From positions 20,252-84,251 of the forward strand of contig NZ_JVSP01000003.1 in the NCBI RefSeq assembly GCF_001061665.1: a DNA stretch of 64,000 nt, given 5' to 3'. A model generated the notes under the pieces. The model saw only the letters and a program-made list of their open reading frames with translations. It was not told the DNA's origin and searched no databases. The stretch is from Rothia mucilaginosa. GTDB taxonomy: Bacteria > Actinomycetota > Actinomycetes > Actinomycetales > Micrococcaceae. Positions 1 to 64,000 of the stretch are shown one piece after another (position 1 is the first letter of the stretch; every line of letters starts with the position of its first letter). The position numbers were made by a program, and so were the translations under genes.

Positions 1-23
1 GGCGGGCGAACTATATGCCGTGA

Positions 24-161
24 TTAGGCCGAGAGCTTTGCGCGGCCCTTACCGCGGCGGTTCGACAGAATCGCGCGGCCTGCACGGGTGCGCATACGCA
101 GACGGAAGCCGTGCTTCTTGGCGCGACGGCGGTTGTTCGGCTGGAAAGTACGCTTGCTCAT
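24..161 (-). CDS. rpmH: 50S ribosomal protein L34
   Basis: A 45-residue protein beginning [19 protein letters not shown] and ending GRAKLSA is read on the minus strand; this is the full usual length of L34, a small basic protein of the large ribosomal subunit that binds 23S rRNA. It is divergent from dnaA across the origin region, the standard arrangement in bacteria, with rnpA expected just off the left edge. It is transcribed away from dnaA. The family call is secure because the Arg/Lys-rich sequence is almost invariant. Confidence 0.97.
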
Positions 162-543
162 ACTTTGTCTCCTTGATTTTCGCGGTTCTCGCCCTCACGG
201 GGTGTCGGAACCGTACGCTTCTTGGTGCACGGAGGTATCGCGACTATTCGCGGTAGGCGGTGCACACACAACAGCACAACTTTAGAAGAGTGGCGGGAGT
301 AAATCAAGTTCTTTTCGCTTTTTTCCGCGTGATTCCGGGCTCCTTATGGGGACTGGGTGCGGAATCGAGGAGAGCTGTTGGTGACGATCGAGGGTTTATG
401 AGAGGCCGAGGGGAACCCTGAAGGGAACACGCTACGCTCCACTCGCATGAGTCACCGCTCCCATCCCCACCCCTGGGGATAACGCGGGATCGCGACTATC
501 CACCGCGGGGCATATCCTCCTCGGATAGCACATTGCGCAACGC

Positions 544-552
544 TTATCCACA
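544..552 (+). promoter_or_regulatory. DnaA box TTATCCACA
   Basis: Exact match to the DnaA-box consensus upstream of dnaA. It probably serves origin binding, dnaA autoregulation, or both. Confidence 0.75.
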
Positions 553-573
553 GGCACACACAAACGCGCTACC

Positions 574-589
574 CCCTGTAATTACAGGG
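574..589. promoter_or_regulatory. 16-bp perfect palindrome with TGTAATTACA core
   Basis: CCCTGTAATTACAGGG is a perfect palindrome in the dnaA upstream region. The same 10-bp core recurs at 633, 3067, 3128 and 20265, each time beside DnaA boxes or a replication gene. The binding factor is unknown. Confidence 0.6.
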
Positions 590-632
590 AAGTCGGCGAA
601 TTCTCCACCGTTTTCCACCCTCCATCCACTCC

Positions 633-642
633 TGTAATTACA
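633..642. promoter_or_regulatory. TGTAATTACA palindrome, dnaA promoter side
   Basis: Second copy of the palindromic core upstream of dnaA, 56 bp after the first and just before clustered TTTTCCAC / GTGGAAAA elements. Confidence 0.55.
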
Positions 643-799
643 ACTTTTCCACCGTGTGGAAAACTCTTGTGGAAAACGTTAAATGCCTGTGCATTAAGCG
701 GGTAGAATCTTAATGACCTGCGGAAGGTTCCGGCATCGTTGGCACTCTGTTGAGCTGCCAACGTCTTCTGCGGCAGATTGAGCGGAGGTAAAGACCCCT

Positions 800-2476
800 A
801 TGACCGAGTCACTTCAGGCGCGATGGGCGCACCTGCTGTCTATCCTGAGCAGCGACCCGAACGTCACGGCGCGCCAGCGTGGATTCGTGAACCTTGCGCG
901 CCCCCAGGGTCTGATGGGATCTTCGCGCCTCATCATCGAGGTGCCCAATAAGCTCACCCGCGCCGTGTTTGAGGAGCAAATTACAGCACCTTTCCGTGCC
1001 GCGCTGCACGAGGCGTTCGGCCCCTCCACCACCGCGCTTTTCGATGTGAACGAGGCGATGGTTCCCATTGAAAGCCCAAGTCAGGACGTTAATGAGCCGG
1101 AACAGACCGCACCCGTCGAACCCGCAATTGCCGCAGCTCACCAGGTTCCCGATGAGCCTTCTGGCTATTCCGGCGCAACTCCCTACGCCGAGCCCGCCCG
1201 CCGTGAGGCCCCCGTTGGCTCCCGAGCTTTCGAGTACTACACCGAGCCGCATCCGGCACTGGATTCCGAGGCGCATGTCCCTGCGGATGAGCAGGTGACT
1301 CGTCCCTCGCTACAGGCCCTCGAGGCAGAACGAACCGCTTTCCACACTGCGCACAGTGAGGCCCCGGCCCCGGCCGCGCCGGTTGCGACCCAGCACGAAG
1401 ACCCGGAAAACGCTCCGACGTGGGATAGCTCTGCTCGATTGAACCCGAATTACACCTTCGATACCTTCGTGATCGGCCAGTCCAACCGCTTTGCTCATGC
1501 AAGCGCCTTCGCCGTGGCAGAGCAGCCCGGCATCGTGTACAACCCGCTCTTCATCTACGGCGGTTCGGGCCTGGGCAAGACCCACCTGCTGCACGCGATT
1601 GGCCACTACACCAAGTACCTTTACCCGAATCTGCGAGTGCGCTACGTGAATTCTGAAGAGTTCACGAACGATTTCATCAACTCGATTCGCGACGACGAGG
1701 GTTCCTCGTTCAAGCAGATTTACCGCAATGTTGACGTTCTTCTGATTGACGATATCCAGTTTTTGGCGGGTAAAGAGGCGACAATGGAGGAGTTTTTCCA
1801 TACCTTCAACGCGCTGTACAACCACCAGAAGCAGATTGTGATTACTTCGGATTTGCCGCCGAAGCAGCTGACCGGCTTTGCCGAGCGGATGCGTTCGCGC
1901 TTCGGGTCGGGTCTGAACGTGGATGTGCAGCCTCCGGAGCTGGAGACCCGCATCGCGATTCTGCGAAAGAAGGCTCAGAGCGAGATTTTGCCGGTGCGCG
2001 ATGACGTTATGGAATACATTGCTTCCCATGTCACGGCCAATATTCGCGAGTTGGAGGGCGCTCTGATTCGCGCGAGCGCCGCCGCCTCGATGAAGAAGCC
2101 TCCGGAGCCCATCACCCTGGCTGAGGCTGAGACCTATTTGAAGGATTTGCTGTCGGATACGGGCGGCGCCGAGATTACCTCGGCGCTGGTGCTCTCGACG
2201 GTGGCGAAGTATTTCGATGTGTCCATCGAGGATATGCAGTCGAAGTCTCGCACCCGCACGCTCACGAACGCCCGCCAGGTGGCGATGTATCTGCTCCGTG
2301 AGCTGACCGAGATGTCCCTGCCGCGTATCGGTAATGATTTGGGCGGCCGCGACCACACGACCGTGATGCACGCGGTGCGTAAGGTGAGCGCGCAGATGGC
2401 TGAGCGGCAGACGATTTTCAATCAGGTGACCGAGCTGACGAACCTCATTCGCCAGGAACAGCGCGCCGCCGGATAG
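800..2476 (+). CDS. dnaA: Chromosomal replication initiator DnaA
   Basis: A 558-residue DnaA, the ATPase that binds DnaA boxes and melts oriC. Domain I is about residues 1-90. Domain II (about 90-215) is a long Pro/Glu/Ala-rich linker, as in many actinobacteria. Domain III is AAA+, with Walker A GGSGLGKT at 254-261 and Walker B LLIDD at 314-318. Domain IV carries the DNA-binding signature [10 protein letters not shown] at 515-524. The ATG at 800 follows GGAGGT. DnaA boxes in its own promoter suggest autoregulation. A hairpin terminator follows the stop. Confidence 0.98.
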
Positions 2477-2494
2477 GCCCACGGAACCACTTAC

Positions 2495-2533
2495 ACCCCC
2501 TATAAGCCGCTGACAAGGCGTTTTATAGGGGGT
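2495..2533 (+). terminator. Hairpin after dnaA
   Basis: The arms ACCCCCTATAA and TTATAGGGGGT pair perfectly, with an inner GCC/GGC pair, 18 bases after the dnaA stop. A T-rich run is weak, so it may be a terminator or part of the origin structure. Confidence 0.55.
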
Positions 2534-2607
2534 ATCGGGGTGGTTTGAGAGGGGCAGGGTTATTTTCGGCCACGATTTTTGGCTGCCTGGGGCCCTGAAA
2601 TGTGGGG

Positions 2608-2616
2608 TGTGGATAA
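2608..2616 (-). promoter_or_regulatory. DnaA box (reverse) TGTGGATAA
   Basis: Exact reverse complement of TTATCCACA in the dnaA-dnaN spacer. Confidence 0.75.
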
Positions 2617-2653
2617 GCTGTGCTTTAACTCCGGCGCTCGTGTGGACGTTAAG

Positions 2654-2702
2654 TGCATGAATATTCAAAAGGTGTGGAAGAGAGTAAATGCATAAATATT
2701 CA
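2654..2702 (+). repeat. Pair of AT-rich 14-mers in oriC
   Basis: TGCATGAATATTCA (2654-2667) and TGCATAAATATTCA (2689-2702) differ at one base and lie 35 bp apart, between the DnaA box at 2608 and the near-consensus box at 2744. Their composition and location fit a DNA-unwinding element; this is inference. Confidence 0.5.
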
Positions 2703-3064
2703 TACACAATGCATCCTCAACTTGGGGAGGATTCCTCCACTTAATATCCACAGGTCACTTCCGCGTCATTGCGGGGTTCTGCGGGGTTTTCCACCGTTTC
2801 CACAAGCGTTAATAATACTACTGTACTTAAAGAAAAAATCCTCCCCATAGCATGAAACATTTCCTCGCCCCGAGCTGCCGGGAAGTTCGATATGCATTTT
2901 GAGCTACTCAGGGCGTTCGCCCGTCGTGATTTCAGGAAACACTAGGCGATAGTAAGTGCTTTCTTTGATTCATTCTCCCTGTTGGTTTTGGCGAGAAACC
3001 CACATTTTTGAATGTCTAATTTCGAATCTATTTTCGATGCCTTCCAAGGATTCCTTCGCGGTTC

Positions 3065-3078
3065 TTTGTAATTACAAA
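3065..3078. promoter_or_regulatory. 14-bp palindrome with TGTAATTACA core upstream of dnaN
   Basis: TTTGTAATTACAAA is a perfect palindrome in the dnaN upstream region and carries the same core as the sites upstream of dnaA. Confidence 0.55.
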
Positions 3079-3127
3079 AATGCGAGGCTGGTAACCGTGG
3101 TGACCGACCGTGTTCACCGCAAATCCC

Positions 3128-3137
3128 TGTAATTACA
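3128..3137. promoter_or_regulatory. TGTAATTACA palindrome upstream of dnaN
   Basis: Second core copy upstream of dnaN, 61 bp from the first, mirroring the 56-bp-spaced pair upstream of dnaA. Confidence 0.55.
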
Positions 3138-3281
3138 ATTCGTCTGGATTCCGGTAGGATGGATAGACGCGCGCGCACGGGCACCGCGCACTAGAGCAGG
3201 CGAAACCTTCCGGCTCTCTCGCAATTCAGCTTTACGTGCGCCACAAACCGAATCTCTACCACCGTGAAAGGCGCCTTCTCG

Positions 3282-4406
3282 ATGAAATTCACCGTTGAAC
3301 GCGATGTCCTCGCCGAAGCAGTCGGCTGGACGGCACGCTCCCTGCCCTTGCGTCCTACCTCCCCCGTGCTCAACGGTCTGCTGATTACCGCCTCCGCCGG
3401 CGAAGTCAGCATCGCAAGCTTTGATCACGAAACCAGCGCCCGCCAGGTTATCGCCGCCGATGTTCAGGCCGAGGGTGTGTGCCTTGTTCCAGGTAAGATC
3501 CTGGCCGAAATCTGCCGTTCTCTTCCGAACGCTGAGGTCGAGTTCACCGCCGATGAGTCCGTGATTCGTCTGCACTGCCGTTCCGCTAACTTCCAGCTGG
3601 CCGGCATGCCCGTGGCCGATTACCCCGAGCTGCCCGAACTGCCCGAAGTTTCCGGTACCGTCGACGGCGCCGAATTTGCTGAAGCCGTCAAGCAGGTTCA
3701 GATTGCGGTGTCCAAGGACGAGACCCTGCCCCTGCTGACCGGTATTCGCGTCGAGATTAACGGCGACACCATGACCCTGCTCGCCACCGACCGCTACCGT
3801 CTAGCCATGCGCGAAATCAAGTGGAACCCCGTCAACCCCGATGTTCAGGCGGCTGTTCTGCTAAAGGCCAAGACCGTTTCCGAGGTCGGTAGCACTCTCT
3901 CCGGCTCCGGCGAGCTCTCCATTGCGCTGCCCGCCGCCGGTGAACTGATTGGTTTTGCTGCCGGTACCCGCCGCACCACGAGCGTTCTGATGGACGGCGA
4001 TTACCCCAACATCCGTGCTCTCTTCCCCGAGCAGACCCCCATCCACGCGGTGGTTCGCACCTCCGACCTGACCGAGGCAGCTCGCCGTATCTCACTCGTG
4101 GCTGAGCGCAACACTCCGCTGCGCCTGAAGTTCACCCAAGGCTCGGTTGCCATCGATGCGGGCCGCGGCGACGAGGCTCAGGCCTCCGAAACCCTGCAGG
4201 CTCACCTCTCCGGCGACGACATCACCGTGGCGTACAATCCCTCCTACCTGCTGGACGGTCTGAAGGTGTTCGGCACCGAGTTCGTGCGTTTCTCCTTCAC
4301 CGATGCGCCCAAGCCCGCCGTGATTTCGGGCCAGGACGAGCCGCTGGCTGAGGATGACCGCAACTACCGCTACCTGCTGATGCCGGTGCGTCTGCCCTCG
4401 AACTAG
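3282..4406 (+). CDS. dnaN: DNA polymerase III beta sliding clamp
   Basis: A 374-residue clamp protein starting MKFTVERDVLAEAV and ending YLLMPVRLPSN, full length for the family. It forms the dimeric ring that tethers the replicative polymerase to DNA. An upstream in-frame GTG at 3264 would add six residues, but the ATG at 3282 matches the usual MKF start of actinobacterial clamps and was chosen. The gene follows oriC. Two TGTAATTACA palindromes lie 145-215 bp upstream, suggesting shared regulation with dnaA. Confidence 0.97.
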   Translation: MKFTVERDVLAEAVGWTARSLPLRPTSPVLNGLLITASAGEVSIASFDHETSARQVIAADVQAEGVCLVPGKILAEICRSLPNAEVEFTADESVIRLHCRSANFQLAGMPVADYPELPELPEVSGTVDGAEFAEAVKQVQIAVSKDETLPLLTGIRVEINGDTMTLLATDRYRLAMREIKWNPVNPDVQAAVLLKAKTVSEVGSTLSGSGELSIALPAAGELIGFAAGTRRTTSVLMDGDYPNIRALFPEQTPIHAVVRTSDLTEAARRISLVAERNTPLRLKFTQGSVAIDAGRGDEAQASETLQAHLSGDDITVAYNPSYLLDGLKVFGTEFVRFSFTDAPKPAVISGQDEPLAEDDRNYRYLLMPVRLPSN

Positions 4407-4415
4407 TAGCTTGCC

Positions 4416-4461
4416 GCCCCGCGCCCTTCCCGAGGCTCTGCCCAGGGAAGGCTCGCGGGGC
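4416..4461 (+). terminator. GC-rich hairpin between dnaN and recF
   Basis: GCCCCGCG pairs with CGCGGGGC, with an inner TTCCC/GGGAA stem, 10 bases after the dnaN stop. There is no strong T run, so it may attenuate rather than end transcription. Confidence 0.5.
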
Positions 4462-4535
4462 TGTGCTTTCCCCGTCCGCGCTTATCCCCTCCTCGACCGA
4501 ACCGTCCAACCGAACCGCACGAAAGGAGCCGTCCG

Positions 4536-5804
4536 GTGTACATCGACCACATCTCGCTGTTGGATTACCGCACCTACGCGCTGCTCAACCTGCCTCTATC
4601 GGCCGGGGTGACGGTTTTTCTGGGCTCGAATGGCGTGGGAAAAACGAATATCGTAGAGGCCATTGAGTATGCGGCGGCCCTCTCTTCGCACCGGGTGAGC
4701 CACGACGGTCCGCTGGTGCGCGTGGGCGCCGCCCGAGCCTACATCCGCACCCGCACTGTGCGCGGTTCGCAGCAGACCGTGACCGAGTTTGAGGTGGCTC
4801 CCGGTCAGGCGAATCGCGTGCGCATTAACCGGGCTGCCCCGGTGCGCGCTAAGGAAGCTCTGGGTATTGCTCGCACGGTGCTGTTTTCCCCCGAGGACCT
4901 GCAACTGGTGAAGGGCGATCCCGCCGGTCGTCGTCGATTTGTGGATGAGCTGGCCGTCTCTCTGCGCCCCGTGGTGGCGGGGTACCGCAGTGAGTACGAG
5001 CGGATTTTGCGGCAGCGTAATTCGCTGCTCAAGTCGATGCAGCGCCGCGCTCGCGACGAGAACGCGCTGAGTACCCTCGCGGTGTGGGATGGCCAGCTTG
5101 CCCTGATGGGGGCGCAACTGCTCTCTGCACGCTTCCGTCTGTTGCAGCGCCTACTCCCCCAGCTGCGTCGCGCCTATGCGGGGCTGACGGACGGTTCTAA
5201 GGACGTGGGGTTCATCTACGAGTCCACCGTCTTCGCAAGCATGGGCGAGCGCTCTCTTGAACACGCGGCCCTCATGAGCATCAAGGACCTGAAGGAGGCG
5301 CTTCTGTGCGGTTTCGCCGAGCGTCGCGCCGAGGAAATTGAGCGCGGCGTAACGCTGGTGGGGCCGCACCGTGAGGATGTGACCCTGCTGCTGGGCGGCC
5401 TTCCGGTTAAGCATTTTGCCTCGCACGGTGAGAGCTGGTCGTTTGCTCTGGCCCTGAAGTTGGCTTCGTGGTTTGTTCATGTGGAGGACGATTCTTCACC
5501 GGGTGCCTCCCCCATCCTGATTCTTGACGATGTCTTCGCCGAGCTCGACTCGGCGCGCCGCCACCGCCTGGGCGCTATGGTTGCCGCGGCGGAGCAGGTG
5601 CTCATTACGTGCGCCGTACTCACGGATATTCCGGAGGAGCTGGGCGAATACCGCTTGGTGTCTGTAACTCCAGGACATGCGGAGTACGTACCGTCGCCCG
5701 GCACTCGCGGTGGGAACGCAGAAGGAAGCACCGGTGAGACCCTCGCCAAGGAGAGCGGCGAAACGTTAGCTGAGAATCCTATTGCCGGTGGGGATCATGA
5801 GTAA
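4536..5804 (+). CDS. recF: DNA replication and repair protein RecF
   Basis: A 422-residue SMC-like ATPase that loads RecA at gapped DNA. Walker A is GSNGVGKT at residues 30-37, and a Walker B-type ILILDDVFAELD lies near residue 330. The GTG start at 4536 follows AAAGGAG. The last 35 or so residues (Gly/Glu/Thr-rich) extend beyond the usual 360-380 residues and look like an unstructured tail. Its final codons overlap the start of dciA by 8 bp, so the two are translationally coupled. Confidence 0.96.
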   Translation: MYIDHISLLDYRTYALLNLPLSAGVTVFLGSNGVGKTNIVEAIEYAAALSSHRVSHDGPLVRVGAARAYIRTRTVRGSQQTVTEFEVAPGQANRVRINRAAPVRAKEALGIARTVLFSPEDLQLVKGDPAGRRRFVDELAVSLRPVVAGYRSEYERILRQRNSLLKSMQRRARDENALSTLAVWDGQLALMGAQLLSARFRLLQRLLPQLRRAYAGLTDGSKDVGFIYESTVFASMGERSLEHAALMSIKDLKEALLCGFAERRAEEIERGVTLVGPHREDVTLLLGGLPVKHFASHGESWSFALALKLASWFVHVEDDSSPGASPILILDDVFAELDSARRHRLGAMVAAAEQVLITCAVLTDIPEELGEYRLVSVTPGHAEYVPSPGTRGGNAEGSTGETLAKESGETLAENPIAGGDHE

Positions 5805-6528
5805 CCGTCCCGGAGAGGATTCCGTCCCCCTCACTGCACCCTTCGGCGATTCCTTGCCGATGCCTTCCCCGGCCCCTGACGCCCGTGAGCTCAACAGCAC
5901 TGTTTCACGTGAAACATCCGGCGGCGAGGTCGATGGCTTCGGTGAATTTTACCGAGACGAGGTGGACGCCCCCGCGGCCCTGCTGACTCGTATGCGCGTG
6001 GCCGCCCAGGAACGCGGCGAGGCGCCCCTCAACGCTTTCTCGGCGCGAAAGATTATGCGCGAGTTCGGCGCCGCGATGTCCGGAACCGCCCCCAAGAAAC
6101 GTCGAGAACGCGCACAGGGGTGGGATCCCCGCGTCATGGGTGGGTACAGCGGCCCCGGTGAAAGCTCCCGCGATCCCAAGCCGCTCGGGGGTATCGTGAG
6201 CGCGCTGATTCGGTCCCGAGGCTGGAAAGAGCCCGTGGCCGTCTCGAGCGTGCTGGCCCGCTGGGCTGAACTCGTTGGTCCCGAAATTGCCGCGCACACC
6301 AAACCTCTCAGCTTCGAGAACTCTATCGTTCAGGTGCAGTGCGACTCCACCGCCTGGGCCACTCAGCTGCGCCTGATGCACGGGCAGCTTATCGAGCTCT
6401 TCCGCCGAGAGCTTGGCGAGAGCGTGGTGGCGCAGGTACGAATCCTGGGTCCGAACAACGGCCGCTGGAGCCAGCGCGGGTATCGTCGCGCCTCCGGGAT
6501 GCGCGGGGTGCGCGATACCTACGGGTAG
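5797..6528 (+). CDS. dciA: DciA-like (DUF721) replicative helicase loader
   Basis: A 243-residue protein. The C-terminal half (about 135-230) is a DUF721/DciA domain, with SVLARWAELVGPEIAAHTKP and the following region being typical. DciA interacts with DnaB helicase in bacteria lacking DnaC or DnaI. The N-terminal half is low-complexity and charged. The ATG at 5797 overlaps recF and was preferred to an upstream TTG at 5782. The recF-dciA-gyrB order is standard in actinobacteria (M. tuberculosis Rv0004). A perfect parS site lies inside the coding sequence. Confidence 0.9.
   Translation: MSNRPGEDSVPLTAPFGDSLPMPSPAPDARELNSTVSRETSGGEVDGFGEFYRDEVDAPAALLTRMRVAAQERGEAPLNAFSARKIMREFGAAMSGTAPKKRRERAQGWDPRVMGGYSGPGESSRDPKPLGGIVSALIRSRGWKEPVAVSSVLARWAELVGPEIAAHTKPLSFENSIVQVQCDSTAWATQLRLMHGQLIELFRRELGESVVAQVRILGPNNGRWSQRGYRRASGMRGVRDTYG
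5901..5916. promoter_or_regulatory. parS centromere site (perfect 16-mer)
   Basis: TGTTTCACGTGAAACA is the canonical ParB-binding palindrome with no mismatch, located inside dciA about 3 kb from oriC. ParB loads here for origin segregation. Confidence 0.95.
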
Positions 6529-8935
<2,407 letters not shown>

Positions 8936-9007
8936 CCCGCACGGCATATTTCTTTTGGGGAATATGCGGAATGGGTTATGTAACCGAGTGATTTATTGAG
9001 GGAAATA

Positions 9008-11641
9008 ATGAGCGAAGAACAGCAGAACGAAGTGACCGGAGCTGACGTCGTCAGCACCGGTGACACCGAGATCGTGGACCACCACGGCCACATTGAACAG
9101 GTGGACCTGCAAACTGAAATGCAGCGCTCCTACCTGGACTACGCGATGGCCGTCATCATCGGTCGTGCCCTGCCGGATGTCCGTGACGGCCTCAAGCCCG
9201 TGCACCGTCGCGTCATCTACGCAATGTACGACGGCGGTTACCGCCCGGACCGCGCCTTCAACAAGTGCGCCCGCGTGGTCGGCGACGTCATGGGTCAGTT
9301 CCACCCCCACGGCGATAGCGCCATCTACGACACCCTCGTGCGTCTGATTCAGAGCTGGATTATGCGCTACCCGCTGGCACTGGGACAGGGCAACTTCGGC
9401 TCCCCCGGTAACGATGGCGCAGCGGCTCCCCGATACACCGAGACGAAGATGGCCCCCATCGCCCTGGAGATGGTGCGCGACATCAACGAGGACACCGTTG
9501 ATTTCCAGCCCAACTACGACGGCAAGTCTCTCGAGCCGACCGTTCTGCCCTCTCGCATCCCGAACCTGCTGGTTAACGGCTCCTCGGGTATCGCCGTGGG
9601 TATGGCGACCAACATTCCCCCGCACAACCTACGCGAGGTGGCCGAGGGCGTGGAGTGGTTCCTGAAGAACCCGCACGCCACCAACGAAGAGCTGCTGAAC
9701 GCTCTGATGGCTCGCATCAAGGGCCCGGATTTCCCGACCGGTGCGCAGATTCTGGGCACCAAGGGTATTGAGGATGCGTACCGCACCGGCCGTGGTTCGA
9801 TTACCATGCGTGCCGTGGTCAACGTCGAGGAAATCCACGGACGCACCTGCCTGGTCGTCACCGAGCTGCCGTACCAGGCAAACCCGGATAACCTGGCCAT
9901 CAAGATTGCCGAGCTCATCAAGGACGGCAAGGTCACCGGTATCGCCGACCTGCGCGACGAGACTTCGGGTCGTACCGGTCAGCGCTTGGTGATTGTGCTC
10001 AAGCGTGATGCTTCCCCGAAGGTTGTGCTGAACAACCTGTACAAGCACACCCAGCTGCAGGAGAACTTCTCCGCGAACATGCTGGCCATCGTGGACGGCG
10101 TGCCCCGCACCCTGTCCCTGGACGCTTTCGTGCGCCACTGGGTCAACCACCAGCTGGATGTTATCGTCCGCCGTACCCGCTACCGTCTGCGCCAGGCGGA
10201 GGAAGAGGCGCACATCCTGCGCGGCCTGCTCAAGGCCCTGGATGCTCTGGACGAGGTTATCGCCCTGATTCGCCGCTCCCCCACCGCGGACGAGGCGCGC
10301 ACCGCTCTGATGGAGTTCCTGCAGATTGACGAGGCTCAGGCTCAGGCCATCCTGAACATGCAGCTGCGTCGCCTGGCCGCCTTGGAACGCCAGAAGATTC
10401 AGGACCGCCACGACGAGCTGATGCGCATGATCGCCGAGTACAACGCAATCATCGCTTCCGAGACTCGCCAGCGCGAGATTATCTCTGAGGAGCTGGGCGA
10501 GATCGTGAACCGCTACGGCGATGAGCGTCGCACCCAGATCATGTACGGCTACAACGGCGACATGTCGATGGAAGACCTCATCCCCGAGGAGGAGGTCGTG
10601 GTGACGATTACTCGCGGCGGCTACATCAAGCGCACCCGCAGTGATCAGTACCGTAGCCAGCACCGCGGCGGTAAGGGCATCAAGGGTGCCTCCCTGCGCG
10701 GTGATGACGTGGTGGAGCACTTCTTCGTGACCACCACGCACAGCTGGATTCTGTTCTTCACGAACCTGGGCCGCGTGTACCGCGCGAAGGGCTACGAATT
10801 GCAGGAAGCCGGCCGCGACGCGAAGGGTCAGCACATTGCGAACCTGCTGGAGTTCCAGGGCGGCGAGCACATCGCCCAGGTGATGGAGCTCAAGAGCTAC
10901 GAGGACGCTGAGTACCTGGTGCTGGCAACCCGTGGCGGCATGGTGAAGAAGAGCCGCCTGAGCGATTACGACACGAACCGTACCGCGGGCCTGATCGCCA
11001 TCAACCTGCGCGAAGGTGACGAGGTTGTTTCGGCCTTCACCGTTTCGGCTGCCGATGACATCCTGCTGGTTTCTCGTAACGGTATGTCCCTGCGCTTCCA
11101 TGCGGATGACGCTTCGTTGCGCCCCATGGGTCGCTCGACTTCCGGTGTGACCGGCATGAAGTTCCGCGAGGGTGACGAGCTGATTTCTGCCAACGTGGTC
11201 ACTGAGGGCTCCTATGTCTTCGTGGTGACTGAGGGTGGCTACGCGAAGCGCACGAGCGTGGATGAATATCGCGTTCAGGGTCGTAACGGTTTTGGCATTA
11301 AGGTTGCTAAGCTTGTGGAGGATCGTGGCGCCCTGGTGGGTGGCCTCATCGTGGACGAAGAGGACGAGGTCCTGGTCGTGATGTCCAGCGGCAAGGTTGT
11401 TCGTTCGAATGTGAATGAGGTTCCCGCGAAGGGACGCGATACCATGGGTGTTATCTTTGCAAAGCCCAGTGAGGGCGATTCGATTATCGGTGTAGCCCGT
11501 AACCAGGATCGTCAGCTGGACGACAGCGATGATGAAAACACTGAGAATGCCGAGGCGGCAGACGATACTTCTGCGGCTCCCGGCACGGATAACGAGGGTG
11601 AAGCGGCGGCTGCCGACCTCACCGCTACTGGAGGTAACTAA
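9008..11641 (+). CDS. gyrA: DNA gyrase subunit A
   Basis: An 877-residue DNA-cleaving subunit. The catalytic tyrosine is Y143 in APRYTET. The quinolone-determining segment reads GDSAIYD at 102-108, keeping the Ser and Asp (equivalent to E. coli S83/D87) of sensitive enzymes. The C-terminal half contains the beta-pinwheel repeats that wrap DNA, and an acidic Asp/Glu/Ala tail follows. The ATG at 9008 after GAGGG was preferred to a TTG at 8996. The stop overlaps the next ATG by one base (TAATG). Confidence 0.98.
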
Positions 11642-12231
11642 TGAGCAGCACTCCCGCGAGCTCCTCTTCCGCGTCAGCGCAGCGTTCGGCAGCAGCTGGT
11701 GCGTCTAAGAAGGGAGCCCCTAAGTCTGGTGCCCGCCGCCCGGCTCAGGCACGTTCAGGTCAGGCCCGTCCCGGAGCCGCTAAGCGTCCTGCCGGCAAGC
11801 GCCCGGTGAATGCTAAGCGTCCGACGGGTTCGCGTCGCCAGCTGGTGCGCCCCGCGCCTCGTTCGAAGATTCGTCGCGCGCGCCTGGTGGTGCAGAAGGT
11901 CGATACCTGGTCGGTAGCAAAGCTGATCTTCCTGCTGTCGATTGCTCTGGGTATCGTGACCGTCGTGGCCTCGGTGATTCTGTGGCTGTTCCTGCAGGCT
12001 TCGGGTGCCTTTACCGGTGTAAACCAGCTGATTAGCTCGCTGGGTACCGGTTCGACCACCGTGGATATCTCGCAGATGATTTCGCTGGGGCAGGTGGCTC
12101 TGGTAACCACGATTTTTGCCGTGGTGAACACCGTGGTCTTCACCCTGCTGGGTATGATTGCCGCTATCCTGTACAACCTGGCTGCAAAGCTGGTGGGTGG
12201 CGTGACCCTGACCCTGAGCGACGAGTCTTAA
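11641..12231 (+). CDS. DUF3566 membrane protein downstream of gyrA
   Basis: A 196-residue protein. An N-terminal 80-residue Ala/Lys/Arg/Pro-rich cytoplasmic stretch is followed by a DUF3566 domain with two membrane segments (about 100-122 and 145-175) and the end KLVGGVTLTLSDES. The family sits immediately after gyrA across actinobacteria (M. tuberculosis Rv0007). Its role is not established. It shares the TAATG overlap with gyrA and is probably co-translated. Confidence 0.88.
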   Translation: MSSTPASSSSASAQRSAAAGASKKGAPKSGARRPAQARSGQARPGAAKRPAGKRPVNAKRPTGSRRQLVRPAPRSKIRRARLVVQKVDTWSVAKLIFLLSIALGIVTVVASVILWLFLQASGAFTGVNQLISSLGTGSTTVDISQMISLGQVALVTTIFAVVNTVVFTLLGMIAAILYNLAAKLVGGVTLTLSDES

Positions 12232-12256
12232 GAGCGCTCGACTATGAGTTTGAATT

Positions 12257-12297
12257 GGGCGGTATCGTCTCCGTGCGGAGGCGGTGCCGCCCTTTTT
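12257..12297 (+). terminator. Intrinsic terminator of the gyrBA-DUF3566 unit
   Basis: GGGCGG pairs with CCGCCC around a nested CTCCG/CGGAG stem, followed immediately by TTTTT. Confidence 0.85.
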
Positions 12298-12396
12298 GCG
12301 CTATCTTTTCTGTGTTCTGCGGGGGCTTTGGTGGTGTGTCCTATCTTGATGCTGAACCCCTTCATGCATATGTGACGCATAACATATCATTTTGAT

Positions 12397-12425
12397 TTGG
12401 TGTTCCCTCTAAACGCCTGTATAGT
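12397..12425 (+). promoter_or_regulatory. Promoter of the tRNA-Ile/tRNA-Ala/5S unit
   Basis: TTGGTG (12397-12402), a 17-bp spacer and TATAGT (12420-12425) lie 36 bp before the tRNA-Ile. The second tRNA-Ala/5S copy uses the same -35 hexamer. Confidence 0.65.
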
Positions 12426-12461
12426 TATATCTCGTTCTACGGAAGAAATTCCGCAGAGGGA

Positions 12462-12535
12462 GGGCGTATAGCTCAGACGGTTAGAGCGCTTCGCTGATAA
12501 CGAAGAGGTCCCAAGTTCGATTCTTGGTACGCCCA
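12462..12535 (+). tRNA. tRNA-Ile (GAT)
   Basis: A 74-nt cloverleaf with acceptor GGGCGTA/TACGCCC, anticodon GAT at 12496-12498 and a normal T arm. The 3' CCA is not encoded. tRNA-Ile followed by tRNA-Ala after gyrA is the usual actinobacterial order. Confidence 0.95.
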
Positions 12536-12557
12536 CTCCGCACTGTGAAAGGCAGAG

Positions 12558-12653
12558 ATGAAGAAAGTTTTTCTGATTATCGCTCTTTCGGGTGTTGTTG
12601 TGATGGCGCTAATAAAGCGTCAGAACAATGAGGTCATCAAGGCCTGGAAATAA
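12558..12653 (+). CDS. 31-residue membrane peptide, DLW-39-like position
   Basis: The short frame encodes MKKVFLIIALSGVVVMALIK and then RQNNEVIKAWK. It has one hydrophobic helix (about residues 4-19) and a charged tail. A GAAAGGCAG Shine-Dalgarno-like stretch precedes the ATG. Many actinobacteria carry a similar tiny protein (DLW-39 family) near the tRNA-Ile/tRNA-Ala pair. Here the DLW motif is absent, though a C-terminal Trp remains. Assignment to that family rests on size, start (MKK) and position. Function is unknown. Confidence 0.6.
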   Translation: MKKVFLIIALSGVVVMALIKRQNNEVIKAWK

Positions 12654-12677
12654 CTAAACAGTGGTTTCCGCTGAAGC

Positions 12678-12750
12678 GGGGGCGTGGCGCAATTGGTAGC
12701 GCATCTGCTTTGCAAGCAGAGGGTTAGGGGTTCGAGTCCCCTCGCCTCCA
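12678..12750 (+). tRNA. tRNA-Ala (TGC), copy 1
   Basis: A 73-nt cloverleaf with acceptor GGGGGCG/CGCCTCC, anticodon TGC at 12711-12713 and no encoded CCA. The 5S rRNA begins about one base after its 3' end, so tRNA processing would expose the 5S 5' end. Confidence 0.95.
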
Positions 12751-12751
12751 C

Positions 12752-12871
12752 TTTCCGGTGATTATAGCAAGAGGGAAACGCCTGGCTCCATTCCGAACCC
12801 AGAAGCTAAGACTCTTCGCGCCGATGGTACTGCACTTTTGTGGGTGTGGGAGAGTAGGTCGTTGCCGGTTT
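12752..12871 (+). rRNA. rrf: 5S ribosomal RNA, copy 1
   Basis: About 120 nt with conserved 5S blocks: GAGGGAAACGCCTGGC, ATTCCGAACCCAGAAGCTAAG, CGCCGATGGTACTGC and GGGAGAGTAGG. The terminal helix pairs CCGGT with GCCGG. It directly follows tRNA-Ala with no 16S or 23S nearby. An intrinsic terminator follows. The exact ends are estimates. Confidence 0.93.
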
Positions 12872-12880
12872 ATTTTTGAG

Positions 12881-12912
12881 AAAGACCCCGTATCGAGAGA
12901 TGCGGGGTCTTT
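12881..12912 (+). terminator. Terminator after 5S copy 1
   Basis: AAAGACCCCG pairs with CGGGGTCTTT around a 12-nt loop. Confidence 0.85.
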
Positions 12913-13314
12913 GCTATATATGCTGCACCCCTTCGGCTCACTCGGTTCAGAGCTTTCGCGGTAGACTGCCGGGGAATTTGCAGTAAATGCATAACGGGGT
13001 ACTCAGTGCGAGGTGAGTAATAGACGCGCATCACAAATGGAAATCTGGGAACTTCCTGAAGGTGAACACTAGATGAACTCACCCCGGCGCTCAGCGTGTG
13101 GTATATCGCCCGATGTCCATGTTTAGTGAAGAATCCACATAAAACAACTTAATGATTCTGGTGGGTGCACCCTTTTTGCCTAGTGATAGCGGGTTTCTCG
13201 GGATGATGGATGAACAACCCCACGAAACACGCACCCAATCGTGTGGGTTTGCGTGTTATTTCGTGTTAAAACCGAATACTTTCGATTTTTGGGGAAGCGA
13301 CAGATAATTCTCTT
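12913..13314. other. Intergenic region between 5S copy 1 and pit
   Basis: No gene seen. It holds inverted and repeated CGTG elements (CACGCACCC, CACACGATTGGGTG-type pairing around 13225-13260) just upstream of pit, which may be regulatory. No Pho-box could be recognised. Confidence 0.4.
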
Positions 13315-14541
13315 GTGACTACAGAACTCATTATTCTCGTGATCGTGGTGCTGACCGCGCTCGCCTTCGACTTTACGAACGGCTTTCACGACACCGGCAA
13401 CGCGATGGCTACGTCCATCGCTACCGGCGCGTTGAAGCCGAAGACAGCCGTGGCTCTCTCCGCATCCCTGAACCTGGTGGGTGCCTTCCTCTCCGTTGAG
13501 GTTGCACGCTCGGTCGGTAGCGGCATCGTGAACCTGGACCGTATCGATGTAACCTCGAACGGCCCCGCACTGATGCTGATTGTCTTTACCGGCCTGGTGG
13601 GTGGCATCCTCTGGAACGTGCTGACCTGGTTGCTGGGCCTGCCCTCCTCTTCATCGCACGCACTTTTCGGCGGCCTGATCGGTTCCGCGCTGGTGGCCAT
13701 CGGCTTCGACGGTGTGCAGTGGATGGGCGTGCTCTCCAAGATCATTGTCCCCGCGGTTCTATCCCCCGTCATTGCCGCGATTGTGTCGGCAACCGGCACC
13801 TGGCTGGTGTACCGCATTGCTGCCCCTGTGGCCGATGAGCGCAAGCACAGCGGCTTCCGCAAGGGTCAGGTGGCTACCGCATCCCTGATGTCTCTGGCGC
13901 ACGGTACGAACGATGCGCAGAAGACCATGGGCGTGATTTTCTTGGCTCTGGTGGCTTCGGGTTCTCTCAATAGCGACGACGCCATCCCCCTGTGGGTCAA
14001 GGCGGCCTGTGCGCTCGCTATCGCCCTGGGAACCTACCTGGGTGGTTGGCGCATCATTCGCACCCTCGGTAAGGGCATCGTTGAGGTGGACACCCCGCAG
14101 GGTGTGGCTGCCGACGGTGCCTCCGCCGCGATTATTCTGACCTCTTCCCACTTCGGTATGGCTCTGTCGACCACTCACGTGGCGTCCGGCTCGATTCTGG
14201 GTAGTGGCCTGGGCCGTAAGGGTGCCGAGGTACGCTGGTCCGTAGCGGGTCGTATGGTGGTCGCCTGGCTGATTACCCTGCCGGCTGCCGCGATTGTGGG
14301 TGCTCTGACCTGGCTGATTGGTCACGGCTTGAATGCTCTGACCGGCACCCAGTTCATTGGCGAAATGACCGTGTTCGCTCTGCTGGTTATCTTCTGCTTC
14401 CTGATGTGGCGTCACTCCCAGAAGGACAACATTGACGCTTCGAACGTGACTGGCGACTGGGATGAAAAGGAAGGCGCTGCAGTCACCAGCGCTGAGGCAT
14501 CCGCAGACCAGACTCTTGCTACTGAGAAGGCAGGTTCGTAA
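13315..14541 (+). CDS. pit: Low-affinity inorganic phosphate transporter, PiT family
   Basis: A 408-residue polytopic membrane protein. It has the PiT signatures FDFTNGFHDTGNAMATS at residues 18-35 and SLAHGTNDAQKTMG in the second half, a duplicated fold of about ten helices, and a charged 35-residue C-tail. It carries phosphate (metal-phosphate with protons) across the membrane. The GTG start at 13315 gives the normal N-terminus. It begins a three-gene set (pit, small membrane protein, DUF3349) matching M. tuberculosis Rv0545c-Rv0543c. Confidence 0.95.
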   Translation: MTTELIILVIVVLTALAFDFTNGFHDTGNAMATSIATGALKPKTAVALSASLNLVGAFLSVEVARSVGSGIVNLDRIDVTSNGPALMLIVFTGLVGGILWNVLTWLLGLPSSSSHALFGGLIGSALVAIGFDGVQWMGVLSKIIVPAVLSPVIAAIVSATGTWLVYRIAAPVADERKHSGFRKGQVATASLMSLAHGTNDAQKTMGVIFLALVASGSLNSDDAIPLWVKAACALAIALGTYLGGWRIIRTLGKGIVEVDTPQGVAADGASAAIILTSSHFGMALSTTHVASGSILGSGLGRKGAEVRWSVAGRMVVAWLITLPAAAIVGALTWLIGHGLNALTGTQFIGEMTVFALLVIFCFLMWRHSQKDNIDASNVTGDWDEKEGAAVTSAEASADQTLATEKAGS

Positions 14542-14544
14542 GCC

Positions 14545-14850
14545 ATGGCATATCTGTTGGAGATCGTAAACAAGATTATTCCGGTGCTCATGGCCGGTCT
14601 CTTCTTCGGTGCGGGTCTTCCGGCGCTGTATGCGCTCGGCCTCCGCCTCATGGCGGGCCGTACCGAGTACACGGCGGATGGTCAGCTGGTGGAGATTGAG
14701 CCGCCGAGCACGGTGGCTAAGATTGCCGCCGGGATTGTTTTTGCTATCATCGTAGCAATCGTAATCATCGCCATTCTCTGGGTTGCTAAGGACTTTATTC
14801 ACCACACGTTCGGCTGGAATATTTTCGGCGTCACCGGTGGAGGTCACTAG
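14545..14850 (+). CDS. Small two-helix membrane protein of the pit operon
   Basis: A 101-residue protein with membrane segments at about 13-36 and 59-84, a short polar loop between them and a Gly/His end (GVTGGGH). It starts 3 bases after the pit stop, so it is cotranscribed and probably coupled. It occupies the place of M. tuberculosis Rv0544c. Function is not known; a role with the phosphate transporter is inferred from linkage alone. Confidence 0.8.
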   Translation: MAYLLEIVNKIIPVLMAGLFFGAGLPALYALGLRLMAGRTEYTADGQLVEIEPPSTVAKIAAGIVFAIIVAIVIIAILWVAKDFIHHTFGWNIFGVTGGGH

Positions 14851-14903
14851 AACCGTGAAACACACAGTGAATATGATGATGACAGTATCGAAGGAGGGGC
14901 TCA

Positions 14904-15350
14904 ATGCCTGATAAGGGCATCATCTCTCGAGTAATCGACTGGCTGAGCGTTGGGTATCCCAAGGACGTCCCTGTTCAGGACCGTGCAGCCGTGATGGCCA
15001 TCCTGAAGATGCGTCTGACGGATGAACAGCTGCAGGAAGTGGTCCGCCAGCTTATGCAGTCCCGCGCTGCTCGCGGTGAGGCATACGTGAGTGACCAGCG
15101 AATCAACGAGTACATTCGTCGCGTGGTCGACCATACCCCGACCCCGCAGGACATCGACCGAGTAGCTAAAATTCTGGGTGCACACGGCTTCCTGATTGCA
15201 GAAAACCATGTGAACGAGGATGCCGAGCCCGCCGGTCGTACGGAGTATGTGCCGTACGAGGACCCGACGACCGGTGAGATTCGTATTGCGGAGCTGGCCG
15301 CCGAGTCGGCAAACGTTGCATCACCGCAGATCGCTGAGTCGGATGACTAA
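14904..15350 (+). CDS. DUF3349 family protein
   Basis: A 148-residue soluble protein. Residues 1-95 fit DUF3349 (ISRVIDWLSVGYPKDVPVQD, then LRLTDEQLQEVVRQL-type helices). The C-terminal 50 residues are acidic and poorly conserved. It has a GAAGGAGGGG ribosome site. It is the third gene after pit, as Rv0543c is next to pitA in M. tuberculosis. The domain is a small helical fold of unknown role. The only odd feature is its longer tail. Confidence 0.85.
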   Translation: MPDKGIISRVIDWLSVGYPKDVPVQDRAAVMAILKMRLTDEQLQEVVRQLMQSRAARGEAYVSDQRINEYIRRVVDHTPTPQDIDRVAKILGAHGFLIAENHVNEDAEPAGRTEYVPYEDPTTGEIRIAELAAESANVASPQIAESDD

Positions 15351-15379
15351 AAATTCGAGGGTTGGCTGAATAGACAACC

Positions 15380-15420
15380 AAGAGGCCTACCGGGCGAATA
15401 ATTCGTCCGGTAGGCCTCTT
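15380..15420 (+). terminator. Terminator of the pit operon
   Basis: AAGAGGCCTACCGG pairs perfectly with CCGGTAGGCCTCTT around a 13-nt loop, 30 bases after the DUF3349 stop. Confidence 0.85.
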
Positions 15421-15535
15421 CTATGTCCAGGCTCTCGCTCTAGGCTCCGTCACCTTGACGTCCCATCGGTGTATTCTTACTCCGCTATCTCTCACTCTGT
15501 GCGGTCCTCGACCGTCGCTCATCCCCGGAGGCTCG

Positions 15536-16666
15536 ATGTCTTCTTCGCAGATTCCCGAATCTCGTCAATCGGACAAATCTACCGGCGCGCGAGGTCGCTT
15601 CGCGGCCGTAGGAGACGCCGCAAAGCGGCGTGGGCGCGACCTGGTGGTTCCCCGACGTTCCCTGCTGCTGACCGGTGGCGTCATCCTGGCGGGTGGTCTT
15701 ATCGCTACGGCACCGCGCATCGCCGCTACCGGCCTTCTGGGTGAGGATGCCGCCGTCACGGTTTCCGTAGAAAAGTTGCTGGCTCGCCGCGAGCGTCGTG
15801 TGCGCGAAAATATCGATACCCGTTACCTGCGCATTGAATCGCTGGAGCGTATTAACGTGGGTAAGGGGAACGAAGAGCAGAATCTGCGACTGGTGGGTTC
15901 CCTAGCGCTCACGGAAGCCGCACAAGCGGATTTGCCGGCCGCTGCGGAGGCGCTGGCCCAACTATCGGTTTACGGCTCAATACAGCGTCTGAGCGTCACC
16001 TACGGCGGTATAGACCCGTTTAACGACCCGCATGGGGGTAGCCAGTGCACCAATACTCCGGTCGCCCCGCTGCGTGTGAACGATTCGGCAACCCTTGACC
16101 GGGAGCAGTGGCTCAAGCTCCTCAATGCATCAGCCGCGCTGGGAACCAACGCGGACTATACCCAGGGGATCGCCATGGCGGACGAGCTACGCCTAACCGC
16201 GGTCATCGAGGAGGGCGAGTATGCCAACGTGGTTCGTCGCTTCCGCGCCCTGGGCAGTCTGGGCACCTCAGAGGAGCGTGTGAAGCAGATACAGCTCTAC
16301 GCTCAGATTGCCATCTCTAAGGCGGTGAAGGTGCCCTCGGGTGGCGAGACGAAGATTGCTGTGAGCGTTGCGGAACCGGCCCGCGTGGCGGTGGCGGCCG
16401 ATGCTCTGGATAGGGCGGTCACGCCCGCTGAGTTGAGCACCCTCGCAACTTTCGCGCTAACGTGGAACGCCCGCCAGGAATACCCAGCCGCCGGACGGGA
16501 CGACGCCCTTAAGCTGGGGTTTAAGAGCCCCTCATCGAAGGACGAGCAGGCAAAAGAGAAGCTGAAGGAAGCCATTCGCCGCTACCTGCAGGAAGAGTCT
16601 GGGCCGCTGAACGCGGTGTCCAAGCGTGAGGCGAATGTGCCCGGCGAGGTCATCACGGGAGCGTAG
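15536..16666 (+). CDS. Uncharacterised exported or anchored protein with Tat-like signal
   Basis: A 376-residue protein I do not recognise. A basic N-terminus contains the twin arginine R40-R41 in PRRSLLLTGG, followed by a hydrophobic stretch (about 43-62). This is a Tat-type signal or signal-anchor with an unusually long n-region. The rest is mostly helical, Ala/Glu/Leu-rich, with TPR-like spacing but no clear motif. One pair of cysteines is absent; a single Cys lies in GSQCTNTP. The ATG at 15536 follows GGAGG, so an upstream in-frame start at 15455 was rejected. It stands alone between the pit operon and the second tRNA-Ala/5S copy. Confidence 0.65.
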   Translation: MSSSQIPESRQSDKSTGARGRFAAVGDAAKRRGRDLVVPRRSLLLTGGVILAGGLIATAPRIAATGLLGEDAAVTVSVEKLLARRERRVRENIDTRYLRIESLERINVGKGNEEQNLRLVGSLALTEAAQADLPAAAEALAQLSVYGSIQRLSVTYGGIDPFNDPHGGSQCTNTPVAPLRVNDSATLDREQWLKLLNASAALGTNADYTQGIAMADELRLTAVIEEGEYANVVRRFRALGSLGTSEERVKQIQLYAQIAISKAVKVPSGGETKIAVSVAEPARVAVAADALDRAVTPAELSTLATFALTWNARQEYPAAGRDDALKLGFKSPSSKDEQAKEKLKEAIRRYLQEESGPLNAVSKREANVPGEVITGA

Positions 16667-16737
16667 CGCGTCGGCTTCCCTTTGAGGAGGCTTAGCGATG
16701 CTGTGATGGGTCTTACGAAAAAAATGTCCGCGAGGAT

Positions 16738-16765
16738 TTGGTGATGTCCGAACCGCTGGTATAGA
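16738..16765 (+). promoter_or_regulatory. Promoter of tRNA-Ala/5S copy 2
   Basis: TTGGTG, a 16-bp spacer and TATAGA lie 15 bp before the tRNA, so copy 2 is independently transcribed. Confidence 0.65.
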
Positions 16766-16780
16766 CTGGTAGGGCACCAC

Positions 16781-16853
16781 GGGGGCGTGGCGCAATTGGT
16801 AGCGCATCTGCTTTGCAAGCAGAGGGTTAGGGGTTCGAGTCCCCTCGCCTCCA
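16781..16853 (+). tRNA. tRNA-Ala (TGC), copy 2
   Basis: Identical to the tRNA at 12678-12750, with anticodon TGC and no encoded CCA. It is transcribed from its own promoter. Confidence 0.95.
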
Positions 16854-16854
16854 C

Positions 16855-16974
16855 TTTCCGGTGATTATAGCAAGAGGGAAACGCCTGGCTCCATTCCGAA
16901 CCCAGAAGCTAAGACTCTTCGCGCCGATGGTACTGCACTTTTGTGGGTGTGGGAGAGTAGGTCGTTGCCGGTTT
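16855..16974 (+). rRNA. rrf: 5S ribosomal RNA, copy 2
   Basis: Identical to the 5S at 12752-12871 and again one base behind tRNA-Ala, with no 16S or 23S beside it. Confidence 0.93.
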
Positions 16975-16986
16975 ATTTTTGAACCG

Positions 16987-17016
16987 AGAACCCCATGTCG
17001 AAAGACATGGGGTTCT
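16987..17016 (+). terminator. Terminator after 5S copy 2
   Basis: AGAACCCCATGTC pairs perfectly with GACATGGGGTTCT around a GAAA tetraloop. Confidence 0.88.
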
Positions 17017-17100
17017 TCGCGTATCCGGGATATCGCTACGGGGAAGCAAGGTGGCGGCTTCACACGTGACCACGCCTCCACGCTTATCCCACGCACGCAA

Positions 17101-17140
17101 AACGGCCGCTCTCCGGAGAATCATCCGGAGAGCGGCCGTT
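17101..17140 (-). terminator. Terminator of the small Lys/Ala-rich gene
   Basis: AACGGCCGCTCTCCGG pairs with CCGGAGAGCGGCCGTT around an 8-nt loop, 35 bp past the minus-strand stop at 17175. Confidence 0.8.
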
Positions 17141-17174
17141 CAAGCTAGATACGCGCTAGAGGCGGGAAGAACGT

Positions 17175-17510
17175 TTAGGCGTTCTTCCAAGGATCCTCAA
17201 CGGGGCGAGCAGCGTTGTATGCGGCCGCGCCTGCGACACCCAGCGCCACAACCAGGCCCAGGAAAGCCAGACCCTTGCGGGGGCGCTTACCGCCGTTGCG
17301 CTCGATGCGTGCCAGCTCCTTCTCCGCGGCACGAGCGGTCTTTGCGGTGGCCTTGCGGGCCTTCTTCAGGGCGTTCTTCTTGCCGGTCAGCTTCTCGGCG
17401 AAAAGCTCAGCGGCCTTGCCCTCAAGCGAGGACTCAGCGGCAGCCAGGGACGAGACGACAGCCTGGGCCTTAGCAGCCTTGCGGGCCTTACGCTTCTTGC
17501 AGCAGAACAT
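17175..17510 (-). CDS. Small Lys/Ala-rich single-pass membrane protein
   Basis: A 111-residue protein starting MFCCKKRKARKAAK. It has a long basic, Ala-rich helical segment (about 5-80) and one hydrophobic helix at about 81-99, and it ends VEDPWKNA. Two adjacent cysteines at positions 3-4 could be lipidated or bind metal; this is speculation. A GGAGGTCACCCC ribosome site precedes the ATG. It is divergent from ppiA. Short unannotated membrane proteins beside ppiA are common in actinobacteria. Function is unknown. Confidence 0.75.
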   Translation of the reverse strand: MFCCKKRKARKAAKAQAVVSSLAAAESSLEGKAAELFAEKLTGKKNALKKARKATAKTARAAEKELARIERNGGKRPRKGLAFLGLVVALGVAGAAAYNAARPVEDPWKNA

Positions 17511-17681
17511 GGGGTGACCTCCATCGGTTGGGCGTCGCGGCGGTAAGAATCACCGAGACGCGCGTAGTGTTCACCTCTCAGGATATTCAATTCCGGCCTA
17601 AAAAGCCCGCCCGACAGTGCGCCCGGGGCGAAAAAACACGTTGTATGGCGAATGAGCGCCAGCCCGTGCCACAATAGAGCC

Positions 17682-18209
17682 ATGACTAATGCAACTGCTA
17701 AGGCAACTATCCACACCAACTACGGTGACATCGTCGTGAACCTGTTCGGTAACCACGCACCCCTGACTGTCGAGAACTTCATCGGCCTGGCCGACGGTTC
17801 CCGCCAGTGGAAGCACCCCCGCACCGGTGAAATCATGAACACCCCCCTGTACAAGGACGTCGTGTTCCACCGCATCATCAAGGACTTCATGATTCAGGGT
17901 GGCGACCCCCTGGGCATGGGCGTTGGTGGCCCCGGCTACCAGTTCAAGGATGAGATTCACCCCGAGCTCTCCTTCTCCAAGCCCTACCTGCTGGCAATGG
18001 CTAACGCCGGCCCCGGCACCAACGGTTCCCAGTTCTTCATCACCACCGTTGAGACCCCCTGGCTGAACGGCCGCCACACCATCTTCGGTGAGGTCGCTGA
18101 CGAGGCATCCAAGAAGGTTGTCGACGCTATTGAGGGCGTTGAGACCGGCTTCCAGGACCGCCCGGTCAAGGACGTCGTCATCTCCTCGATTGACGTCGAG
18201 AAGCTCTAA
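17682..18209 (+). CDS. ppiA: Peptidyl-prolyl cis-trans isomerase, cyclophilin type
   Basis: A 175-residue cytoplasmic cyclophilin that speeds X-Pro isomerisation. Signature FHRIIKDFMIQGGDP lies at about residues 65-79, and GSQFFITT and the Trp-containing TPWLNGRHTIFG follow. There is no signal peptide. The ATG at 17682 was chosen because the protein then begins MTNATAKATIHTNYGDI, as homologues do. No clear Shine-Dalgarno is visible. M. tuberculosis ppiA (Rv0009) has the same location, followed here by rhomboid genes. Confidence 0.95.
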   Translation: MTNATAKATIHTNYGDIVVNLFGNHAPLTVENFIGLADGSRQWKHPRTGEIMNTPLYKDVVFHRIIKDFMIQGGDPLGMGVGGPGYQFKDEIHPELSFSKPYLLAMANAGPGTNGSQFFITTVETPWLNGRHTIFGEVADEASKKVVDAIEGVETGFQDRPVKDVVISSIDVEKL

Positions 18210-18262
18210 AACCCCTTCAGAAGGCTCGTGGAGCGTTCTGGTGTGTTGATAAAACACATATA

Positions 18263-18303
18263 GTTCAGGGGCCCGCCAGGATTTTTCCGGCGGGCCCCTG
18301 AAC
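18263..18303 (+). terminator. Terminator after ppiA
   Basis: GTTCAGGGGCCCGCC pairs with GGCGGGCCCCTGAAC around an 11-nt loop. Confidence 0.85.
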
Positions 18304-18358
18304 TTATATGGCCTGTACACCGTTCCGAACCATCCGGCACAAAATCTTTGGAGATTCA

Positions 18359-19174
18359 GTGGAGAACTTTCCCAACTACTCCGGCTACGGGCAGACCCCT
18401 ACCGTCTGCGCCAACCACCCCGACCGCGTCAGCTACGCCCGGTGCGGACGATGCAACCGGGCCATCTGCGGTGAATGTCAGATGAACCAGGGAGCCGGTA
18501 CGGTCTGCCCCGACTGCTACCGCGAGCTTAACGGGGACATCGCGAAGCCGAAGCGTTCCTTCATCGCCCGTCACTGGTACCTTACGTACACGCTCATTCT
18601 CATTAATGTTGTGATGTACGGTCTGCAACAGATCATTCCCAACGAATGGGTGGTTAGGCATGGCAACATCTGGTGGCCCTACGTCCAGCACGGCGAGTAC
18701 TACCGCATCATCAGCTACGGTTTTCTTCACATGCAGAACGACCCGATGCACCTGGTATGGAACATGATTAACCTCTTCATCTACGGCGTGTCTCTCGAAC
18801 GCATGATAGGGCGCTGGAAGTTCCTTGTGGTGTACCTGGGCTCTATCATCTTTGGTGCCCTTGGCGTGTACGTGCTGGCTCCTGGAACGAGTGTGGTGGG
18901 TGCCTCCGGTGGTCTATTCGGCCTCATGGGCTCGTTCTTGACCCTGCTAATCATCATGAAGCAGAAGGACACTGCACGAGTGTTCGTCATGATTACTGCC
19001 CCGAACATCATCTATAGCATTCTGACCCCGTCGAATATCTCCCACGCATGCCACGCCGGTGGCTTTGTCGGTGGCGTGCTGCTGACCCTGCTGTTTGTCC
19101 CGCTTGTGGATAAGCCTGAGCCTTCTCAGCCGCCGCAGCAGAGCCCGCAGCAGTGGCAAAACGGCAGGTACTGA
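18359..19174 (+). CDS. Rhomboid intramembrane protease with N-terminal zinc finger, copy 1
   Basis: A 271-residue protein. Residues 15-55 form a B-box-like zinc-binding module (C17, H20, C29, C32, C37, C40, C50, C53). The rhomboid domain follows with about six membrane helices. Catalytic Ser is S183 in GASGG and catalytic His is H232 in HAGGFVGG; H131 and N135 in HLVWNM stabilise the oxyanion. The GTG at 18359, spaced from GGAG as in copy 2, was chosen over an upstream ATG at 18308. Such zinc-finger rhomboids often follow ppiA in actinobacteria. Substrates are unknown. Confidence 0.92.
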   Translation: MENFPNYSGYGQTPTVCANHPDRVSYARCGRCNRAICGECQMNQGAGTVCPDCYRELNGDIAKPKRSFIARHWYLTYTLILINVVMYGLQQIIPNEWVVRHGNIWWPYVQHGEYYRIISYGFLHMQNDPMHLVWNMINLFIYGVSLERMIGRWKFLVVYLGSIIFGALGVYVLAPGTSVVGASGGLFGLMGSFLTLLIIMKQKDTARVFVMITAPNIIYSILTPSNISHACHAGGFVGGVLLTLLFVPLVDKPEPSQPPQQSPQQWQNGRY

Positions 19175-19231
19175 GCCTGAAAATCCGCGGAAAATCTTCG
19201 GAAAATCCGGCACAAAATCATTGGAGGGTCT

Positions 19232-20044
19232 GTGGAGAACTTTCCCAACTACATGAATTACGGGCAGAGCCCCACGGTCTGCGTTAACCACTCCGACCGC
19301 GTCAGCTATACCCGGTGCGGACGCTGCGGCCGCACCATCTGCGGTGAATGTCAGACGGCTCTGGATGCGGGCGTGGTCTGCCCCGACTGCTACAGCGAGC
19401 TCAACGGGGGTGCATCGAGACCGAAGCGTTCCTTCATCGCCCGTCACTGGCATATTACGTACACGCTCATTCTGATTAACATCGTGGTGTACGGTCTGCA
19501 GCTAATCATCCCATTCCGTTGGGTACACAATCTCGGCATGATGTCTGGTCCCCGTGTTCACCACGGCGAGTACTACCGCTTGATCACGCACGGGTTTGTG
19601 CACTCGCAAACTGACCCGATGCACCTGGTGTGGAACATGATTTACCTCTTCATCTTCGGTGTGTCCCTCGAACGCATGATGGGGCGGTGGAAGTTCCTCT
19701 TCGTATATATGGCGGCTACCGTGGGTGCCGGCTGCAGTGTGTACCTCTTCGCCTACTCTCGTGGTGCCGTGGGCGCATCAGGCGGTGTGTACGGCCTCTA
19801 TGGCGCGTTCTTCGTCCTTCTGCTTCTTCGGAAGCAGAAGGACACAGCGCGCCTCTTTATTCTGCTCATGGGTATTGACGTTGTGCAGAGCCTCTTCCAC
19901 CCGAATATTTCTCACGCGGGACACTTTGGCGGTCTTGTCAGTGGCGCACTAGCAACCCTGCTGATTATCCCGTTCGTGAAGAAGCCCGAGTCTTCGGAGC
20001 CGCAGCAGCAGAGCCCGCGACGGTGGTTCAACGGCAGGTATTGA
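19232..20044 (+). CDS. Rhomboid intramembrane protease with N-terminal zinc finger, copy 2
   Basis: A 270-residue tandem paralogue of the preceding gene. All eight zinc ligands are kept, with Ser183 in GASGG and His231 in HFGGLVSG, so both copies look catalytically competent. Leader, N-terminus and the C-terminal tail are close in DNA as well as protein (both leaders contain CCGGCACAAAATC and GTGGAGAACTTTCCCAACTA), showing a tandem duplication of a roughly 0.87-kb unit. The loop between helices 1 and 2 (residues 95-110) and helix 4 have diverged most, which may mean separate substrates. Confidence 0.92.
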   Translation: MENFPNYMNYGQSPTVCVNHSDRVSYTRCGRCGRTICGECQTALDAGVVCPDCYSELNGGASRPKRSFIARHWHITYTLILINIVVYGLQLIIPFRWVHNLGMMSGPRVHHGEYYRLITHGFVHSQTDPMHLVWNMIYLFIFGVSLERMMGRWKFLFVYMAATVGAGCSVYLFAYSRGAVGASGGVYGLYGAFFVLLLLRKQKDTARLFILLMGIDVVQSLFHPNISHAGHFGGLVSGALATLLIIPFVKKPESSEPQQQSPRRWFNGRY

Positions 20045-20264
20045 GCCTGAAAATCCGCGGAAAACCGCCGCAGACGAGGGTTATCCACAGAGGTTTTCCA
20101 CACTGTGTATAACTACATTCGTGTAATTCCACGAGTGTGAGTACATGTTTAAAACCTGTGAATACAGGCTAAAACAACCGAATTACACGGGGTGAATTAC
20201 ACGGGTGTAAGAGTTTTCCCCAGATTTCTCCACAGATGTGGAAAATCTTAAATACCAGGGTGTG

Positions 20265-20274
20265 TGTAATTACA
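20265..20274. promoter_or_regulatory. TGTAATTACA palindrome beside the remote DnaA-box cluster
   Basis: Fifth copy of the 10-bp core otherwise found only in the dnaA and dnaN upstream regions. Confidence 0.55.
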
Positions 20275-20308
20275 AAAAATTCCGGTGCTACGCACCGGAG
20301 AAACCAAA

Positions 20309-20343
20309 AAAGTGCCCGGAAGGATCAATCTTCCGGGCACTTT
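20309..20343 (-). terminator. Terminator of the shikimate-dehydrogenase-like gene
   Basis: AAAGTGCCCGGAAG pairs perfectly with CTTCCGGGCACTTT; on the minus strand the stem is followed by a TTTTT run. A second small hairpin lies at 20281-20299. Confidence 0.88.
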
Positions 20344-20388
20344 CACGTATCGAGCCCCTCACGGGGCGAAGAAGCGGCGGGTGCGAAC

Positions 20389-21207
20389 CTAGTTCGCCTG
20401 AGCCTCCGCCTCCTCAACCTCCTCGGGAGTGAGCTCCACGCCGGTGTACAGGCGGAACTGCTCAGCAGCCTGCAGAGCAATCACCTCACCACCGTGAATA
20501 ACTTCCTTGCCGGCCGCACGAGCCGCGCGAATCAACGGGGTCTCAACGGGCATCGCTACCACGTCAAAGACCACCTGAGCCTCGGCGATAGCCTCTTCGG
20601 GGTAGGACAGCTCCTCGCTCTCCTCACCGCCCGCCATGCCAATCGGGGTCACGTTCACCAGAATCGGTGCGCGCAGGTTGCCTACCTCCGGCGCCCACGC
20701 GTACTCGTAACGCTCAGCCAGCGCCCGGCCGGTCTCCTCGTTACGCGCGATAATCATGCCCTGCGCAAAACCGGCATCGAAGAAGGCGCCAGCCACCGCA
20801 GCGGCCATGCCGCCCGACCCGCGCAACAGGAACGGCAGGGAGGGATCCACGTTGTGCGAGCGCAGCAGAGAGGCCACCGCGATCACATCAGTGTTGTACG
20901 CCTTCAGGAAGCCGTCGGTGTTCACAATCGTGTTCACCGCACCAATCACCGCAGCTGAGTGGTCCATATCGTCCATCAGCGGGATAACAGCCTGCTTGAA
21001 AGGCATAGACACCGAACAGCCGCGAATACCCAGCGCACGCACACCGGCGATAGCGCCCTCAATATCGGTGGTGGTCATCGCCTTGTACAGGTAATCCAGC
21101 CCGTGCTTCTCGTACAGGTAGTTGTGGAACTTGATGCCGTGATTCGACGGGCGGCCCGACAGCGAAATGCAGACGGTCGTATCACGATTCAGCGGAGGGC
21201 GACCCAT
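20389..21207 (-). CDS. Shikimate 5-dehydrogenase-like oxidoreductase
   Basis: A 272-residue AroE-family protein. The substrate domain has SVSMPFKQAVIPLMD, with the catalytic Lys of the PFKQ type, then GAVNTIVNTDGFLKAYNTD. The NAD(P) domain has RGSGGMAAAV as its glycine motif. It interconverts 3-dehydroshikimate and shikimate or related acids. The nucleotide loop lacks a canonical GAGG, so cofactor choice is open. A second AroE-type gene at 59145 is closer to quinate/shikimate dehydrogenases. This gene starts one base after the upstream glutaredoxin stop, so the two are coupled. Confidence 0.85.
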   Translation of the reverse strand: MGRPPLNRDTTVCISLSGRPSNHGIKFHNYLYEKHGLDYLYKAMTTTDIEGAIAGVRALGIRGCSVSMPFKQAVIPLMDDMDHSAAVIGAVNTIVNTDGFLKAYNTDVIAVASLLRSHNVDPSLPFLLRGSGGMAAAVAGAFFDAGFAQGMIIARNEETGRALAERYEYAWAPEVGNLRAPILVNVTPIGMAGGEESEELSYPEEAIAEAQVVFDVVAMPVETPLIRAARAAGKEVIHGGEVIALQAAEQFRLYTGVELTPEEVEEAEAQAN

Positions 21208-21208
21208 T

Positions 21209-21529
21209 TTAGGCCTCGCTACCGGAGTCGAGGGTGTTCTCGATCAGCTTCTTTACCTTGTTGCGGCTCACCAGGTCGGCCACCACGAAGTGGGTGTCGC
21301 CGGTGTCGACCGTAGGAACGACGGCGTTGCCCTCGTTGAGCGCCTTGACGTGTTCCTCAGCCTGCGGATCCTCCCAGATGTTGACCCAGGTGGCGTAGTT
21401 GCCGAGGTCGCCCAGCTTGGCGTCCAGAGCCTCGCAGTAGGGGCAGCCGGGGCGCCAGTAAATGACGACACCGCCGTTCTTCATAACCTCGCGGGCCTGC
21501 TCCTGGCTGGACTGCTGACGTTCGAGCAT
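21209..21529 (-). CDS. Glutaredoxin-fold protein (mycoredoxin-like, CPYC)
   Basis: A 106-residue thioredoxin-fold protein with redox motif CPYC in VVIYWRPGCPYCEALDAKL and cis-Pro segment AVVPTVDTGD. Such proteins in actinobacteria reduce mycothiol-mixed disulfides (mycoredoxin role). The ATG at 21529, preceded by GGAGGAAC, was chosen over an in-frame start at 21574. It is translated just before the shikimate-dehydrogenase-like gene in a two-gene unit. Confidence 0.88.
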   Translation of the reverse strand: MLERQQSSQEQAREVMKNGGVVIYWRPGCPYCEALDAKLGDLGNYATWVNIWEDPQAEEHVKALNEGNAVVPTVDTGDTHFVVADLVSRNKVKKLIENTLDSGSEA

Positions 21530-22085
21530 AGTTCCTCCGTGTGTTGGATGCGCCGGACGGATTATGTGAATCACGCGGGAGAGCCCGGCCCGGGCGCGCT
21601 AATACTTACCGTTTAAAGCATATCCCGGTGAGCGGAATTGAGCTTGCGGATTTTCTAAAGGGGAACTTCTGCCAGCGAATGGGAAGACGGGGCGTTAACG
21701 GCGCACACCCCGTGCTCCAAGCCGCAGGGGCAGGAACGCGGGGCGTGCACAGGCGCGAGATATCGCGGGCGCTTGCGAGAGTGAGAGATGAGAAGGAGAG
21801 CGATACACGGCAATGAGCATGCCGCTGCTGAGTGATGCTTCGGGTGCAGCATCGATGGGAAGCACCCGAAACGAGGTGGGAACCCCACCGTTGGTGGTTG
21901 AGTGAAAACCTAGAGGGGACGGCCCGTCTGAAGGCTGCCCACCGGACACGGGGTATTCAACCGCATCCGAACAGAAGGATTCTCCAGGGCCTTTGAACCA
22001 CGCTGATGCGGAGCTCAAAACCCTGGAGAACCGTGGGATGCTTCAAGCCGCATCCCGAAATAACCGCAAAGTGCGGAAAAGAGGC
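21530..22085. other. Gene-free stretch rich in inverted repeats
   Basis: No convincing gene in 556 bases. Several perfect hairpins occur: CGGGTGC/GCACCCG near 21840-21870, GGTGGG/CCCACC near 21876-21890, TTCTCCAGGG/CCCTGGAGAA (21980-21989 with 22021-22030) and GGGATGC/GCATCCC (22035-22041 with 22050-22056). It could hold a structured RNA; no known family was recognised. The right-hand hairpin may also terminate the minus-strand gene at 22086. Confidence 0.45.
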
Positions 22086-22289
22086 TTACTTGTCGCCGAG
22101 CTTCTGAGAAACTTCGTCAATCTTATCGTTGATGACGTCCTCAACCTTGGCAACGTGCTCGTTGCTGACAACGTCCTTGCCGGCCTTGTCGTTGATGGCT
22201 TCCTTAGCCTTGTCCAGACCGTGCTCAACTGCCTCCTTGACCTTGTCGAGGTTCTGCTCAACGGTGTTCTTGATGTTGTCGAGGCCCAT
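22086..22289 (-). CDS. Small all-helical protein (CsbD/Rv0909-antitoxin-like)
   Basis: A 67-residue amphipathic, Lys/Asp/Glu-rich helical protein starting MGLDNIKNTVEQNLDKV and ending DEVSQKLGDK. The ATG at 22289 has GAGGAGA just upstream; an in-frame extension to 22346 was rejected. Its repeated LDKVKEAV / LDKAKEAI heptads resemble CsbD-type stress proteins and the Rv0909-type antitoxin family. No toxin partner lies beside it. The family is uncertain; expression is supported by the ribosome site and an upstream inverted repeat. Confidence 0.6.
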   Translation of the reverse strand: MGLDNIKNTVEQNLDKVKEAVEHGLDKAKEAINDKAGKDVVSNEHVAKVEDVINDKIDEVSQKLGDK

Positions 22290-22738
22290 GCGGGTCTCCT
22301 CTCTGCGCAATCGCGCGCTCTCATATGAGGTATATTCCGGATCCAACGGAGAACCGGAATATGATGTGCGAAAGAACCTGTTGCCTAAATCGCCCGGCGC
22401 TCGCCGCGGTGAAACTTTATGGCTTACAGACTGGCCTTCTCGATAAGTTTACCCATGTAGGAAAGCAGGAAGAGTCAGGTTGCTGTTTGGCGGGTTATTT
22501 TTTGAGTAATGCTCAAACAATCGTGGCTTATCCAGGGGTTACTGCGGGGCGGGGGAGCGGGGCGGTGAGATAAAACTCGCAGGAAACTTTCAGATAAGAG
22601 TGGTGTTCAAAACCGTTGTGTGTGCCGCACGCGACGGGCTAACGCCCGAAAGAGCGGGGTTCACCGCCCCGCGCGCATCGCAAGCTCCCCCTTCAAATCG
22701 AGGCGCGGGAAACCGTGGCGAGGGTACTCTGCGAGCAT
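22290..22738. other. Gene-free region upstream of the small helical gene
   Basis: No gene. It contains a perfect inverted repeat ATATTCCGG / CCGGAATAT at 22332-22362 with a 13-nt loop, 43 bp upstream of the minus-strand ATG at 22289; this could be an operator. Further right is the downstream region of galK, with G/C-rich partial repeats and no clear terminator. Confidence 0.5.
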
Positions 22739-24136
22739 CTAGTTCACGGGAATATCGGTCATATCAGTCGCCGCCGACCAGTCGTGCGAAGCCGCAAAGC
22801 CCGCCGTCATCGGCAAAAAACGCGGGGCCGCGTAGCCGTGCACGGCGTAGCTCGTCGCCACCGCCTGGGCCGCCTCCTCCAGGCGTTCGGTCGGGATAAG
22901 TGCCATGACAGCACCCCCGAAGCCGCCACCCACAATACGCGCGCCCAGCGCCCCGTGCTCCAGGCACACGCGCACCGCCTCGTCAATCTCCGGGCGGGAA
23001 ACGCACAGCTCATCGCGCATCGACACAAACGACTCCGTAAAGATGCGGCCGGCCTCCTTAAAAGCCGCCAACCCCAGCTCGTCTGCGTGCTGCAGCAGGT
23101 AGCTCGCGCGACCCACCAGCGTCATATCGTGGAAAGCGTGACGCACCCAGCCGCGCGGGAACGAACAGGGACGCCCCGAGTCCTCCAGGGCATCCAGCGC
23201 GCGGTTTACCGAAGAGTCCACCAGGTCGGCGCGCCACGCCTTCGCGGTACGCGCATCCATACCCTTACAGGAGAGGTCCTCCGGCAGAGCATCGCGCAGG
23301 AAACGCAGGCCCAGGGCCTCCGCACATGCCTCGGAGGCCGCGCGGCGAGCCGCAAATCCGCCGTCCGTCAGCTCGTGCGGGGTATTCGTATCAATCACCA
23401 AAAAGCTCAGACCGTGCTGGGCGATGTCCACTCGCACCGGCTCAATCGAAAAGTCTCGGAAATCCACCACAAGCGCCTGCTCCGGGAAAGAACGCAGCGA
23501 CGCCGTCTGATCCAGGCCGCCCGTCTGCGCACCCGCCACCTTATTCTCGGCCGTGATGCACACCTGAGCCAGGCGGGCCCGCAGCGTGTCATTATCGGCC
23601 GGGGCTGCATCCGTTTCCGAGCAGTCCGGGCGCAGGGGGCACGAAAGCTCAAGCAGTGCGAGCGCCGTCGAGCACTCCAGCGCGGCCGAGGAAGACAGGC
23701 CGCCGCCCACAGGAACGCGAGAGTTGATGAGAAGATCCGCGCCGAACGCGTCGGGGAGCATGATGTCGCGCCCGCCCTCCTGATTCATCGCCCAGGCCAC
23801 GCCCGCCACGTACGTGAACCAACCCTTCAAATGGCCCGGCTGGATATCGCGCACCACAACCGTGCGCTCGTCCCCCGGCATCTGCAGTGAGGAAGCACGT
23901 AGCACGCCATCGCGGCGCAGAGCACCCGCAATATACGTGCGGTAGGGCAGAGGCATAGGCAGGCACGAGCCCCCCAGAAAGTCAATGTACTCGCCCAGCA
24001 GGTTCAGACGGCCCGGCGCAGACCACACGCCGTCCGGCTCGTAGCCGTAGGCGGTAATGAACTCCTCGCGGACGCGGGCAATCTCCGCGGTGTGGCTGGG
24101 GAAGGCCGCCCACTGGGCAGTAGCGGTCATGGACAT
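22739..24136 (-). CDS. galK: Galactokinase (GHMP family)
   Basis: A 465-residue sugar kinase phosphorylating galactose at C1 for the Leloir pathway. It has the galactokinase signature GRLNLLGEYIDFLGGSCLPM, the GHMP ATP loop VPVGGGLSSSAAL and the C-terminal GARIVGGGFGGAVMAL. The ATG at 24136 follows GAGGTG; an in-frame extension to 24316 was rejected. It is longer than the 380-430 residues usual for the family. No galT or galE is adjacent. A TetR gene lies upstream in the same direction, separated by a terminator. Confidence 0.92.
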   Translation of the reverse strand: MSMTATAQWAAFPSHTAEIARVREEFITAYGYEPDGVWSAPGRLNLLGEYIDFLGGSCLPMPLPYRTYIAGALRRDGVLRASSLQMPGDERTVVVRDIQPGHLKGWFTYVAGVAWAMNQEGGRDIMLPDAFGADLLINSRVPVGGGLSSSAALECSTALALLELSCPLRPDCSETDAAPADNDTLRARLAQVCITAENKVAGAQTGGLDQTASLRSFPEQALVVDFRDFSIEPVRVDIAQHGLSFLVIDTNTPHELTDGGFAARRAASEACAEALGLRFLRDALPEDLSCKGMDARTAKAWRADLVDSSVNRALDALEDSGRPCSFPRGWVRHAFHDMTLVGRASYLLQHADELGLAAFKEAGRIFTESFVSMRDELCVSRPEIDEAVRVCLEHGALGARIVGGGFGGAVMALIPTERLEEAAQAVATSYAVHGYAAPRFLPMTAGFAASHDWSAATDMTDIPVN

Positions 24137-24318
24137 GGGGACACCTCGCTTACGCCCCGCGGGGCATACGGAATCTGTGCGTACCTCCCCGTGACGAATA
24201 CGTCCGGAACACGCAACTCGGCGCAGAGGTATCCCCTCTAGACTACGGCAGAGGGACGTTCTGGCTCGAGTCACGGGCGGTTTGGGTGGTGAGCGCTTGG
24301 ACGCTAGGTGACGCAAAA

Positions 24319-24343
24319 GCCCCGCGCCGTAGCGGTGCGGGGC
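24319..24343 (-). terminator. Intrinsic terminator after the TetR gene
   Basis: GCCCCGC / GCGGGGC stem, followed on the minus strand by TTTT. Confidence 0.8.
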
Positions 24344-24379
24344 CTACGAATAGAAGGCTGAGTGGGGCGAGTACGGAGT

Positions 24380-24982
24380 TTAGTCCTCCTGAGTGTACGG
24401 GGGCTGAACAACCATCATCGTGTCGATGGCCGACTGTAGATCCCTGCGGTAACGGTTAAAAGCATTTTCGATGAGCGGAACATCGCCGCTTGCCACCGCC
24501 TCCTGCGGGGAAATGAGCGGTAGCGTCTGGTATTCCTCCACCAGGCTGAGCGCGGTGTGGGTCAGCAGGCGGGCGCGGCGCAATGCCTCAGCATGGCCCA
24601 TGCCCAGCGACTGAAATTCGTGAGCCATCGCCACCACCGGCTTCAGCTCCCGCGGGTGCAGAGCCAGGCTCAGACGCACCACCTCGGGGCACTCGCGGAT
24701 GGGGTACAGCAGTGAGAAGAGCGTGTCGCCGCGCTGAATCATGGAGGCACGCACAGCCTCTACCGTCGGCTCGGCCTCCTCCGACATCGACTTCGGGGCG
24801 CGGGCCAGGATGTAGTCCGCCAGCAGAATGAGTAGCTGCTGCTTATTCTTCACGTGGTAGTACAGGGCACCGGGAGCCACGTGAAGCTCCTGAGCGAGGC
24901 GGCGCATCGAAAGGTCCGCCAGACCGTAGGTCGCCAAGACCTCGTAGGCGGTATCTAGAATCTTTTCACGGGAAAGTACCAC
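24380..24982 (-). CDS. TetR-family transcriptional regulator
   Basis: A 200-residue regulator with N-terminal helix-turn-helix LSMRRLAQELHVAPGALYYH (about residues 24-43) and a helical ligand-binding C-terminus. It starts with GTG at 24982. A TAAAAT -10 lies 6 bases before that codon on the minus strand, so the mRNA is probably leaderless. It precedes galK, with a terminator between them. Targets are unknown; self-regulation is usual in the family. Confidence 0.88.
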   Translation of the reverse strand: MVLSREKILDTAYEVLATYGLADLSMRRLAQELHVAPGALYYHVKNKQQLLILLADYILARAPKSMSEEAEPTVEAVRASMIQRGDTLFSLLYPIRECPEVVRLSLALHPRELKPVVAMAHEFQSLGMGHAEALRRARLLTHTALSLVEEYQTLPLISPQEAVASGDVPLIENAFNRYRRDLQSAIDTMMVVQPPYTQED

Positions 24983-25274
24983 GTCTCTATTTTAGGGTGT
25001 TTGGCGCTCCGTCATTGACATCATGCACCGGCTGGAAAACAGAAAACACGTAAATTACGCGAGAGAAGCGGTGTAATAATTGGTGATTCTCACGGCTCAG
25101 AAATAAACGTTTCGCGTTCTAAAAGCGACTTCGATATTAGGCGCTCCTAAGAAGTTGAGTGGCACGAGATATGCCACGCTCTGGGCATAAAAATGCTCCC
25201 GGAGCCCCTAAAAACCGCCAATGCAGGCGAACCTCGCGAGCGCATCCCTGGCGCACGGGTGTTTAATAGCCGGT

Positions 25275-26309
25275 ATGAGCAATGCATTTTCTGAACTAAT
25301 CGAGCGGGCGGGCTCCGAACAGCCCCTGACCCGCGATGAGATCCACACCCTCCTGGTGGACGGGGAGGGTCAGGACTTCGCCCTGATTGAAGCGGCCTCC
25401 ATTCTGCGCCGCAACGAATTCCGCAACATGATTGCTGTCCACACCGAGAACGAGGAACTTGCCGACGCTCTAGGCACCCGCTCCATTGCCGTGGACTCCT
25501 ACGACGTTCTCGACATCTCCCGCGACATTGATTCTGAGGAGCTGGCCGAGACCATTGAGCGCATTGCCGCTTCCCCCGCTATTGGCGTGACCGTACTGCT
25601 GCCGAAGAACGCTGTGCCCATGATGCTCATGCGTGTGCTGTCGATTCTGCGCCTGGCCGCCCCCTCCAAGGTGATTCACCTGCCCGAGGGTTACGACCAG
25701 TCCCTGCGCTCGCTGACTTCCCTGGCCATGCACGTGGTCAGCGCCATTACCATTACCGACGATATTGAGCAGTGGCCCATGGTCAACGAGATTCTGAAGT
25801 CTCTGCGCCACGGCGGCATTGTCATCTCCGGCACCGGTGGACGCGATGCCCTCGCTGGCTACCTGCGTTACCTCTCCGACCTCGGTGTTGACCTGATGGG
25901 TCACCGCGAGGCGCGCGGCTCCGCCTGCGGTTCGGTCGACGGTGGCGGCTGTGGCTGTGGCTCGGGTGGCTGCGGTAGCCACGAGGAGCCGGCACCTTCC
26001 GCCGGTGGTTGCGGTTGCGGCTCGGGCGGATGCGGTTCCTCCGCTGAAGCTCCGGCTGAGGCTCACGGCCACTCCCACGGTGATGGCGGTTGCTGCGGCG
26101 GCCATGACGAGCCGAAGGAAGAAAAGGGCGGTTGCTGCGGCGGCCACGACGAGCCGAAGGAAGAAAAGGGCGGTTGCTGCGGCGGCCACGACGAGCCGAA
26201 GGAAGAAAAGGGTGGTTGCTGCGGCGGCCACGACGAGCCCGAGCCGGTCGTGGAGGAAGCTCCCGCTGGCGGTTGCGGCTGCGGTGCTGGTGGGTGCGGC
26301 TCTAAGTAA
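25275..26309 (+). CDS. Biotin-synthase-like remnant fused to Cys/His-rich metal-binding repeats
   Basis: A 344-residue protein in two parts. Residues 1-217 have no cysteine. They faintly resemble the two ends of BioB-type radical-SAM proteins (FALIEAASILRRNEFRNMI near 33-51; VLSILRLAAPSKVIHLPEG near 120-140), with the CxxxCxxC-bearing middle missing. Residues 218-344 are low-complexity with 18 cysteines: three GGCGCGxGGCGS motifs, HGHSHG, then GGCCGGHDEPKEEK repeated 3.7 times. The tail resembles the nickel-binding tail of SlyD (GCCGGH, GGCGC). Metal binding or storage is inferred. The ATG at 25275 was preferred to an in-frame start at 25221. It is monocistronic with a strong hairpin after it. 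Confidence 0.75.
   Translation: MSNAFSELIERAGSEQPLTRDEIHTLLVDGEGQDFALIEAASILRRNEFRNMIAVHTENEELADALGTRSIAVDSYDVLDISRDIDSEELAETIERIAASPAIGVTVLLPKNAVPMMLMRVLSILRLAAPSKVIHLPEGYDQSLRSLTSLAMHVVSAITITDDIEQWPMVNEILKSLRHGGIVISGTGGRDALAGYLRYLSDLGVDLMGHREARGSACGSVDGGGCGCGSGGCGSHEEPAPSAGGCGCGSGGCGSSAEAPAEAHGHSHGDGGCCGGHDEPKEEKGGCCGGHDEPKEEKGGCCGGHDEPKEEKGGCCGGHDEPEPVVEEAPAGGCGCGAGGCGSK
26085..26240 (+). repeat. 42-bp tandem coding repeat, 3.7 units
   Basis: Units at 26085-26126, 26127-26168 and 26169-26210, then a 30-bp partial unit to 26240, encode GGCCGGHDEPKEEK. They are almost identical in DNA, so copy number can change by slippage or recombination. Confidence 0.95.
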
Positions 26310-26354
26310 TCCGCTAGAGGTAGCTACCCCAAGCAATATATTCCAAAAATAGAA

Positions 26355-26402
26355 TTTTCCCCTGAATAACCTGCTGAAAAGCAGAGATATTCAGGGGAAA
26401 AC
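26355..26402 (+). terminator. Terminator after the metal-tail gene
   Basis: TTTTCCCCTGAATA pairs with TATTCAGGGGAAAA, with an inner CTGCT/AGCAG stem; A and T runs flank it, so it can work on both strands. Confidence 0.8.
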
Positions 26403-26558
26403 TCTATATTCCGTAAAGAGCATTAGGCTTAGAGGTAAACAACACCACAATAAACGCTGCAGAACCCCCATATCCGAAAAGCGGAATGAGCCCCTCCGGT
26501 AGAGTAGAAAGACGTAGCCGACTAACCCTAGCCGCGCGAAAGGAACAACACCGGACCA

Positions 26559-28295
26559 ATGCTTTACCTCTCCGTTATTGTCATCATCCTGATTGCGACC
26601 GTGTTCATGGTCAGCATTGGTGATCGACTCAACCTCCCCTGGCCGGTCATGATGACCCTGCTCGGCACCGCCGCGCTCTTCATCCCCAACCGACCGGATC
26701 TTACTATCGACAGCGACATCATCCTGCCGATCTTCCTTCCGCCGCTACTGTGGGCCATCGGCGTTAAATTCTCCTGGGGCACCCTGCGCCGCCGCTGGAG
26801 ATCCGTACTGCTCTACTCGGTCCTTCTCACCACCGTCTCCGCCCTGGCAATTGCCGGCGCAGCCATGTGGTGGGTCCCCGGTATGACCATCGCCGTCGCC
26901 CTTGCCGTCGGTGCCGCCGTCTCCCCGCCCGACCCCGTCGCCGTGGAAGCAGTCGCTGAGCCCGTCGGCATCCCCCGCCGCCTCATCGGTACTCTGCAGA
27001 CCGAAGGTAGCTTCAACGACGCTATCGCAATCGTTCTCTTCCACGCCGCAATCCACTCCATGACCAGCGGCCACCACATCGAGCCGCTCTCGGTCGCCAA
27101 GGACTTCGTGCTCGGCTCGATCCTCGCGGTCATTATTGGTTATATCTTCGGCTGGCTTGGCGGCTACGTTCGCCAGCGTGCCCACGACGTGGTCACCAGC
27201 AACGCCGTGACCCTCATGATCCCCTTCGGCGCCTACCTCGCTGCTGAAAGCGTGCACGCCTCCGGCGTTATTGCCGTGGTCATCGGCGCTATCCAGTTCA
27301 CCAGCACCAAATACATGGCGGCACTCGAAGCGGAAGAACGCCTCTCCTCCACCTCCTTCTGGCAGATTATTGAGCTGCTCATGACCGGTGTCGCTTTCGG
27401 CCTCATCGGCCTGCAGGCAAGTAGTATCATCGCCACCGCCGACCCCTCCCGTATCGCAAGCCTCTTCGCTGACGGTGCCCTGGTCGCACTGGTCGCCATC
27501 CTGGTGCGCCTCATCTGGTTCACCATCGTCTGGCTGGCAGGACGCAAGAACCCCATCCACGAGGGTGCACCCGAAAGCTTTGCTGAAGTTATCGTTATGA
27601 CCTGGTCCGGCATGCGAGGCCTCGTGACCCTGATTCTTGCCCTGTCCATCCCCGTGGTCAACGGCACCGAACAGGTCCGCCAGGACGCCATCGTCATGAT
27701 GCTCTCCGTGCTCTTCTTCACCCTCGTGCTACCCGGCCTGACCCTGCCCATGCTCGTGAAGGTCCTGGGTGTGAAATCCAACCACGAAGAAGAAACTGCC
27801 GTACCCGAGCTGCTCCAAATTGCGCAGGTCGCCGCCCTGGAGGCGCTGCAGGCAGAAGCGAAGGCAACCACCGACCCTGAGACCTACGCCCGCGTGCAGG
27901 AAATGTGCGCCGCCATTACCCGCCGCGACGAAATCAGCGAGGCACTGCCCGAAGAATACAAGCAGCACATGGAGAAGGTTAAGGGCAAGAGGAACGACTT
28001 CGTGCGCCTGCGCGACGCCGCCCTCGTCGCCGCGCAGAAGGAGGTCATCTCGGCTCAGGACCGCTACGACTCCCACGACGTGACTCGCGTCATCCGCAAG
28101 CTGGACATCCTGGCGCAGGCCGAGAGTATCCGCTCCTCCGGCATGTTCATTCTGCCCGCAATGACGGCCGGTGCCGTGGCCCTGGAACGCTACAACCTCT
28201 GGAAGAAGCACCAGGACGCCCCGAGCACCCAGAACATCCCGGTCGTGAAGAACGCGCCCGCCTCGCCTCTGCCCTCCGTGGGGGAGGGCTCCTAA
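26559..28295 (+). CDS. Na+/H+ antiporter, CPA1 family
   Basis: A 578-residue membrane exchanger. About 12 helices fill residues 1-400, with the ion-binding SPPDPVAVEAVAEPVGIPRR near 122-142 and GSFNDAIAIVLFHA just after, as in NhaP/NHE-type CPA1 carriers. A cytoplasmic C-terminal domain of about 170 residues, rich in charged helices, follows. It exports Na+ (or K+) for H+ in pH and salt homeostasis. GAAAGGAAC lies upstream of the ATG. No partner gene is evident. Confidence 0.9.
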   Translation: MLYLSVIVIILIATVFMVSIGDRLNLPWPVMMTLLGTAALFIPNRPDLTIDSDIILPIFLPPLLWAIGVKFSWGTLRRRWRSVLLYSVLLTTVSALAIAGAAMWWVPGMTIAVALAVGAAVSPPDPVAVEAVAEPVGIPRRLIGTLQTEGSFNDAIAIVLFHAAIHSMTSGHHIEPLSVAKDFVLGSILAVIIGYIFGWLGGYVRQRAHDVVTSNAVTLMIPFGAYLAAESVHASGVIAVVIGAIQFTSTKYMAALEAEERLSSTSFWQIIELLMTGVAFGLIGLQASSIIATADPSRIASLFADGALVALVAILVRLIWFTIVWLAGRKNPIHEGAPESFAEVIVMTWSGMRGLVTLILALSIPVVNGTEQVRQDAIVMMLSVLFFTLVLPGLTLPMLVKVLGVKSNHEEETAVPELLQIAQVAALEALQAEAKATTDPETYARVQEMCAAITRRDEISEALPEEYKQHMEKVKGKRNDFVRLRDAALVAAQKEVISAQDRYDSHDVTRVIRKLDILAQAESIRSSGMFILPAMTAGAVALERYNLWKKHQDAPSTQNIPVVKNAPASPLPSVGEGS

Positions 28296-28469
28296 CCTCT
28301 CTGGAGAAGGCCGACGGCCGGTTGGTAGGTCTACCGATTCCCGCTCCGGGGTATATATGCCCTGGAGTAGGGAATAAGGAAGACTAACGCTCAACCATCA
28401 CCTAAAATGGGACAGGAAGCGTTGAACACGCTGTAGCTCTCTCAAACTCACAATGCATTGAAAGTAGAC

Positions 28470-28967
28470 ATGGACTTCAAGACTCTCTCGCCCGCGTACC
28501 TGACCTCCCTTGGCGCGATTTTTTGTGGCGCGCTCTTGATCGGCTCCTCAACCCCCTGGGTTCTGTGGCTGGGATGGATTCTGCTGATTGCCGCCCTGTG
28601 CCTGAACGTTCTGGCCGTGCTGCTCTCGGTGGGTAAGGCAAAGGGTGACCCCGTTCCGGCGCTCGTGACGAACCTGGACGGACTGGAGTCCTCCGTTGAA
28701 ACCCGCATCCGTGAGCGCGCCGAGCACCGCCGTGAAGAGCGCGGGCGCCGTGAGGAAGAAGACGCCCACGCCGCCGAACAGCCCTCGGAGGCTCACGAGC
28801 AGGAGGCGGAGCCGGCTCAGCCCGAAACGGCTCAGGACGAGCCTCGCGAAGAGGAACCCACGGAGTCTCAGCCGGTCGTGCAGGCCCCTGCTGGTCGCCT
28901 GGGTGTACTGCCTTCTCGTTCCCGCGCGGCTGGCCGTGCCCCGAAGCCCCGCTCGAACGTTCGCTAG
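28470..28967 (+). CDS. Small two-helix membrane protein with acidic/basic tail, paralogue A
   Basis: A 165-residue protein beginning MDFKTLSPAYLTSLGA. Two membrane helices (about 8-26 and 30-50) precede a long cytoplasmic, Glu/Arg/Pro/Ala-rich disordered tail ending in a basic patch (SRAAGRAPKPRSNVR). The ATG at 28470 was chosen over a TTG at 28458. The membrane part is paralogous to the next gene (LSPAYL...GWIL...CLN). I recognise no family. The acidic middle and basic end suggest a scaffold, but there is no direct evidence. Confidence 0.7.
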   Translation: MDFKTLSPAYLTSLGAIFCGALLIGSSTPWVLWLGWILLIAALCLNVLAVLLSVGKAKGDPVPALVTNLDGLESSVETRIRERAEHRREERGRREEEDAHAAEQPSEAHEQEAEPAQPETAQDEPREEEPTESQPVVQAPAGRLGVLPSRSRAAGRAPKPRSNVR

Positions 28968-28976
28968 GTGGGGGTT

Positions 28977-29300
28977 ATGAACACAAAGTTTCTGCTTTCC
29001 CCGGCGTACCTGGTCTCCATCGCGCTGCTACTCTCGGGCGCGGTGCTCTCGGGTGGTCGGTTCATGCTCATTGGGTGGATTTTGTGCATCCTTGGTGTGT
29101 GCCTGAACGCTATGACCCTGGTGGTGTTGACCAACCGCGAACAGCTCTACGCGATGGACGCTCGCGCGGCCGCCGGCACGCTGCGCCGCGGTTTCTCGGA
29201 GCGTTCGGTACCCGTGGTGCAGCGCGTTACCCCCGCCGCCGATGAGCCTGCCGAGGCTCCCGAAGCATCGGATACCCCGGTCGCGGAGGAAAGCCGCTAG
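28977..29300 (+). CDS. Small two-helix membrane protein, paralogue B
   Basis: A 107-residue protein starting MNTKFLLSPAYLVSIALLLS. It has the same two-helix unit as the preceding gene (LSPAYL, then GWILCILGVCLNAM) and a shorter acidic tail. It begins 9 bases after the preceding stop, so the pair is an operon that arose by duplication. A terminator follows. Function is unknown. Confidence 0.72.
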   Translation: MNTKFLLSPAYLVSIALLLSGAVLSGGRFMLIGWILCILGVCLNAMTLVVLTNREQLYAMDARAAAGTLRRGFSERSVPVVQRVTPAADEPAEAPEASDTPVAEESR

Positions 29301-29337
29301 ACCGTTTTCGGTTGCGAGGCCGCCCAATAGCTAACGT

Positions 29338-29376
29338 GAAGAACCCCCTCAGACCTTTGGTTCGAGGGGGTTCTTC
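29338..29376 (+). terminator. Terminator of the small membrane pair
   Basis: GAAGAACCCCCTC pairs perfectly with GAGGGGGTTCTTC around a 13-nt loop. Confidence 0.85.
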
Positions 29377-29403
29377 ATATCCTAGGGCGGGTAGTATTGG
29401 CGG

Positions 29404-29907
29404 CTAGGCCCGCGCGTCGAGCCTCTGCGCCGCGTACTCGGCGTACTCCTGCACGTGGGCGCGCGCCTGCTCGGTCAGCGCCTTATTTTCGTTCAGGATG
29501 CGCTCGGACTGCGCCGCCATGAGTTCCAGATACTGGCGATCCCGGGTCTTCTTCCATGCGGTGCGTGCCGCCTCCAGCTCCGCGAAATCCCTGAGAGCCT
29601 GCCGTTGCATCGTGTACCGCACCCACATGAGCACCAGAATCAGCACCAGCGGAATGAGGCATGCCCAGCTCTGCCACAGCCCGTACAGCGCCGCCGCAAT
29701 GGCACCCAAAACAATCAGCACCGGAGAAATCGAGACGATGGGGGAGTCCGGGCGGCTCTTCTGGTTCTTCACGAGCGATTCACGCGCCATAGCGCGGAAA
29801 GTGTCGGAGAAGCTGGACGGGTCGTAAGACTGGGCAGAATCGGGCTGCTGGCTCTTCCGGGACTGATTCTTGCCGGGCTGGTTCTTTGGGGGTTGAGCGG
29901 GGCACAT
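29404..29907 (-). CDS. Uncharacterised two-helix membrane protein with coiled-coil end
   Basis: A 167-residue protein. A polar Gln/Lys/Ser-rich N-terminus (1-60) precedes two adjoining membrane segments (about 61-80 and 84-103). A helical, charged C-terminus follows (LEAARTAWKKTRDRQYLELM and on), likely a coiled coil. The ATG at 29907 with GAGGT upstream was preferred to an in-frame GTG at 29928. A parS-like site lies 42 bp upstream. No family is recognised. Confidence 0.7.
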   Translation of the reverse strand: MCPAQPPKNQPGKNQSRKSQQPDSAQSYDPSSFSDTFRAMARESLVKNQKSRPDSPIVSISPVLIVLGAIAAALYGLWQSWACLIPLVLILVLMWVRYTMQRQALRDFAELEAARTAWKKTRDRQYLELMAAQSERILNENKALTEQARAHVQEYAEYAAQRLDARA

Positions 29908-29948
29908 AGAAACCTCACGGGGATACACGGGGAGTAACGGGAAGCGGA

Positions 29949-29964
29949 CGTTTCACGTGAAACG
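29949..29964. promoter_or_regulatory. parS-like site, 14 of 16 bases
   Basis: CGTTTCACGTGAAACG keeps the 14-bp GTTTCACGTGAAAC core of parS; only the outermost pair differs from the perfect site at 5901. Intergenic, about 27 kb from oriC. Confidence 0.85.
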
Positions 29965-30063
29965 GGGGAGTAGGCGGCGAGCACGCGCGAGAGAAACGGC
30001 GAGCACGCGGAAGTGGCTGGCAGGCTCAGCGCTCGCCGCGCCTAAATGCTGCCGAGAGAGCTT

Positions 30064-30837
30064 CTACAGGGAAGCCTCAATAAACTCGTACGCCTTATCC
30101 ACGCAATCGGTGGTGACGGCCTTAACCTCGTCGGGGGAGTAGCTGAAGGAAGCCGAACGGTCAGCGTAGCGGTGCATGTCGATGTCGTTCCACGAGTCAC
30201 CAATCGTGTGCACCTCATAGGAGGTGCCCGGATGCTCGGATTGCAGGTACTCCACCAGATGCTGCAGACCGGTGCCCTTCGTGCAGGTGGGCGGCACGAT
30301 ATCCAGGAAATCCTGGTTCTTGTGGCAGTCCACCGAGTTGCCAAAACGCTCAAGAATCCAGGTGTACGCCGCCTCGCGGACCTGCACATCCGGAATCCAC
30401 AGGGGCACACCCACGTACTCGTGGTTCTGCAGGTCCTCGGGTGCCAGGGGAGTGAACTCCGGCAGAATATTCGTCGAGGAGCCCACCCGGTCGCACAGGC
30501 TGTAATCGTTATCCAGGGTCGTCGCGAACAGGGCCACACCGTCCACGCTGCTGAAATGCTCGTAGCAGGCCCGCACAACGCTTAGCGGGAGGGTCTGGCG
30601 GTAAATAATCCGGTAATCCCGGTCGGTCACCACCGCGCCGGTGTACAGCACGTGGTAGTCGAAGCGGATGGCGGTCGGGTTCAACGCCAGCTGCGTGGCA
30701 AAGATGCTCTTGCCCGTGCACGAGACCGCCAGGTTACCCTCCGCCTGCCAGCGGGCAATCGCCCGCTCATTGGCAGGCTCCACGGCTCGGTTAAACAGGA
30801 TCGTGCCGTCCAAATCGAAAGCCATCAACTTGGTCAT
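30064..30837 (-). CDS. HAD superfamily (Cof/IIB type) phosphatase
   Basis: A 257-residue hydrolase. Motif I is FDLDGT, with nucleophile D8 and acid D10; motif II Thr lies in SCTGKS. A C-terminal motif DSWNDIDM carries the acidic Mg ligands. Type IIB cap enzymes remove phosphate from sugar phosphates or flavin cofactors. It lies just downstream of a mannose-type PTS operon but behind a terminator, so a role in sugar-phosphate handling is only suggested. The ATG at 30837 follows AAGGAG. Confidence 0.88.
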   Translation of the reverse strand: MTKLMAFDLDGTILFNRAVEPANERAIARWQAEGNLAVSCTGKSIFATQLALNPTAIRFDYHVLYTGAVVTDRDYRIIYRQTLPLSVVRACYEHFSSVDGVALFATTLDNDYSLCDRVGSSTNILPEFTPLAPEDLQNHEYVGVPLWIPDVQVREAAYTWILERFGNSVDCHKNQDFLDIVPPTCTKGTGLQHLVEYLQSEHPGTSYEVHTIGDSWNDIDMHRYADRSASFSYSPDEVKAVTTDCVDKAYEFIEASL

Positions 30838-30892
30838 CAAAACTCCTTCACGGAAGGGCTACGTTGCCGCGAACTGCGCGCCGCAACCCATA

Positions 30893-30939
30893 AAAAACGG
30901 GGCGCGGCCGGTACTTTTAAGTGTACCGACCGCACCCCC
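30893..30939 (-). terminator. Intrinsic terminator of the mannose-class PTS operon
   Basis: On the minus strand, GGGGTGCGG and CGGTAC pair with GTACCG and CCGCGCCCC and are followed by TTTTTT. Confidence 0.88.
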
Positions 30940-31008
30940 GCCACTTGAGATATAGCCCCTGAATCTCACGCCCTCATAGAAGGGTGAAAGGGTTTATCCC
31001 TCAGATTT

Positions 31009-31863
31009 TTAGAGGGCCAGGAATCCCAGGTACGAACCGAGGATGCCCACGCCGAAGAGGGCGAAAATCAACCAGATGGCGTTAATCTTCTTCTTCAGAA
31101 GCCACATGCACAGGAAGCACAGACCCAGCGAGGCCAGGCCCGGCAGCAGATCGTTCAGCACGGACTGGACGGTCACATCCACCATCGCGCCAGCCTGGTT
31201 CTTGTAGCTGGTTAGCGGCAACGGAATGTTCACGCTCGTCCAGCGGTACACCAGAGCACCCATCACGAACAGGCCCATCACGGAGGCGCCCTGAGTAATC
31301 TTCTGCAGGGTGTTGCCGCCCGCCTCGGTCACAATCTGGGTGCCCTTCTCGTAGCCGTACTTGAAGCCGTACCAGCGGGTTGCCCAACGAATTGCGGTCA
31401 TGCCGAAGAAGAACAGCAGCGGGCCCAGAATATTGCCGGTCACCGCCAGGGATGCGCCCAGAGCCGCCAGCACAATACGTGCGGTACCCCAGAAAATCGG
31501 GTCGCCCACACCGGCCAGTGGGCCCATCAGGCCCACCTTAACGTTGGTGATGGCGGCTTCGTCGATGTCCTTACCGGCTGCCTTCTCGCGTTCCATCGCA
31601 GCGGTCACACCCATAATCGAGGATGCAACCCACGGCTGGGTGTTGAAGAACTCCAGGTGGCGGGTCAGCGCCTCCGCCTGGTCTTCTTTCTTGGTGTAGA
31701 AGCGCTTAATGGCCGGAATCATGGAAACCGCGAAACCGATGGACTGCATGCGTTCGAAGTTGAACGAACCGAGCAGGAAAGTGGAGCGGATGTAGGTGTC
31801 GACCTTATCGCGCTGGGTGAGCTCGGGAACTTCAACGAGCTCGACGTTCTTGTTTTCAGTCAT
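31009..31863 (-). CDS. manZ: PTS mannose-class transporter, EIID component
   Basis: A 284-residue EIID membrane protein. The N-terminus (TQRDKVDTYIRSTFLLGSFN) and GLMGPLAGVGDPIFWGT are family hallmarks, and membrane segments lie in the last 150 residues. With EIIC it forms the sugar pore for mannose, glucose, fructosamine or amino sugars; the actual sugar cannot be read from sequence. It is the last gene of manXYZ, 11 bp after manY. Confidence 0.94.
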   Translation of the reverse strand: MTENKNVELVEVPELTQRDKVDTYIRSTFLLGSFNFERMQSIGFAVSMIPAIKRFYTKKEDQAEALTRHLEFFNTQPWVASSIMGVTAAMEREKAAGKDIDEAAITNVKVGLMGPLAGVGDPIFWGTARIVLAALGASLAVTGNILGPLLFFFGMTAIRWATRWYGFKYGYEKGTQIVTEAGGNTLQKITQGASVMGLFVMGALVYRWTSVNIPLPLTSYKNQAGAMVDVTVQSVLNDLLPGLASLGLCFLCMWLLKKKINAIWLIFALFGVGILGSYLGFLAL

Positions 31864-31874
31864 GGTGATGCTCC

Positions 31875-32741
31875 TTATTCGAGCTCGTTGTCGAGGTCAT
31901 TGGCGGCGGCCGGTGCTACGGCGGGTGCCTCACTCTTGTGGAAGAGCGGGTTCAGCTGCGTGTACAGCAGACCCAGGCAGGCGCCGACCAGGCCGATAGC
32001 AACCAGGTTGAACTGTGCCGGGGTGGACAGTGCCACGAGGACGTCCTTTGAGCTTCCGCCGGGTAGCGGCACAATCGACTGGGTTGCCGGGATAGCGGCG
32101 GCGGCGATGAAGCCGAGGAAGAAGAAGGGCATGAGGGCCTTCGAACGCATCATGTTGATGACCATTGCGAAACCGACCACGGTGATCATGCCGCCGGCGA
32201 TGCGCAGACCGGTGGTCACCTCGGCGGGAATCATGTTCAGCAGGCGGGTCAGCTCGTCGGAGCTAATCAGCGCCACAATAGCGGTCGGGATAGCCACGCG
32301 CAGACCCTGCAGGGCCATACCGCTGAGGTGCATCAGCTCGATACCGCGGAAGTTAGCCGTCTTGGCGAAATTATCGGCCTGGTGCTGGAAGAACACCGTA
32401 ATGGTACGAACGAAGATGGTCAGAACCTGTCCGGCTGCGGCCAGCGGCACGGCGATGGCGATACCGGTGTCGATGTTCTGGTGGCCCTGAATCACGACAA
32501 GGGCGGAGATGGTGGAGGCCAGAGCCGAGTCGGGAGCCATTGCCGCACCGACGTTCATCCAGCCCAGTGCGATGAGCTCCAGGAAACCACCGAGCATAAT
32601 GCCGGTGGGTAGGTCGCCGAGCGCGAGGCCCATGAGGGTACATGCCACGAGGGGGCGGTGGAACTGGCGTTCGTCCACCACGGATGCGACGCCCGCGATG
32701 AACGCCACGAGAACAACGAGAATAAACGTCAGGGGGGTCAT
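31875..32741 (-). CDS. manY: PTS mannose-class transporter, EIIC component
   Basis: A 288-residue EIIC protein with eight or so membrane helices. It has the sorbose/mannose IIC start (VVDERQFHRPLVACTLMGLA) and GGFLELIALGWMNVGAAMAPD. It translocates sugar together with EIID. Its ATG overlaps the end of manX by 4 bp, giving tight stoichiometric coupling. A C-terminal 25-residue Ala-rich tail extends past the last helix. Confidence 0.94.
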   Translation of the reverse strand: MTPLTFILVVLVAFIAGVASVVDERQFHRPLVACTLMGLALGDLPTGIMLGGFLELIALGWMNVGAAMAPDSALASTISALVVIQGHQNIDTGIAIAVPLAAAGQVLTIFVRTITVFFQHQADNFAKTANFRGIELMHLSGMALQGLRVAIPTAIVALISSDELTRLLNMIPAEVTTGLRIAGGMITVVGFAMVINMMRSKALMPFFFLGFIAAAAIPATQSIVPLPGGSSKDVLVALSTPAQFNLVAIGLVGACLGLLYTQLNPLFHKSEAPAVAPAAANDLDNELE

Positions 32742-33733
32742 GCGTCCAGGCCTTTCTGCTTGAGAATCTTTGCCAGATCAACCGGGGAGTGGTTGGGCAG
32801 CTGCTGCACGGTCAGCTTCACGCCGCGCTTGAGGAGTTCGCGGTAGGCCTCGAGGTGCTCCTCGGAGGCGTACACGGCGTCCGAAAGCTGAACCATGCCG
32901 GTCTTGAAGGTGACGCCACCAACGTTCACTTCGTCGATCTTGACGCCTTCGTCGAGCAGTCGCACCACGTCGACGGGGGATTCCACGACGAACATGGTCT
33001 TCATGCCGGTGTACTTGGGATTGTTGTACACGCGGCCCGCCTTGGCGATATCCAGGACGTTGGTCTTCACGCCCGCCGGCGCGACCTGCAACAGCAGGGA
33101 CTTGCGTAGCTTGTCGTGTGCCGCGTTATCGGAGGCCGCGATGAAGGTCTGCGGCGCGATGAACGGAACCCAGGTGCCCGCCACCTGGCCGTGAATCAGG
33201 CGGGAATCGATGCGGGTGAAGACGGCGTCCATGGTGCCGCCGGGAACCTGCTGGGCGGCCGGAACTTCTGCGGCCTTAGCCTCGGCGGGCTTCGCCTCGG
33301 CGGGCTTCGCCTCGGCGGGCTTGGCGGCCGCAGGCTGGTTCGCATCCTGGAAGGAGCGAATACCCTTGGTGCCGGCCTTGTGCGCCTTAGCGACCAGGGA
33401 CTTGAGGGTTGCGCTCTTGCGTCCGGCGGCGGAAATAACCTCGATGAGCATCGGTACGTTGACGCCGGAGACGACATCCACGCCCTCGCGGGTGGCCGCG
33501 AACTGCGCACCGGCGTTGTAGGGGCTACCACCGAAGAGGTCAACGAGCAGCAGGGTTTCTTCTGCTTCAGATGCCTCAACGATGCGGGTGTACTCTTCGA
33601 CGAGATCTTCGGGGCCCTGGCCCGGCAGGAAGGTGACCGGGTGGACGTTTTCGAAGTTACCGAGGATCATGCCGGCGGTCTTCAGCAGAGCCGGGGCCGA
33701 CTCGCCGTGTGCCGCCACAATGATGGTGACCAT
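32738..33733 (-). CDS. manX: PTS mannose-class phosphotransferase, fused EIIA-EIIB
   Basis: A 331-residue cytoplasmic fusion. EIIA (1-125) has phosphorylatable His9 in VAAHGE. A flexible linker (about 133-160) is built of PAEAK repeats. EIIB (about 167-331) starts MDAVFTRIDSRLIHGQVAGTW, with active His181. Phosphate passes from HPr to His9, then His181, then the sugar. E. coli ManX has the same order. First gene of the operon, with GAGGACC upstream of the ATG. Confidence 0.95.
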   Translation of the reverse strand: MVTIIVAAHGESAPALLKTAGMILGNFENVHPVTFLPGQGPEDLVEEYTRIVEASEAEETLLLVDLFGGSPYNAGAQFAATREGVDVVSGVNVPMLIEVISAAGRKSATLKSLVAKAHKAGTKGIRSFQDANQPAAAKPAEAKPAEAKPAEAKAAEVPAAQQVPGGTMDAVFTRIDSRLIHGQVAGTWVPFIAPQTFIAASDNAAHDKLRKSLLLQVAPAGVKTNVLDIAKAGRVYNNPKYTGMKTMFVVESPVDVVRLLDEGVKIDEVNVGGVTFKTGMVQLSDAVYASEEHLEAYRELLKRGVKLTVQQLPNHSPVDLAKILKQKGLDA

Positions 33734-34341
33734 AATGGTCCTCTCGTATGCGTATTGGGTGTGTGTTATGAACCCCGTTCAGGGTCCCGTAACCCTCGTA
33801 TGGTAGCATTTTCGGTTTTTGTTTTGTGGGTTTTTTCAAGGATGCTCACTTTAGGTTTCCGTGACGTTTTTACCGGTGTTGGAATATGGGTTTTCGGGCC
33901 TCGAAACGCGTATTTTTAGTGCGTCCGAAAATCTCGAGAAGAAAAGCTTGAAGTGCTCGGAGGATAGTGAGAAGAAGCGCTATTCCGCCCCCAAAATAGA
34001 AATATTGATGTTTTAAAGGTGAGTCGCTGGATGAATCTGTCACACGTTTGACATAAAATATCGGAAATCCAAGAAAGCGGAAAAATATTTACAAGGAAAA
34101 TACCTCGCAGGGGAGGCTGTAATAGTAAAACGTGTGGGATTTAGAAAAACCCAACATTTTTCTGTGGTCTGTCCACGGAATGGTATTTCAGGGGCGCCCC
34201 GATTGAAATCGCCACTTTTAAAAATTACTCGACGCGCTAAAGCGCGATGAAGGCACCCGCCAACATGTATCCTCGTAATCCCGAATATTCACGAATACAA
34301 TAAACCGCCTTTAACGGCCACACCCCGGCCGGTACCGACCG
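33734..34341. other. AT-rich region upstream of the PTS operon
   Basis: No gene in 608 bases, markedly AT-richer than the surroundings, between manX and the antiterminator gene, both on the minus strand. It must hold the manX promoter and leader and the downstream region of the antiterminator gene. The GGGTT/AACCC and GAAC/GTTC hairpins at about 33769-33797 lie in the manX leader. No sure antiterminator-target sequence could be identified. Confidence 0.45.
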
Positions 34342-35205
34342 CTACTCCTTGATACCCCACATTTCGCGAGCCAGGCGGGCAATATGAATCGTCAGATAGG
34401 TCAGCTCGTCCCGAGTCAGCGAATGATTCAGCTGCATCTGCAACACCAGCAGAACCTTCTGCGCGCAGGCGAAGGCGCGGGGCGCATCCGCACGCAGAGC
34501 GGCCAAAAGGCTCGGCTGCGAGACACCATCAATTTCCTGGGGCCCACCCTCTCGACTAGCGCGCACGAAGAGGTAGCGCAGGTGCGTGATAAAGCGGGCC
34601 GCGCTCACGGAATCCGGGTCAAGTGTGCGCTCGTAGCTGGCCTCAATAATCTCGAAAACCTGCGCGAACACCTCCGTCATGCGGAAGGCTTGCGACATAT
34701 CCGCCGTCGCAAATTGCGCGTTGACCAGGTGCAACGCCAGCGGAATGGCCTCGCCGGGATCCATCTGAACCTGCAGGCGCTTGCGCACCGCGGCAATCAC
34801 CGAACGGCCGTACTCCACCTCGCGCGGGTACAGGAGCGTCACCTCGGGAGCGAGCGGGTAGTCCACGCGTACCCCCTCGCGGGCACGCATCACCGCGTAG
34901 TGCAGGTGATCAGCCAGGGGAATGATGAAAGAATTCGAGAGCTCCAGCACCCCGTCAGCACGCACGCGTGATTCCAGACCCGTGGCGATGGACAGAATCT
35001 CGGCGGGAATCTCGGAAAGGGTCAGGCTGAGGCGCTCGCCCGACATGCCCCGCTCGGGCACAAAGGTCTGTTCGACCGCGGCAGGATCAATCATCTGCCC
35101 CTTGCGCTTGCCAAAGGCGATGCCACGGCCAATTACCACGGCCTCCTGGCCGAGGTGATTCACGGTGAGGGCGACATTGTTGTTGTAAATGCGGCTGATG
35201 CGCAT
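34342..35205 (-). CDS. BglG/LicT-family transcriptional antiterminator
   Basis: A 287-residue PRD regulator. The RNA-binding CAT domain is residues 1-55 (RISRIYNNNVALTVN, VIGRGIAFGK). PRD1 is about 65-170, with candidate phosphorylated histidines His100 and His159. PRD2 is about 175-287, with His in THLRYLF and IHIARL. Such proteins bind nascent leader RNA and block a terminator when PTS sugar is present. It is upstream of and co-oriented with manXYZ, so it is the likely PTS-controlled regulator. GAGGAGGG precedes the ATG. Confidence 0.92.
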   Translation of the reverse strand: MRISRIYNNNVALTVNHLGQEAVVIGRGIAFGKRKGQMIDPAAVEQTFVPERGMSGERLSLTLSEIPAEILSIATGLESRVRADGVLELSNSFIIPLADHLHYAVMRAREGVRVDYPLAPEVTLLYPREVEYGRSVIAAVRKRLQVQMDPGEAIPLALHLVNAQFATADMSQAFRMTEVFAQVFEIIEASYERTLDPDSVSAARFITHLRYLFVRASREGGPQEIDGVSQPSLLAALRADAPRAFACAQKVLLVLQMQLNHSLTRDELTYLTIHIARLAREMWGIKE

Positions 35206-35490
35206 GCGCCCTCCTCTGCGGTGATGCGACGGTCGTGCGGTAGTCGGTTATCGGTGCGTAACGCCCGGAAAAAGAGCCGGTGGCGGCACCGCAAAAAGCG
35301 ATTGAGCGTCACCTAATCTAGTACAAATTTTACAGAAGAGACCGGCCGACTGAAGGGGGTACGGACTGGCCCGAAGAGAAATCCCTGCAATCTGTGTATC
35401 AGCTGTGACCGGCACATGCGTTCCATATGTTTGCCGCGAAAATATTCGTTCGGCACGCCCGAGTGAGATTCCTCGCGGTACCCTAGACCT

Positions 35491-36234
35491 ATGAGCAGTA
35501 AAGCAACCGAAATCGCAAAGAACCTTCCCGCCCTGGAGCACCCGGATGGTAGCCCCATCCGGGCCCTCGTCGTCGATGATGAGGAGATGCTGAAAGAACT
35601 CGTCAGCATGGCTCTGAAGATGATTGGCTGGGAAGTGCAATCCGCCGGCGACGGCCCCTCCGCGCTGAACATTGCCCGCGACTGGCGACCCGATGTGCTG
35701 GTGCTGGATATCATGATGCCCGGCTTCGACGGTTTGGAGCTGCTCAACCGCATCCGCAAGTTCTACCCCGAGGTGCCCTGCCTGTTCCTGACCGCTAAGG
35801 ATTCGGTGGATAACCGTATCGAGGGCCTGGCCGCCGGCGCCGATGACTATGTGACCAAGCCCTTCTCTATGGAGGAGGTCATGATTCGACTGCATCGCCT
35901 GGTGCAGCGTTCCGGCGTGGCCGCCATCGATGACGCTGAGCTGGTGGTGGGCGACCTGGTGCTGAACCAGGACACCCGCGAGGTCACCCGCGGCGGTGAG
36001 CAGATTACCCTCACCGCAACCCAGTTCGACCTGCTGCGCTACCTCATGGAAAACGCGAAGCGCGTGGTCTCCAAGAGCCAGATTCTGGATAACGTCTGGA
36101 ACTACGATTTTGGCGGCCAGGCCAATATTGTCGAGCTGTACATTTCGTACCTGCGTAAGAAGATTGACGTCGGCCGTGAACCGATGATTCACACGGTGCG
36201 CGGTGCCGGTTACGTGCTGCGTCCGGCACTGTAA
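35491..36234 (+). CDS. Two-component response regulator, OmpR/PhoB type
   Basis: A 247-residue regulator. The receiver domain (about 24-140) has D29/D30, phospho-acceptor D73 in VLDIMMPG and the conserved Lys in VTKPF. A winged-helix DNA-binding domain (about 150-245) ends in VRGAGYVLR. It is close to the actinobacterial TcrX/TrcR-like regulators. TACCCT lies 6 bases before the ATG, so the transcript may be leaderless. The cognate kinase follows after a 160-bp gap with a hairpin. Confidence 0.94.
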   Translation: MSSKATEIAKNLPALEHPDGSPIRALVVDDEEMLKELVSMALKMIGWEVQSAGDGPSALNIARDWRPDVLVLDIMMPGFDGLELLNRIRKFYPEVPCLFLTAKDSVDNRIEGLAAGADDYVTKPFSMEEVMIRLHRLVQRSGVAAIDDAELVVGDLVLNQDTREVTRGGEQITLTATQFDLLRYLMENAKRVVSKSQILDNVWNYDFGGQANIVELYISYLRKKIDVGREPMIHTVRGAGYVLRPAL

Positions 36235-36300
36235 TTTCGACGTCGTTTTTCAACGTCTTGGAACGGGTAGGTGCTATCCGTTCCGCACTATCTGCTCAGG

Positions 36301-36350
36301 TGGCGCGGTATGTTCCGGAGTATGCGAGTATTCCCGGAAATGCCGCGCCA
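36301..36350 (+). terminator. Hairpin between response regulator and kinase
   Basis: TGGCGCGG pairs with CCGCGCCA, with an inner TTCCGG/CCGGAA stem and no T run. It may lower kinase expression relative to the regulator. Confidence 0.5.
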
Positions 36351-36394
36351 CAGTGGTTGTATTCCGTATTTAGAATGTAGAAAGAAAGGTGTTT

Positions 36395-38056
36395 ATGAGC
36401 GCCTACACGCCCGGTGATTCCGGCTCCCACGATGCCGAGCCCACCCGTCGCCTCCGCACCGGTGACACCCGTGATGGCCGCACCGGCCTAGGGCGCATAG
36501 CCTCGATGAAGCACCTCTACATTCGCTTCCGCGCGGCTTGGCGGAGCATGAAGAACCCCGACGCCTCCCCCGAGGAAATGGGGTACGTGCCGCACCTGCG
36601 TTCGCGCCTCATCGCGATCCTGGTGATGGCGCTCGGCGTGGCCTGCCTCATCATTGGTCTGTCAACCTACGTCACCCTGCAGAACTCCCTCTATCAGCAG
36701 GCTGAAAGCAACCTTAAGGAAACCAGTCACCGCGTGGTGCAGCCCACCTCGCGCAATGGTAAGCAGGAAGAAGTGGACTGCGACGATCTGAAGAAGGATA
36801 AGTCCATCTTCGCGCCCGGTCAGGCCTCGGGAACCCTCATCACCTGTGTGGACTCCGAGGGGTCGGTCGAGATCGCCAGCAAGCTGGGCAGTGACGGTAC
36901 CATTCAGAGCCTCTCCGCCAACGACCAGGTAACTCTCGGAACCCTGGCCCTGAACTCCACTAAGAGCGAAGAGCGTGAGGTCAAGCTGGAGGCGGGCACC
37001 TACCTCATTCGGATCACCCCGAAGGCAAGCAGCGATTCCGACGCGCAGGTGGTTGGCATCCCCCTCCATAACGTGCAACAGACCCTCACCATCTTTGTGA
37101 TCGTCGTGTCCATCGGGTCAATCGCCGTGATGGTGGGTGCGGGCGTAGCCGGATCCTACATTATTCGCCGCACCATGAAGCCGCTCGAGCGCGTCTCCGC
37201 GGTGGCGACGGATGTGGCGCACCTGGATCTTGAGGAACACACGATTTCATCGGCCGTGCGCGTGGAGCCCCGCGATTCTGACCCTCGCACCGAGGTCGGC
37301 GCGGTGGGCTACGCCCTCAACCAGCTGTTGGATAACGTGAACTCGGCGCTGGAGGTGCGCGAGAGAACCGAACATCAGATTCGCGCCTTCATTGCGGACG
37401 CCTCGCACGAGCTCCGCACGCCGCTGGCGGCCATTAAGGGATACTCCGACATGCTGCGCTGGACCGAACCGCTCAGCGACTCCGGGCAGTCCTCGCTCGC
37501 CCGCATCGACTCGCAGACCGAGCGCATGTCTCGCCTCGTGGAGGACCTGCTGACCCTCGCGCGCCTGGACGAGGGGCGCGAACCCAAGCTGGAAACCGTG
37601 GACCTGACGGAATTGCTCGTCGAATGTACCTCGGATATGCAGGCGGCCGCCCGCACCCACGTGTGGCACCTGGATGTGCCCCATGAGCCCGTCGAGGTGG
37701 TTGCGGACCGCTCCCAGATGCAGCGCGTCATCCTGAATTTGCTCTCGAACGCGCGCAAGCACACGGATGAGGGAACGCGTGTGATTGCGGGACTTTCTGT
37801 GGACCACACCCGCCGTGAGGCGGTGATTTCGGTGGTTGATAACGGCCCGGGTATTGCCCCGGACTTCCTGCCGAAAATTTTTGACCGCTTTACGCGTGCG
37901 GATAAGGCACGCTCCGGCTCGGATGGTACGACCGGTCTGGGGTTGGCTATCGTGCAGGCTATTGTGCAGGCGCATGGCGGCTCAATTCAGGTGCAGAGCC
38001 AGCCCGGACACACCGTCTTTACGGTGCGACTGCCGCTGGAATCCGTCGAATCGTAG
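36395..38056 (+). CDS. Two-component sensor histidine kinase
   Basis: A 553-residue membrane kinase. A 70-residue cytoplasmic N-terminus is followed by a membrane helix (about 75-95), an extracellular sensor (about 96-230) containing two cysteines (VDCDD, ITCVD) and a second helix (about 233-258). HAMP, HisKA with His338 in ASHELRTPLAA, and HATPase_c (NLLSNARKHT, DNGPGI, TGLGLAIVQ) follow. It phosphorylates the preceding regulator. The stimulus is unknown; the Cys pair could form a redox-sensitive disulfide. The ATG at 36395 after GAAAGG was chosen. Confidence 0.93.
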   Translation: MSAYTPGDSGSHDAEPTRRLRTGDTRDGRTGLGRIASMKHLYIRFRAAWRSMKNPDASPEEMGYVPHLRSRLIAILVMALGVACLIIGLSTYVTLQNSLYQQAESNLKETSHRVVQPTSRNGKQEEVDCDDLKKDKSIFAPGQASGTLITCVDSEGSVEIASKLGSDGTIQSLSANDQVTLGTLALNSTKSEEREVKLEAGTYLIRITPKASSDSDAQVVGIPLHNVQQTLTIFVIVVSIGSIAVMVGAGVAGSYIIRRTMKPLERVSAVATDVAHLDLEEHTISSAVRVEPRDSDPRTEVGAVGYALNQLLDNVNSALEVRERTEHQIRAFIADASHELRTPLAAIKGYSDMLRWTEPLSDSGQSSLARIDSQTERMSRLVEDLLTLARLDEGREPKLETVDLTELLVECTSDMQAAARTHVWHLDVPHEPVEVVADRSQMQRVILNLLSNARKHTDEGTRVIAGLSVDHTRREAVISVVDNGPGIAPDFLPKIFDRFTRADKARSGSDGTTGLGLAIVQAIVQAHGGSIQVQSQPGHTVFTVRLPLESVES

Positions 38057-38172
38057 GGTGCGGCGGGGTCGGGATGGTAAATCTCGGCGGACAATCGCCA
38101 TGTAAAGTTTCAATCTACACCTGAGAGTTATTTCCTCCAGTGCAGATATGTGGTGAATCTAACCCGTTTATT

Positions 38173-38202
38173 ATTTGCTGGCAGTGCAAATTGCACGTAT
38201 TG
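38173..38202 (+). promoter_or_regulatory. TetR promoter with internal operator palindrome
   Basis: A TTGCTG -35 and TATTGT -10 are 17 bp apart; the -10 ends 6 bp before the ATG, giving a leaderless mRNA. The spacer carries the perfect inverted repeat GTGCAAATTGCAC (38184-38196), a probable autoregulatory operator. Confidence 0.7.
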
Positions 38203-38209
38203 TGAAACT

Positions 38210-38911
38210 ATGGCAAAACTCGTTGAATCCCCCGCAAACATTGCAGATAAGCGCTCTGCCCGCAAAGCGGAGAATCGCATCGCAATTGTCGAAGCTGCAG
38301 AATCCCTCATTCTTGAAGGCGGCTACGGCGCGCTGAACGCCGAAGCGCTCGCCGAACGCGCCGGCGTCTCCCGCCGCACCATCTTTAACCATTTCGCGTC
38401 CGTCGACGACGTGTTGGTTACCCGCCTGAACCAGTACTTCAACCGCATCTTTGAAGAGAGCGACTTCACCGTCTCCGGACAGAACCCCAGCATGGAGACC
38501 GAGATGCTCTCCATCGCCCACAACGTTTTCATGAGCAGCACCCTGGAGGAGTACATCGCTCCCTTCGCCCAGCTGCTCTACGCGCTCGAGATGGACAGCC
38601 CCGCAAAGTTCGAGGAGTACTCCCACGTCATCCTAGAACGCACCTACGACATCTTCCTGGAGAAGTACCTCGAGGCCTACCCCGACCTGCCCTACCTGCG
38701 CGTCGCCGTGTTCGCCTCGAACCTCTCCGAAACCATCGGTGAGGGCGTGTACTACTACCTCACCCGCGCTGAAGAAGTGACGGCCAAGGTCGCGGCAGAA
38801 GCACCCGAAGGCACCCACCCTGAAACGCTCGCTATCGAAGCGATGCGCCAGTGCGTTCTCGAGGCCCTCGACTACCTGGGTCGCCTGGTCCAGGGCGAAT
38901 TTGCAGCCTAA
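38210..38911 (+). CDS. TetR-family regulator of the adjacent MMPL exporter
   Basis: A 233-residue regulator with helix-turn-helix GALNAEALAERAGVSRRTIF (about 40-60) and a helical effector domain. The ATG at 38210 lies directly after a promoter. An in-frame extension to 38150 would run through the -35/-10 elements and was rejected. The MMPL transporter gene follows in the same direction, so TetR control of efflux is the likely arrangement. The ligand is unknown. Confidence 0.9.
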   Translation: MAKLVESPANIADKRSARKAENRIAIVEAAESLILEGGYGALNAEALAERAGVSRRTIFNHFASVDDVLVTRLNQYFNRIFEESDFTVSGQNPSMETEMLSIAHNVFMSSTLEEYIAPFAQLLYALEMDSPAKFEEYSHVILERTYDIFLEKYLEAYPDLPYLRVAVFASNLSETIGEGVYYYLTRAEEVTAKVAAEAPEGTHPETLAIEAMRQCVLEALDYLGRLVQGEFAA

Positions 38912-39121
38912 AAACGTAAAACACTAGTAGACGGATACTCCCGTTCCGGGGTCTTCCGACAGGTGGCCACACGGCACCTAACGGGGGCATCTGGAGCGGG
39001 AGTACGCGTCTGTTTTGTCTCTACAGCTGACCTGCCTGACGATGCATTCGCAAGACCTGGAAGTCGCACGCCGCGACCCGCTTATTCACCGATCCTTCTA
39101 CCCCACCTCAAGGAATTCATC

Positions 39122-41908
39122 ATGGCAACATGGCTTTATCGCATCGGCAACTTCGCCACCCGCCGAGCGTGGGCCGTTATCCTCACTTGGACGCTTGTCA
39201 TCGCGGGTGTAGCCGGCGCCTACACCGCGTTCCACGGCAAGCTCAGTAACACCTTCACCATGCCCGGAACGCAGACCCAGCAGCTCTCCGATGAGCTCGC
39301 CCAGCGCTTCCCGAGTGCCAACCGCGGCTCCGGGCAGATCATCCTCACTACGGGCGACGGCACCGCCCTCACCGAGGAGCAGAAGCAGGCGTTCTCCACC
39401 GCGCTGAACAAGCTCACCGGCGAGGTTTCTTCCGTGGATGCGGTCACCGACCCGTTCACTACCACCTCCAAGCTTGCCGAGGCAAAAACCCAGCTCGACG
39501 AGGCACACGCCAAGATTGACGCCGCCCCCGCCCAAATTGAGGACGGTAAAAAGCAGCTGAGTGGCGCCGCATCCCAGATTGAAGAGGGCACCAAGCAGAT
39601 TGCCGAGAACGAAAAGAAGCTCGACGACTCGCAGGCGCAGATTACCTCGGGGCAGGATCAGCTAGCCTCCGCACAGAAGCAGCTGGACGATGCCCAGGCG
39701 CAGCTGAAGAACGGCTACGCTCAGGCTGAGGCGGCAGGCTCACCCGCCGAGATGATGGAACAGCTGAACGCTCAGCAGGCGCAGCTGACCGCGCAGCAGA
39801 ACGCCCTCAACCAGCAGCGTGAAACCCTGACTGAAAGCCAGAAGCAGGTCGATGCGGGTCGCTCGGAAATCGCCTCCAAAAAGGAGGAACTGGCCGAGGG
39901 CCAGAAGAAGCTGGACGAACAGCGCACTCAGTTGCAGAAGACCGAGAGCGAGCTGCCCGCCCAGCGTGAGCAGCTGGAGCGCCAGCAGAAGCTGTACGAC
40001 TTCGCCTCCGGCTACCGTATGGTCTCTGAGGATCAGTCCACGGCGATTGCGACTGTCTCGTTTAAGAAGAAGATTTACGAGGTGCCGTCCGCCGAATTGC
40101 AGAAGGTCATGTCCGACATTGAGTCGACGAACCTGCACGGGGCAACCGTCCACTTCGACGCGAACCTGAGCGAATCCGCGCTCGGCGGCGGCTCGCACAC
40201 CGGTGAGGTGGCGGGTATGGTCATCGCCTTCATCGTGCTCATGGTCATGCTCGGTACCCTCGTGGCGGCCGGCCTGCCGATTCTCATGTCTCTGGTGGGC
40301 GTGGTGGTGGGTGTGCTCGGCACGCTCTCCCTGTCCTCCATCATTCAGATGAGCTCCACTGCCTACACCCTGGGCCTGATGCTCGGCCTGGCGGTCGGCA
40401 TCGACTATTCCCTGTTCATCCTGAACCGCTACCGCACGAACCTGCTGGAGGGCATGCCGAAGAACCAGGCGATTGCCCTGGCGAACGGAACGAGCGGTAA
40501 CGCCGTGATTTTTGCGGCGACCACCGTGATTATTGCGCTGGTGGCGCTGAACGTGACCGGTATTCCCTTCCTGGGCGTGATGGGTAACGCCGCCGCGTTC
40601 TGCGTGGTCGTTGCCGCCCTGATTGCGGTTACCCTTACCCCGGCGGTGCTGTCCCTGGCGGGTACCAAGGTCATGTCGAAGAAGCTGTGGGCTTCCATCG
40701 ATACCCCGCAGAAGATTGCGGAACGCCGTGCGCAGGATGCCGACCGCACCGAGAAGCCGAACGGCTGGTTGCGCCTCGTGCTGGCGCGTCCGCTACTGAC
40801 CCTGGTGGTGGGTACGCTGGCGCTGCTGGCGGTTGCCGCCCCTATGTCTCAGATGCGTCTGGGCCTGCCGGACGCCTCGAACTACCCCTCCGATAGCGCC
40901 GCGTATAAGTCGTACGCACTCATCAAGGACAAGTTCGGTGAGGGTATGAGCTCTCCGCTTGTTGCGGTTGCGCATACCCCCGCGAACATGAGCGAGGAGC
41001 AGGCGCAGATTGATATCGCCTCTGCGGTGAAGGAGCGCGGTGGTGCGAACGTGCAGGCTGTGGTTCCCGGCGGCATGACGGACGACCGCACCCTCATGAT
41101 TTTCCAGGTGATTCCTGCCCACAGTGCAAGCTCCGTGGAGACCGAAGAGCTTGTCCATGAGTTGCGCGCCGTGACCGTGCCGGTGCAGGGCTCCGAGGTG
41201 TCTCTCGGTGTTGCGGGCCAGACCAGCGGCAATATCGACGTCTCCGAGGTGCTCGCCCAGAAGCTACCCCTGTACCTGGGTGTGGTGATGGGCCTGTCCT
41301 TCCTGGTGCTGATCCTGGTGTTCCGCTCGATTCTGGTTCCGCTGGTTGCCTCGATGGGCTTCCTCTTCTCGGTGCTGGCAAGCTTCGGTGCCGTCGTGTC
41401 GATTTACCAGCTGGGCTTCATGAGTTCCCTCTTCGGGGTGGATCACCCGGGCCCGGTGCTGTCCTTCCTGCCGACCCTGCTCATCGGTATTCTCTTCGGC
41501 CTTGCCATGGATTACCAGATGTTCCTGGTGACCGGCATGCGTGAAGCATACGTGCACGGTAAGGACGCGGCGACCGCCATTGTGAGTGGCTATAACCACG
41601 CGGTGCGCGTGGTGGTGGCTGCCGCGATCATCATGATTTCGGTGTTTGGCGGCTTCATCTTCGCTGAATCGACCATGATTCGCCCGATGGGCTTCGGCCT
41701 GGCGTTCGGTGTGCTGGTGGATGCGTTCATCGTGCGCATGACGCTGACCCCGGCGATTATGGCTCTGCTGGGTGATAAGGCGTGGTGGATGCCGAAGTGG
41801 CTGGACCGCCTCACCCCGAATATGGACGTTGAGGGCGCCGCACTGAGTGAGAAGATTCAGCACGAGCGAGAGTCTGCCGGTGCAGGCTCGGACAACAAAC
41901 TCAGGTGA
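39122..41908 (+). CDS. MMPL/RND-type membrane exporter with long coiled-coil insert
   Basis: A 928-residue RND-superfamily (MMPL, YdfJ-like) transporter. Helix 1 (about 15-35) is followed by an extracytoplasmic region. Residues about 125-320 form a Gln/Glu/Lys/Ala-rich heptad array (many QLxxAxxQL units), a long coiled coil like that of YhgE/Pip proteins. A first sterol-sensing-like bundle (about 355-520), a second loop domain and a second bundle (about 690-890, with GILFGLAMDYQMFLV) follow. The ATG at 39122 follows AAGGAA. Preceded by a TetR gene; lipid or drug export is likely. Confidence 0.9.
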   Translation: MATWLYRIGNFATRRAWAVILTWTLVIAGVAGAYTAFHGKLSNTFTMPGTQTQQLSDELAQRFPSANRGSGQIILTTGDGTALTEEQKQAFSTALNKLTGEVSSVDAVTDPFTTTSKLAEAKTQLDEAHAKIDAAPAQIEDGKKQLSGAASQIEEGTKQIAENEKKLDDSQAQITSGQDQLASAQKQLDDAQAQLKNGYAQAEAAGSPAEMMEQLNAQQAQLTAQQNALNQQRETLTESQKQVDAGRSEIASKKEELAEGQKKLDEQRTQLQKTESELPAQREQLERQQKLYDFASGYRMVSEDQSTAIATVSFKKKIYEVPSAELQKVMSDIESTNLHGATVHFDANLSESALGGGSHTGEVAGMVIAFIVLMVMLGTLVAAGLPILMSLVGVVVGVLGTLSLSSIIQMSSTAYTLGLMLGLAVGIDYSLFILNRYRTNLLEGMPKNQAIALANGTSGNAVIFAATTVIIALVALNVTGIPFLGVMGNAAAFCVVVAALIAVTLTPAVLSLAGTKVMSKKLWASIDTPQKIAERRAQDADRTEKPNGWLRLVLARPLLTLVVGTLALLAVAAPMSQMRLGLPDASNYPSDSAAYKSYALIKDKFGEGMSSPLVAVAHTPANMSEEQAQIDIASAVKERGGANVQAVVPGGMTDDRTLMIFQVIPAHSASSVETEELVHELRAVTVPVQGSEVSLGVAGQTSGNIDVSEVLAQKLPLYLGVVMGLSFLVLILVFRSILVPLVASMGFLFSVLASFGAVVSIYQLGFMSSLFGVDHPGPVLSFLPTLLIGILFGLAMDYQMFLVTGMREAYVHGKDAATAIVSGYNHAVRVVVAAAIIMISVFGGFIFAESTMIRPMGFGLAFGVLVDAFIVRMTLTPAIMALLGDKAWWMPKWLDRLTPNMDVEGAALSEKIQHERESAGAGSDNKLR

Positions 41909-41982
41909 CAAGCTCGAGTAGCCGCTAAAGTATTAGTATGCGTTTACGCACCACGGCGCACACTGAAGACTAATACGACTCG

Positions 41983-42066
41983 AAAGGGCAGGTACACGGT
42001 GATGAGGAACCGCGCGAGTATCCGGCAGAGGATAGGGGTCGTTCTAAACCGTGTACCTGCCCCTTT
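41983..42066 (+). promoter_or_regulatory. Leader hairpin enclosing the fluC1 start
   Basis: GGGCAGGTACACGG (41986-41999) pairs perfectly with CCGTGTACCTGCCC (42049-42062); three A/T pairs extend the stem past one bulge. The start codon at 42002 lies in the 49-nt loop and the ribosome site is in the left arm, so translation could be gated. Confidence 0.6.
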
Positions 42067-42478
42067 TCTTGTCTTTTTGGGCGGCGGCCTGGGTGCACTG
42101 TGCCGCGTGCACACCCCAGGTGGCGTACTGGTGGCGAATCTTCTGGGCTCGTTCACCATGGGTTTGCTGACGGTTCTATGGAACGCGTACGCGGCGCGCG
42201 ATGGTGAGGATCGAATTCACTCCTTCCGCCTGCTCTTTGGTGCCGGAATGATGGGTGGCTACACGACCTATTCGTCTATCGCCGCGGTCATGGCGCAGAC
42301 GATTTTTCTGCCGTACACGGTGCACGGCGGGTACATGGTGCTGGCGATTCTGGTGCTGCTGGTGGGTGGCCTGGCGGCCGCGGCCTCCGGCATGCTTGTG
42401 GGCCGCATGCTGGCCGCGAGGCTGGTGCACGTCTTACCCAATGAGGAGCCTGGGACCGAAAACGAGGAGGGTCGCTAA
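42002..42478 (+). CDS. crcB: Fluoride channel subunit 1 (CrcB/Fluc)
   Basis: A 158-residue, four-helix Fluc protein exporting F- passively. GGGLGALCRVHTPGGVLVANLLGS is the split motif seen at about 29-52, and GMMGGYTTYSSI matches the GxxGGxTTFST fluoride-lining segment. The ATG at 42002 sits inside a leader hairpin. Its stop overlaps the second subunit's ATG by one base (TAATG). Paired small Fluc genes make heterodimeric channels in many Gram-positives. Confidence 0.93.
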   Translation: MRNRASIRQRIGVVLNRVPAPFLVFLGGGLGALCRVHTPGGVLVANLLGSFTMGLLTVLWNAYAARDGEDRIHSFRLLFGAGMMGGYTTYSSIAAVMAQTIFLPYTVHGGYMVLAILVLLVGGLAAAASGMLVGRMLAARLVHVLPNEEPGTENEEGR

Positions 42479-42930
42479 TGTTTTTCTCCCTGATGATTTT
42501 TATCTGCGGCGGTCTGGGAGCGATGACCCGCTTCTTCCTGGATAAGGCGATGTCTCCTCGCCTGCGCACGGAGTCCTCGATTATTAGCCCGGTGTTCGTC
42601 ATTAACCTGGTGGGTTCGTTCCTGTACGGCCTGCTGATTATGCCGGTTTCGAATCCGCGTGCGCTGGGCGTGCACTACAACGCTACGGATCAGGTGGCGT
42701 TCTGGTGCACGGTGATTACGACCGGCATGCTGGGTGGTTTTACGACCTTCTCGACCGCCATGGTAGAGGCGTTGACGGCTCGCTCCGAGGGGAAGACCGT
42801 CAAGTTCCTGATGCTGTGGCTGGTGCAGGTTTTGGGCGCCATGGTGGCCGCGATTGTGGGCGCCTGGCTGTTTAGCCTGATTTTTGGGCGCTATATCGCG
42901 CCGGTGTTCCCGCCGGATGTTCTGTACTGA
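42478..42930 (+). CDS. crcB: Fluoride channel subunit 2 (CrcB/Fluc)
   Basis: A 150-residue Fluc partner with CGGLGAMTRFFLDK near the N-terminus and TGMLGGFTTFSTAMVE in helix 3, the canonical signature with both Phe/Thr/Ser fluoride ligands. It overlaps subunit 1 by one base and forms the second half of a likely heterodimer in opposite topology. It begins with ATG at 42478. Confidence 0.94.
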   Translation: MFFSLMIFICGGLGAMTRFFLDKAMSPRLRTESSIISPVFVINLVGSFLYGLLIMPVSNPRALGVHYNATDQVAFWCTVITTGMLGGFTTFSTAMVEALTARSEGKTVKFLMLWLVQVLGAMVAAIVGAWLFSLIFGRYIAPVFPPDVLY

Positions 42931-43153
42931 TGCGCTGAGTCGTTAGACGGTTTAACGGTGAACGGCTACCGCACAGCTTTTTCACAGTTTTACTAAGGGT
43001 AACCCATAGAGCCGTCTTTTACACTGGTGGTGAACGATATGCGACGGGCACGAACGGAAGCCCGCTATATACCACCTAAAATATATGAATGAACAGATAT
43101 ATATGCGGGTGGAGTGCGTATATTTCAATCTCACGACACTAGGGATACACGGC

Positions 43154-43795
43154 ATGCAGGAACTACTGAATAAGCACATGATAGGCACCTTCGCCCTTGA
43201 AATTGCGATGCTCACAATCGCTCTGACCCTCATCGGGTTTGTGGCGATGCGCCTGCGCGCCAAGAAGACGGGACGAGCGCATCACGCAAAACAGTACGTG
43301 ATAACGGCCCTGTTCGCGCTGTTCCTATCCTCGATTCTTTCGCTGACGCTCACCCCAATCGGTAGCGCAAATAGCGTCACAAACCCCGAGCTGTACTACC
43401 CGCGCTTCTACGTGGGCTGGAGCTGGCAGCAGGCCTGGAACCTGACCGAAGGCATGGGTCTGCGCCGCTTCGCGACGACCGTGTACGCACAGCTCTTCTT
43501 CAACATCGCGATGTTCATTCCGCTGGGCTTCTTCACCGCGGGCTGCCTGCGCTGGGGACTACGCGCCACGGCTCTGAGCGGCTTCGCGCTGTCGACCTTC
43601 ATTGAGCTGAGCCAGCTGACCGGTAACTGGGGCCTGGCAGGCTTCACCTACCGCACCTTCGACGTGGACGATATCGTGAACAACACCACCGGTGCGGTCC
43701 TTGGCGCGGTCTGCGTCTGGACGGTGCGCGCAATTCGGAAGCACCGCGCGGCTAAGCGCGAGCGGGTACTGGAGATGGCATCCGCCTCGGCGTAG
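43154..43795 (+). CDS. VanZ-like membrane protein
   Basis: A 213-residue membrane protein with about five helices. The VanZ core shows FFNIAMFIPLGFF and later STFIELSQLTG followed by the RTFDVDDIVNNTTGAVLG stretch, which is diagnostic. The family includes VanZ (low-level teicoplanin resistance), but most members, probably this one, are uncharacterised envelope proteins. The ATG at 43154 with GGGA upstream was chosen; an alternative ATG at 43085 lies too close to a TAAAAT promoter element. A HEPN/MNT module follows. Confidence 0.85.
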   Translation: MQELLNKHMIGTFALEIAMLTIALTLIGFVAMRLRAKKTGRAHHAKQYVITALFALFLSSILSLTLTPIGSANSVTNPELYYPRFYVGWSWQQAWNLTEGMGLRRFATTVYAQLFFNIAMFIPLGFFTAGCLRWGLRATALSGFALSTFIELSQLTGNWGLAGFTYRTFDVDDIVNNTTGAVLGAVCVWTVRAIRKHRAAKRERVLEMASASA

Positions 43796-43816
43796 CAGAT
43801 TCTTGGATTGCCAGAC

Positions 43817-43856
43817 GTTTTCATAACATGATTGATATAATTCATGTTATGAAAAC
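43817..43856 (+). promoter_or_regulatory. Operator-promoter of the HEPN/MNT module
   Basis: Perfect 14-bp inverted repeat GTTTTCATAACATG / CATGTTATGAAAAC with a 12-bp spacer holding TATAAT (43836-43841). The -10 is 7 bp before the ATG at 43849, so the mRNA is leaderless and the repeat overlaps promoter and start. Confidence 0.8.
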
Positions 43857-44454
43857 ATCTGCTCCTAGCCTCCTTCCCATCTTGCGTAGTGACCTGCAGG
43901 GTGAAGTGATGGCATTGCTGTTCTCTCACCCTGAGCAGCAATACACGGTGTCACAGATTGCTGATGCGACACGTGCATCATTGCCGACTGTTTCCCGAGA
44001 AGTGAATCGTCTAAATCAATCTGGTCTGGTGACTGTCCAGAATGTTGGTAGGACCCGTATGGTGCAAGCCAAGGTTGATAATCCGGTGGGCCAGGCGATG
44101 CGTCAGTTGATTCTGGTAACTTATGGTCCTGTTCCGGTGCTCCGGGATACTTTGCAGGGTGTTTCCAATATTGAGGGTGCCGCTATTTATGGCTCGTGGG
44201 CTAGCCGTCGTTCTGGGGTGGCTGGGCACGTGCCGAACGATATTGATGTGCTGGTTGTGGGCTCCCCTTCACGGCAGAAGCTGTATGAGGCTATCGATGA
44301 TGCTGAGCAGAAGCTTGGGTATGAAGTAAACGTGAAGCGGCTATCTCCTGAGGCTTGGAACTCGCAGGATGGCTTCGTGCAGACTGTGCGGTCGCGTCCT
44401 ATGGAGGTTCTCTTTGGGCAGCTGGAGGTGAACGATGTCGACGCTGAAGCCTAA
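43849..44454 (+). CDS. HTH-nucleotidyltransferase (MNT) protein, putative antitoxin
   Basis: A 201-residue fusion. A winged-helix domain (about 15-78, with SQIADATRASLPTVSREVNR) precedes a minimal nucleotidyltransferase domain. The latter carries GSWASRRSG at 115-123 and metal-binding D131/D133 in NDIDVLVVG. In HEPN/MNT systems the MNT partner AMPylates and silences the HEPN toxin. Here the fused HTH probably represses the operon through the inverted repeat at 43817. Codon use (many T-ending codons) differs from neighbouring genes, suggesting transfer. It overlaps the HEPN gene by 20 bp. Confidence 0.82.
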   Translation: MKTSAPSLLPILRSDLQGEVMALLFSHPEQQYTVSQIADATRASLPTVSREVNRLNQSGLVTVQNVGRTRMVQAKVDNPVGQAMRQLILVTYGPVPVLRDTLQGVSNIEGAAIYGSWASRRSGVAGHVPNDIDVLVVGSPSRQKLYEAIDDAEQKLGYEVNVKRLSPEAWNSQDGFVQTVRSRPMEVLFGQLEVNDVDAEA

Positions 44455-44929
44455 CGCCCCGACTCCTGGTCCTTGGACTGTTGGCCGGGAGCGCATTCTT
44501 GAGCTGATTGATGCCGGTGAGTTGGAACGGGTCGCTGTAAATCGTGAGCATGCTCAAGGTCTGTTGTTGCGTGCTCGTCGGCATCTAAAGACAGCGCGTC
44601 GTCTGGTAGTTGATGATCCGGAAGGTGCCTATACGCTCCTCTATGATGCTTCGAGGTTGGCGATGACTGCCGCCTTGGCGGTGCAGGGGCTGCGTCCAAC
44701 TACTCGGGGAGGTCATATCGTGGTGGGTGATGCCTTGCGTGCTCAGCGAGGCCCTCATGATGTGGTGGGTAAGCTGTATTCTCGCTTGCGTCGAACTCGT
44801 CATGAGGTTGAGTATCCCGGTCTGGATTATGAGCCTATAGCTGTGGAGGAAGCTGAAGAGGCTTTGGAAGATGCAGAGTATATCGTTCAGGAGATGACTC
44901 TTTTTATTCCTAAGCTGGGACCTTTCTAG
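44435..44929 (+). CDS. HEPN-domain protein (SAV_6107-like), putative toxin
   Basis: A 164-residue, mostly helical protein. Helices HAQGLLLRARRHLKTARRLV and PEGAYTLLYDASRLAMTAAL are typical of SAV_6107-type HEPN domains. The RRTRHEVEYPG segment at 119-129 holds candidate catalytic Arg and His (R119/R120/R122, H123). HEPN toxins are usually metal-independent RNases. GGAGG precedes the ATG inside the upstream gene. A terminator carrying a second copy of the operator repeat follows. Toxin activity is inferred from pairing with the HTH-MNT gene. Confidence 0.8.
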   Translation: MSTLKPNAPTPGPWTVGRERILELIDAGELERVAVNREHAQGLLLRARRHLKTARRLVVDDPEGAYTLLYDASRLAMTAALAVQGLRPTTRGGHIVVGDALRAQRGPHDVVGKLYSRLRRTRHEVEYPGLDYEPIAVEEAEEALEDAEYIVQEMTLFIPKLGPF

Positions 44930-44984
44930 ACTGTATTTCTTTTCGGCACCCCTGAATGAACCTCCTTCCGTGAGGTAGACGCAA

Positions 44985-45044
44985 CGAACCCCTCATTTTC
45001 ATAACCTGACCGATATTGTGCAGGTTATGAAAATGAGGGGTTCG
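44985..45044 (+). terminator. Terminator containing the second copy of the module's inverted repeat
   Basis: Perfect 24-bp arms (44985-45008 and 45021-45044) with a 12-bp spacer, then GTTTTT. The inner arms ATTTTCATAACCTG / CAGGTTATGAAAAT copy the operator at 43817-43856, and the GATAT spacer core is shared. Confidence 0.85.
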
Positions 45045-45134
45045 CTGTTTTTAGATGAAACCTCGCCGGATATATCTATTCAGATAAACCCGGCTCGATG
45101 AAACCCTATACAGGGAAGTTCTCGGGCGGGAAGA

Positions 45135-45740
45135 CTACTCGTCCTCGGTCACCCGGTTCACGACGCGGGTGCTACGGTTTGCCTTCACCTCTTCGGGGAG
45201 TAGGACCGGCATGGGACCGGTCGGGGTGTAGGTTGCCGCGCGTGCCGCCGCGGTAGCGTGGGTGTCCTCAAACTCGGGGATAACCTCGGCGCTGGGTGCG
45301 CGGTACAGGTGGCTATTTGCCCACCATGCGAAGAGCAGAACCACAACCGCCAGGGCGGTGGAAACGAACAGCCACGGGCTGACCTGACCCTCATAGTAGA
45401 GCTTGAAGAATGCGCCACCCATGAAACCGCCGGCAATCGGGCCGCAGATCGGAACCCACGCGTAGAACCAGCGTGAGGTGCCCTTATCGTGGATGGGCAG
45501 CAGGGCGTGCATGAGGCGCGGACCGAAGTCACGGGCGGGGTTCAGGTGGCCGCCGGAGTAGGCGTGGGAGGCGTAGACGCCGAAGGTGACGGCGAAGCCC
45601 CAGCCGAAGGCGATGGTGAAGAAGTTGTCGCCGTGGCCTTTGGAGCGGCGGAGTTCGACGTTGGCGATGACGCCGCAGCCGATGGTGCACATGATGAGCG
45701 TGCCAAGAAATTCAGCAAGGTAGGGGCTAATAGTGTACAC
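45135..45740 (-). CDS. MIP/aquaglyceroporin, apparently shortened by NPA-to-NPA fusion
   Basis: A 201-residue channel-like protein where GlpF proteins have 250-290. Helices 1 and 2 (about 7-27 and 41-60) lead to SGGHLNPA at 62-69, the first NPA loop. The sequence then passes at once into RDFGPR, which belongs to the second NPA loop, and on to helix 6 (about 94-112). The segment between the two NPA motifs (about 120-130 residues) is missing in frame. A further hydrophobic helix (122-142) and an acidic tail follow. As a standard six-helix pore it cannot work; a decayed gene or a half-pore oligomer are the alternatives. Starts with GTG at 45740. Confidence 0.8.
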   Translation of the reverse strand: MYTISPYLAEFLGTLIMCTIGCGVIANVELRRSKGHGDNFFTIAFGWGFAVTFGVYASHAYSGGHLNPARDFGPRLMHALLPIHDKGTSRWFYAWVPICGPIAGGFMGGAFFKLYYEGQVSPWLFVSTALAVVVLLFAWWANSHLYRAPSAEVIPEFEDTHATAAARAATYTPTGPMPVLLPEEVKANRSTRVVNRVTEDE

Positions 45741-46173
45741 AGGGTGTCCTTCAGGTAGTGAACTGCGGGTGGTATACCGGGATTCGGTCGGGTGCGCAGT
45801 GCCGAGCGTGAGGGAGGTGTGGTTTTGTGTGGGGTTATACCGCCCGGGCGGTGGGGTTAACCTTTGGCATCTATGGAACCCTGAATGCCCTTACTGGGCA
45901 ATACTTTAGTGTTATTTCACCCTTATAGATAAGCTATTTTTGGGTTTTTTATTTAAAAATAAATGTGGTGGATGCGGGAAAAATCGGGCGTAGTTCACAG
46001 GGGGGACGTGTGGTGTGCAGACTCCCGTGTCGGCCTGCATAAAACACAAAACTGCCCGGGCCCCTCAATTGGGTGCCCGGGCAGTTTTCTGTCATCTCTT
46101 TATGGTTTTTGTGCGGCTTATATGAGCCGCAGTGAGCTGAGTTTTACGCCGCTACACGGTTGCTATTTGGCCG
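45741..46173. other. AT-rich intergenic region
   Basis: No gene in 433 bases. The part at 45905-45965 is AT-rich (TTTTTTATTTAAAAATAAA) and is the likely promoter zone of the aquaporin gene. A terminator for the M20 gene lies at 46048-46087. Confidence 0.5.
46048..46087 (-). terminator. Terminator after the M20 deacylase
   Basis: AAAACTGCCCGGGC pairs perfectly with GCCCGGGCAGTTTT, with T runs on both sides. Confidence 0.85.
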
Positions 46174-47403
46174 CTACTTTGCGCTCGCCCAGCCGAGGAT
46201 GGCCTCGAAGAAACGCTCACATTCGCGCAGCTGCTCCAGCTCAATCCACTCGTTGGGGGAGTGAGCCTGCGCAATATCGCCGGGGCCGCAGATGATGCTC
46301 TCCACACCGGCGCGCTGGAACTGGCCCGCCTCGGTGCCGTAGGTGACCTTCTGCGGCGCATCGTTGGTGCCGAGCCACTCGTGGGCGAGGCGCACGATGG
46401 GCGCATCGTCTTCGGTGCCCAGGCCCGGCACGGTGGCTAGCAGTTCGTGCTTCACGCCCACGCGGGAGGTGAGGCTACCGGGCTCCGCGCCGGTCAGCTT
46501 CTCGGCGCGTGCGGCGCGCGCCTGCAGGTCGGGCAGAATCACCTCGGAAATCTCGCGGTCAATGCGCTCGACGAAGGACTCGGTGGTCACCCGCGGCAGG
46601 GTGCGCACATCGTACTCGAGCACGGCCTGCTCAGCGACGATGTTGTACTGCAGGCCGCCGTTTGCCAGGTTCACGCTGCCGGTGGAGTGGGGAATGATGA
46701 ACGCCTCGTCGAAGGGGCCTTCCTCCTCCCACTCATCGGCCATATCGGTGAAGAAGGTGATGAACTCGCCGGCGGCGGCGACCGCGTTCACGCCGTGGGT
46801 TGCGAGGGAACCGTGCTTCGGTACGCCGGTGATGGTGACGCGGCCGCGGTGCGCGCCCTTGTGCGCGTCGATGATGCGCATGCTGGAGGGCTCACCCACA
46901 ATCGCGTAGTCGGGGGCGAGATCGCGGGCCACGAATTCCTCGATGAGGGAGGGAGCGCCGACGCAGCCGATCTCCTCGTCGTAGGAGAAGGCGAAGTGCA
47001 GGGGCACGCGCAGTTTCGCCTCGGCAACGCGCGGCAGCAGCCAGAGCGCGACAGCGATGAAGCCCTTCATATCGCAGACGCCGCGGCCGTAGGCGCGGGT
47101 ACCCTCCACGCGCAGGGTGAACGGGTCGCTGGCCCAGTCCTGACCGGCGACGGGCACGACGTCGGTGTGGCCAGAGAGGACGAGCCCGCCGCGAGTGGTG
47201 CCGTTCGCGGCGGGGACGGTGATGAAGAGGTTAGCGCGGGTGCGGTCCTCGTTGTAGGTGCGCACGCCGCTGTAGCCGTAGCGGCCGAATTCGGCTTCGA
47301 GAAGCTCGATGAGTTCCAGGTTGGAGCTACCGGAGACGGTGGGGATAGAGACAAGCTTTTCGAGCCAGGGGAGGGACGCCGGCTGAGTGGTCTGTGCGGT
47401 CAT
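46174..47403 (-). CDS. argE: Acetylornithine deacetylase-like M20 peptidase
   Basis: A 409-residue zinc hydrolase. Metal ligands lie in LVLSGHTDVVPV (His, Asp) and GRGVCDMKGF, and the catalytic Glu pair is in SYDEEIGCVGA. A dimerisation domain lies in the middle and a conserved His near the C-terminus. ArgE removes acetyl from N-acetylornithine. Related M20 enzymes cleave other acyl-amino acids, and actinobacteria usually use ArgJ, so the exact substrate is unsure. A flavin reductase gene lies 120 bp upstream on the same strand. Confidence 0.85.
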   Translation of the reverse strand: MTAQTTQPASLPWLEKLVSIPTVSGSSNLELIELLEAEFGRYGYSGVRTYNEDRTRANLFITVPAANGTTRGGLVLSGHTDVVPVAGQDWASDPFTLRVEGTRAYGRGVCDMKGFIAVALWLLPRVAEAKLRVPLHFAFSYDEEIGCVGAPSLIEEFVARDLAPDYAIVGEPSSMRIIDAHKGAHRGRVTITGVPKHGSLATHGVNAVAAAGEFITFFTDMADEWEEEGPFDEAFIIPHSTGSVNLANGGLQYNIVAEQAVLEYDVRTLPRVTTESFVERIDREISEVILPDLQARAARAEKLTGAEPGSLTSRVGVKHELLATVPGLGTEDDAPIVRLAHEWLGTNDAPQKVTYGTEAGQFQRAGVESIICGPGDIAQAHSPNEWIELEQLRECERFFEAILGWASAK

Positions 47404-47523
47404 GAGGAACCTTTCTGCTGTGCGTTTGTGCCCGGGGTGGCTACGTTCAGGGTACGCCGCGGGGCGGTATTCGTCGCGTGGTCGCCGCCGAATACCGCCC
47501 CGTGAATGGCCTGAGCGGCCGGA

Positions 47524-48066
47524 CTAGATGACGTAGTTGTTGACGTTGGAGTGATCGCCGAGCGCGTGGAAGTTGCGCGAGTGGTAGACGAGCGGGGTGC
47601 CCTCGCAATCGTTGCGGATAAACTCCTCAACCTGGGCGGTGAAGACGAGCGCGGGGCCCGCCTCAACGCGGCTGAGGGGGGTTGCGCGCAGCACGCGGCG
47701 CACGCCGTGGACGAGGGGCTCACCGGTGTGGACGAATTCCCACGCGGCCGGGTCGGCGAAGCGGGGGTAGTCGTGGGTCGCGAAGTTCTTAGCGAGGGTG
47801 ACATTCTCAGCGTCGAGCATGTGTACGAGGAAGGAGGAAGCCGCAGCAATCTTTGCCGCGGAGCCACTGTTGGCCTTGAGGGAGAAGGCGATGATGGGCG
47901 GTTCGGCGGCGACGGAGGTCAGGGAGGAGGCGGTGAATCCCGCGGGTTCGCCGTTTTCGTCGGTTGCGGTGATGATGGCGACGCCGGCGGGCTGGTGGCC
48001 GAAGGCGAGCTTGAACTGCTCGGTGGTGTCGGCGAGGGTCGCCTGTGCTGCAATGGTTTCGGTCAT
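47524..48066 (-). CDS. Flavin reductase (HpaC/FMN-binding split-barrel family)
   Basis: A 180-residue flavin reductase-like protein. HQPAGVAIITATDENGEPAGFTASSLTSVAAEPPIIAFSL-type sequence (residues 24-62) is the FMN-binding core, and the end DHSNVNNYVI closes it. Such enzymes use NAD(P)H to supply reduced flavin to a monooxygenase. No partner oxygenase lies nearby. The ATG at 48066 has AAAGGG upstream. Confidence 0.88.
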   Translation of the reverse strand: MTETIAAQATLADTTEQFKLAFGHQPAGVAIITATDENGEPAGFTASSLTSVAAEPPIIAFSLKANSGSAAKIAAASSFLVHMLDAENVTLAKNFATHDYPRFADPAAWEFVHTGEPLVHGVRRVLRATPLSRVEAGPALVFTAQVEEFIRNDCEGTPLVYHSRNFHALGDHSNVNNYVI

Positions 48067-48473
48067 GATCGACCCTTTCTTCTGCGGCTGCGTGGGTTCG
48101 GCCCGGGTTGTGTGTGCGGGCGGTTCCCGTGAGTAGGGGAGATATGTTCAGGGTAAAGCTTTGGTGTAGCGAATACCTTATTTATTGCCCTATGTTTCTT
48201 AGGCCTACCTTTCATGACGGGAGGGGCGAAATATTACGTCATATTCGGGGGTGTGCAGGGGATGCGGAGGCACCCGGCGGGGTTTGCGTGGGAGAGCCCC
48301 CTGCTTCACCTCGAGGGTCGCCTCCGCGGGGCCTTAGACGGGTTTTGCGGGGGTCTTCTGGGGGTTTCTCGGGGGTGTAGAGGCCTCTAAGGTATCCTTG
48401 CTTGGTACACGAAAGCGCACCGGGCCCCCGCACGAGGGGTTTCAGGGCGTTCACTGTGGTGAGATGAGGGTTT
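48067..48473. other. Intergenic region upstream of the polysaccharide cluster
   Basis: No gene in 407 bases. It holds a regular four-tract G array at 48340-48375 (tracts 11 bp apart, each with a 6-nt loop), a perfect TAGAGGCCTCTA palindrome at 48378-48389 and a probable promoter further right. Confidence 0.5.
48340..48375 (+). promoter_or_regulatory. Candidate G-quadruplex
   Basis: GGG-TTTTGC-GGGGG-TCTTCT-GGGGG-TTTCTC-GGGGG: four G tracts with three 6-nt loops, 99 bp before the DUF6541 gene. Confidence 0.55.
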
Positions 48474-50492
48474 ATGAGCTGGTTGGCAACTATTCCGCTG
48501 CTACTTTTCGCGGTCGTGGTGGCATTCGTTCCCGGATACGCGATGGGCTGGGCGTTGCGCATCCCCGCGCGTCTGCGCATCTTCCTCTCCCCGCTCCTGA
48601 CTTTTGCCCTGGTGGCTGTCTCGGCGATTGTGCTGGGTAAGACCGGCATCGCGTGGAGCCTGATTTCCTTCGTCGTGGTCGCGGCCGTGCTGGTGGCTGC
48701 GGCGGCGGGCCTGATGTGGTTGGTGGGCCGCCGCTGGCCCTCGGCCGTAGCGGGTTCCGACGAATCCTCGGTGAGCTGGCCGGGTAACACGGTGCCGCTT
48801 TCCTGGCCCGTGGTGGGCGCCCTGCTGGGCGGTTTCTTGACCCTGCACGCGACCCAGCATATGGTCTTCGGCCCGGAGGCCTTCTCTCAGACCCTGGACA
48901 ATTCCTTCCACCTGAACGCGATTCGCTGGATCCAGGAGCACGGCGACGCCTCGAGCCTGACCATGGGCGCGGTTTCCGGAACGAACCAGGAACCGTACTT
49001 CTACCCCGCCGGTTGGCATGATTTCGTGTACCTGATTTACAACACGACCGGCACGAGCATCGCGACCGCAACCATCGTCATGGTGCTGCTGGTGGCGGGC
49101 GTCATCTGGCCCTGCTCCCTGGTTGCGATGTGTCTGAGCATCCCGCATCTGCGTCGCCTGCAGGCGCTCGCTATTCCGGCGTTGACCTGCGGTTTCTTTG
49201 CTTTCCCCGGTCTGCTGCTGTTCTGGGGTGTGCTCTTCCCGAACCTTTTGGGCTATGCCCTGCTCCCCGCCTTTGTGGCGCTGCTATCGCACATGATTCA
49301 GGTCATGGTGCATCGCGAGTACTCCGTCGTTCTCTCCCTGTCCCTGACGATTCTGGTGGGCCTGGGCGGCCTGGCCCTGGTGCACCCGAACGCGGTGGTT
49401 TCTGCGGCGGTATTCGCCGTGCCCATGCTCCTCGGCGGTGTGGTTCAGATGTGGCGCGTCCACGACGCCTCCGTGCGTGAGCGTCTGGTGGGTACCGGCG
49501 TTCTGGTTGCACTGATTGCCGGATGCGTGACCGCCTGGTCCGTGCTGCGCCCGAGCGAGGACGCCAGCGACCTGTGGACCGCCGTCATGAGCGAGGGCGA
49601 GGCGGTCTACCAGTTCCTGTTCCTGGGCCTGGAGAACGCGAACCCGCTGGGCGGTAATTTCGCTCCCGCCTACCTGATGGGTTTCCTGGCCCTGTGGGGC
49701 GTGGGGTACCTGCTGTACAAGCGCCGCAACCTGTGGCTGATTGGCAGCTGGATGCTCGTTGGCTACATGTGGATTATTGCGGCTTCGGTGCCGCGCGGTG
49801 ACTTCCGCCTGCTGATGGTGGGCCCCTGGTACACGGACCACTTCCGCTTGGCGGCGCTGGTGGTGTTCCCCTCGGTGCTTCTGGCCGGTATTGGCCTGGG
49901 TGGCGTCCTGGAGGGTGCGCTCTCCTGGGTGGTTCGTCGCGTTCCGCGCACGGCACGCCTGAACGTGGCGACGGCCGGCATGGGTGTCACCGCGGTGCTG
50001 GTGCTGGTGGTCGCCGGCCTGTCCTCGCGAACCCCCGCGATGCACGACGCGACCCTGGTGGTCGCTCAGCGGTACCAGGTGACCCCGACCTCCGAGGTTT
50101 TGAACCAGGATGAGATGAACGTCATTAACGAGATCCCGAAGATTGTGCCCAAGGGCGACACCATCGTGAACAACCCCTGGGACGGCAGCGCCTACATTTA
50201 CGCGCTGGCCGACCGCCACCTGACCAGCTACCACTTCGAGTTCAAGATTTCTCCGAAGTACGCGGCAATCATCAACGATTTGAAGGATGCCCGCACGAAC
50301 CCGGAGGTCTGCCGCGAGGTGAACGAGTACAAGGCCCACTGGTACGTGCACCTGGAGAACCAGGGCAACTTCGGCCCCAGCGAGCAGAAGAACTACGACG
50401 GCTTGGTGGCCGCTATCGATACGGATGTTCTGACCCCGGTGTACTCCTCCGGCCCGATGACTCTGTACCGTATTAGCGCCTGCGACAACTAG
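48474..50492 (+). CDS. DUF6541 multi-pass membrane protein, surface polysaccharide
   Basis: A 672-residue protein with about 12-14 membrane helices in residues 1-520. A soluble C-terminus (about 520-672) contains VNNPWDGSAYIYALADRHL and matches DUF6541 proteins, which sit in actinobacterial cell-wall polysaccharide clusters and resemble GT-C glycosyltransferases. The role is probably lipid-linked sugar transfer at the membrane. It heads a cluster with GT2 enzymes, DUF2304 and a flippase. The ATG at 48474 is preceded by GATGAGGG. Confidence 0.82.
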   Translation: MSWLATIPLLLFAVVVAFVPGYAMGWALRIPARLRIFLSPLLTFALVAVSAIVLGKTGIAWSLISFVVVAAVLVAAAAGLMWLVGRRWPSAVAGSDESSVSWPGNTVPLSWPVVGALLGGFLTLHATQHMVFGPEAFSQTLDNSFHLNAIRWIQEHGDASSLTMGAVSGTNQEPYFYPAGWHDFVYLIYNTTGTSIATATIVMVLLVAGVIWPCSLVAMCLSIPHLRRLQALAIPALTCGFFAFPGLLLFWGVLFPNLLGYALLPAFVALLSHMIQVMVHREYSVVLSLSLTILVGLGGLALVHPNAVVSAAVFAVPMLLGGVVQMWRVHDASVRERLVGTGVLVALIAGCVTAWSVLRPSEDASDLWTAVMSEGEAVYQFLFLGLENANPLGGNFAPAYLMGFLALWGVGYLLYKRRNLWLIGSWMLVGYMWIIAASVPRGDFRLLMVGPWYTDHFRLAALVVFPSVLLAGIGLGGVLEGALSWVVRRVPRTARLNVATAGMGVTAVLVLVVAGLSSRTPAMHDATLVVAQRYQVTPTSEVLNQDEMNVINEIPKIVPKGDTIVNNPWDGSAYIYALADRHLTSYHFEFKISPKYAAIINDLKDARTNPEVCREVNEYKAHWYVHLENQGNFGPSEQKNYDGLVAAIDTDVLTPVYSSGPMTLYRISACDN

Positions 50493-50673
50493 ACGCAGGC
50501 AGCAACTCCGCCCGGGATGTATGCGCCCGGGGAGGGGCCGCATTGCGGTCTTGATTCTGCGACGAATCCTAATGCCGCTGAAGCACTGATATGATGAAAG
50601 CCGGTATGTCCACTGGACATGCCGGCTTTCGCACGCACGGTATGACACATTCGTTAGGAGGGGTAGCAGCCCT

Positions 50674-51405
50674 ATGGGATCTCCCACATCGCCTCATACC
50701 CCTCGCACGCTGGTGATTATGCCCGCCTGGAACGAGGAAGAAGCACTGCCCGGCACCATCGCCGAGCTACAGGAGACGGTGCCCTACGTGGACCTGGTGG
50801 TGGTCAATGACGGCTCCACCGACAACACCTCCGCCGTGGCTCGTGAGGCGGGTGCCTTCGTGATTGACCTGCCCTACAACATGGGGGTGGGCGCCGCCAT
50901 GCGCACCGGCTACAAGTACGCGCAGCGCACGGGCTACGACTACGCCATGCAGGTGGACTCGGACGGCCAGCACCACCCCGAGAGCATCCCCTCGCTGATT
51001 GATGCGGTGCAGGATTACGATATTGTGATTGGGTCCCGCTTCGGTGAGGGCTCTGATGACTACGAGGTGTCCGGCCCGCGCAAGTGGGCGATGAGCCTGC
51101 TGTCTTTCCTGTTCACCCGCTCGGCGGGTACCCCGTTCACGGACGTGACGAGCGGCTTTAAAATCGCTAACCGTCGCGGTATCGACTTTTACTGCCGTAA
51201 CCTGCCCGCCGAATACCTGGGCGATACGATCGATATCACCGCCATGGCGATTAGCAATGGCCTGCGGGTGCGTCAGGTGCCGGTGCACATGCGTGAACGT
51301 CAGGGGGGTACGCCCTCCTCCGGTCCGCTGAAGTCTGCTGTCTATCTGGTTCGCTCGCTGTTCTCCTACGGCATTTCGGTGAGCCGCCGCCGGGAGGAGA
51401 AGTAG
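50674..51405 (+). CDS. Family 2 glycosyltransferase (polyprenyl-phosphate sugar synthase type)
   Basis: A 243-residue GT-A enzyme. MPAWNEEEALPGTIAEL opens it, VVNDGSTDNT binds the nucleotide and QVDSDGQHHPE carries the DxD metal motif. Length and sequence fit dolichol/polyprenyl-phosphate mannose or glucose synthases. It would charge a lipid carrier used by the GT-C-like DUF6541 protein upstream. GGAGGGG lies upstream of the ATG. The DUF2304 gene begins 2 bases after the stop, as is common for this pair. Confidence 0.9.
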   Translation: MGSPTSPHTPRTLVIMPAWNEEEALPGTIAELQETVPYVDLVVVNDGSTDNTSAVAREAGAFVIDLPYNMGVGAAMRTGYKYAQRTGYDYAMQVDSDGQHHPESIPSLIDAVQDYDIVIGSRFGEGSDDYEVSGPRKWAMSLLSFLFTRSAGTPFTDVTSGFKIANRRGIDFYCRNLPAEYLGDTIDITAMAISNGLRVRQVPVHMRERQGGTPSSGPLKSAVYLVRSLFSYGISVSRRREEK

Positions 51406-51407
51406 CC

Positions 51408-51785
51408 GTGAGCGCCAGTGTTTTCTTCTTGATTCTTGCCATCCTGGTCTGCACCTTCGTGGTGGTTCAGGTGCGTCATCAGCGCATGAAGGAACGGTAC
51501 GCCGCCCTGTGGCTGATTATCGGTGCCATCATCATCGTGCTGGGCGCCTTCCCGAATCTCCTCAACGGTGTGGCGGACTTCGTGGGCGTGGCCCTGCCGG
51601 TGAATCTGCTGTTTCTCCTGTCGATTCTGCTGCTGATGGGCGTGAGTATTCACCTGACCCTGGAGCTGTCACGCCTGTCGGAGAAGACCCGCATCCTGGC
51701 CGAGGAAGTCGCCATCCTAAAGGCGCTTCAGGAGCAGCCGGAGGGCGCCTCCGGTGCGAGGAAGCGCGACCAGCAGGACTCTTAA
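51408..51785 (+). CDS. DUF2304 small membrane protein
   Basis: A 125-residue protein with three membrane helices (about 4-22, 33-51, 60-80) and a charged coiled-coil tail (LSRLSEKTRILAEEVAILKA). It matches DUF2304, proteins found next to polyprenyl-phosphate glycosyltransferases and thought to anchor or activate them. The GTG start is 2 bp after the GT2 stop. Confidence 0.85.
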   Translation: MSASVFFLILAILVCTFVVVQVRHQRMKERYAALWLIIGAIIIVLGAFPNLLNGVADFVGVALPVNLLFLLSILLLMGVSIHLTLELSRLSEKTRILAEEVAILKALQEQPEGASGARKRDQQDS

Positions 51786-51835
51786 AGCTTTACCGTCGAG
51801 ACTTTTCACCCCTTTGTGAGTTGGAGTAATACCCC

Positions 51836-52711
51836 ATGACCGTTGATATTTTGTTCCCGTACTACGGCGACGTTGCCATGATGAAGCAGGCCGTGCTGTC
51901 CGTGGTCGGTCAGACCAACCCGGACTGGCGCCTGATCGTGGTGGATGACGGCTACCCGGACGACTCGATTCCCGGCTGGTTCGAGTCCCTGAAGGACGAG
52001 CGCATCACCTACATGCGCAACGAAACCAACCTGGGTGCGAACGCAAACTACCGCAAGTGCCTGACCTTCGTGGAGAACGAACTGGTCACCGTCATGGGTG
52101 CCGACGACGTCATGCTCCCCAACTACGTGCAGTGGCTCGTGGATGCGGCGGCTAAGCACCCCGAGGCCTCCATCTTCCAGCCCGGCGTGGTCGTCATCGA
52201 CGAGCACAACGGCCTGTCGAACACCCTGGTGGAGCAGACTAAGGCGTTCTACCGCCCCAAGGGTGAGGCCGTGCTGAAGGGCGAAGAGCTGGCCGTCTCG
52301 CTGCTGCGCGGCGCGTGGTTCTACTTCCCGTCCCTGGGTTGGCGTGCGGACGCCATCGTGGGCACCGGCTTCCGTGAGGGCCTGAACGTCATCCAGGACA
52401 TGGCGCTGATTCTGGACATCACGATGCGCGGCGGCTCCCTGTACTACGACCCGCAGGTCGCGTTCATGTACCGCCGTCACGGTGGTTCCGACTCGTCCTG
52501 GCGTGCCCTGGAGGGCACCCGCTTCGAGGAGGAGCGCCGCTACTACAACACCATGGTCGAAGAGATGAGCGCCCTGGGCTGGAAGAAGGCCGCCCGCGTG
52601 GCTCGTATTCGCTTCTCCTCGCGCGCTCACGCGCTGACCCTGCTGCCGAAGGCGGCTCTGGCGAAGAAGTGGCAGGGCGTGAAGAACCTTGCCGAGCACG
52701 TGGTGAAGTAA
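51836..52711 (+). CDS. Family 2 glycosyltransferase
   Basis: A 291-residue GT-A enzyme. VDILFPYYGDVAMMKQAVLS starts it, LIVVDDGYPDD follows and MGADDVMLPN is the DxD region, as in rhamnosyl- and related transferases. It probably adds a sugar to the surface polysaccharide. GTTGGAGTAA lies upstream of the ATG. The acceptor sugar cannot be told. Confidence 0.88.
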   Translation: MTVDILFPYYGDVAMMKQAVLSVVGQTNPDWRLIVVDDGYPDDSIPGWFESLKDERITYMRNETNLGANANYRKCLTFVENELVTVMGADDVMLPNYVQWLVDAAAKHPEASIFQPGVVVIDEHNGLSNTLVEQTKAFYRPKGEAVLKGEELAVSLLRGAWFYFPSLGWRADAIVGTGFREGLNVIQDMALILDITMRGGSLYYDPQVAFMYRRHGGSDSSWRALEGTRFEEERRYYNTMVEEMSALGWKKAARVARIRFSSRAHALTLLPKAALAKKWQGVKNLAEHVVK

Positions 52712-52813
52712 ACCCTATACGTGTGCGATGCGTCGTACATCCTACGGTGGATGTGCGGCGCATCTGCGTATGGAATGATTGGTTGAGTGACAGCTAGGAG
52801 CGAGGAGGACGCG

Positions 52814-54259
52814 GTGAGCGAGCCGGTACAGAATCCTGATGCAGGCGAGGCACGGGAGCGGAACTCTCGAGAGACTCAGCCTCAAGAACCCGCGGATGCC
52901 CGGGACACTGCGGAAACCCAGGACACTGCGGAAACCCAGCCTTCGGGCACGGTCAACCGCTACCAGTCCCTGGCGCTGCTGGGATCGTCGGTGCTGGCGG
53001 CGGCGTCCACGCTGGTCGTGACCATGATTGCTCAGCGCGCCCTGACCGGTTCGGAGCTGACGGAGTTCCTGCTCTTCTGGTCGGCGCTTTTCACGGTGAC
53101 GGGTATTATTACTGGCCTTCAGCCGGAGATTACCCGCGCGGTGGGTACGGCGCGCACTTACGCTGCAGCTGACGGGGTAGCATCCGCCCACCCCGCATCC
53201 GACGGGACGCCCGCACCGCAGGGTGCCCGCGTGGTGACGGTTGCGGCCGCGCTCGGCGCTGTCGCCGGTGCGCTGGTTCTGGTGAGTTCTCCGCTGTGGG
53301 CGGGTCAGCAGATTCCACATTCGGCGGCGGTGGGCGTGACCGTCATGGCCGTGGGCGTGTTCCTCTACGCCCTGCAGGCGACCATCAGCGGTGTGGCCGC
53401 CGGTGAGGACCGCTGGTACCTTTTCGCGACGGTCGGTGGCCTGGAATCTGCCGGGCGCCTCCTCTTCATGCTTGCGGTGGCCCTGCTTATTCCTTCCCTG
53501 GCGGGCCTTGAGGTGGCAACGGTCATTCCGATGGGTCTGTGGCTCATCCTGGCGCTCGTGACGTTCTCGGGCCGCCGCCTGTGGGTTGCCCGCGCGGATG
53601 TGCCCGCGGGCCGTTTGACGGTCAATATCCTTTGGTCGTTCCTGTCCTCTGCCGCCGCAGCGATGCTGATGATGGGCTTCCCGAACGTACTGAAGGCCAG
53701 CGGCGCCGCGGAGAGCGAACCGGTCGTGCTGGGCACCCTGATTCTGGCGATTTCCATTACCCGTTCGCCGATTATGATTCCCCTGCAGGCCTTCCAGGGC
53801 GTGGCGGTTTCTGCCTTCTTGAAGCAGCGTCACCGCCCAGTGGCGGCGTTCATTAAGCCCGCCGCCGCGGTGGTGGCGGTGGGTGCTGTGGGCGCGTTGG
53901 CGGCCTATCTGGTGGGTCCGCTGCTCTTCCGCCTGATTTACCCGCCTGCCGCAGGAACCGAGTCCGCGTACGAGGCGGCCGCCTCCGGCCTCTCCCTGGG
54001 TGCGCTGGTGTTTGCCTCCGCGCTGCTGGCGCTCATGACCCTCTCGGGCAATATGGCGCTCGCGGTGAACCAGCACCGCATCTACCTTGCCGGTTGGGTG
54101 GTTGCCGCGGTGGTAACCCTGGGCCTGGCGTTCCTGCTGCCCGCACCGCTGGTGCCGCGCGCCGTGGTGGCTTTGGCGGTCGGCCCGGTCTGCGGTTTCG
54201 TGGTGCACATGGTGGGTGTGTCCATGGCCTCCCGCGTGGAGGAAACTCGCGCCGAGTAG
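52814..54259 (+). CDS. Polysaccharide flippase-like (MOP/Wzx family) membrane protein
   Basis: A 481-residue protein. A 45-residue acidic, disordered N-terminus includes a duplicated DTAETQ unit (18-bp DNA repeat, gacactgcggaaacccag). About 12-14 membrane helices follow, arranged as in Wzx/MATE-type flippases (YQSLALLGSSVLAAASTLVV, TIISGVAAGEDRWYL-like). It would move lipid-linked sugars outward. GTG at 52814 was chosen because GAGGAGG lies 5 bp upstream; an in-frame GTG at 52787 is an alternative. Confidence 0.8.
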   Translation: MSEPVQNPDAGEARERNSRETQPQEPADARDTAETQDTAETQPSGTVNRYQSLALLGSSVLAAASTLVVTMIAQRALTGSELTEFLLFWSALFTVTGIITGLQPEITRAVGTARTYAAADGVASAHPASDGTPAPQGARVVTVAAALGAVAGALVLVSSPLWAGQQIPHSAAVGVTVMAVGVFLYALQATISGVAAGEDRWYLFATVGGLESAGRLLFMLAVALLIPSLAGLEVATVIPMGLWLILALVTFSGRRLWVARADVPAGRLTVNILWSFLSSAAAAMLMMGFPNVLKASGAAESEPVVLGTLILAISITRSPIMIPLQAFQGVAVSAFLKQRHRPVAAFIKPAAAVVAVGAVGALAAYLVGPLLFRLIYPPAAGTESAYEAAASGLSLGALVFASALLALMTLSGNMALAVNQHRIYLAGWVVAAVVTLGLAFLLPAPLVPRAVVALAVGPVCGFVVHMVGVSMASRVEETRAE

Positions 54260-54272
54260 CTTTAAAACTTAT

Positions 54273-54307
54273 GGGAGGGGCACGTACGTCATGTACGTGC
54301 CCCTCCC
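54273..54307 (+). terminator. Intrinsic terminator after the flippase gene
   Basis: GGGAGGGGCACGTAC pairs with GTACGTGCCCCTCCC around a 5-nt loop and is followed by GTTTT. Confidence 0.88.
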
Positions 54308-54333
54308 GTTTTCGTTGCGGAGTGGATAGCCGG

Positions 54334-55461
54334 CTAGGGCACCAGCCACTTGCGGACCGGCGGAATCCACCGCAGCAGCCACACCAGAATCAGCGAGGAA
54401 GCCCACACCATCAGAGCGTAGGGAGCCTCCAGCCGGTAATCCACCAGCGGCCAGCCGTAGGCTGCGAGGCCCTGAATAATCAGCAGGTGAATCAGGTACA
54501 CGCCGAAGGTCAGCGCCGACAGCTTACGCAGACCCGTCTGAGCCGCCTGCGGCAGACGATTCAGTGGTAGAGACTTGAAGAACACGAAGACCGCCGAGGC
54601 CCAGAAGATCGTCGGGATGGACAGATACGACATCGCCAGACTCTCAAGGCCGTGGTGGTTCAGGGTCAGGTAGGGGCCGTACAGGATGTGCGTCAGGGAA
54701 CCGGCAACACCCAGCACGTAGATGACGAGACGCCACGGCAGGCTAAAGCTCGTATTCGCCAGCGCATAACCCAGGAAGCAGAAGCCCACGTACCCCACGA
54801 TGGGGGCGGTGAACTCAGGCATAATGTGCGGGTTAATCTTATGCACCGTGGTGGTCGCGATGGGCATGAAAAGCCCCAGCACGGCCATGAGCCACGCCAG
54901 GCGCACCTTCTTCTCACCGGCACCGCGCAGGGCGTAGGAGAAGATGGGGAGCACCAGGTACACGCCGATGAGCGCCTCCAGGTACCAGAGGGTCACGCCC
55001 ACGGTGCTCGGTGCCAACAGCACGGCCAGAATCTCCTCACCCTTTGGCAGGGGAGTATGGGTGAACCAGCTACGCGCGAAGAGGTAAATCTGCCCCCAAA
55101 TCAGCAGGGGAACCAGGATTTTCGTGAAGCGCTTCTTGTAAAAGGTGCCGACGCTCTCCCGCTCGGTGAAGTTGAGGAGGGTGATGCCGGAGGCCATGAA
55201 AAAGAGGGGGACGGCGGCAACCGCGGTACCCGAGAGGATATTCTCGAGAACCCAGCCCGGCGAATCGTAATCCACCCGGTAGTTGAACCGGTTGTGCAGG
55301 GCGACGACGCCGATGATGGCGAGGACGTTAATGCAGTCCAGGTACACCTTTCGCCCGGGCTTGGGGCGATGCGCGGCGGACCCGCGAGCCGGTCGGCCGC
55401 CGGGCTGGGCATCCTCGGAGGGAGAGGACGCCACCTGCGCCGATGCAGGCAGAGAGGACAT
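54334..55461 (-). CDS. Acyltransferase family 3 membrane protein
   Basis: A 375-residue Acyl_transf_3 protein with about ten helices. After a 35-residue disordered N-terminus it has VYLDCINVLAIIGVVALHNRF (with the catalytic-type His), then FFMASGITLL and the KKRFTKILVPLLIWG stretch. Such proteins acetylate or otherwise acylate extracellular polysaccharide. It lies convergent with the flippase gene and next to two further GT2 genes, consistent with modifying the polymer made here. Confidence 0.88.
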   Translation of the reverse strand: MSSLPASAQVASSPSEDAQPGGRPARGSAAHRPKPGRKVYLDCINVLAIIGVVALHNRFNYRVDYDSPGWVLENILSGTAVAAVPLFFMASGITLLNFTERESVGTFYKKRFTKILVPLLIWGQIYLFARSWFTHTPLPKGEEILAVLLAPSTVGVTLWYLEALIGVYLVLPIFSYALRGAGEKKVRLAWLMAVLGLFMPIATTTVHKINPHIMPEFTAPIVGYVGFCFLGYALANTSFSLPWRLVIYVLGVAGSLTHILYGPYLTLNHHGLESLAMSYLSIPTIFWASAVFVFFKSLPLNRLPQAAQTGLRKLSALTFGVYLIHLLIIQGLAAYGWPLVDYRLEAPYALMVWASSLILVWLLRWIPPVRKWLVP

Positions 55462-55521
55462 AGATTTGCTCCAATCTGGGTGAGTGTGATGAGAGAGAAC
55501 CCCGGAGTCGGGGCGTGAAAC

Positions 55522-56517
55522 CTAAATGTTGTAGACCCGCTTGACGTACACGCCGTAGAGAACCCGGTACAGGGCTGTGCTGGTCTTCAGGAGCAGGCCG
55601 GCGGCACCGAAGACCGGGCGTTGGCGGAGGACGAGTAGCGCATCGCGCACCGAGAAACCGCGACGGCACCCGGCGAGGGTTGCCGGAGCTTCCTCACTGC
55701 CCACGATGAGCGCCTGCTGGGCGTTATTCAGGTACGCAAGAACACGGGCGACGGTTAGCGCCTCCTGACCTTCGGGCAGGTGGTACGTGCTCGTGCGCTG
55801 CAGGGATTTCGCGAAGTAGTCGAGCAGGCGGCGGGTCTCGGCCAGGGGAGTGATGCGGCTCCAGGTCAGGCTTCCCGCGTTCACCGCGTAGGCGTAGAGC
55901 GGCTCGTCGATGACGGTCACGCTCTGCGCTCGCAGATAGCAGTCCAGGATGACGCACTCATCCTCGGCGCGGCGAATATCCTCCGGGAAGTAGACGCCCT
56001 CCAGCAGGGAACGCTCAATGAGCTTATCCCACGGGTAGGGGGACAGCTCGTCCTTGAGCAGCGCGAAGGCCGCCTGCTGCCCGGTCAGGGTGCCGGGGGC
56101 ACCCTTCAGGCGCTGCGTGGTCGTGCCGTCGGTTGCCACCATGGTGTGAGCGCAATTGACCACCTGCGCGCCCGTGCGCTCCGCGTGGTGGTGCAGCCGC
56201 TCCAGGAAGGTGGGGTAGAGCGTGTCGTCGGAGTCGAGGAACGCCACCCATGCGCCGCGCGCCGCATCCAGGCCCTGATTGCGCACCGCGGAGGGGCCCC
56301 GGTTCTCGGGGTTGTCGAACACGCGCACGCGTTCGTCCGCGTTCCGCTGTAGGTAGTCCGCAATCAGCTGCGCCGAATCGTCCGGGGAGCCGTCAATCAT
56401 GACCAGCAGTTCAAAGTCGGGGTCGGTTTGCGCCAGCACCGACTCAATCGCCGCGACCACGGTGGAGGCGGTGTTGTAGACCGGCATGATAATGCTCGTG
56501 CGAGGGGTGGAAGACAT
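55522..56517 (-). CDS. Family 2 glycosyltransferase, paralogue A
   Basis: A 331-residue GT2 starting MSSTPRTSIIMPVYNTASTV. It has LLVMIDGSPDDS and the DxD motif FLDSDDTLYP, with a C-terminal membrane-associated region ending YRVLYGVYVKRVYNI. The ATG at 56517 matches the start of the neighbouring paralogue; the ATG at 56523 is an alternative and a longer in-frame extension was rejected. It is the second of a tandem pair transcribed leftward. The products would add sugars to the surface polymer. Confidence 0.88.
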   Translation of the reverse strand: MSSTPRTSIIMPVYNTASTVVAAIESVLAQTDPDFELLVMIDGSPDDSAQLIADYLQRNADERVRVFDNPENRGPSAVRNQGLDAARGAWVAFLDSDDTLYPTFLERLHHHAERTGAQVVNCAHTMVATDGTTTQRLKGAPGTLTGQQAAFALLKDELSPYPWDKLIERSLLEGVYFPEDIRRAEDECVILDCYLRAQSVTVIDEPLYAYAVNAGSLTWSRITPLAETRRLLDYFAKSLQRTSTYHLPEGQEALTVARVLAYLNNAQQALIVGSEEAPATLAGCRRGFSVRDALLVLRQRPVFGAAGLLLKTSTALYRVLYGVYVKRVYNI

Positions 56518-56549
56518 GTGCATAAAACCTTGGGGGAGTTGCGGAGGAC

Positions 56550-57536
56550 TTACATGCCGTAGGCGCGTCGAACGTACACGCCGTACAGGGTGCGGTACAG
56601 GGCGGGGGAGAGCTTCAACAGCAGGCTCGCCGCACCCATCACGGGGCTCGAAAGCAGGGCCTGGCCGACCCATTCCCACCTAATCTGGCGGCGACATTCA
56701 CGAATTACCGCGGCGGAGTCGGCGCTATCGCTCATGAGCGCCTGCTGGGCGTTGTTGAGGTAGGTGACGGCCGAGGAGGTGTTGAGGGCGCGGCGTCCCT
56801 CCTTCGTGGAGAGCAGCTCGGCACCGGCCTGGCGCATGTAGCGGGTGTGGCGAATACTTTCCTCCACCGGGGTGACGCGGCCCCAGGTCAGGCCTTCGGC
56901 ACCCATGTAGTACACGTAGAGGCAATCCGGAATCACCTCGAGAGCTTTGGCATGCATGAGGCACTGGAAGACGGCGAGGGCGTCCTCCGCGCGGTGAATA
57001 TCGGTCGCGAAGCGCACCGACGAGAAGAGCGAGGCGCGGAAAATCTTGTCGGGTGTGAAACCCGTGAAACGGTCCTGCAGGTAGTTGATTGCAATATCGC
57101 GGCCCGTGTAGGTGCCGGGGGAGTTCTGCGGGCGGTTCAGGGTGGAGCCATCCGCCCGGTGGATGGTGTGACCGCAGGTTGCCACATCCGCGCCGGTACG
57201 CGCCGCCGCAGCGTGCAGGCGTTCCAGGAACTCGGGACGGTATGTGTCGTCGGAGTCGATGAAGGCAATCCACTCGCCGCGAGCCTCGTCCAGGCCCTGG
57301 TTACGTGCTGCGGAAACGCCGACGTTCCGTTCGTTGTCGAACAGGCGGATGCGGGGATCGGGGTTGCCCTCCAGGAACTCGCGAATTACCCGGGAGGAGC
57401 GATCCGGGGAGCCGTCAATCACCACCAGCAGCTCAAAGTCGGGGTCGGTCTGCGCCAGAACGGATTCAATTGCGGCGACAACGCTATCAGCCGTGTTGTA
57501 GACCGGCATGATGATGCTGGTGCGCGGTGATGACAT
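56550..57536 (-). CDS. Family 2 glycosyltransferase, paralogue B
   Basis: A 328-residue GT2, a paralogue of the following gene. The first 45 residues are nearly identical (SIIMPVYNTADSVVAAIESV, then QTDPDFELLVVIDGSPD). FIDSDDTYRPEF provides the DxD motif, and the C-terminal LLLKLSPALYRTLYGVYVRR is shared. The middle acceptor-binding part has diverged, so the sugar linkage made probably differs. The ATG at 57536 follows AAGGGG. It is separated from paralogue A by 32 bp. Confidence 0.88.
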   Translation of the reverse strand: MSSPRTSIIMPVYNTADSVVAAIESVLAQTDPDFELLVVIDGSPDRSSRVIREFLEGNPDPRIRLFDNERNVGVSAARNQGLDEARGEWIAFIDSDDTYRPEFLERLHAAAARTGADVATCGHTIHRADGSTLNRPQNSPGTYTGRDIAINYLQDRFTGFTPDKIFRASLFSSVRFATDIHRAEDALAVFQCLMHAKALEVIPDCLYVYYMGAEGLTWGRVTPVEESIRHTRYMRQAGAELLSTKEGRRALNTSSAVTYLNNAQQALMSDSADSAAVIRECRRQIRWEWVGQALLSSPVMGAASLLLKLSPALYRTLYGVYVRRAYGM

Positions 57537-57761
57537 GGTACCCCTTTGGAGCATTGATGACGGAATTACATATAGATACATCATACGGGGGCTAGGAGCA
57601 TCTGACCCCTATTCCAGCTTCACACTCTCTTCATACTCTGGGAACTTAGGTAACCCTATGGAAAACGCATGGGGTGCTTCCTACACTGGAAGGGCAGATT
57701 AATGACCGAGGGGTTGCCCACCCCGCACCACCCGCCAGGTGTACCACCGAAGGAGCCGCGC

Positions 57762-59054
57762 ATGAGCCGACGCACCGACGCGCCCGCCCGATCACCACGA
57801 CGAGCTGCCCTCGCCAGCTGGATAGGCTCCGCCCTCGAATACTACGACTTCGCCGTCTACGGCACCGCCGCCGCAATCGTGCTCAACCGCATCTTTTTCT
57901 CCGAGGACACCGCCGCCATCGGCATCCTCAAGTCCATGGTCGTTGTGGGTGTTGCCTACGTCGTGCGTCCCTTCGGCGCCATGATCGTCGGCCCCCTCGG
58001 TGACCGTTACGGCCGCCGATTCGTCCTGATGCTCACGCTCTTCCTGATGGGTAGCGCGACCTTTGCCATCGGCTGCCTGCCGACCTATAGCCAGGCGGGT
58101 ATTCTTGCACCCATCCTACTGGTGGCCTGCCGTATGCTTCAGGGCCTTTCCGCCGCCGGCGAGCAGGCAAGCTCCATCTCCATTTCTTTGGAGCACGCCC
58201 ACGAGCACCAGCGCGCCTTCACCACCAGCTGGACCCTGCAGGGCACCCAGTTCGGATCTCTGCTGGCGACCGCTGTGTTCATCCCCTTCGCGGCCCTGCC
58301 GGATGAGCACCTGCTCACCTGGGGCTGGCGCGTGCCCTTCTGGCTCTCCGCATTCGTGGTGGTGACCGCCTGGTTGATTCGCCGCACTCTCTCCGAGCCG
58401 CCCGCCTACCTGCAGCGCGAGAAGCTCACCGAGTCCCCGCTCGTGCTGGTCTTCAAGCACCACAAGCGCGCCGTGCTCACCATTGCCGTGTGCGCCATGG
58501 TCAACACTGTGAACATGGTCTTCACGACTTTCGCGCTGTCCTTCGCCACCAAGGGTTACGGCCTCGACCGAAGCACCATGCTGCTGGTGCCGGTCGCCTC
58601 GAATACTCTCGGTCTGGTTGCGATTCCGCTCGCCGCCATGCTGGCCGATAGGATTGGCCGCAAGCCCGTGTTCATTACCGGTGCGGTGGCCTCTTCCCTG
58701 GTGATGTTCCCGTACCTCGGCGCGATTACCGAGGGTAACTGGGTGGGCATCTTTGTCTACGGCGTACTCATGCACGGCGCGCTCTACTCCATGGCGAACG
58801 GCGTGTGGCCCTCCTTCTACGCAGAAATGTTCCCGACCCGCGTGCGCGTGACCGGCCTGGCGCTCGGAACCCAGATTGGCTTCGCAATTTCTGGAGGCGT
58901 TGCCCCCGCCGTGGCGACGAGCCTCGCCGGCGCCGACCTGCATAACGCGGTGCTGCCCGCCGCGTTCACGGTCGCCATGTGCGTGCTCGTGGCGCTGGGC
59001 GCACTCACCGCTCGCGAGGGCTACAAGAAGTCCCTGGCCGAGCTGGATGCATAG
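57762..59054 (+). CDS. MFS transporter of the metabolite:H+ symporter (MHS) family
   Basis: A 430-residue 12-helix carrier. The N-terminus has SWIGSALEYYDFAVYGTAA, the MHS hallmark, then GPLGDRYGRRFVL between helices 2 and 3 and ADRIGRKPVF in the second half. MHS members import shikimate, proline/betaine, citrate or ketoglutarate. The convergent neighbour is a quinate/shikimate dehydrogenase, making a shikimate or quinate importer the best guess. The ATG at 57762 has GAAGGAG upstream; an ATG at 57702 is an alternative. Confidence 0.88.
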   Translation: MSRRTDAPARSPRRAALASWIGSALEYYDFAVYGTAAAIVLNRIFFSEDTAAIGILKSMVVVGVAYVVRPFGAMIVGPLGDRYGRRFVLMLTLFLMGSATFAIGCLPTYSQAGILAPILLVACRMLQGLSAAGEQASSISISLEHAHEHQRAFTTSWTLQGTQFGSLLATAVFIPFAALPDEHLLTWGWRVPFWLSAFVVVTAWLIRRTLSEPPAYLQREKLTESPLVLVFKHHKRAVLTIAVCAMVNTVNMVFTTFALSFATKGYGLDRSTMLLVPVASNTLGLVAIPLAAMLADRIGRKPVFITGAVASSLVMFPYLGAITEGNWVGIFVYGVLMHGALYSMANGVWPSFYAEMFPTRVRVTGLALGTQIGFAISGGVAPAVATSLAGADLHNAVLPAAFTVAMCVLVALGALTAREGYKKSLAELDA

Positions 59055-59083
59055 CCCACGCAATATATTCTGTATATAGAATA

Positions 59084-59129
59084 AATACGGGTGGGGCTGG
59101 ATAGTTAGCTATCCAACCCCACCCGTATT
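59084..59129. terminator. Bidirectional terminator between the MHS transporter and dehydrogenase
   Basis: AATACGGGTGGGG pairs with CCCCACCCGTATT, with an inner TGGATAG/CTATCCA stem. Convergent genes share it. Confidence 0.88.
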
Positions 59130-59144
59130 CTATGTTCTGGCGTT

Positions 59145-60068
59145 TCAGGCGTTAGTTACCCCCTGCTGGGCCGCAATCAGCGCCTCAAAATGCGCCGCCA
59201 TATGCTCGGCGTTCGGTTCTAGTCCGGTGAAGAGGCGGAATGCATCCACCGCCTGGCCCACCGCCATGTAGCCACCCGTCAGCACCTCGCAACCGGCGGC
59301 CCGCGCCGCGCGCACCAGCTGCGTCTCTTGCGGCAGGTAGATGACGTCCGCGACCCACAGGCCTTCACGCAGCACCCCGGCGCTCAATGCCGACTCGCTC
59401 AGCGGCATGCCCGGATGCACGTGCATACCCACCGGGGTTGCGTTCACCAAACCCTGAGCCTCCAGTAGAGCCTCAATGAGGAGCGTATCGTCGGTCAGCA
59501 CCTCGATCCGAGTCTGCGGGAAGAGCCCGCCCAGCTGCTCCGCAAGCCCCTGAGCCTTCGCCGCGTCACGCTCGAAGAGGCTCAGGCGGCGCACCCCCAG
59601 GCGGCACAGGGCGTACGCCGTGGCGCTACCGGCACCGCCGGCACCCAACTGCACCACGTGCTCCAGGCGCGCCGGATCCTCCGCCACCTGCGGTAGGCCG
59701 CGCTTCAGCCCCGCAATGAATCCCGAATAGTCCGTGTTGTCCCCGTAGAACGTACCGTCCTCGCGAATCACCACGCAATTGACCGCGCCCAGGGCGCGCG
59801 CCGCATCCGAAAGTTCGTGCAGGTGCTCCATGACGGACTGCTTGCACGGGTGCGTGATGTTGAAGGCGTTAAAGCCCAGAAGGGCCGCCGCATCCAGAAG
59901 CGCCGGTGCGGATGCGCCGTCCAGGTTCAGAGCGTCCAGGTCGACGGGGCGGTACAGGTAGCGCACCCCGTGCGCGTCGGCCTCGGCCTCGTGCATGGGC
60001 GGGGTGAGGGAAGAGGTGATGCCATCGCCGATGAGGCCCACCAGGAAAGATTCAGTACGCAAACTCAT
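59145..60068 (-). CDS. Quinate/shikimate dehydrogenase (AroE superfamily)
   Basis: A 307-residue oxidoreductase. GLIGDGITSSLTPPMHEAEA is the substrate-domain start seen in C. glutamicum QsuD-type enzymes. FNITHPCKQSV holds the catalytic Lys, GAVNCVVIRED and DNTDYSGF follow, and the NAD motif is LGAGGAGSAT. It oxidises quinate or shikimate, or serves as the biosynthetic AroE. Its convergent partner is an MHS transporter, favouring a catabolic role. One of two AroE-type genes in the window. Divergent from the glutamate dehydrogenase gene. Confidence 0.87.
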   Translation of the reverse strand: MSLRTESFLVGLIGDGITSSLTPPMHEAEADAHGVRYLYRPVDLDALNLDGASAPALLDAAALLGFNAFNITHPCKQSVMEHLHELSDAARALGAVNCVVIREDGTFYGDNTDYSGFIAGLKRGLPQVAEDPARLEHVVQLGAGGAGSATAYALCRLGVRRLSLFERDAAKAQGLAEQLGGLFPQTRIEVLTDDTLLIEALLEAQGLVNATPVGMHVHPGMPLSESALSAGVLREGLWVADVIYLPQETQLVRAARAAGCEVLTGGYMAVGQAVDAFRLFTGLEPNAEHMAAHFEALIAAQQGVTNA

Positions 60069-60386
60069 GGTTTCACTCTACGGGTCGGCGCCGGGGGAGG
60101 GGAACCGGGGGCCGGACAATTTCACGGGTAACCCCGCCGAACAAATTCAACGGGTAACCCCGTCGAGCCGCCCCGCCGAACCGTCGGGCGAGGGGGCAGA
60201 GGTGCGGAGCGAGTATTTTTCGATAAGATTTTGGGCCCGTCGAGCGAATATGGCGAATATATCTGACATCTTCACCGTAAGGGTATAAGCTGGATATAAC
60301 CCATTTGGGTGGTGCCGTCCGCGCGACCCGCGTGGAGTTGCACAGACACCGTCACAGTGAAGTGATACCTACCTTCGGAGGATAGA
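60069..60386. other. Divergent promoter region of dehydrogenase and GDH genes
   Basis: No gene in 318 bases. CGGGTAACCCCG occurs twice in direct orientation (60125-60136 and 60151-60162, 26 bp apart); its GGGT-A-ACCC core is palindromic, so it looks like a tandem operator. An AT-rich promoter zone near 60270-60305 precedes GDH. Confidence 0.55.
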
Positions 60387-63300
60387 TTGTCAACGACTGA
60401 CAAGGCTATGGCACGCTTCGCTGGCGCCGATGCATGGATCGAGCAGTATTTTCTGAACAGTCCTGACGATGAGCGTGAAGAATTCACCTCGGCAGAATTA
60501 GAGGATTTGGCTCGCACCCATCGTGCGCTAGCTGAAATCCGCGCCCCTAAGACGCCCGTCGTTGCCGCGCGCAATGATGACTACAACACCACGCTGTACG
60601 TCGCCACGGACGACATGCCCCATATCGTAAGCTCCCTGACCGCCTATCTTTCGGCGCATTTCGGCGGATTCCTCGCGATTTTCCACCCCATCTTCCTTGC
60701 CGAACGCGATACGGATGGCAAGCTCATCAGCCTGCGCGGCACCGGCACCCGAGCCAACCTGGCCAGCGGCGACACCGCCGCCGTTGGTATGCCCTCTCTG
60801 CAGCTTTCCGAGGGCGCTCCCGAGGGGTCCACGGTCACCATTGAATCCTGGATTGCGATTCGTCTGACCCGCTACCTGAACGAAGACGACCTGCGCCTGC
60901 TGGAGCACGATGTGCGTCGCGTGCTCGCCGATGTGCGCGCCTGCTACACCGACCTGGAGGGCATGGTCACCGCGGTCTTTGATATCTCCCAGGCCATGTA
61001 CGAGCTGCGCGGCGCCACTCTCGGCCACGGCGAGGAATCCTACGCCGCCAACCCGCGCGGTGTGGAGCCCGCCTCCCGCGTGGAGGTGGCACAGGACTTC
61101 CTGCGCTGGCTCACCCGAGGCAACTTCGTGTTCATGGGCGTTAAGGAGCGCGTGCTTGACGGCACCTCCGGCGCTATCGCCCTGGTGGACCGCCCCGGTT
61201 CGGCGCTCGGCATCCTGCGTTCGACCGAGGGCAAGAGCCGCATCCCGCTTTCCGGCGACACCCTGGACCGAGCTCTCTTCCCCCGCCCCGTGTACATCAC
61301 GAAGGCTAACTCCCGTTCCACGGTGGCCCGCAACGACTACCTGGACTACATTGGTGTGCGCCGCTTCGATATGAGCGGCCGCGTCATCGGTGAGTACGTG
61401 ATTCTGGGCCTGTTTACCCGGCAGGCCTACTCGCTACCCGCCATCGAGACTCCCCTGGTGCGTGAGCGAATCGCCATGGTGCGCCGCCGCCTGGGTTACC
61501 ACCCCGGTTCCTACTCTGATAAGGCCCTGCTCGGGGCGCTGGAAGATTACCCGCGCCTGGAGCTGCTGCAGGCCTCGGTCAACGAGCTGACCGAGACGTT
61601 CAGCGGCATCATGGGCCTGGAGGAGCGCCGCAAGACCCGTCTCTTCCTGCGCGCGGATCGATTTAATCGGTTCATTACCGCCGTGGTGTACCTGCCCCGC
61701 GATCACTACAACACTGACGTGCGGTACCGCATCGAGCGGGTGTTCCGACAGGAATTTGATTTGAGTGCCATCGACTACGAGGTGTACCTGTCCTCCTCGT
61801 CGCTGGCCCGCCTATTCTTCCGTATTCGGCTCACCAACCCCAACGATGTGCCGACCACGGATTATCAAGCTCTCGAAAAGCAGATGCAGCAGGTCACTCG
61901 CTCCTGGGTGGAATCCACCGCAGCTGCCATTGAGGCATGGAAACCCGGTGCGGAAGGCCGCCGACTCGCGTCAGCCTGGGCCGACGCAAGCAGCGCAGCT
62001 TACCGAGCCGATTACACAGTAGAACAAGCAATCGAGGATATCGTGATTCTTGAATCTCTCTCGGGCAAGAAGCCCGCCGCAATCAAGGTTGAAGCCGGCG
62101 AAGCCAACACTACCCGACTGAAGACCTACCTGTCCGCACCTCACACTCTCACCGAGCTCCTGCCGGTGATGCAGAACATGGGCCTGGTCGTTGTGGATCA
62201 GAAGCCCTACGAGTTCAAGCCTGAGGACGGCGAAGAGTACGGCTACCTCTACGACTTCGGGGTCGAGTTCCCCGAGGGCGTGGACCCCAACGCCGTCGCA
62301 TCCCTCTACGAGGATGCCCTGAACGCCTACCTGCTCGGTGAGCGCGAGTCCGATACTCTGGACCGCCTGATTCTCTCCGAGGGCCTCACCTGGCAGGATG
62401 TACGCCTGTTCCGCGCCCTGAACCACTACCTGATTCAGCTGGGCCTGGGCTACACCCCCTCGTTCATGTCGAACACCCTGCTCGCCAACCCCGGCATCAC
62501 CAAGCACCTGGTGGAGTTCTTCAACGTCAGCTTCGACCCGAACAACGGCCTGAACGACGAGCAGCGCAACGCACGCCGCGAAGAGATTGAGGTGGCCCTG
62601 GTTGAGGAACTGAACAAGATTCCCACCCTGGACGCCGACCGCTACCTGCGCTCCCTGAGCAAGGTTATTCGCGCCATCCTGCGCACCAACGCCTACCTGG
62701 GCCGCGAGGCATTCGCCATCAAGGTTGCACCGCAGCAGATTGACTTCGCACCCCTGCCCCGCCCCAAGTTCGAGATTTTCGTCTACTCCCCGCGCGTCGA
62801 GGGTGTCCACCTGCGCTTCGGCGACGTCGCACGAGGCGGTCTGCGCTGGTCCGACCGCCGCGACGACTTCCGCACCGAGGTTCTGGGCCTGGTCAAGGCT
62901 CAGATGGTGAAGAACGCTGTCATCATCCCCACCGGCGCAAAGGGCGGTTTCTACCCCAAGCAGCTGCCCGACCCCGCCGTGGATCGCGACGCCTGGATCA
63001 CCGAGGGCCGCGAGTCCTACAAGGTCTTCATCCGCTCCCTGCTGGATGTCACCGATAACCTTGAGGTTGGCACCGACGGCTCCGAGACCGTCGTTCGCCC
63101 CGAGGGCGTCATCGCACGCGACGAGAACGACTACTACCTGGTGGTCGCAGCGGACAAGGGTACCGCCGCATTCTCCGACACCGCGAACGCTATCAGCCTC
63201 GAGCGCGGCTTCTGGCTGGGCGACGCCTTCGCATCCGGCGGCTCCGTCGGTTACGACCACAAGGCAATGGGCATCACCGCACGCGGTGCCTGGGAGTCCG

Positions 63301-64000
63301 TTAAGCGTCACTTCGCCGAGCTCGGCCACGACGCTCAGACCGAAGAGTTCACCGCCGTCGGTATCGGCGACATGTCCGGTGACGTGTTCGGTAACGGTCT
63401 GCTCCGTTCCAAGGCAACCCGCCTGGTCGCAGCGTTCGACCACCGCGACATCTTCCTGGACCCGAACCCGGACGCAGCCGTCTCCTTCGAGGAGCGTCAG
63501 CGCCTGTACAACCTGCCCCGTTCCTCCTGGCAGGACTACAACCGCGAGCTGATTTCCGCCGGTGGTGGCGTGTACTCCCGCGGCCTGAAGTCCATCGAAA
63601 TCACCCCCGAGGTGCGCGAGGTTCTGGACCTGGACGAGTCCGTCACCGAGCTCGCACCGACCGAGCTGATTTCCGCCATCCTCAAGGCACCGGTCGACCT
63701 GATTTACAACGGCGGTATCGGTACCTACGTGAAGGCCTCCACCGAGACCAACGCACAGGTTGGCGATAAGGCTAACGACGCCCTGCGCGTCAACGGCAAG
63801 GATCTGCGCGCCAAGATTGTGGGCGAGGGCGGTAACCTCGGCTTCACCCAGCTGGGCCGCATCGAGGCCGCACGTAACGGCGTCATCCTCAACACCGACG
63901 CTATCGACAACTCTGCAGGTGTGGAGACCAGTGACCGCGAGGTCAACATCAAGATCCTGGTGGACCGCCTCGTGGCTCGCGGTGAGCTCTCCAGCGAGGA
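60387..64000 (+). CDS. NAD-dependent glutamate dehydrogenase, large type (partial, 3' end beyond window)
   Basis: An open frame of 1204 codons running off the right edge. It starts TTG at 60387, with GGAGG 5 bp upstream. The large NAD-GDH family has about 1600 residues; the visible part is about three quarters. The long regulatory N-terminus (to about 700) includes [18 protein letters not shown]. The catalytic region has [20 protein letters not shown] and [14 protein letters not shown] with the catalytic Lys, then [17 protein letters not shown]. It converts glutamate to 2-oxoglutarate and ammonia for carbon use. Two GGGTAACCC elements upstream may bind a regulator. Confidence 0.95.
   Translation, partial: [1204 protein letters not shown]

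Follow-up and report, generated by a model that had tools for sequence, protein, structure and literature searches.

The locus and the gene

The window analysed here is a 64,000-nucleotide stretch of contig C3 of the 2.24 Mb genome of a Rothia mucilaginosa strain; the R. mucilaginosa clade dwells in the human mouth. Nucleotides 25275–26306 of its plus strand encode a protein of 344 amino acids and are followed by a TAA codon; the ATG at 25275 is conserved, and an ATG further upstream at 25221 is absent from genomes G013 and G014. We call this gene and its homologues the short gene, to set it apart from full-length bioB. The features of the locus are as follows:

24380–24982, minus strand: divergent TetR-family regulator, candidate BioQ-like biotin regulator (present here in all 25 short-gene genomes)
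25260–25274, plus strand: −10-like TGTTTAATA directly 5' of the ATG (by eye)
25275–26309, plus strand: whole gene, core-deleted BioB paralogue with a Cys-rich tail, 344 amino acids (translation, profile alignment, tree)
25275–25454, plus strand: residues 1–60, biotin synthase N-terminal helices and first barrel strand (alignment, model)
25443–25514, plus strand: residues 57–80, short linker replacing the BioB CxxxCxxC loop and, probably, strands 2–4 (alignment)
25515–25892, plus strand: residues 81–206, last barrel strands and biotin synthase C-terminal part (alignment, model, weak TIGR00433 match at 114–160)
25926–26306, plus strand: residues 218–344, Gly/Cys/His-rich tail with all 18 cysteines (translation)
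25944–25979, plus strand: GGCGCGSGGCGS unit 1, residues 224–235 (motif search)
26004–26039, plus strand: GGCGCGSGGCGS unit 2, residues 244–255 (motif search)
26085–26239, plus strand: 42-bp tandem array coding for GGCCGGHDEPKEEK units, of which the window and its three closest relatives have 1–4 (repeat scan)
26268–26303, plus strand: GGCGCGAGGCGS unit 3, residues 332–343 (motif search)
26355–26401, no strand assigned: terminator-like 14-bp perfect inverted repeat 3' of the gene (by eye; loop too long for the terminator scan)

Further along the window, two small tandem genes at 28458–28967 and 28968–29300 have no Pfam or NCBIfam match at E ≤ 0.001. The neighbour clusters c4 and c10 recur at the short-gene locus in many genomes of the genus.

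An earlier note on this DNA, made from the sequence alone, placed every cysteine of the protein in its tail, and this is correct: all 18 lie at residues 218–341, within the last 127 residues, and residues 1–217 (the body) have none, an arrangement that 18 randomly placed cysteines would adopt with a probability of 7 × 10−9. The motif counts given there are also right, in that GGCGCGxGGCGS occurs three times (from residues 224, 244 and 332), GGCCGGHDEPKEEK occurs three times with a fourth near-unit, GGCCGGHDEP, and HGHSHG occurs once. The 42-bp repeats, described in the note as nearly identical and possibly recent, form an array of 3.7 copies with a 98% match, and since the number of GGCCGGHDEP units per tail varies among close relatives (four in the window protein, three in G014, two in G013 and one in G027) the array is recent and labile. 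There is no second copy of the tail in the window genome, where the sole other match is a frame with a stop (E 0.09), and phmmer found nothing for the tail among PDB sequences at E ≤ 1. The best named matches of the window gene among the contigs searched are from Rothia sp. RSM386 (90% identity) and Rothia aeria (70%); this contig scan used one peptide pattern and gave nine loci, all from Rothia, one of which was caught through its bioB gene.

The body of the protein and biotin synthase

The body had been lined up by eye in the earlier note with the two ends of biotin-synthase-type proteins, and that reading is borne out by profiles, phylogeny and structure prediction. In hhalign, a profile of nine short-protein bodies (residues 1–217) matched one of eleven Rothia biotin synthases (BioBs) at 99.94% (E 2.5 × 10−37) over profile columns 1–215, with one gap of ~145 BioB residues, whereas the same body profile gave 0.3% (E 0.2) against five lipoyl synthases of the genus, the one radical-SAM family used as control. 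When the family profile was searched against PDB sequences with hmmsearch, Veillonella parvula biotin synthase 8vdw was found (2 × 10−9) in two stretches, one per end. Pairwise, residues 3–60 and 78–253 of the short protein of G032 align with BioB residues 7–64 and 212–378, and residues 5–56 of the window protein align with Rothia BioB 9–60; in the alignment BioB residues ~65–211 are missing from the short family.

The missing stretch includes cysteines 70, 74, 77, 114, 147 and 207 of the G018 BioB, of which the first three are the SAM-cluster triad and the last three correspond to E. coli C97, C128 and C188 (by alignment, with positions assigned by offset). The [2Fe-2S] ligands of E. coli BioB are given as C97, C128, C188 and R260 in PMC11099021. 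The three cysteine ligands (C114, C147 and C207 in Rothia BioB) are deleted, and at the R260 position the window protein has His135; the CxxxCxxC motif, whose loss in homologues the earlier note had proposed to look for along with variation in repeat number, is absent from the short copies listed. The only trace of bioB among NCBIfam models is TIGR00433 at residues 114–160 (E 0.014–0.044), with a score of 13.0 bits against a curated cut-off of 225 bits. Two other database matches were set aside: the TPR-type Pfam family PF08321, which is below threshold (E 0.19 with the whole protein and 0.068 with the body) and was dropped in favour of the BioB match, and an ArsR regulator (E 0.18), phmmer's only PDB match for the single body sequence.

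AlphaFold2, run with nine sequences, gave a model of residues 1–217 with a pLDDT of 85.9 and a pTM of 0.85, in which helices span residues 2–13, 20–28 and 34–49 and strands span residues 52–56, 77–80, 104–108, 133–136 and 157–159. By our reading of the model, five of the eight barrel strands are retained, and strands 2–4 would, from model and alignment together, be those that were lost. Among 1000 Foldseek candidates the best VIA-align match is biotin synthase 8vdw (Z 16.1, rmsd 2.7, 185 residues aligned), followed by 8vcw, HydE, PylB, MqnE, 1r30, HydG, NosL and ThiH; the best 23 listed entries are all radical-SAM enzymes with Z ≥ 11.3, and the next is homocitrate synthase with Z 7.4. Foldseek alone returned no match at E ≤ 0.001, its best being 8vdw (1.5 × 10−3) and the HydG chain 4rtb (3.0 × 10−3). 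The R. amarae protein was modelled as well (pLDDT 84.9, with residues 232–250 below 50), and its four-cysteine tail comes out as disordered.

The profiles, the VIA-align ranking, the lipoyl synthase control and the tree (below) show that the short protein shares ancestry and fold with BioB and the radical-SAM enzymes. Profile alignment, phylogeny and fold strongly support the conclusion that the body consists of the two ends of a biotin synthase whose Fe-S-bearing middle has been lost. It has in common with BioB (TIGR00433, radical-SAM superfamily) the fold pieces at both ends, the locus and a position nested in the BioB tree, but it is without residues ~65–211, the CxxxCxxC motif and every cluster cysteine, has His at the R260 position and scores far below the family cut-off. 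Because the cluster ligands are missing, the short protein should be unable to run BioB or radical chemistry, and because the gene fails the catalytic hallmarks of BioB we do not file it as a biotin synthase despite its descent.

The tail and the cysteine-rich insert of BioB

All 25 copies of the short protein found in the genus end in a tail with at least four cysteines. There are 4–5 in 18 of the 25, in or near the motif GCGGNCxCGSGGCG, and 9–18 in the seven genomes of the window clade, all of which are without bioB (a count that omits the first tail cysteine, included here, gives 8–17 for this clade). Fourteen of the 17 Rothia BioBs examined carry 2–4 cysteines in an insert N-terminal to their RRRGxGT end motif, and three of seven BioBs from other genera have five there. 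Such Cys-rich inserts, of which CGASGGCGGCSSGACG is an example, precede the RRRGxGTxxPN end at L091, L092, L097 and other Rothia bioB loci. The short proteins are without the C-terminal RRRGxGT motif, and since their alignments with BioB run into the Cys insert, the tail is probably descended from the insert of the parent BioB.

Distribution of the short gene and of bioB

Among 35 genomes of the genus, 25 carry the short gene, six carry full-length bioB only and four carry neither, two of these four being 65–72% complete. A bioB gene scores over the cut-off in 18 of the 35, namely in 12 short-gene genomes and in the six bioB-only genomes, which leaves 13 short-gene genomes, the window genome included, with no bioB over the cut-off. 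Among the 12 we count G017, where bioB is split into two pieces by a frameshift beside an intact short gene (L094 ~10491–11737) and the larger piece is over the cut-off; in G032, which is 87% complete, the contig runs ~1 kb past the short gene with no bioB match. bioD and bioA are over their cut-offs in five and seven of the 35 genomes, respectively, and the biotin importer BioY is over its cut-off in all 35; none of bioA, bioD and bioB is over the cut-off in the window genome.

All 25 short genes lie at one locus, shared with a galactokinase-like gene and a TetR gene that are the same throughout. Where both genes are present, bioB directly follows the short gene in 10 of 12 genomes, precedes it in G034 (where it stands between the short gene and the TetR gene) and lies elsewhere in G007, so that the two are adjacent on the same strand in 11 of the 12. 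In four genomes without the short gene (G012, G022, G024 and G025) bioB occupies this same locus, with the galactokinase-like gene on one side and the antiporter gene on the other.

Outside Rothia no full-length copy was found among the matches listed from 295 family, 396 order and 394 class genomes (E limits 10−3, 10−6 and 10−12); these samples overlap, include Rothia and are not full censuses, and the number of candidates taken from each genome was capped. The matches from other genera are mostly longer frames matched in pieces, and only two are shorter than 330 amino acids: that in G098 is a 293-amino acid piece in a 400-contig assembly, and that in G497 was rejected as a relative of the short gene, being a decayed bioB with stops that retains part of the Cys motif and a BioB-like end and has no Cys tail. 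The decayed bioB of G497 (L116 4982–5630) is unrelated and has an internal deletion and stops, in contrast with the conserved Rothia gene.

Regulation

A TGAAC-N3-GTTCA palindrome lies 5' of bioB in the Rothia loci examined, 16 of which are listed with bioB; the sites of G010 and G020 are also assigned to bioB by position. Among the sites listed, none is within 250 bp 5' of a called short gene (the short copy of G016 is outside the called-gene set, and the G016 site stands 5' of bioB), so membership of the short gene in the biotin regulon was set aside. The window genome has four sites with one mismatch, one of which (C16:170389–170403) is upstream of bioY, 267 bp before the domain match. BioQ is a TetR-type biotin regulator, and as sites at bioB and bioY are what a BioQ-like TetR protein would act on, the divergent TetR gene is a candidate for such a regulator.

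By eye, the −10-like TGTTTAATA precedes the ATG in all seven window-clade genomes, and a TTTAAT or TAGATT-type −10 box lies 6–7 bases before most short-gene start codons. A −10-like box this close to the start codon suggests that the short gene is transcribed separately as a leaderless message. Scans for sigma-70 promoters and terminators returned nothing at the short gene on its strand.

Origin and selection

A tree of 49 rows and 232 columns was built from 25 short proteins, 17 of the 18 Rothia BioBs (that of G017, split by the frameshift, was left out) and seven BioBs from other genera, with out_L035 entered as a fragment. All 25 short proteins form one clade with support 100/99, nested in Rothia BioB; some branches of the tree are long and the program warns of a long-branch join inside the short clade, the clade-defining branch itself having the 100/99 support, and the Rothia BioB of G011 falls among the other genera. 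The presence of bioB changes at least seven times on the short-protein tree, or six if G032 is left out. Two of the losses, in G028 and G030, are recent, with the palindrome intact: in G028 it is followed by a 22-codon stub that starts like BioB (L098 10471–10573), and in G030 the opening codons of bioB continue into a frame of 122 residues that is not BioB (L100 ~9101–9490).

The reading frame of the short gene is uninterrupted in all 25 genomes that carry it. In the six pairs among G000, G013, G014 and G027 (the window genome and its three nearest relatives, all without bioB) the dN/dS of the body is 0.036–0.086, close to the values for neighbouring genes in the same pairs, which are 0.051–0.096 (TetR), 0.047–0.100 (galactokinase-like) and 0.053–0.193 (antiporter). 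Pairs of a genome without and a genome with bioB gave 0.058 (G017–G028) and 0.165 (G019–G030, with few changes). Of the 21 pairs in the window clade three have no dS value and the other 18 span 0.036–0.409, the four highest (0.28–0.41) all involving G033; these values come from a simple Nei-Gojobori script, which saturates in distant pairs. The short gene is thus conserved and intact, with its body under purifying selection, and is not decaying. The "radical-SAM-like remnant" of the earlier note therefore stands as regards its radical-SAM (BioB) ancestry, but "remnant" does not describe an intact gene under such selection.

Proposed function and alternatives

The main function of this core-deleted BioB pseudoenzyme would, in the reading that we prefer and to which we give a probability of roughly 55%, be the binding of metal or an Fe-S cluster through its tail. 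A bioB gene would have been duplicated in place in the ancestor of most Rothia species, and one copy would have lost ~145 internal residues, including the CxxxCxxC loop, the three [2Fe-2S] cysteine ligands and presumably strands 2–4. The same copy would have lost the C-terminal RRRGxGT, so that it now ends in what was the parent's Cys-rich insert. Its present product would be a small cytosolic metal- or Fe-S-binding protein, in which the tail cysteines may hold a thiophilic metal and the conserved part-barrel body may dock on a partner. It may have started as an Fe/S-supplying helper of the neighbouring BioB, and would now function without BioB in half of its hosts, the tail of the window clade having become longer, with its 9–18 cysteines and GGCCGGH units. 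Metal storage or chaperoning is a plausible task for such a protein, and none of the neighbouring genes scanned points to a metal pathway; with only 4–5 cysteines, about one site, in 18 of the 25 copies, a storage role does not fit those genomes.

Could the short protein instead serve BioB directly? It would then be a partner protein with a tail that restores the sacrificial [2Fe-2S] cluster, a counterpart of the mycobacterial biotin synthase auxiliary protein BsaP, for which PMC11099021 describes a unique predicted structure and three conserved cysteines. Like the short protein, BsaP is a small Cys-bearing protein often encoded beside bioB (PMC11099021), and the adjacency of the two Rothia genes on one strand in 11 of 12 genomes, together with the likeness of the tail to the BioB Cys insert, with which the tail also aligns, speaks for such a role. 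However, the short protein differs from BsaP as described there in being a BioB derivative with a Cys-rich tail that persists without bioB. Rothia BioB moreover still has, in all 11 sequences aligned, a cysteine equivalent to E. coli C128, a position at which enzymes of the BsaP type have Ala (PMC11099021), six genomes have bioB and no short gene, four of them with bioA over the cut-off, and no biotin-type palindrome is among the sites listed before the short gene. With 13 of 25 short-gene genomes lacking bioB, help to BioB is not the current role in those genomes; it may be the ancestral one, and as a general account of the family we think it unlikely.

We consider it more doubtful still that the remaining barrel acts as a sensor or carrier that binds dethiobiotin, biotin or a cofactor, the tail being secondary. 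Body residues inherited from BioB are conserved, for example around 116–150, and the single locus of the gene also holds a TetR gene, perhaps that of the biotin regulator, but all the cluster cysteine ligands are gone with the stretch that bore them, no palindrome is listed for the gene, and it stays in genomes without bioA, bioD and bioB over the cut-off. Finally, a functionless decaying bioB pseudogene with a tail grown by slippage is very improbable. Many genomes of the genus do lack bioA, bioD and bioB, the 42-bp array is prone to slippage, and four pairs with G033 have raised dN/dS. Against this, none of the 25 copies has a broken frame, near relatives, some of them with no biotin synthesis genes, have body dN/dS values far below 1, and true decay looks different, as in the frameshift of G017, the stub of G028, the fusion of G030 and the stops of G497.

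Relation to known metal-binding proteins

The preferred reading, metal or Fe-S binding through the tail, invites comparison with two kinds of metal-binding protein. The earlier note called the tail SlyD-like, and the Cys/His-rich tail of E. coli SlyD, a nickel-binding FKBP-type isomerase, does contain GCCGGH and GGCGC (seen in PDB 2kfw). The likeness holds for these short motifs but not for the bodies: no FKBP family is among the Pfam matches of the short protein at E ≤ 10, and its body matches biotin synthase instead. In addition, the SlyD tail is richer in His, and no nickel gene is among the neighbours scanned. The short protein may work as BsaP or the SlyD tail does, and we file it under neither. 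Metallothioneins carry many cysteines in a short Gly/Cys-rich stretch, and the short protein is similarly Cys-dense in such a stretch; it differs from them in having a folded, BioB-derived body in front and, in 18 of 25 copies, only 4–5 tail cysteines, and no metallothionein is among its Pfam matches at E ≤ 10.

It is a tentative proposal, to which we give slightly less than an even chance, that the protein represents a metalloprotein of a new kind, in which one large internal deletion removed the catalytic core of a radical-SAM enzyme, the part-barrel became a docking scaffold and the parent's Cys-rich insert became a metal or Fe-S carrier; it would have outlived both its enzyme and its pathway and turned into a multi-site metal carrier in the window clade. 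Searches of the open literature, outside which most subscription journals fall, brought up no recognisable account of such a protein, which is weak evidence for novelty.

Implications

In the short gene a large internal deletion has made a conserved, non-catalytic protein from a radical-SAM enzyme, and as the parent enzyme is still present in sister species the steps of this change can be tested. The finding raises the questions of what ligands a part-barrel may bind, what purpose the Cys-rich insert serves within BioB, and whether a tail of this type may deliver Fe or S to the sacrificial cluster. To our knowledge there is no agreed account of how BioB restores the cluster that it uses up, and the short protein, as a natural part of BioB supplied in trans, would provide a handle on that step.
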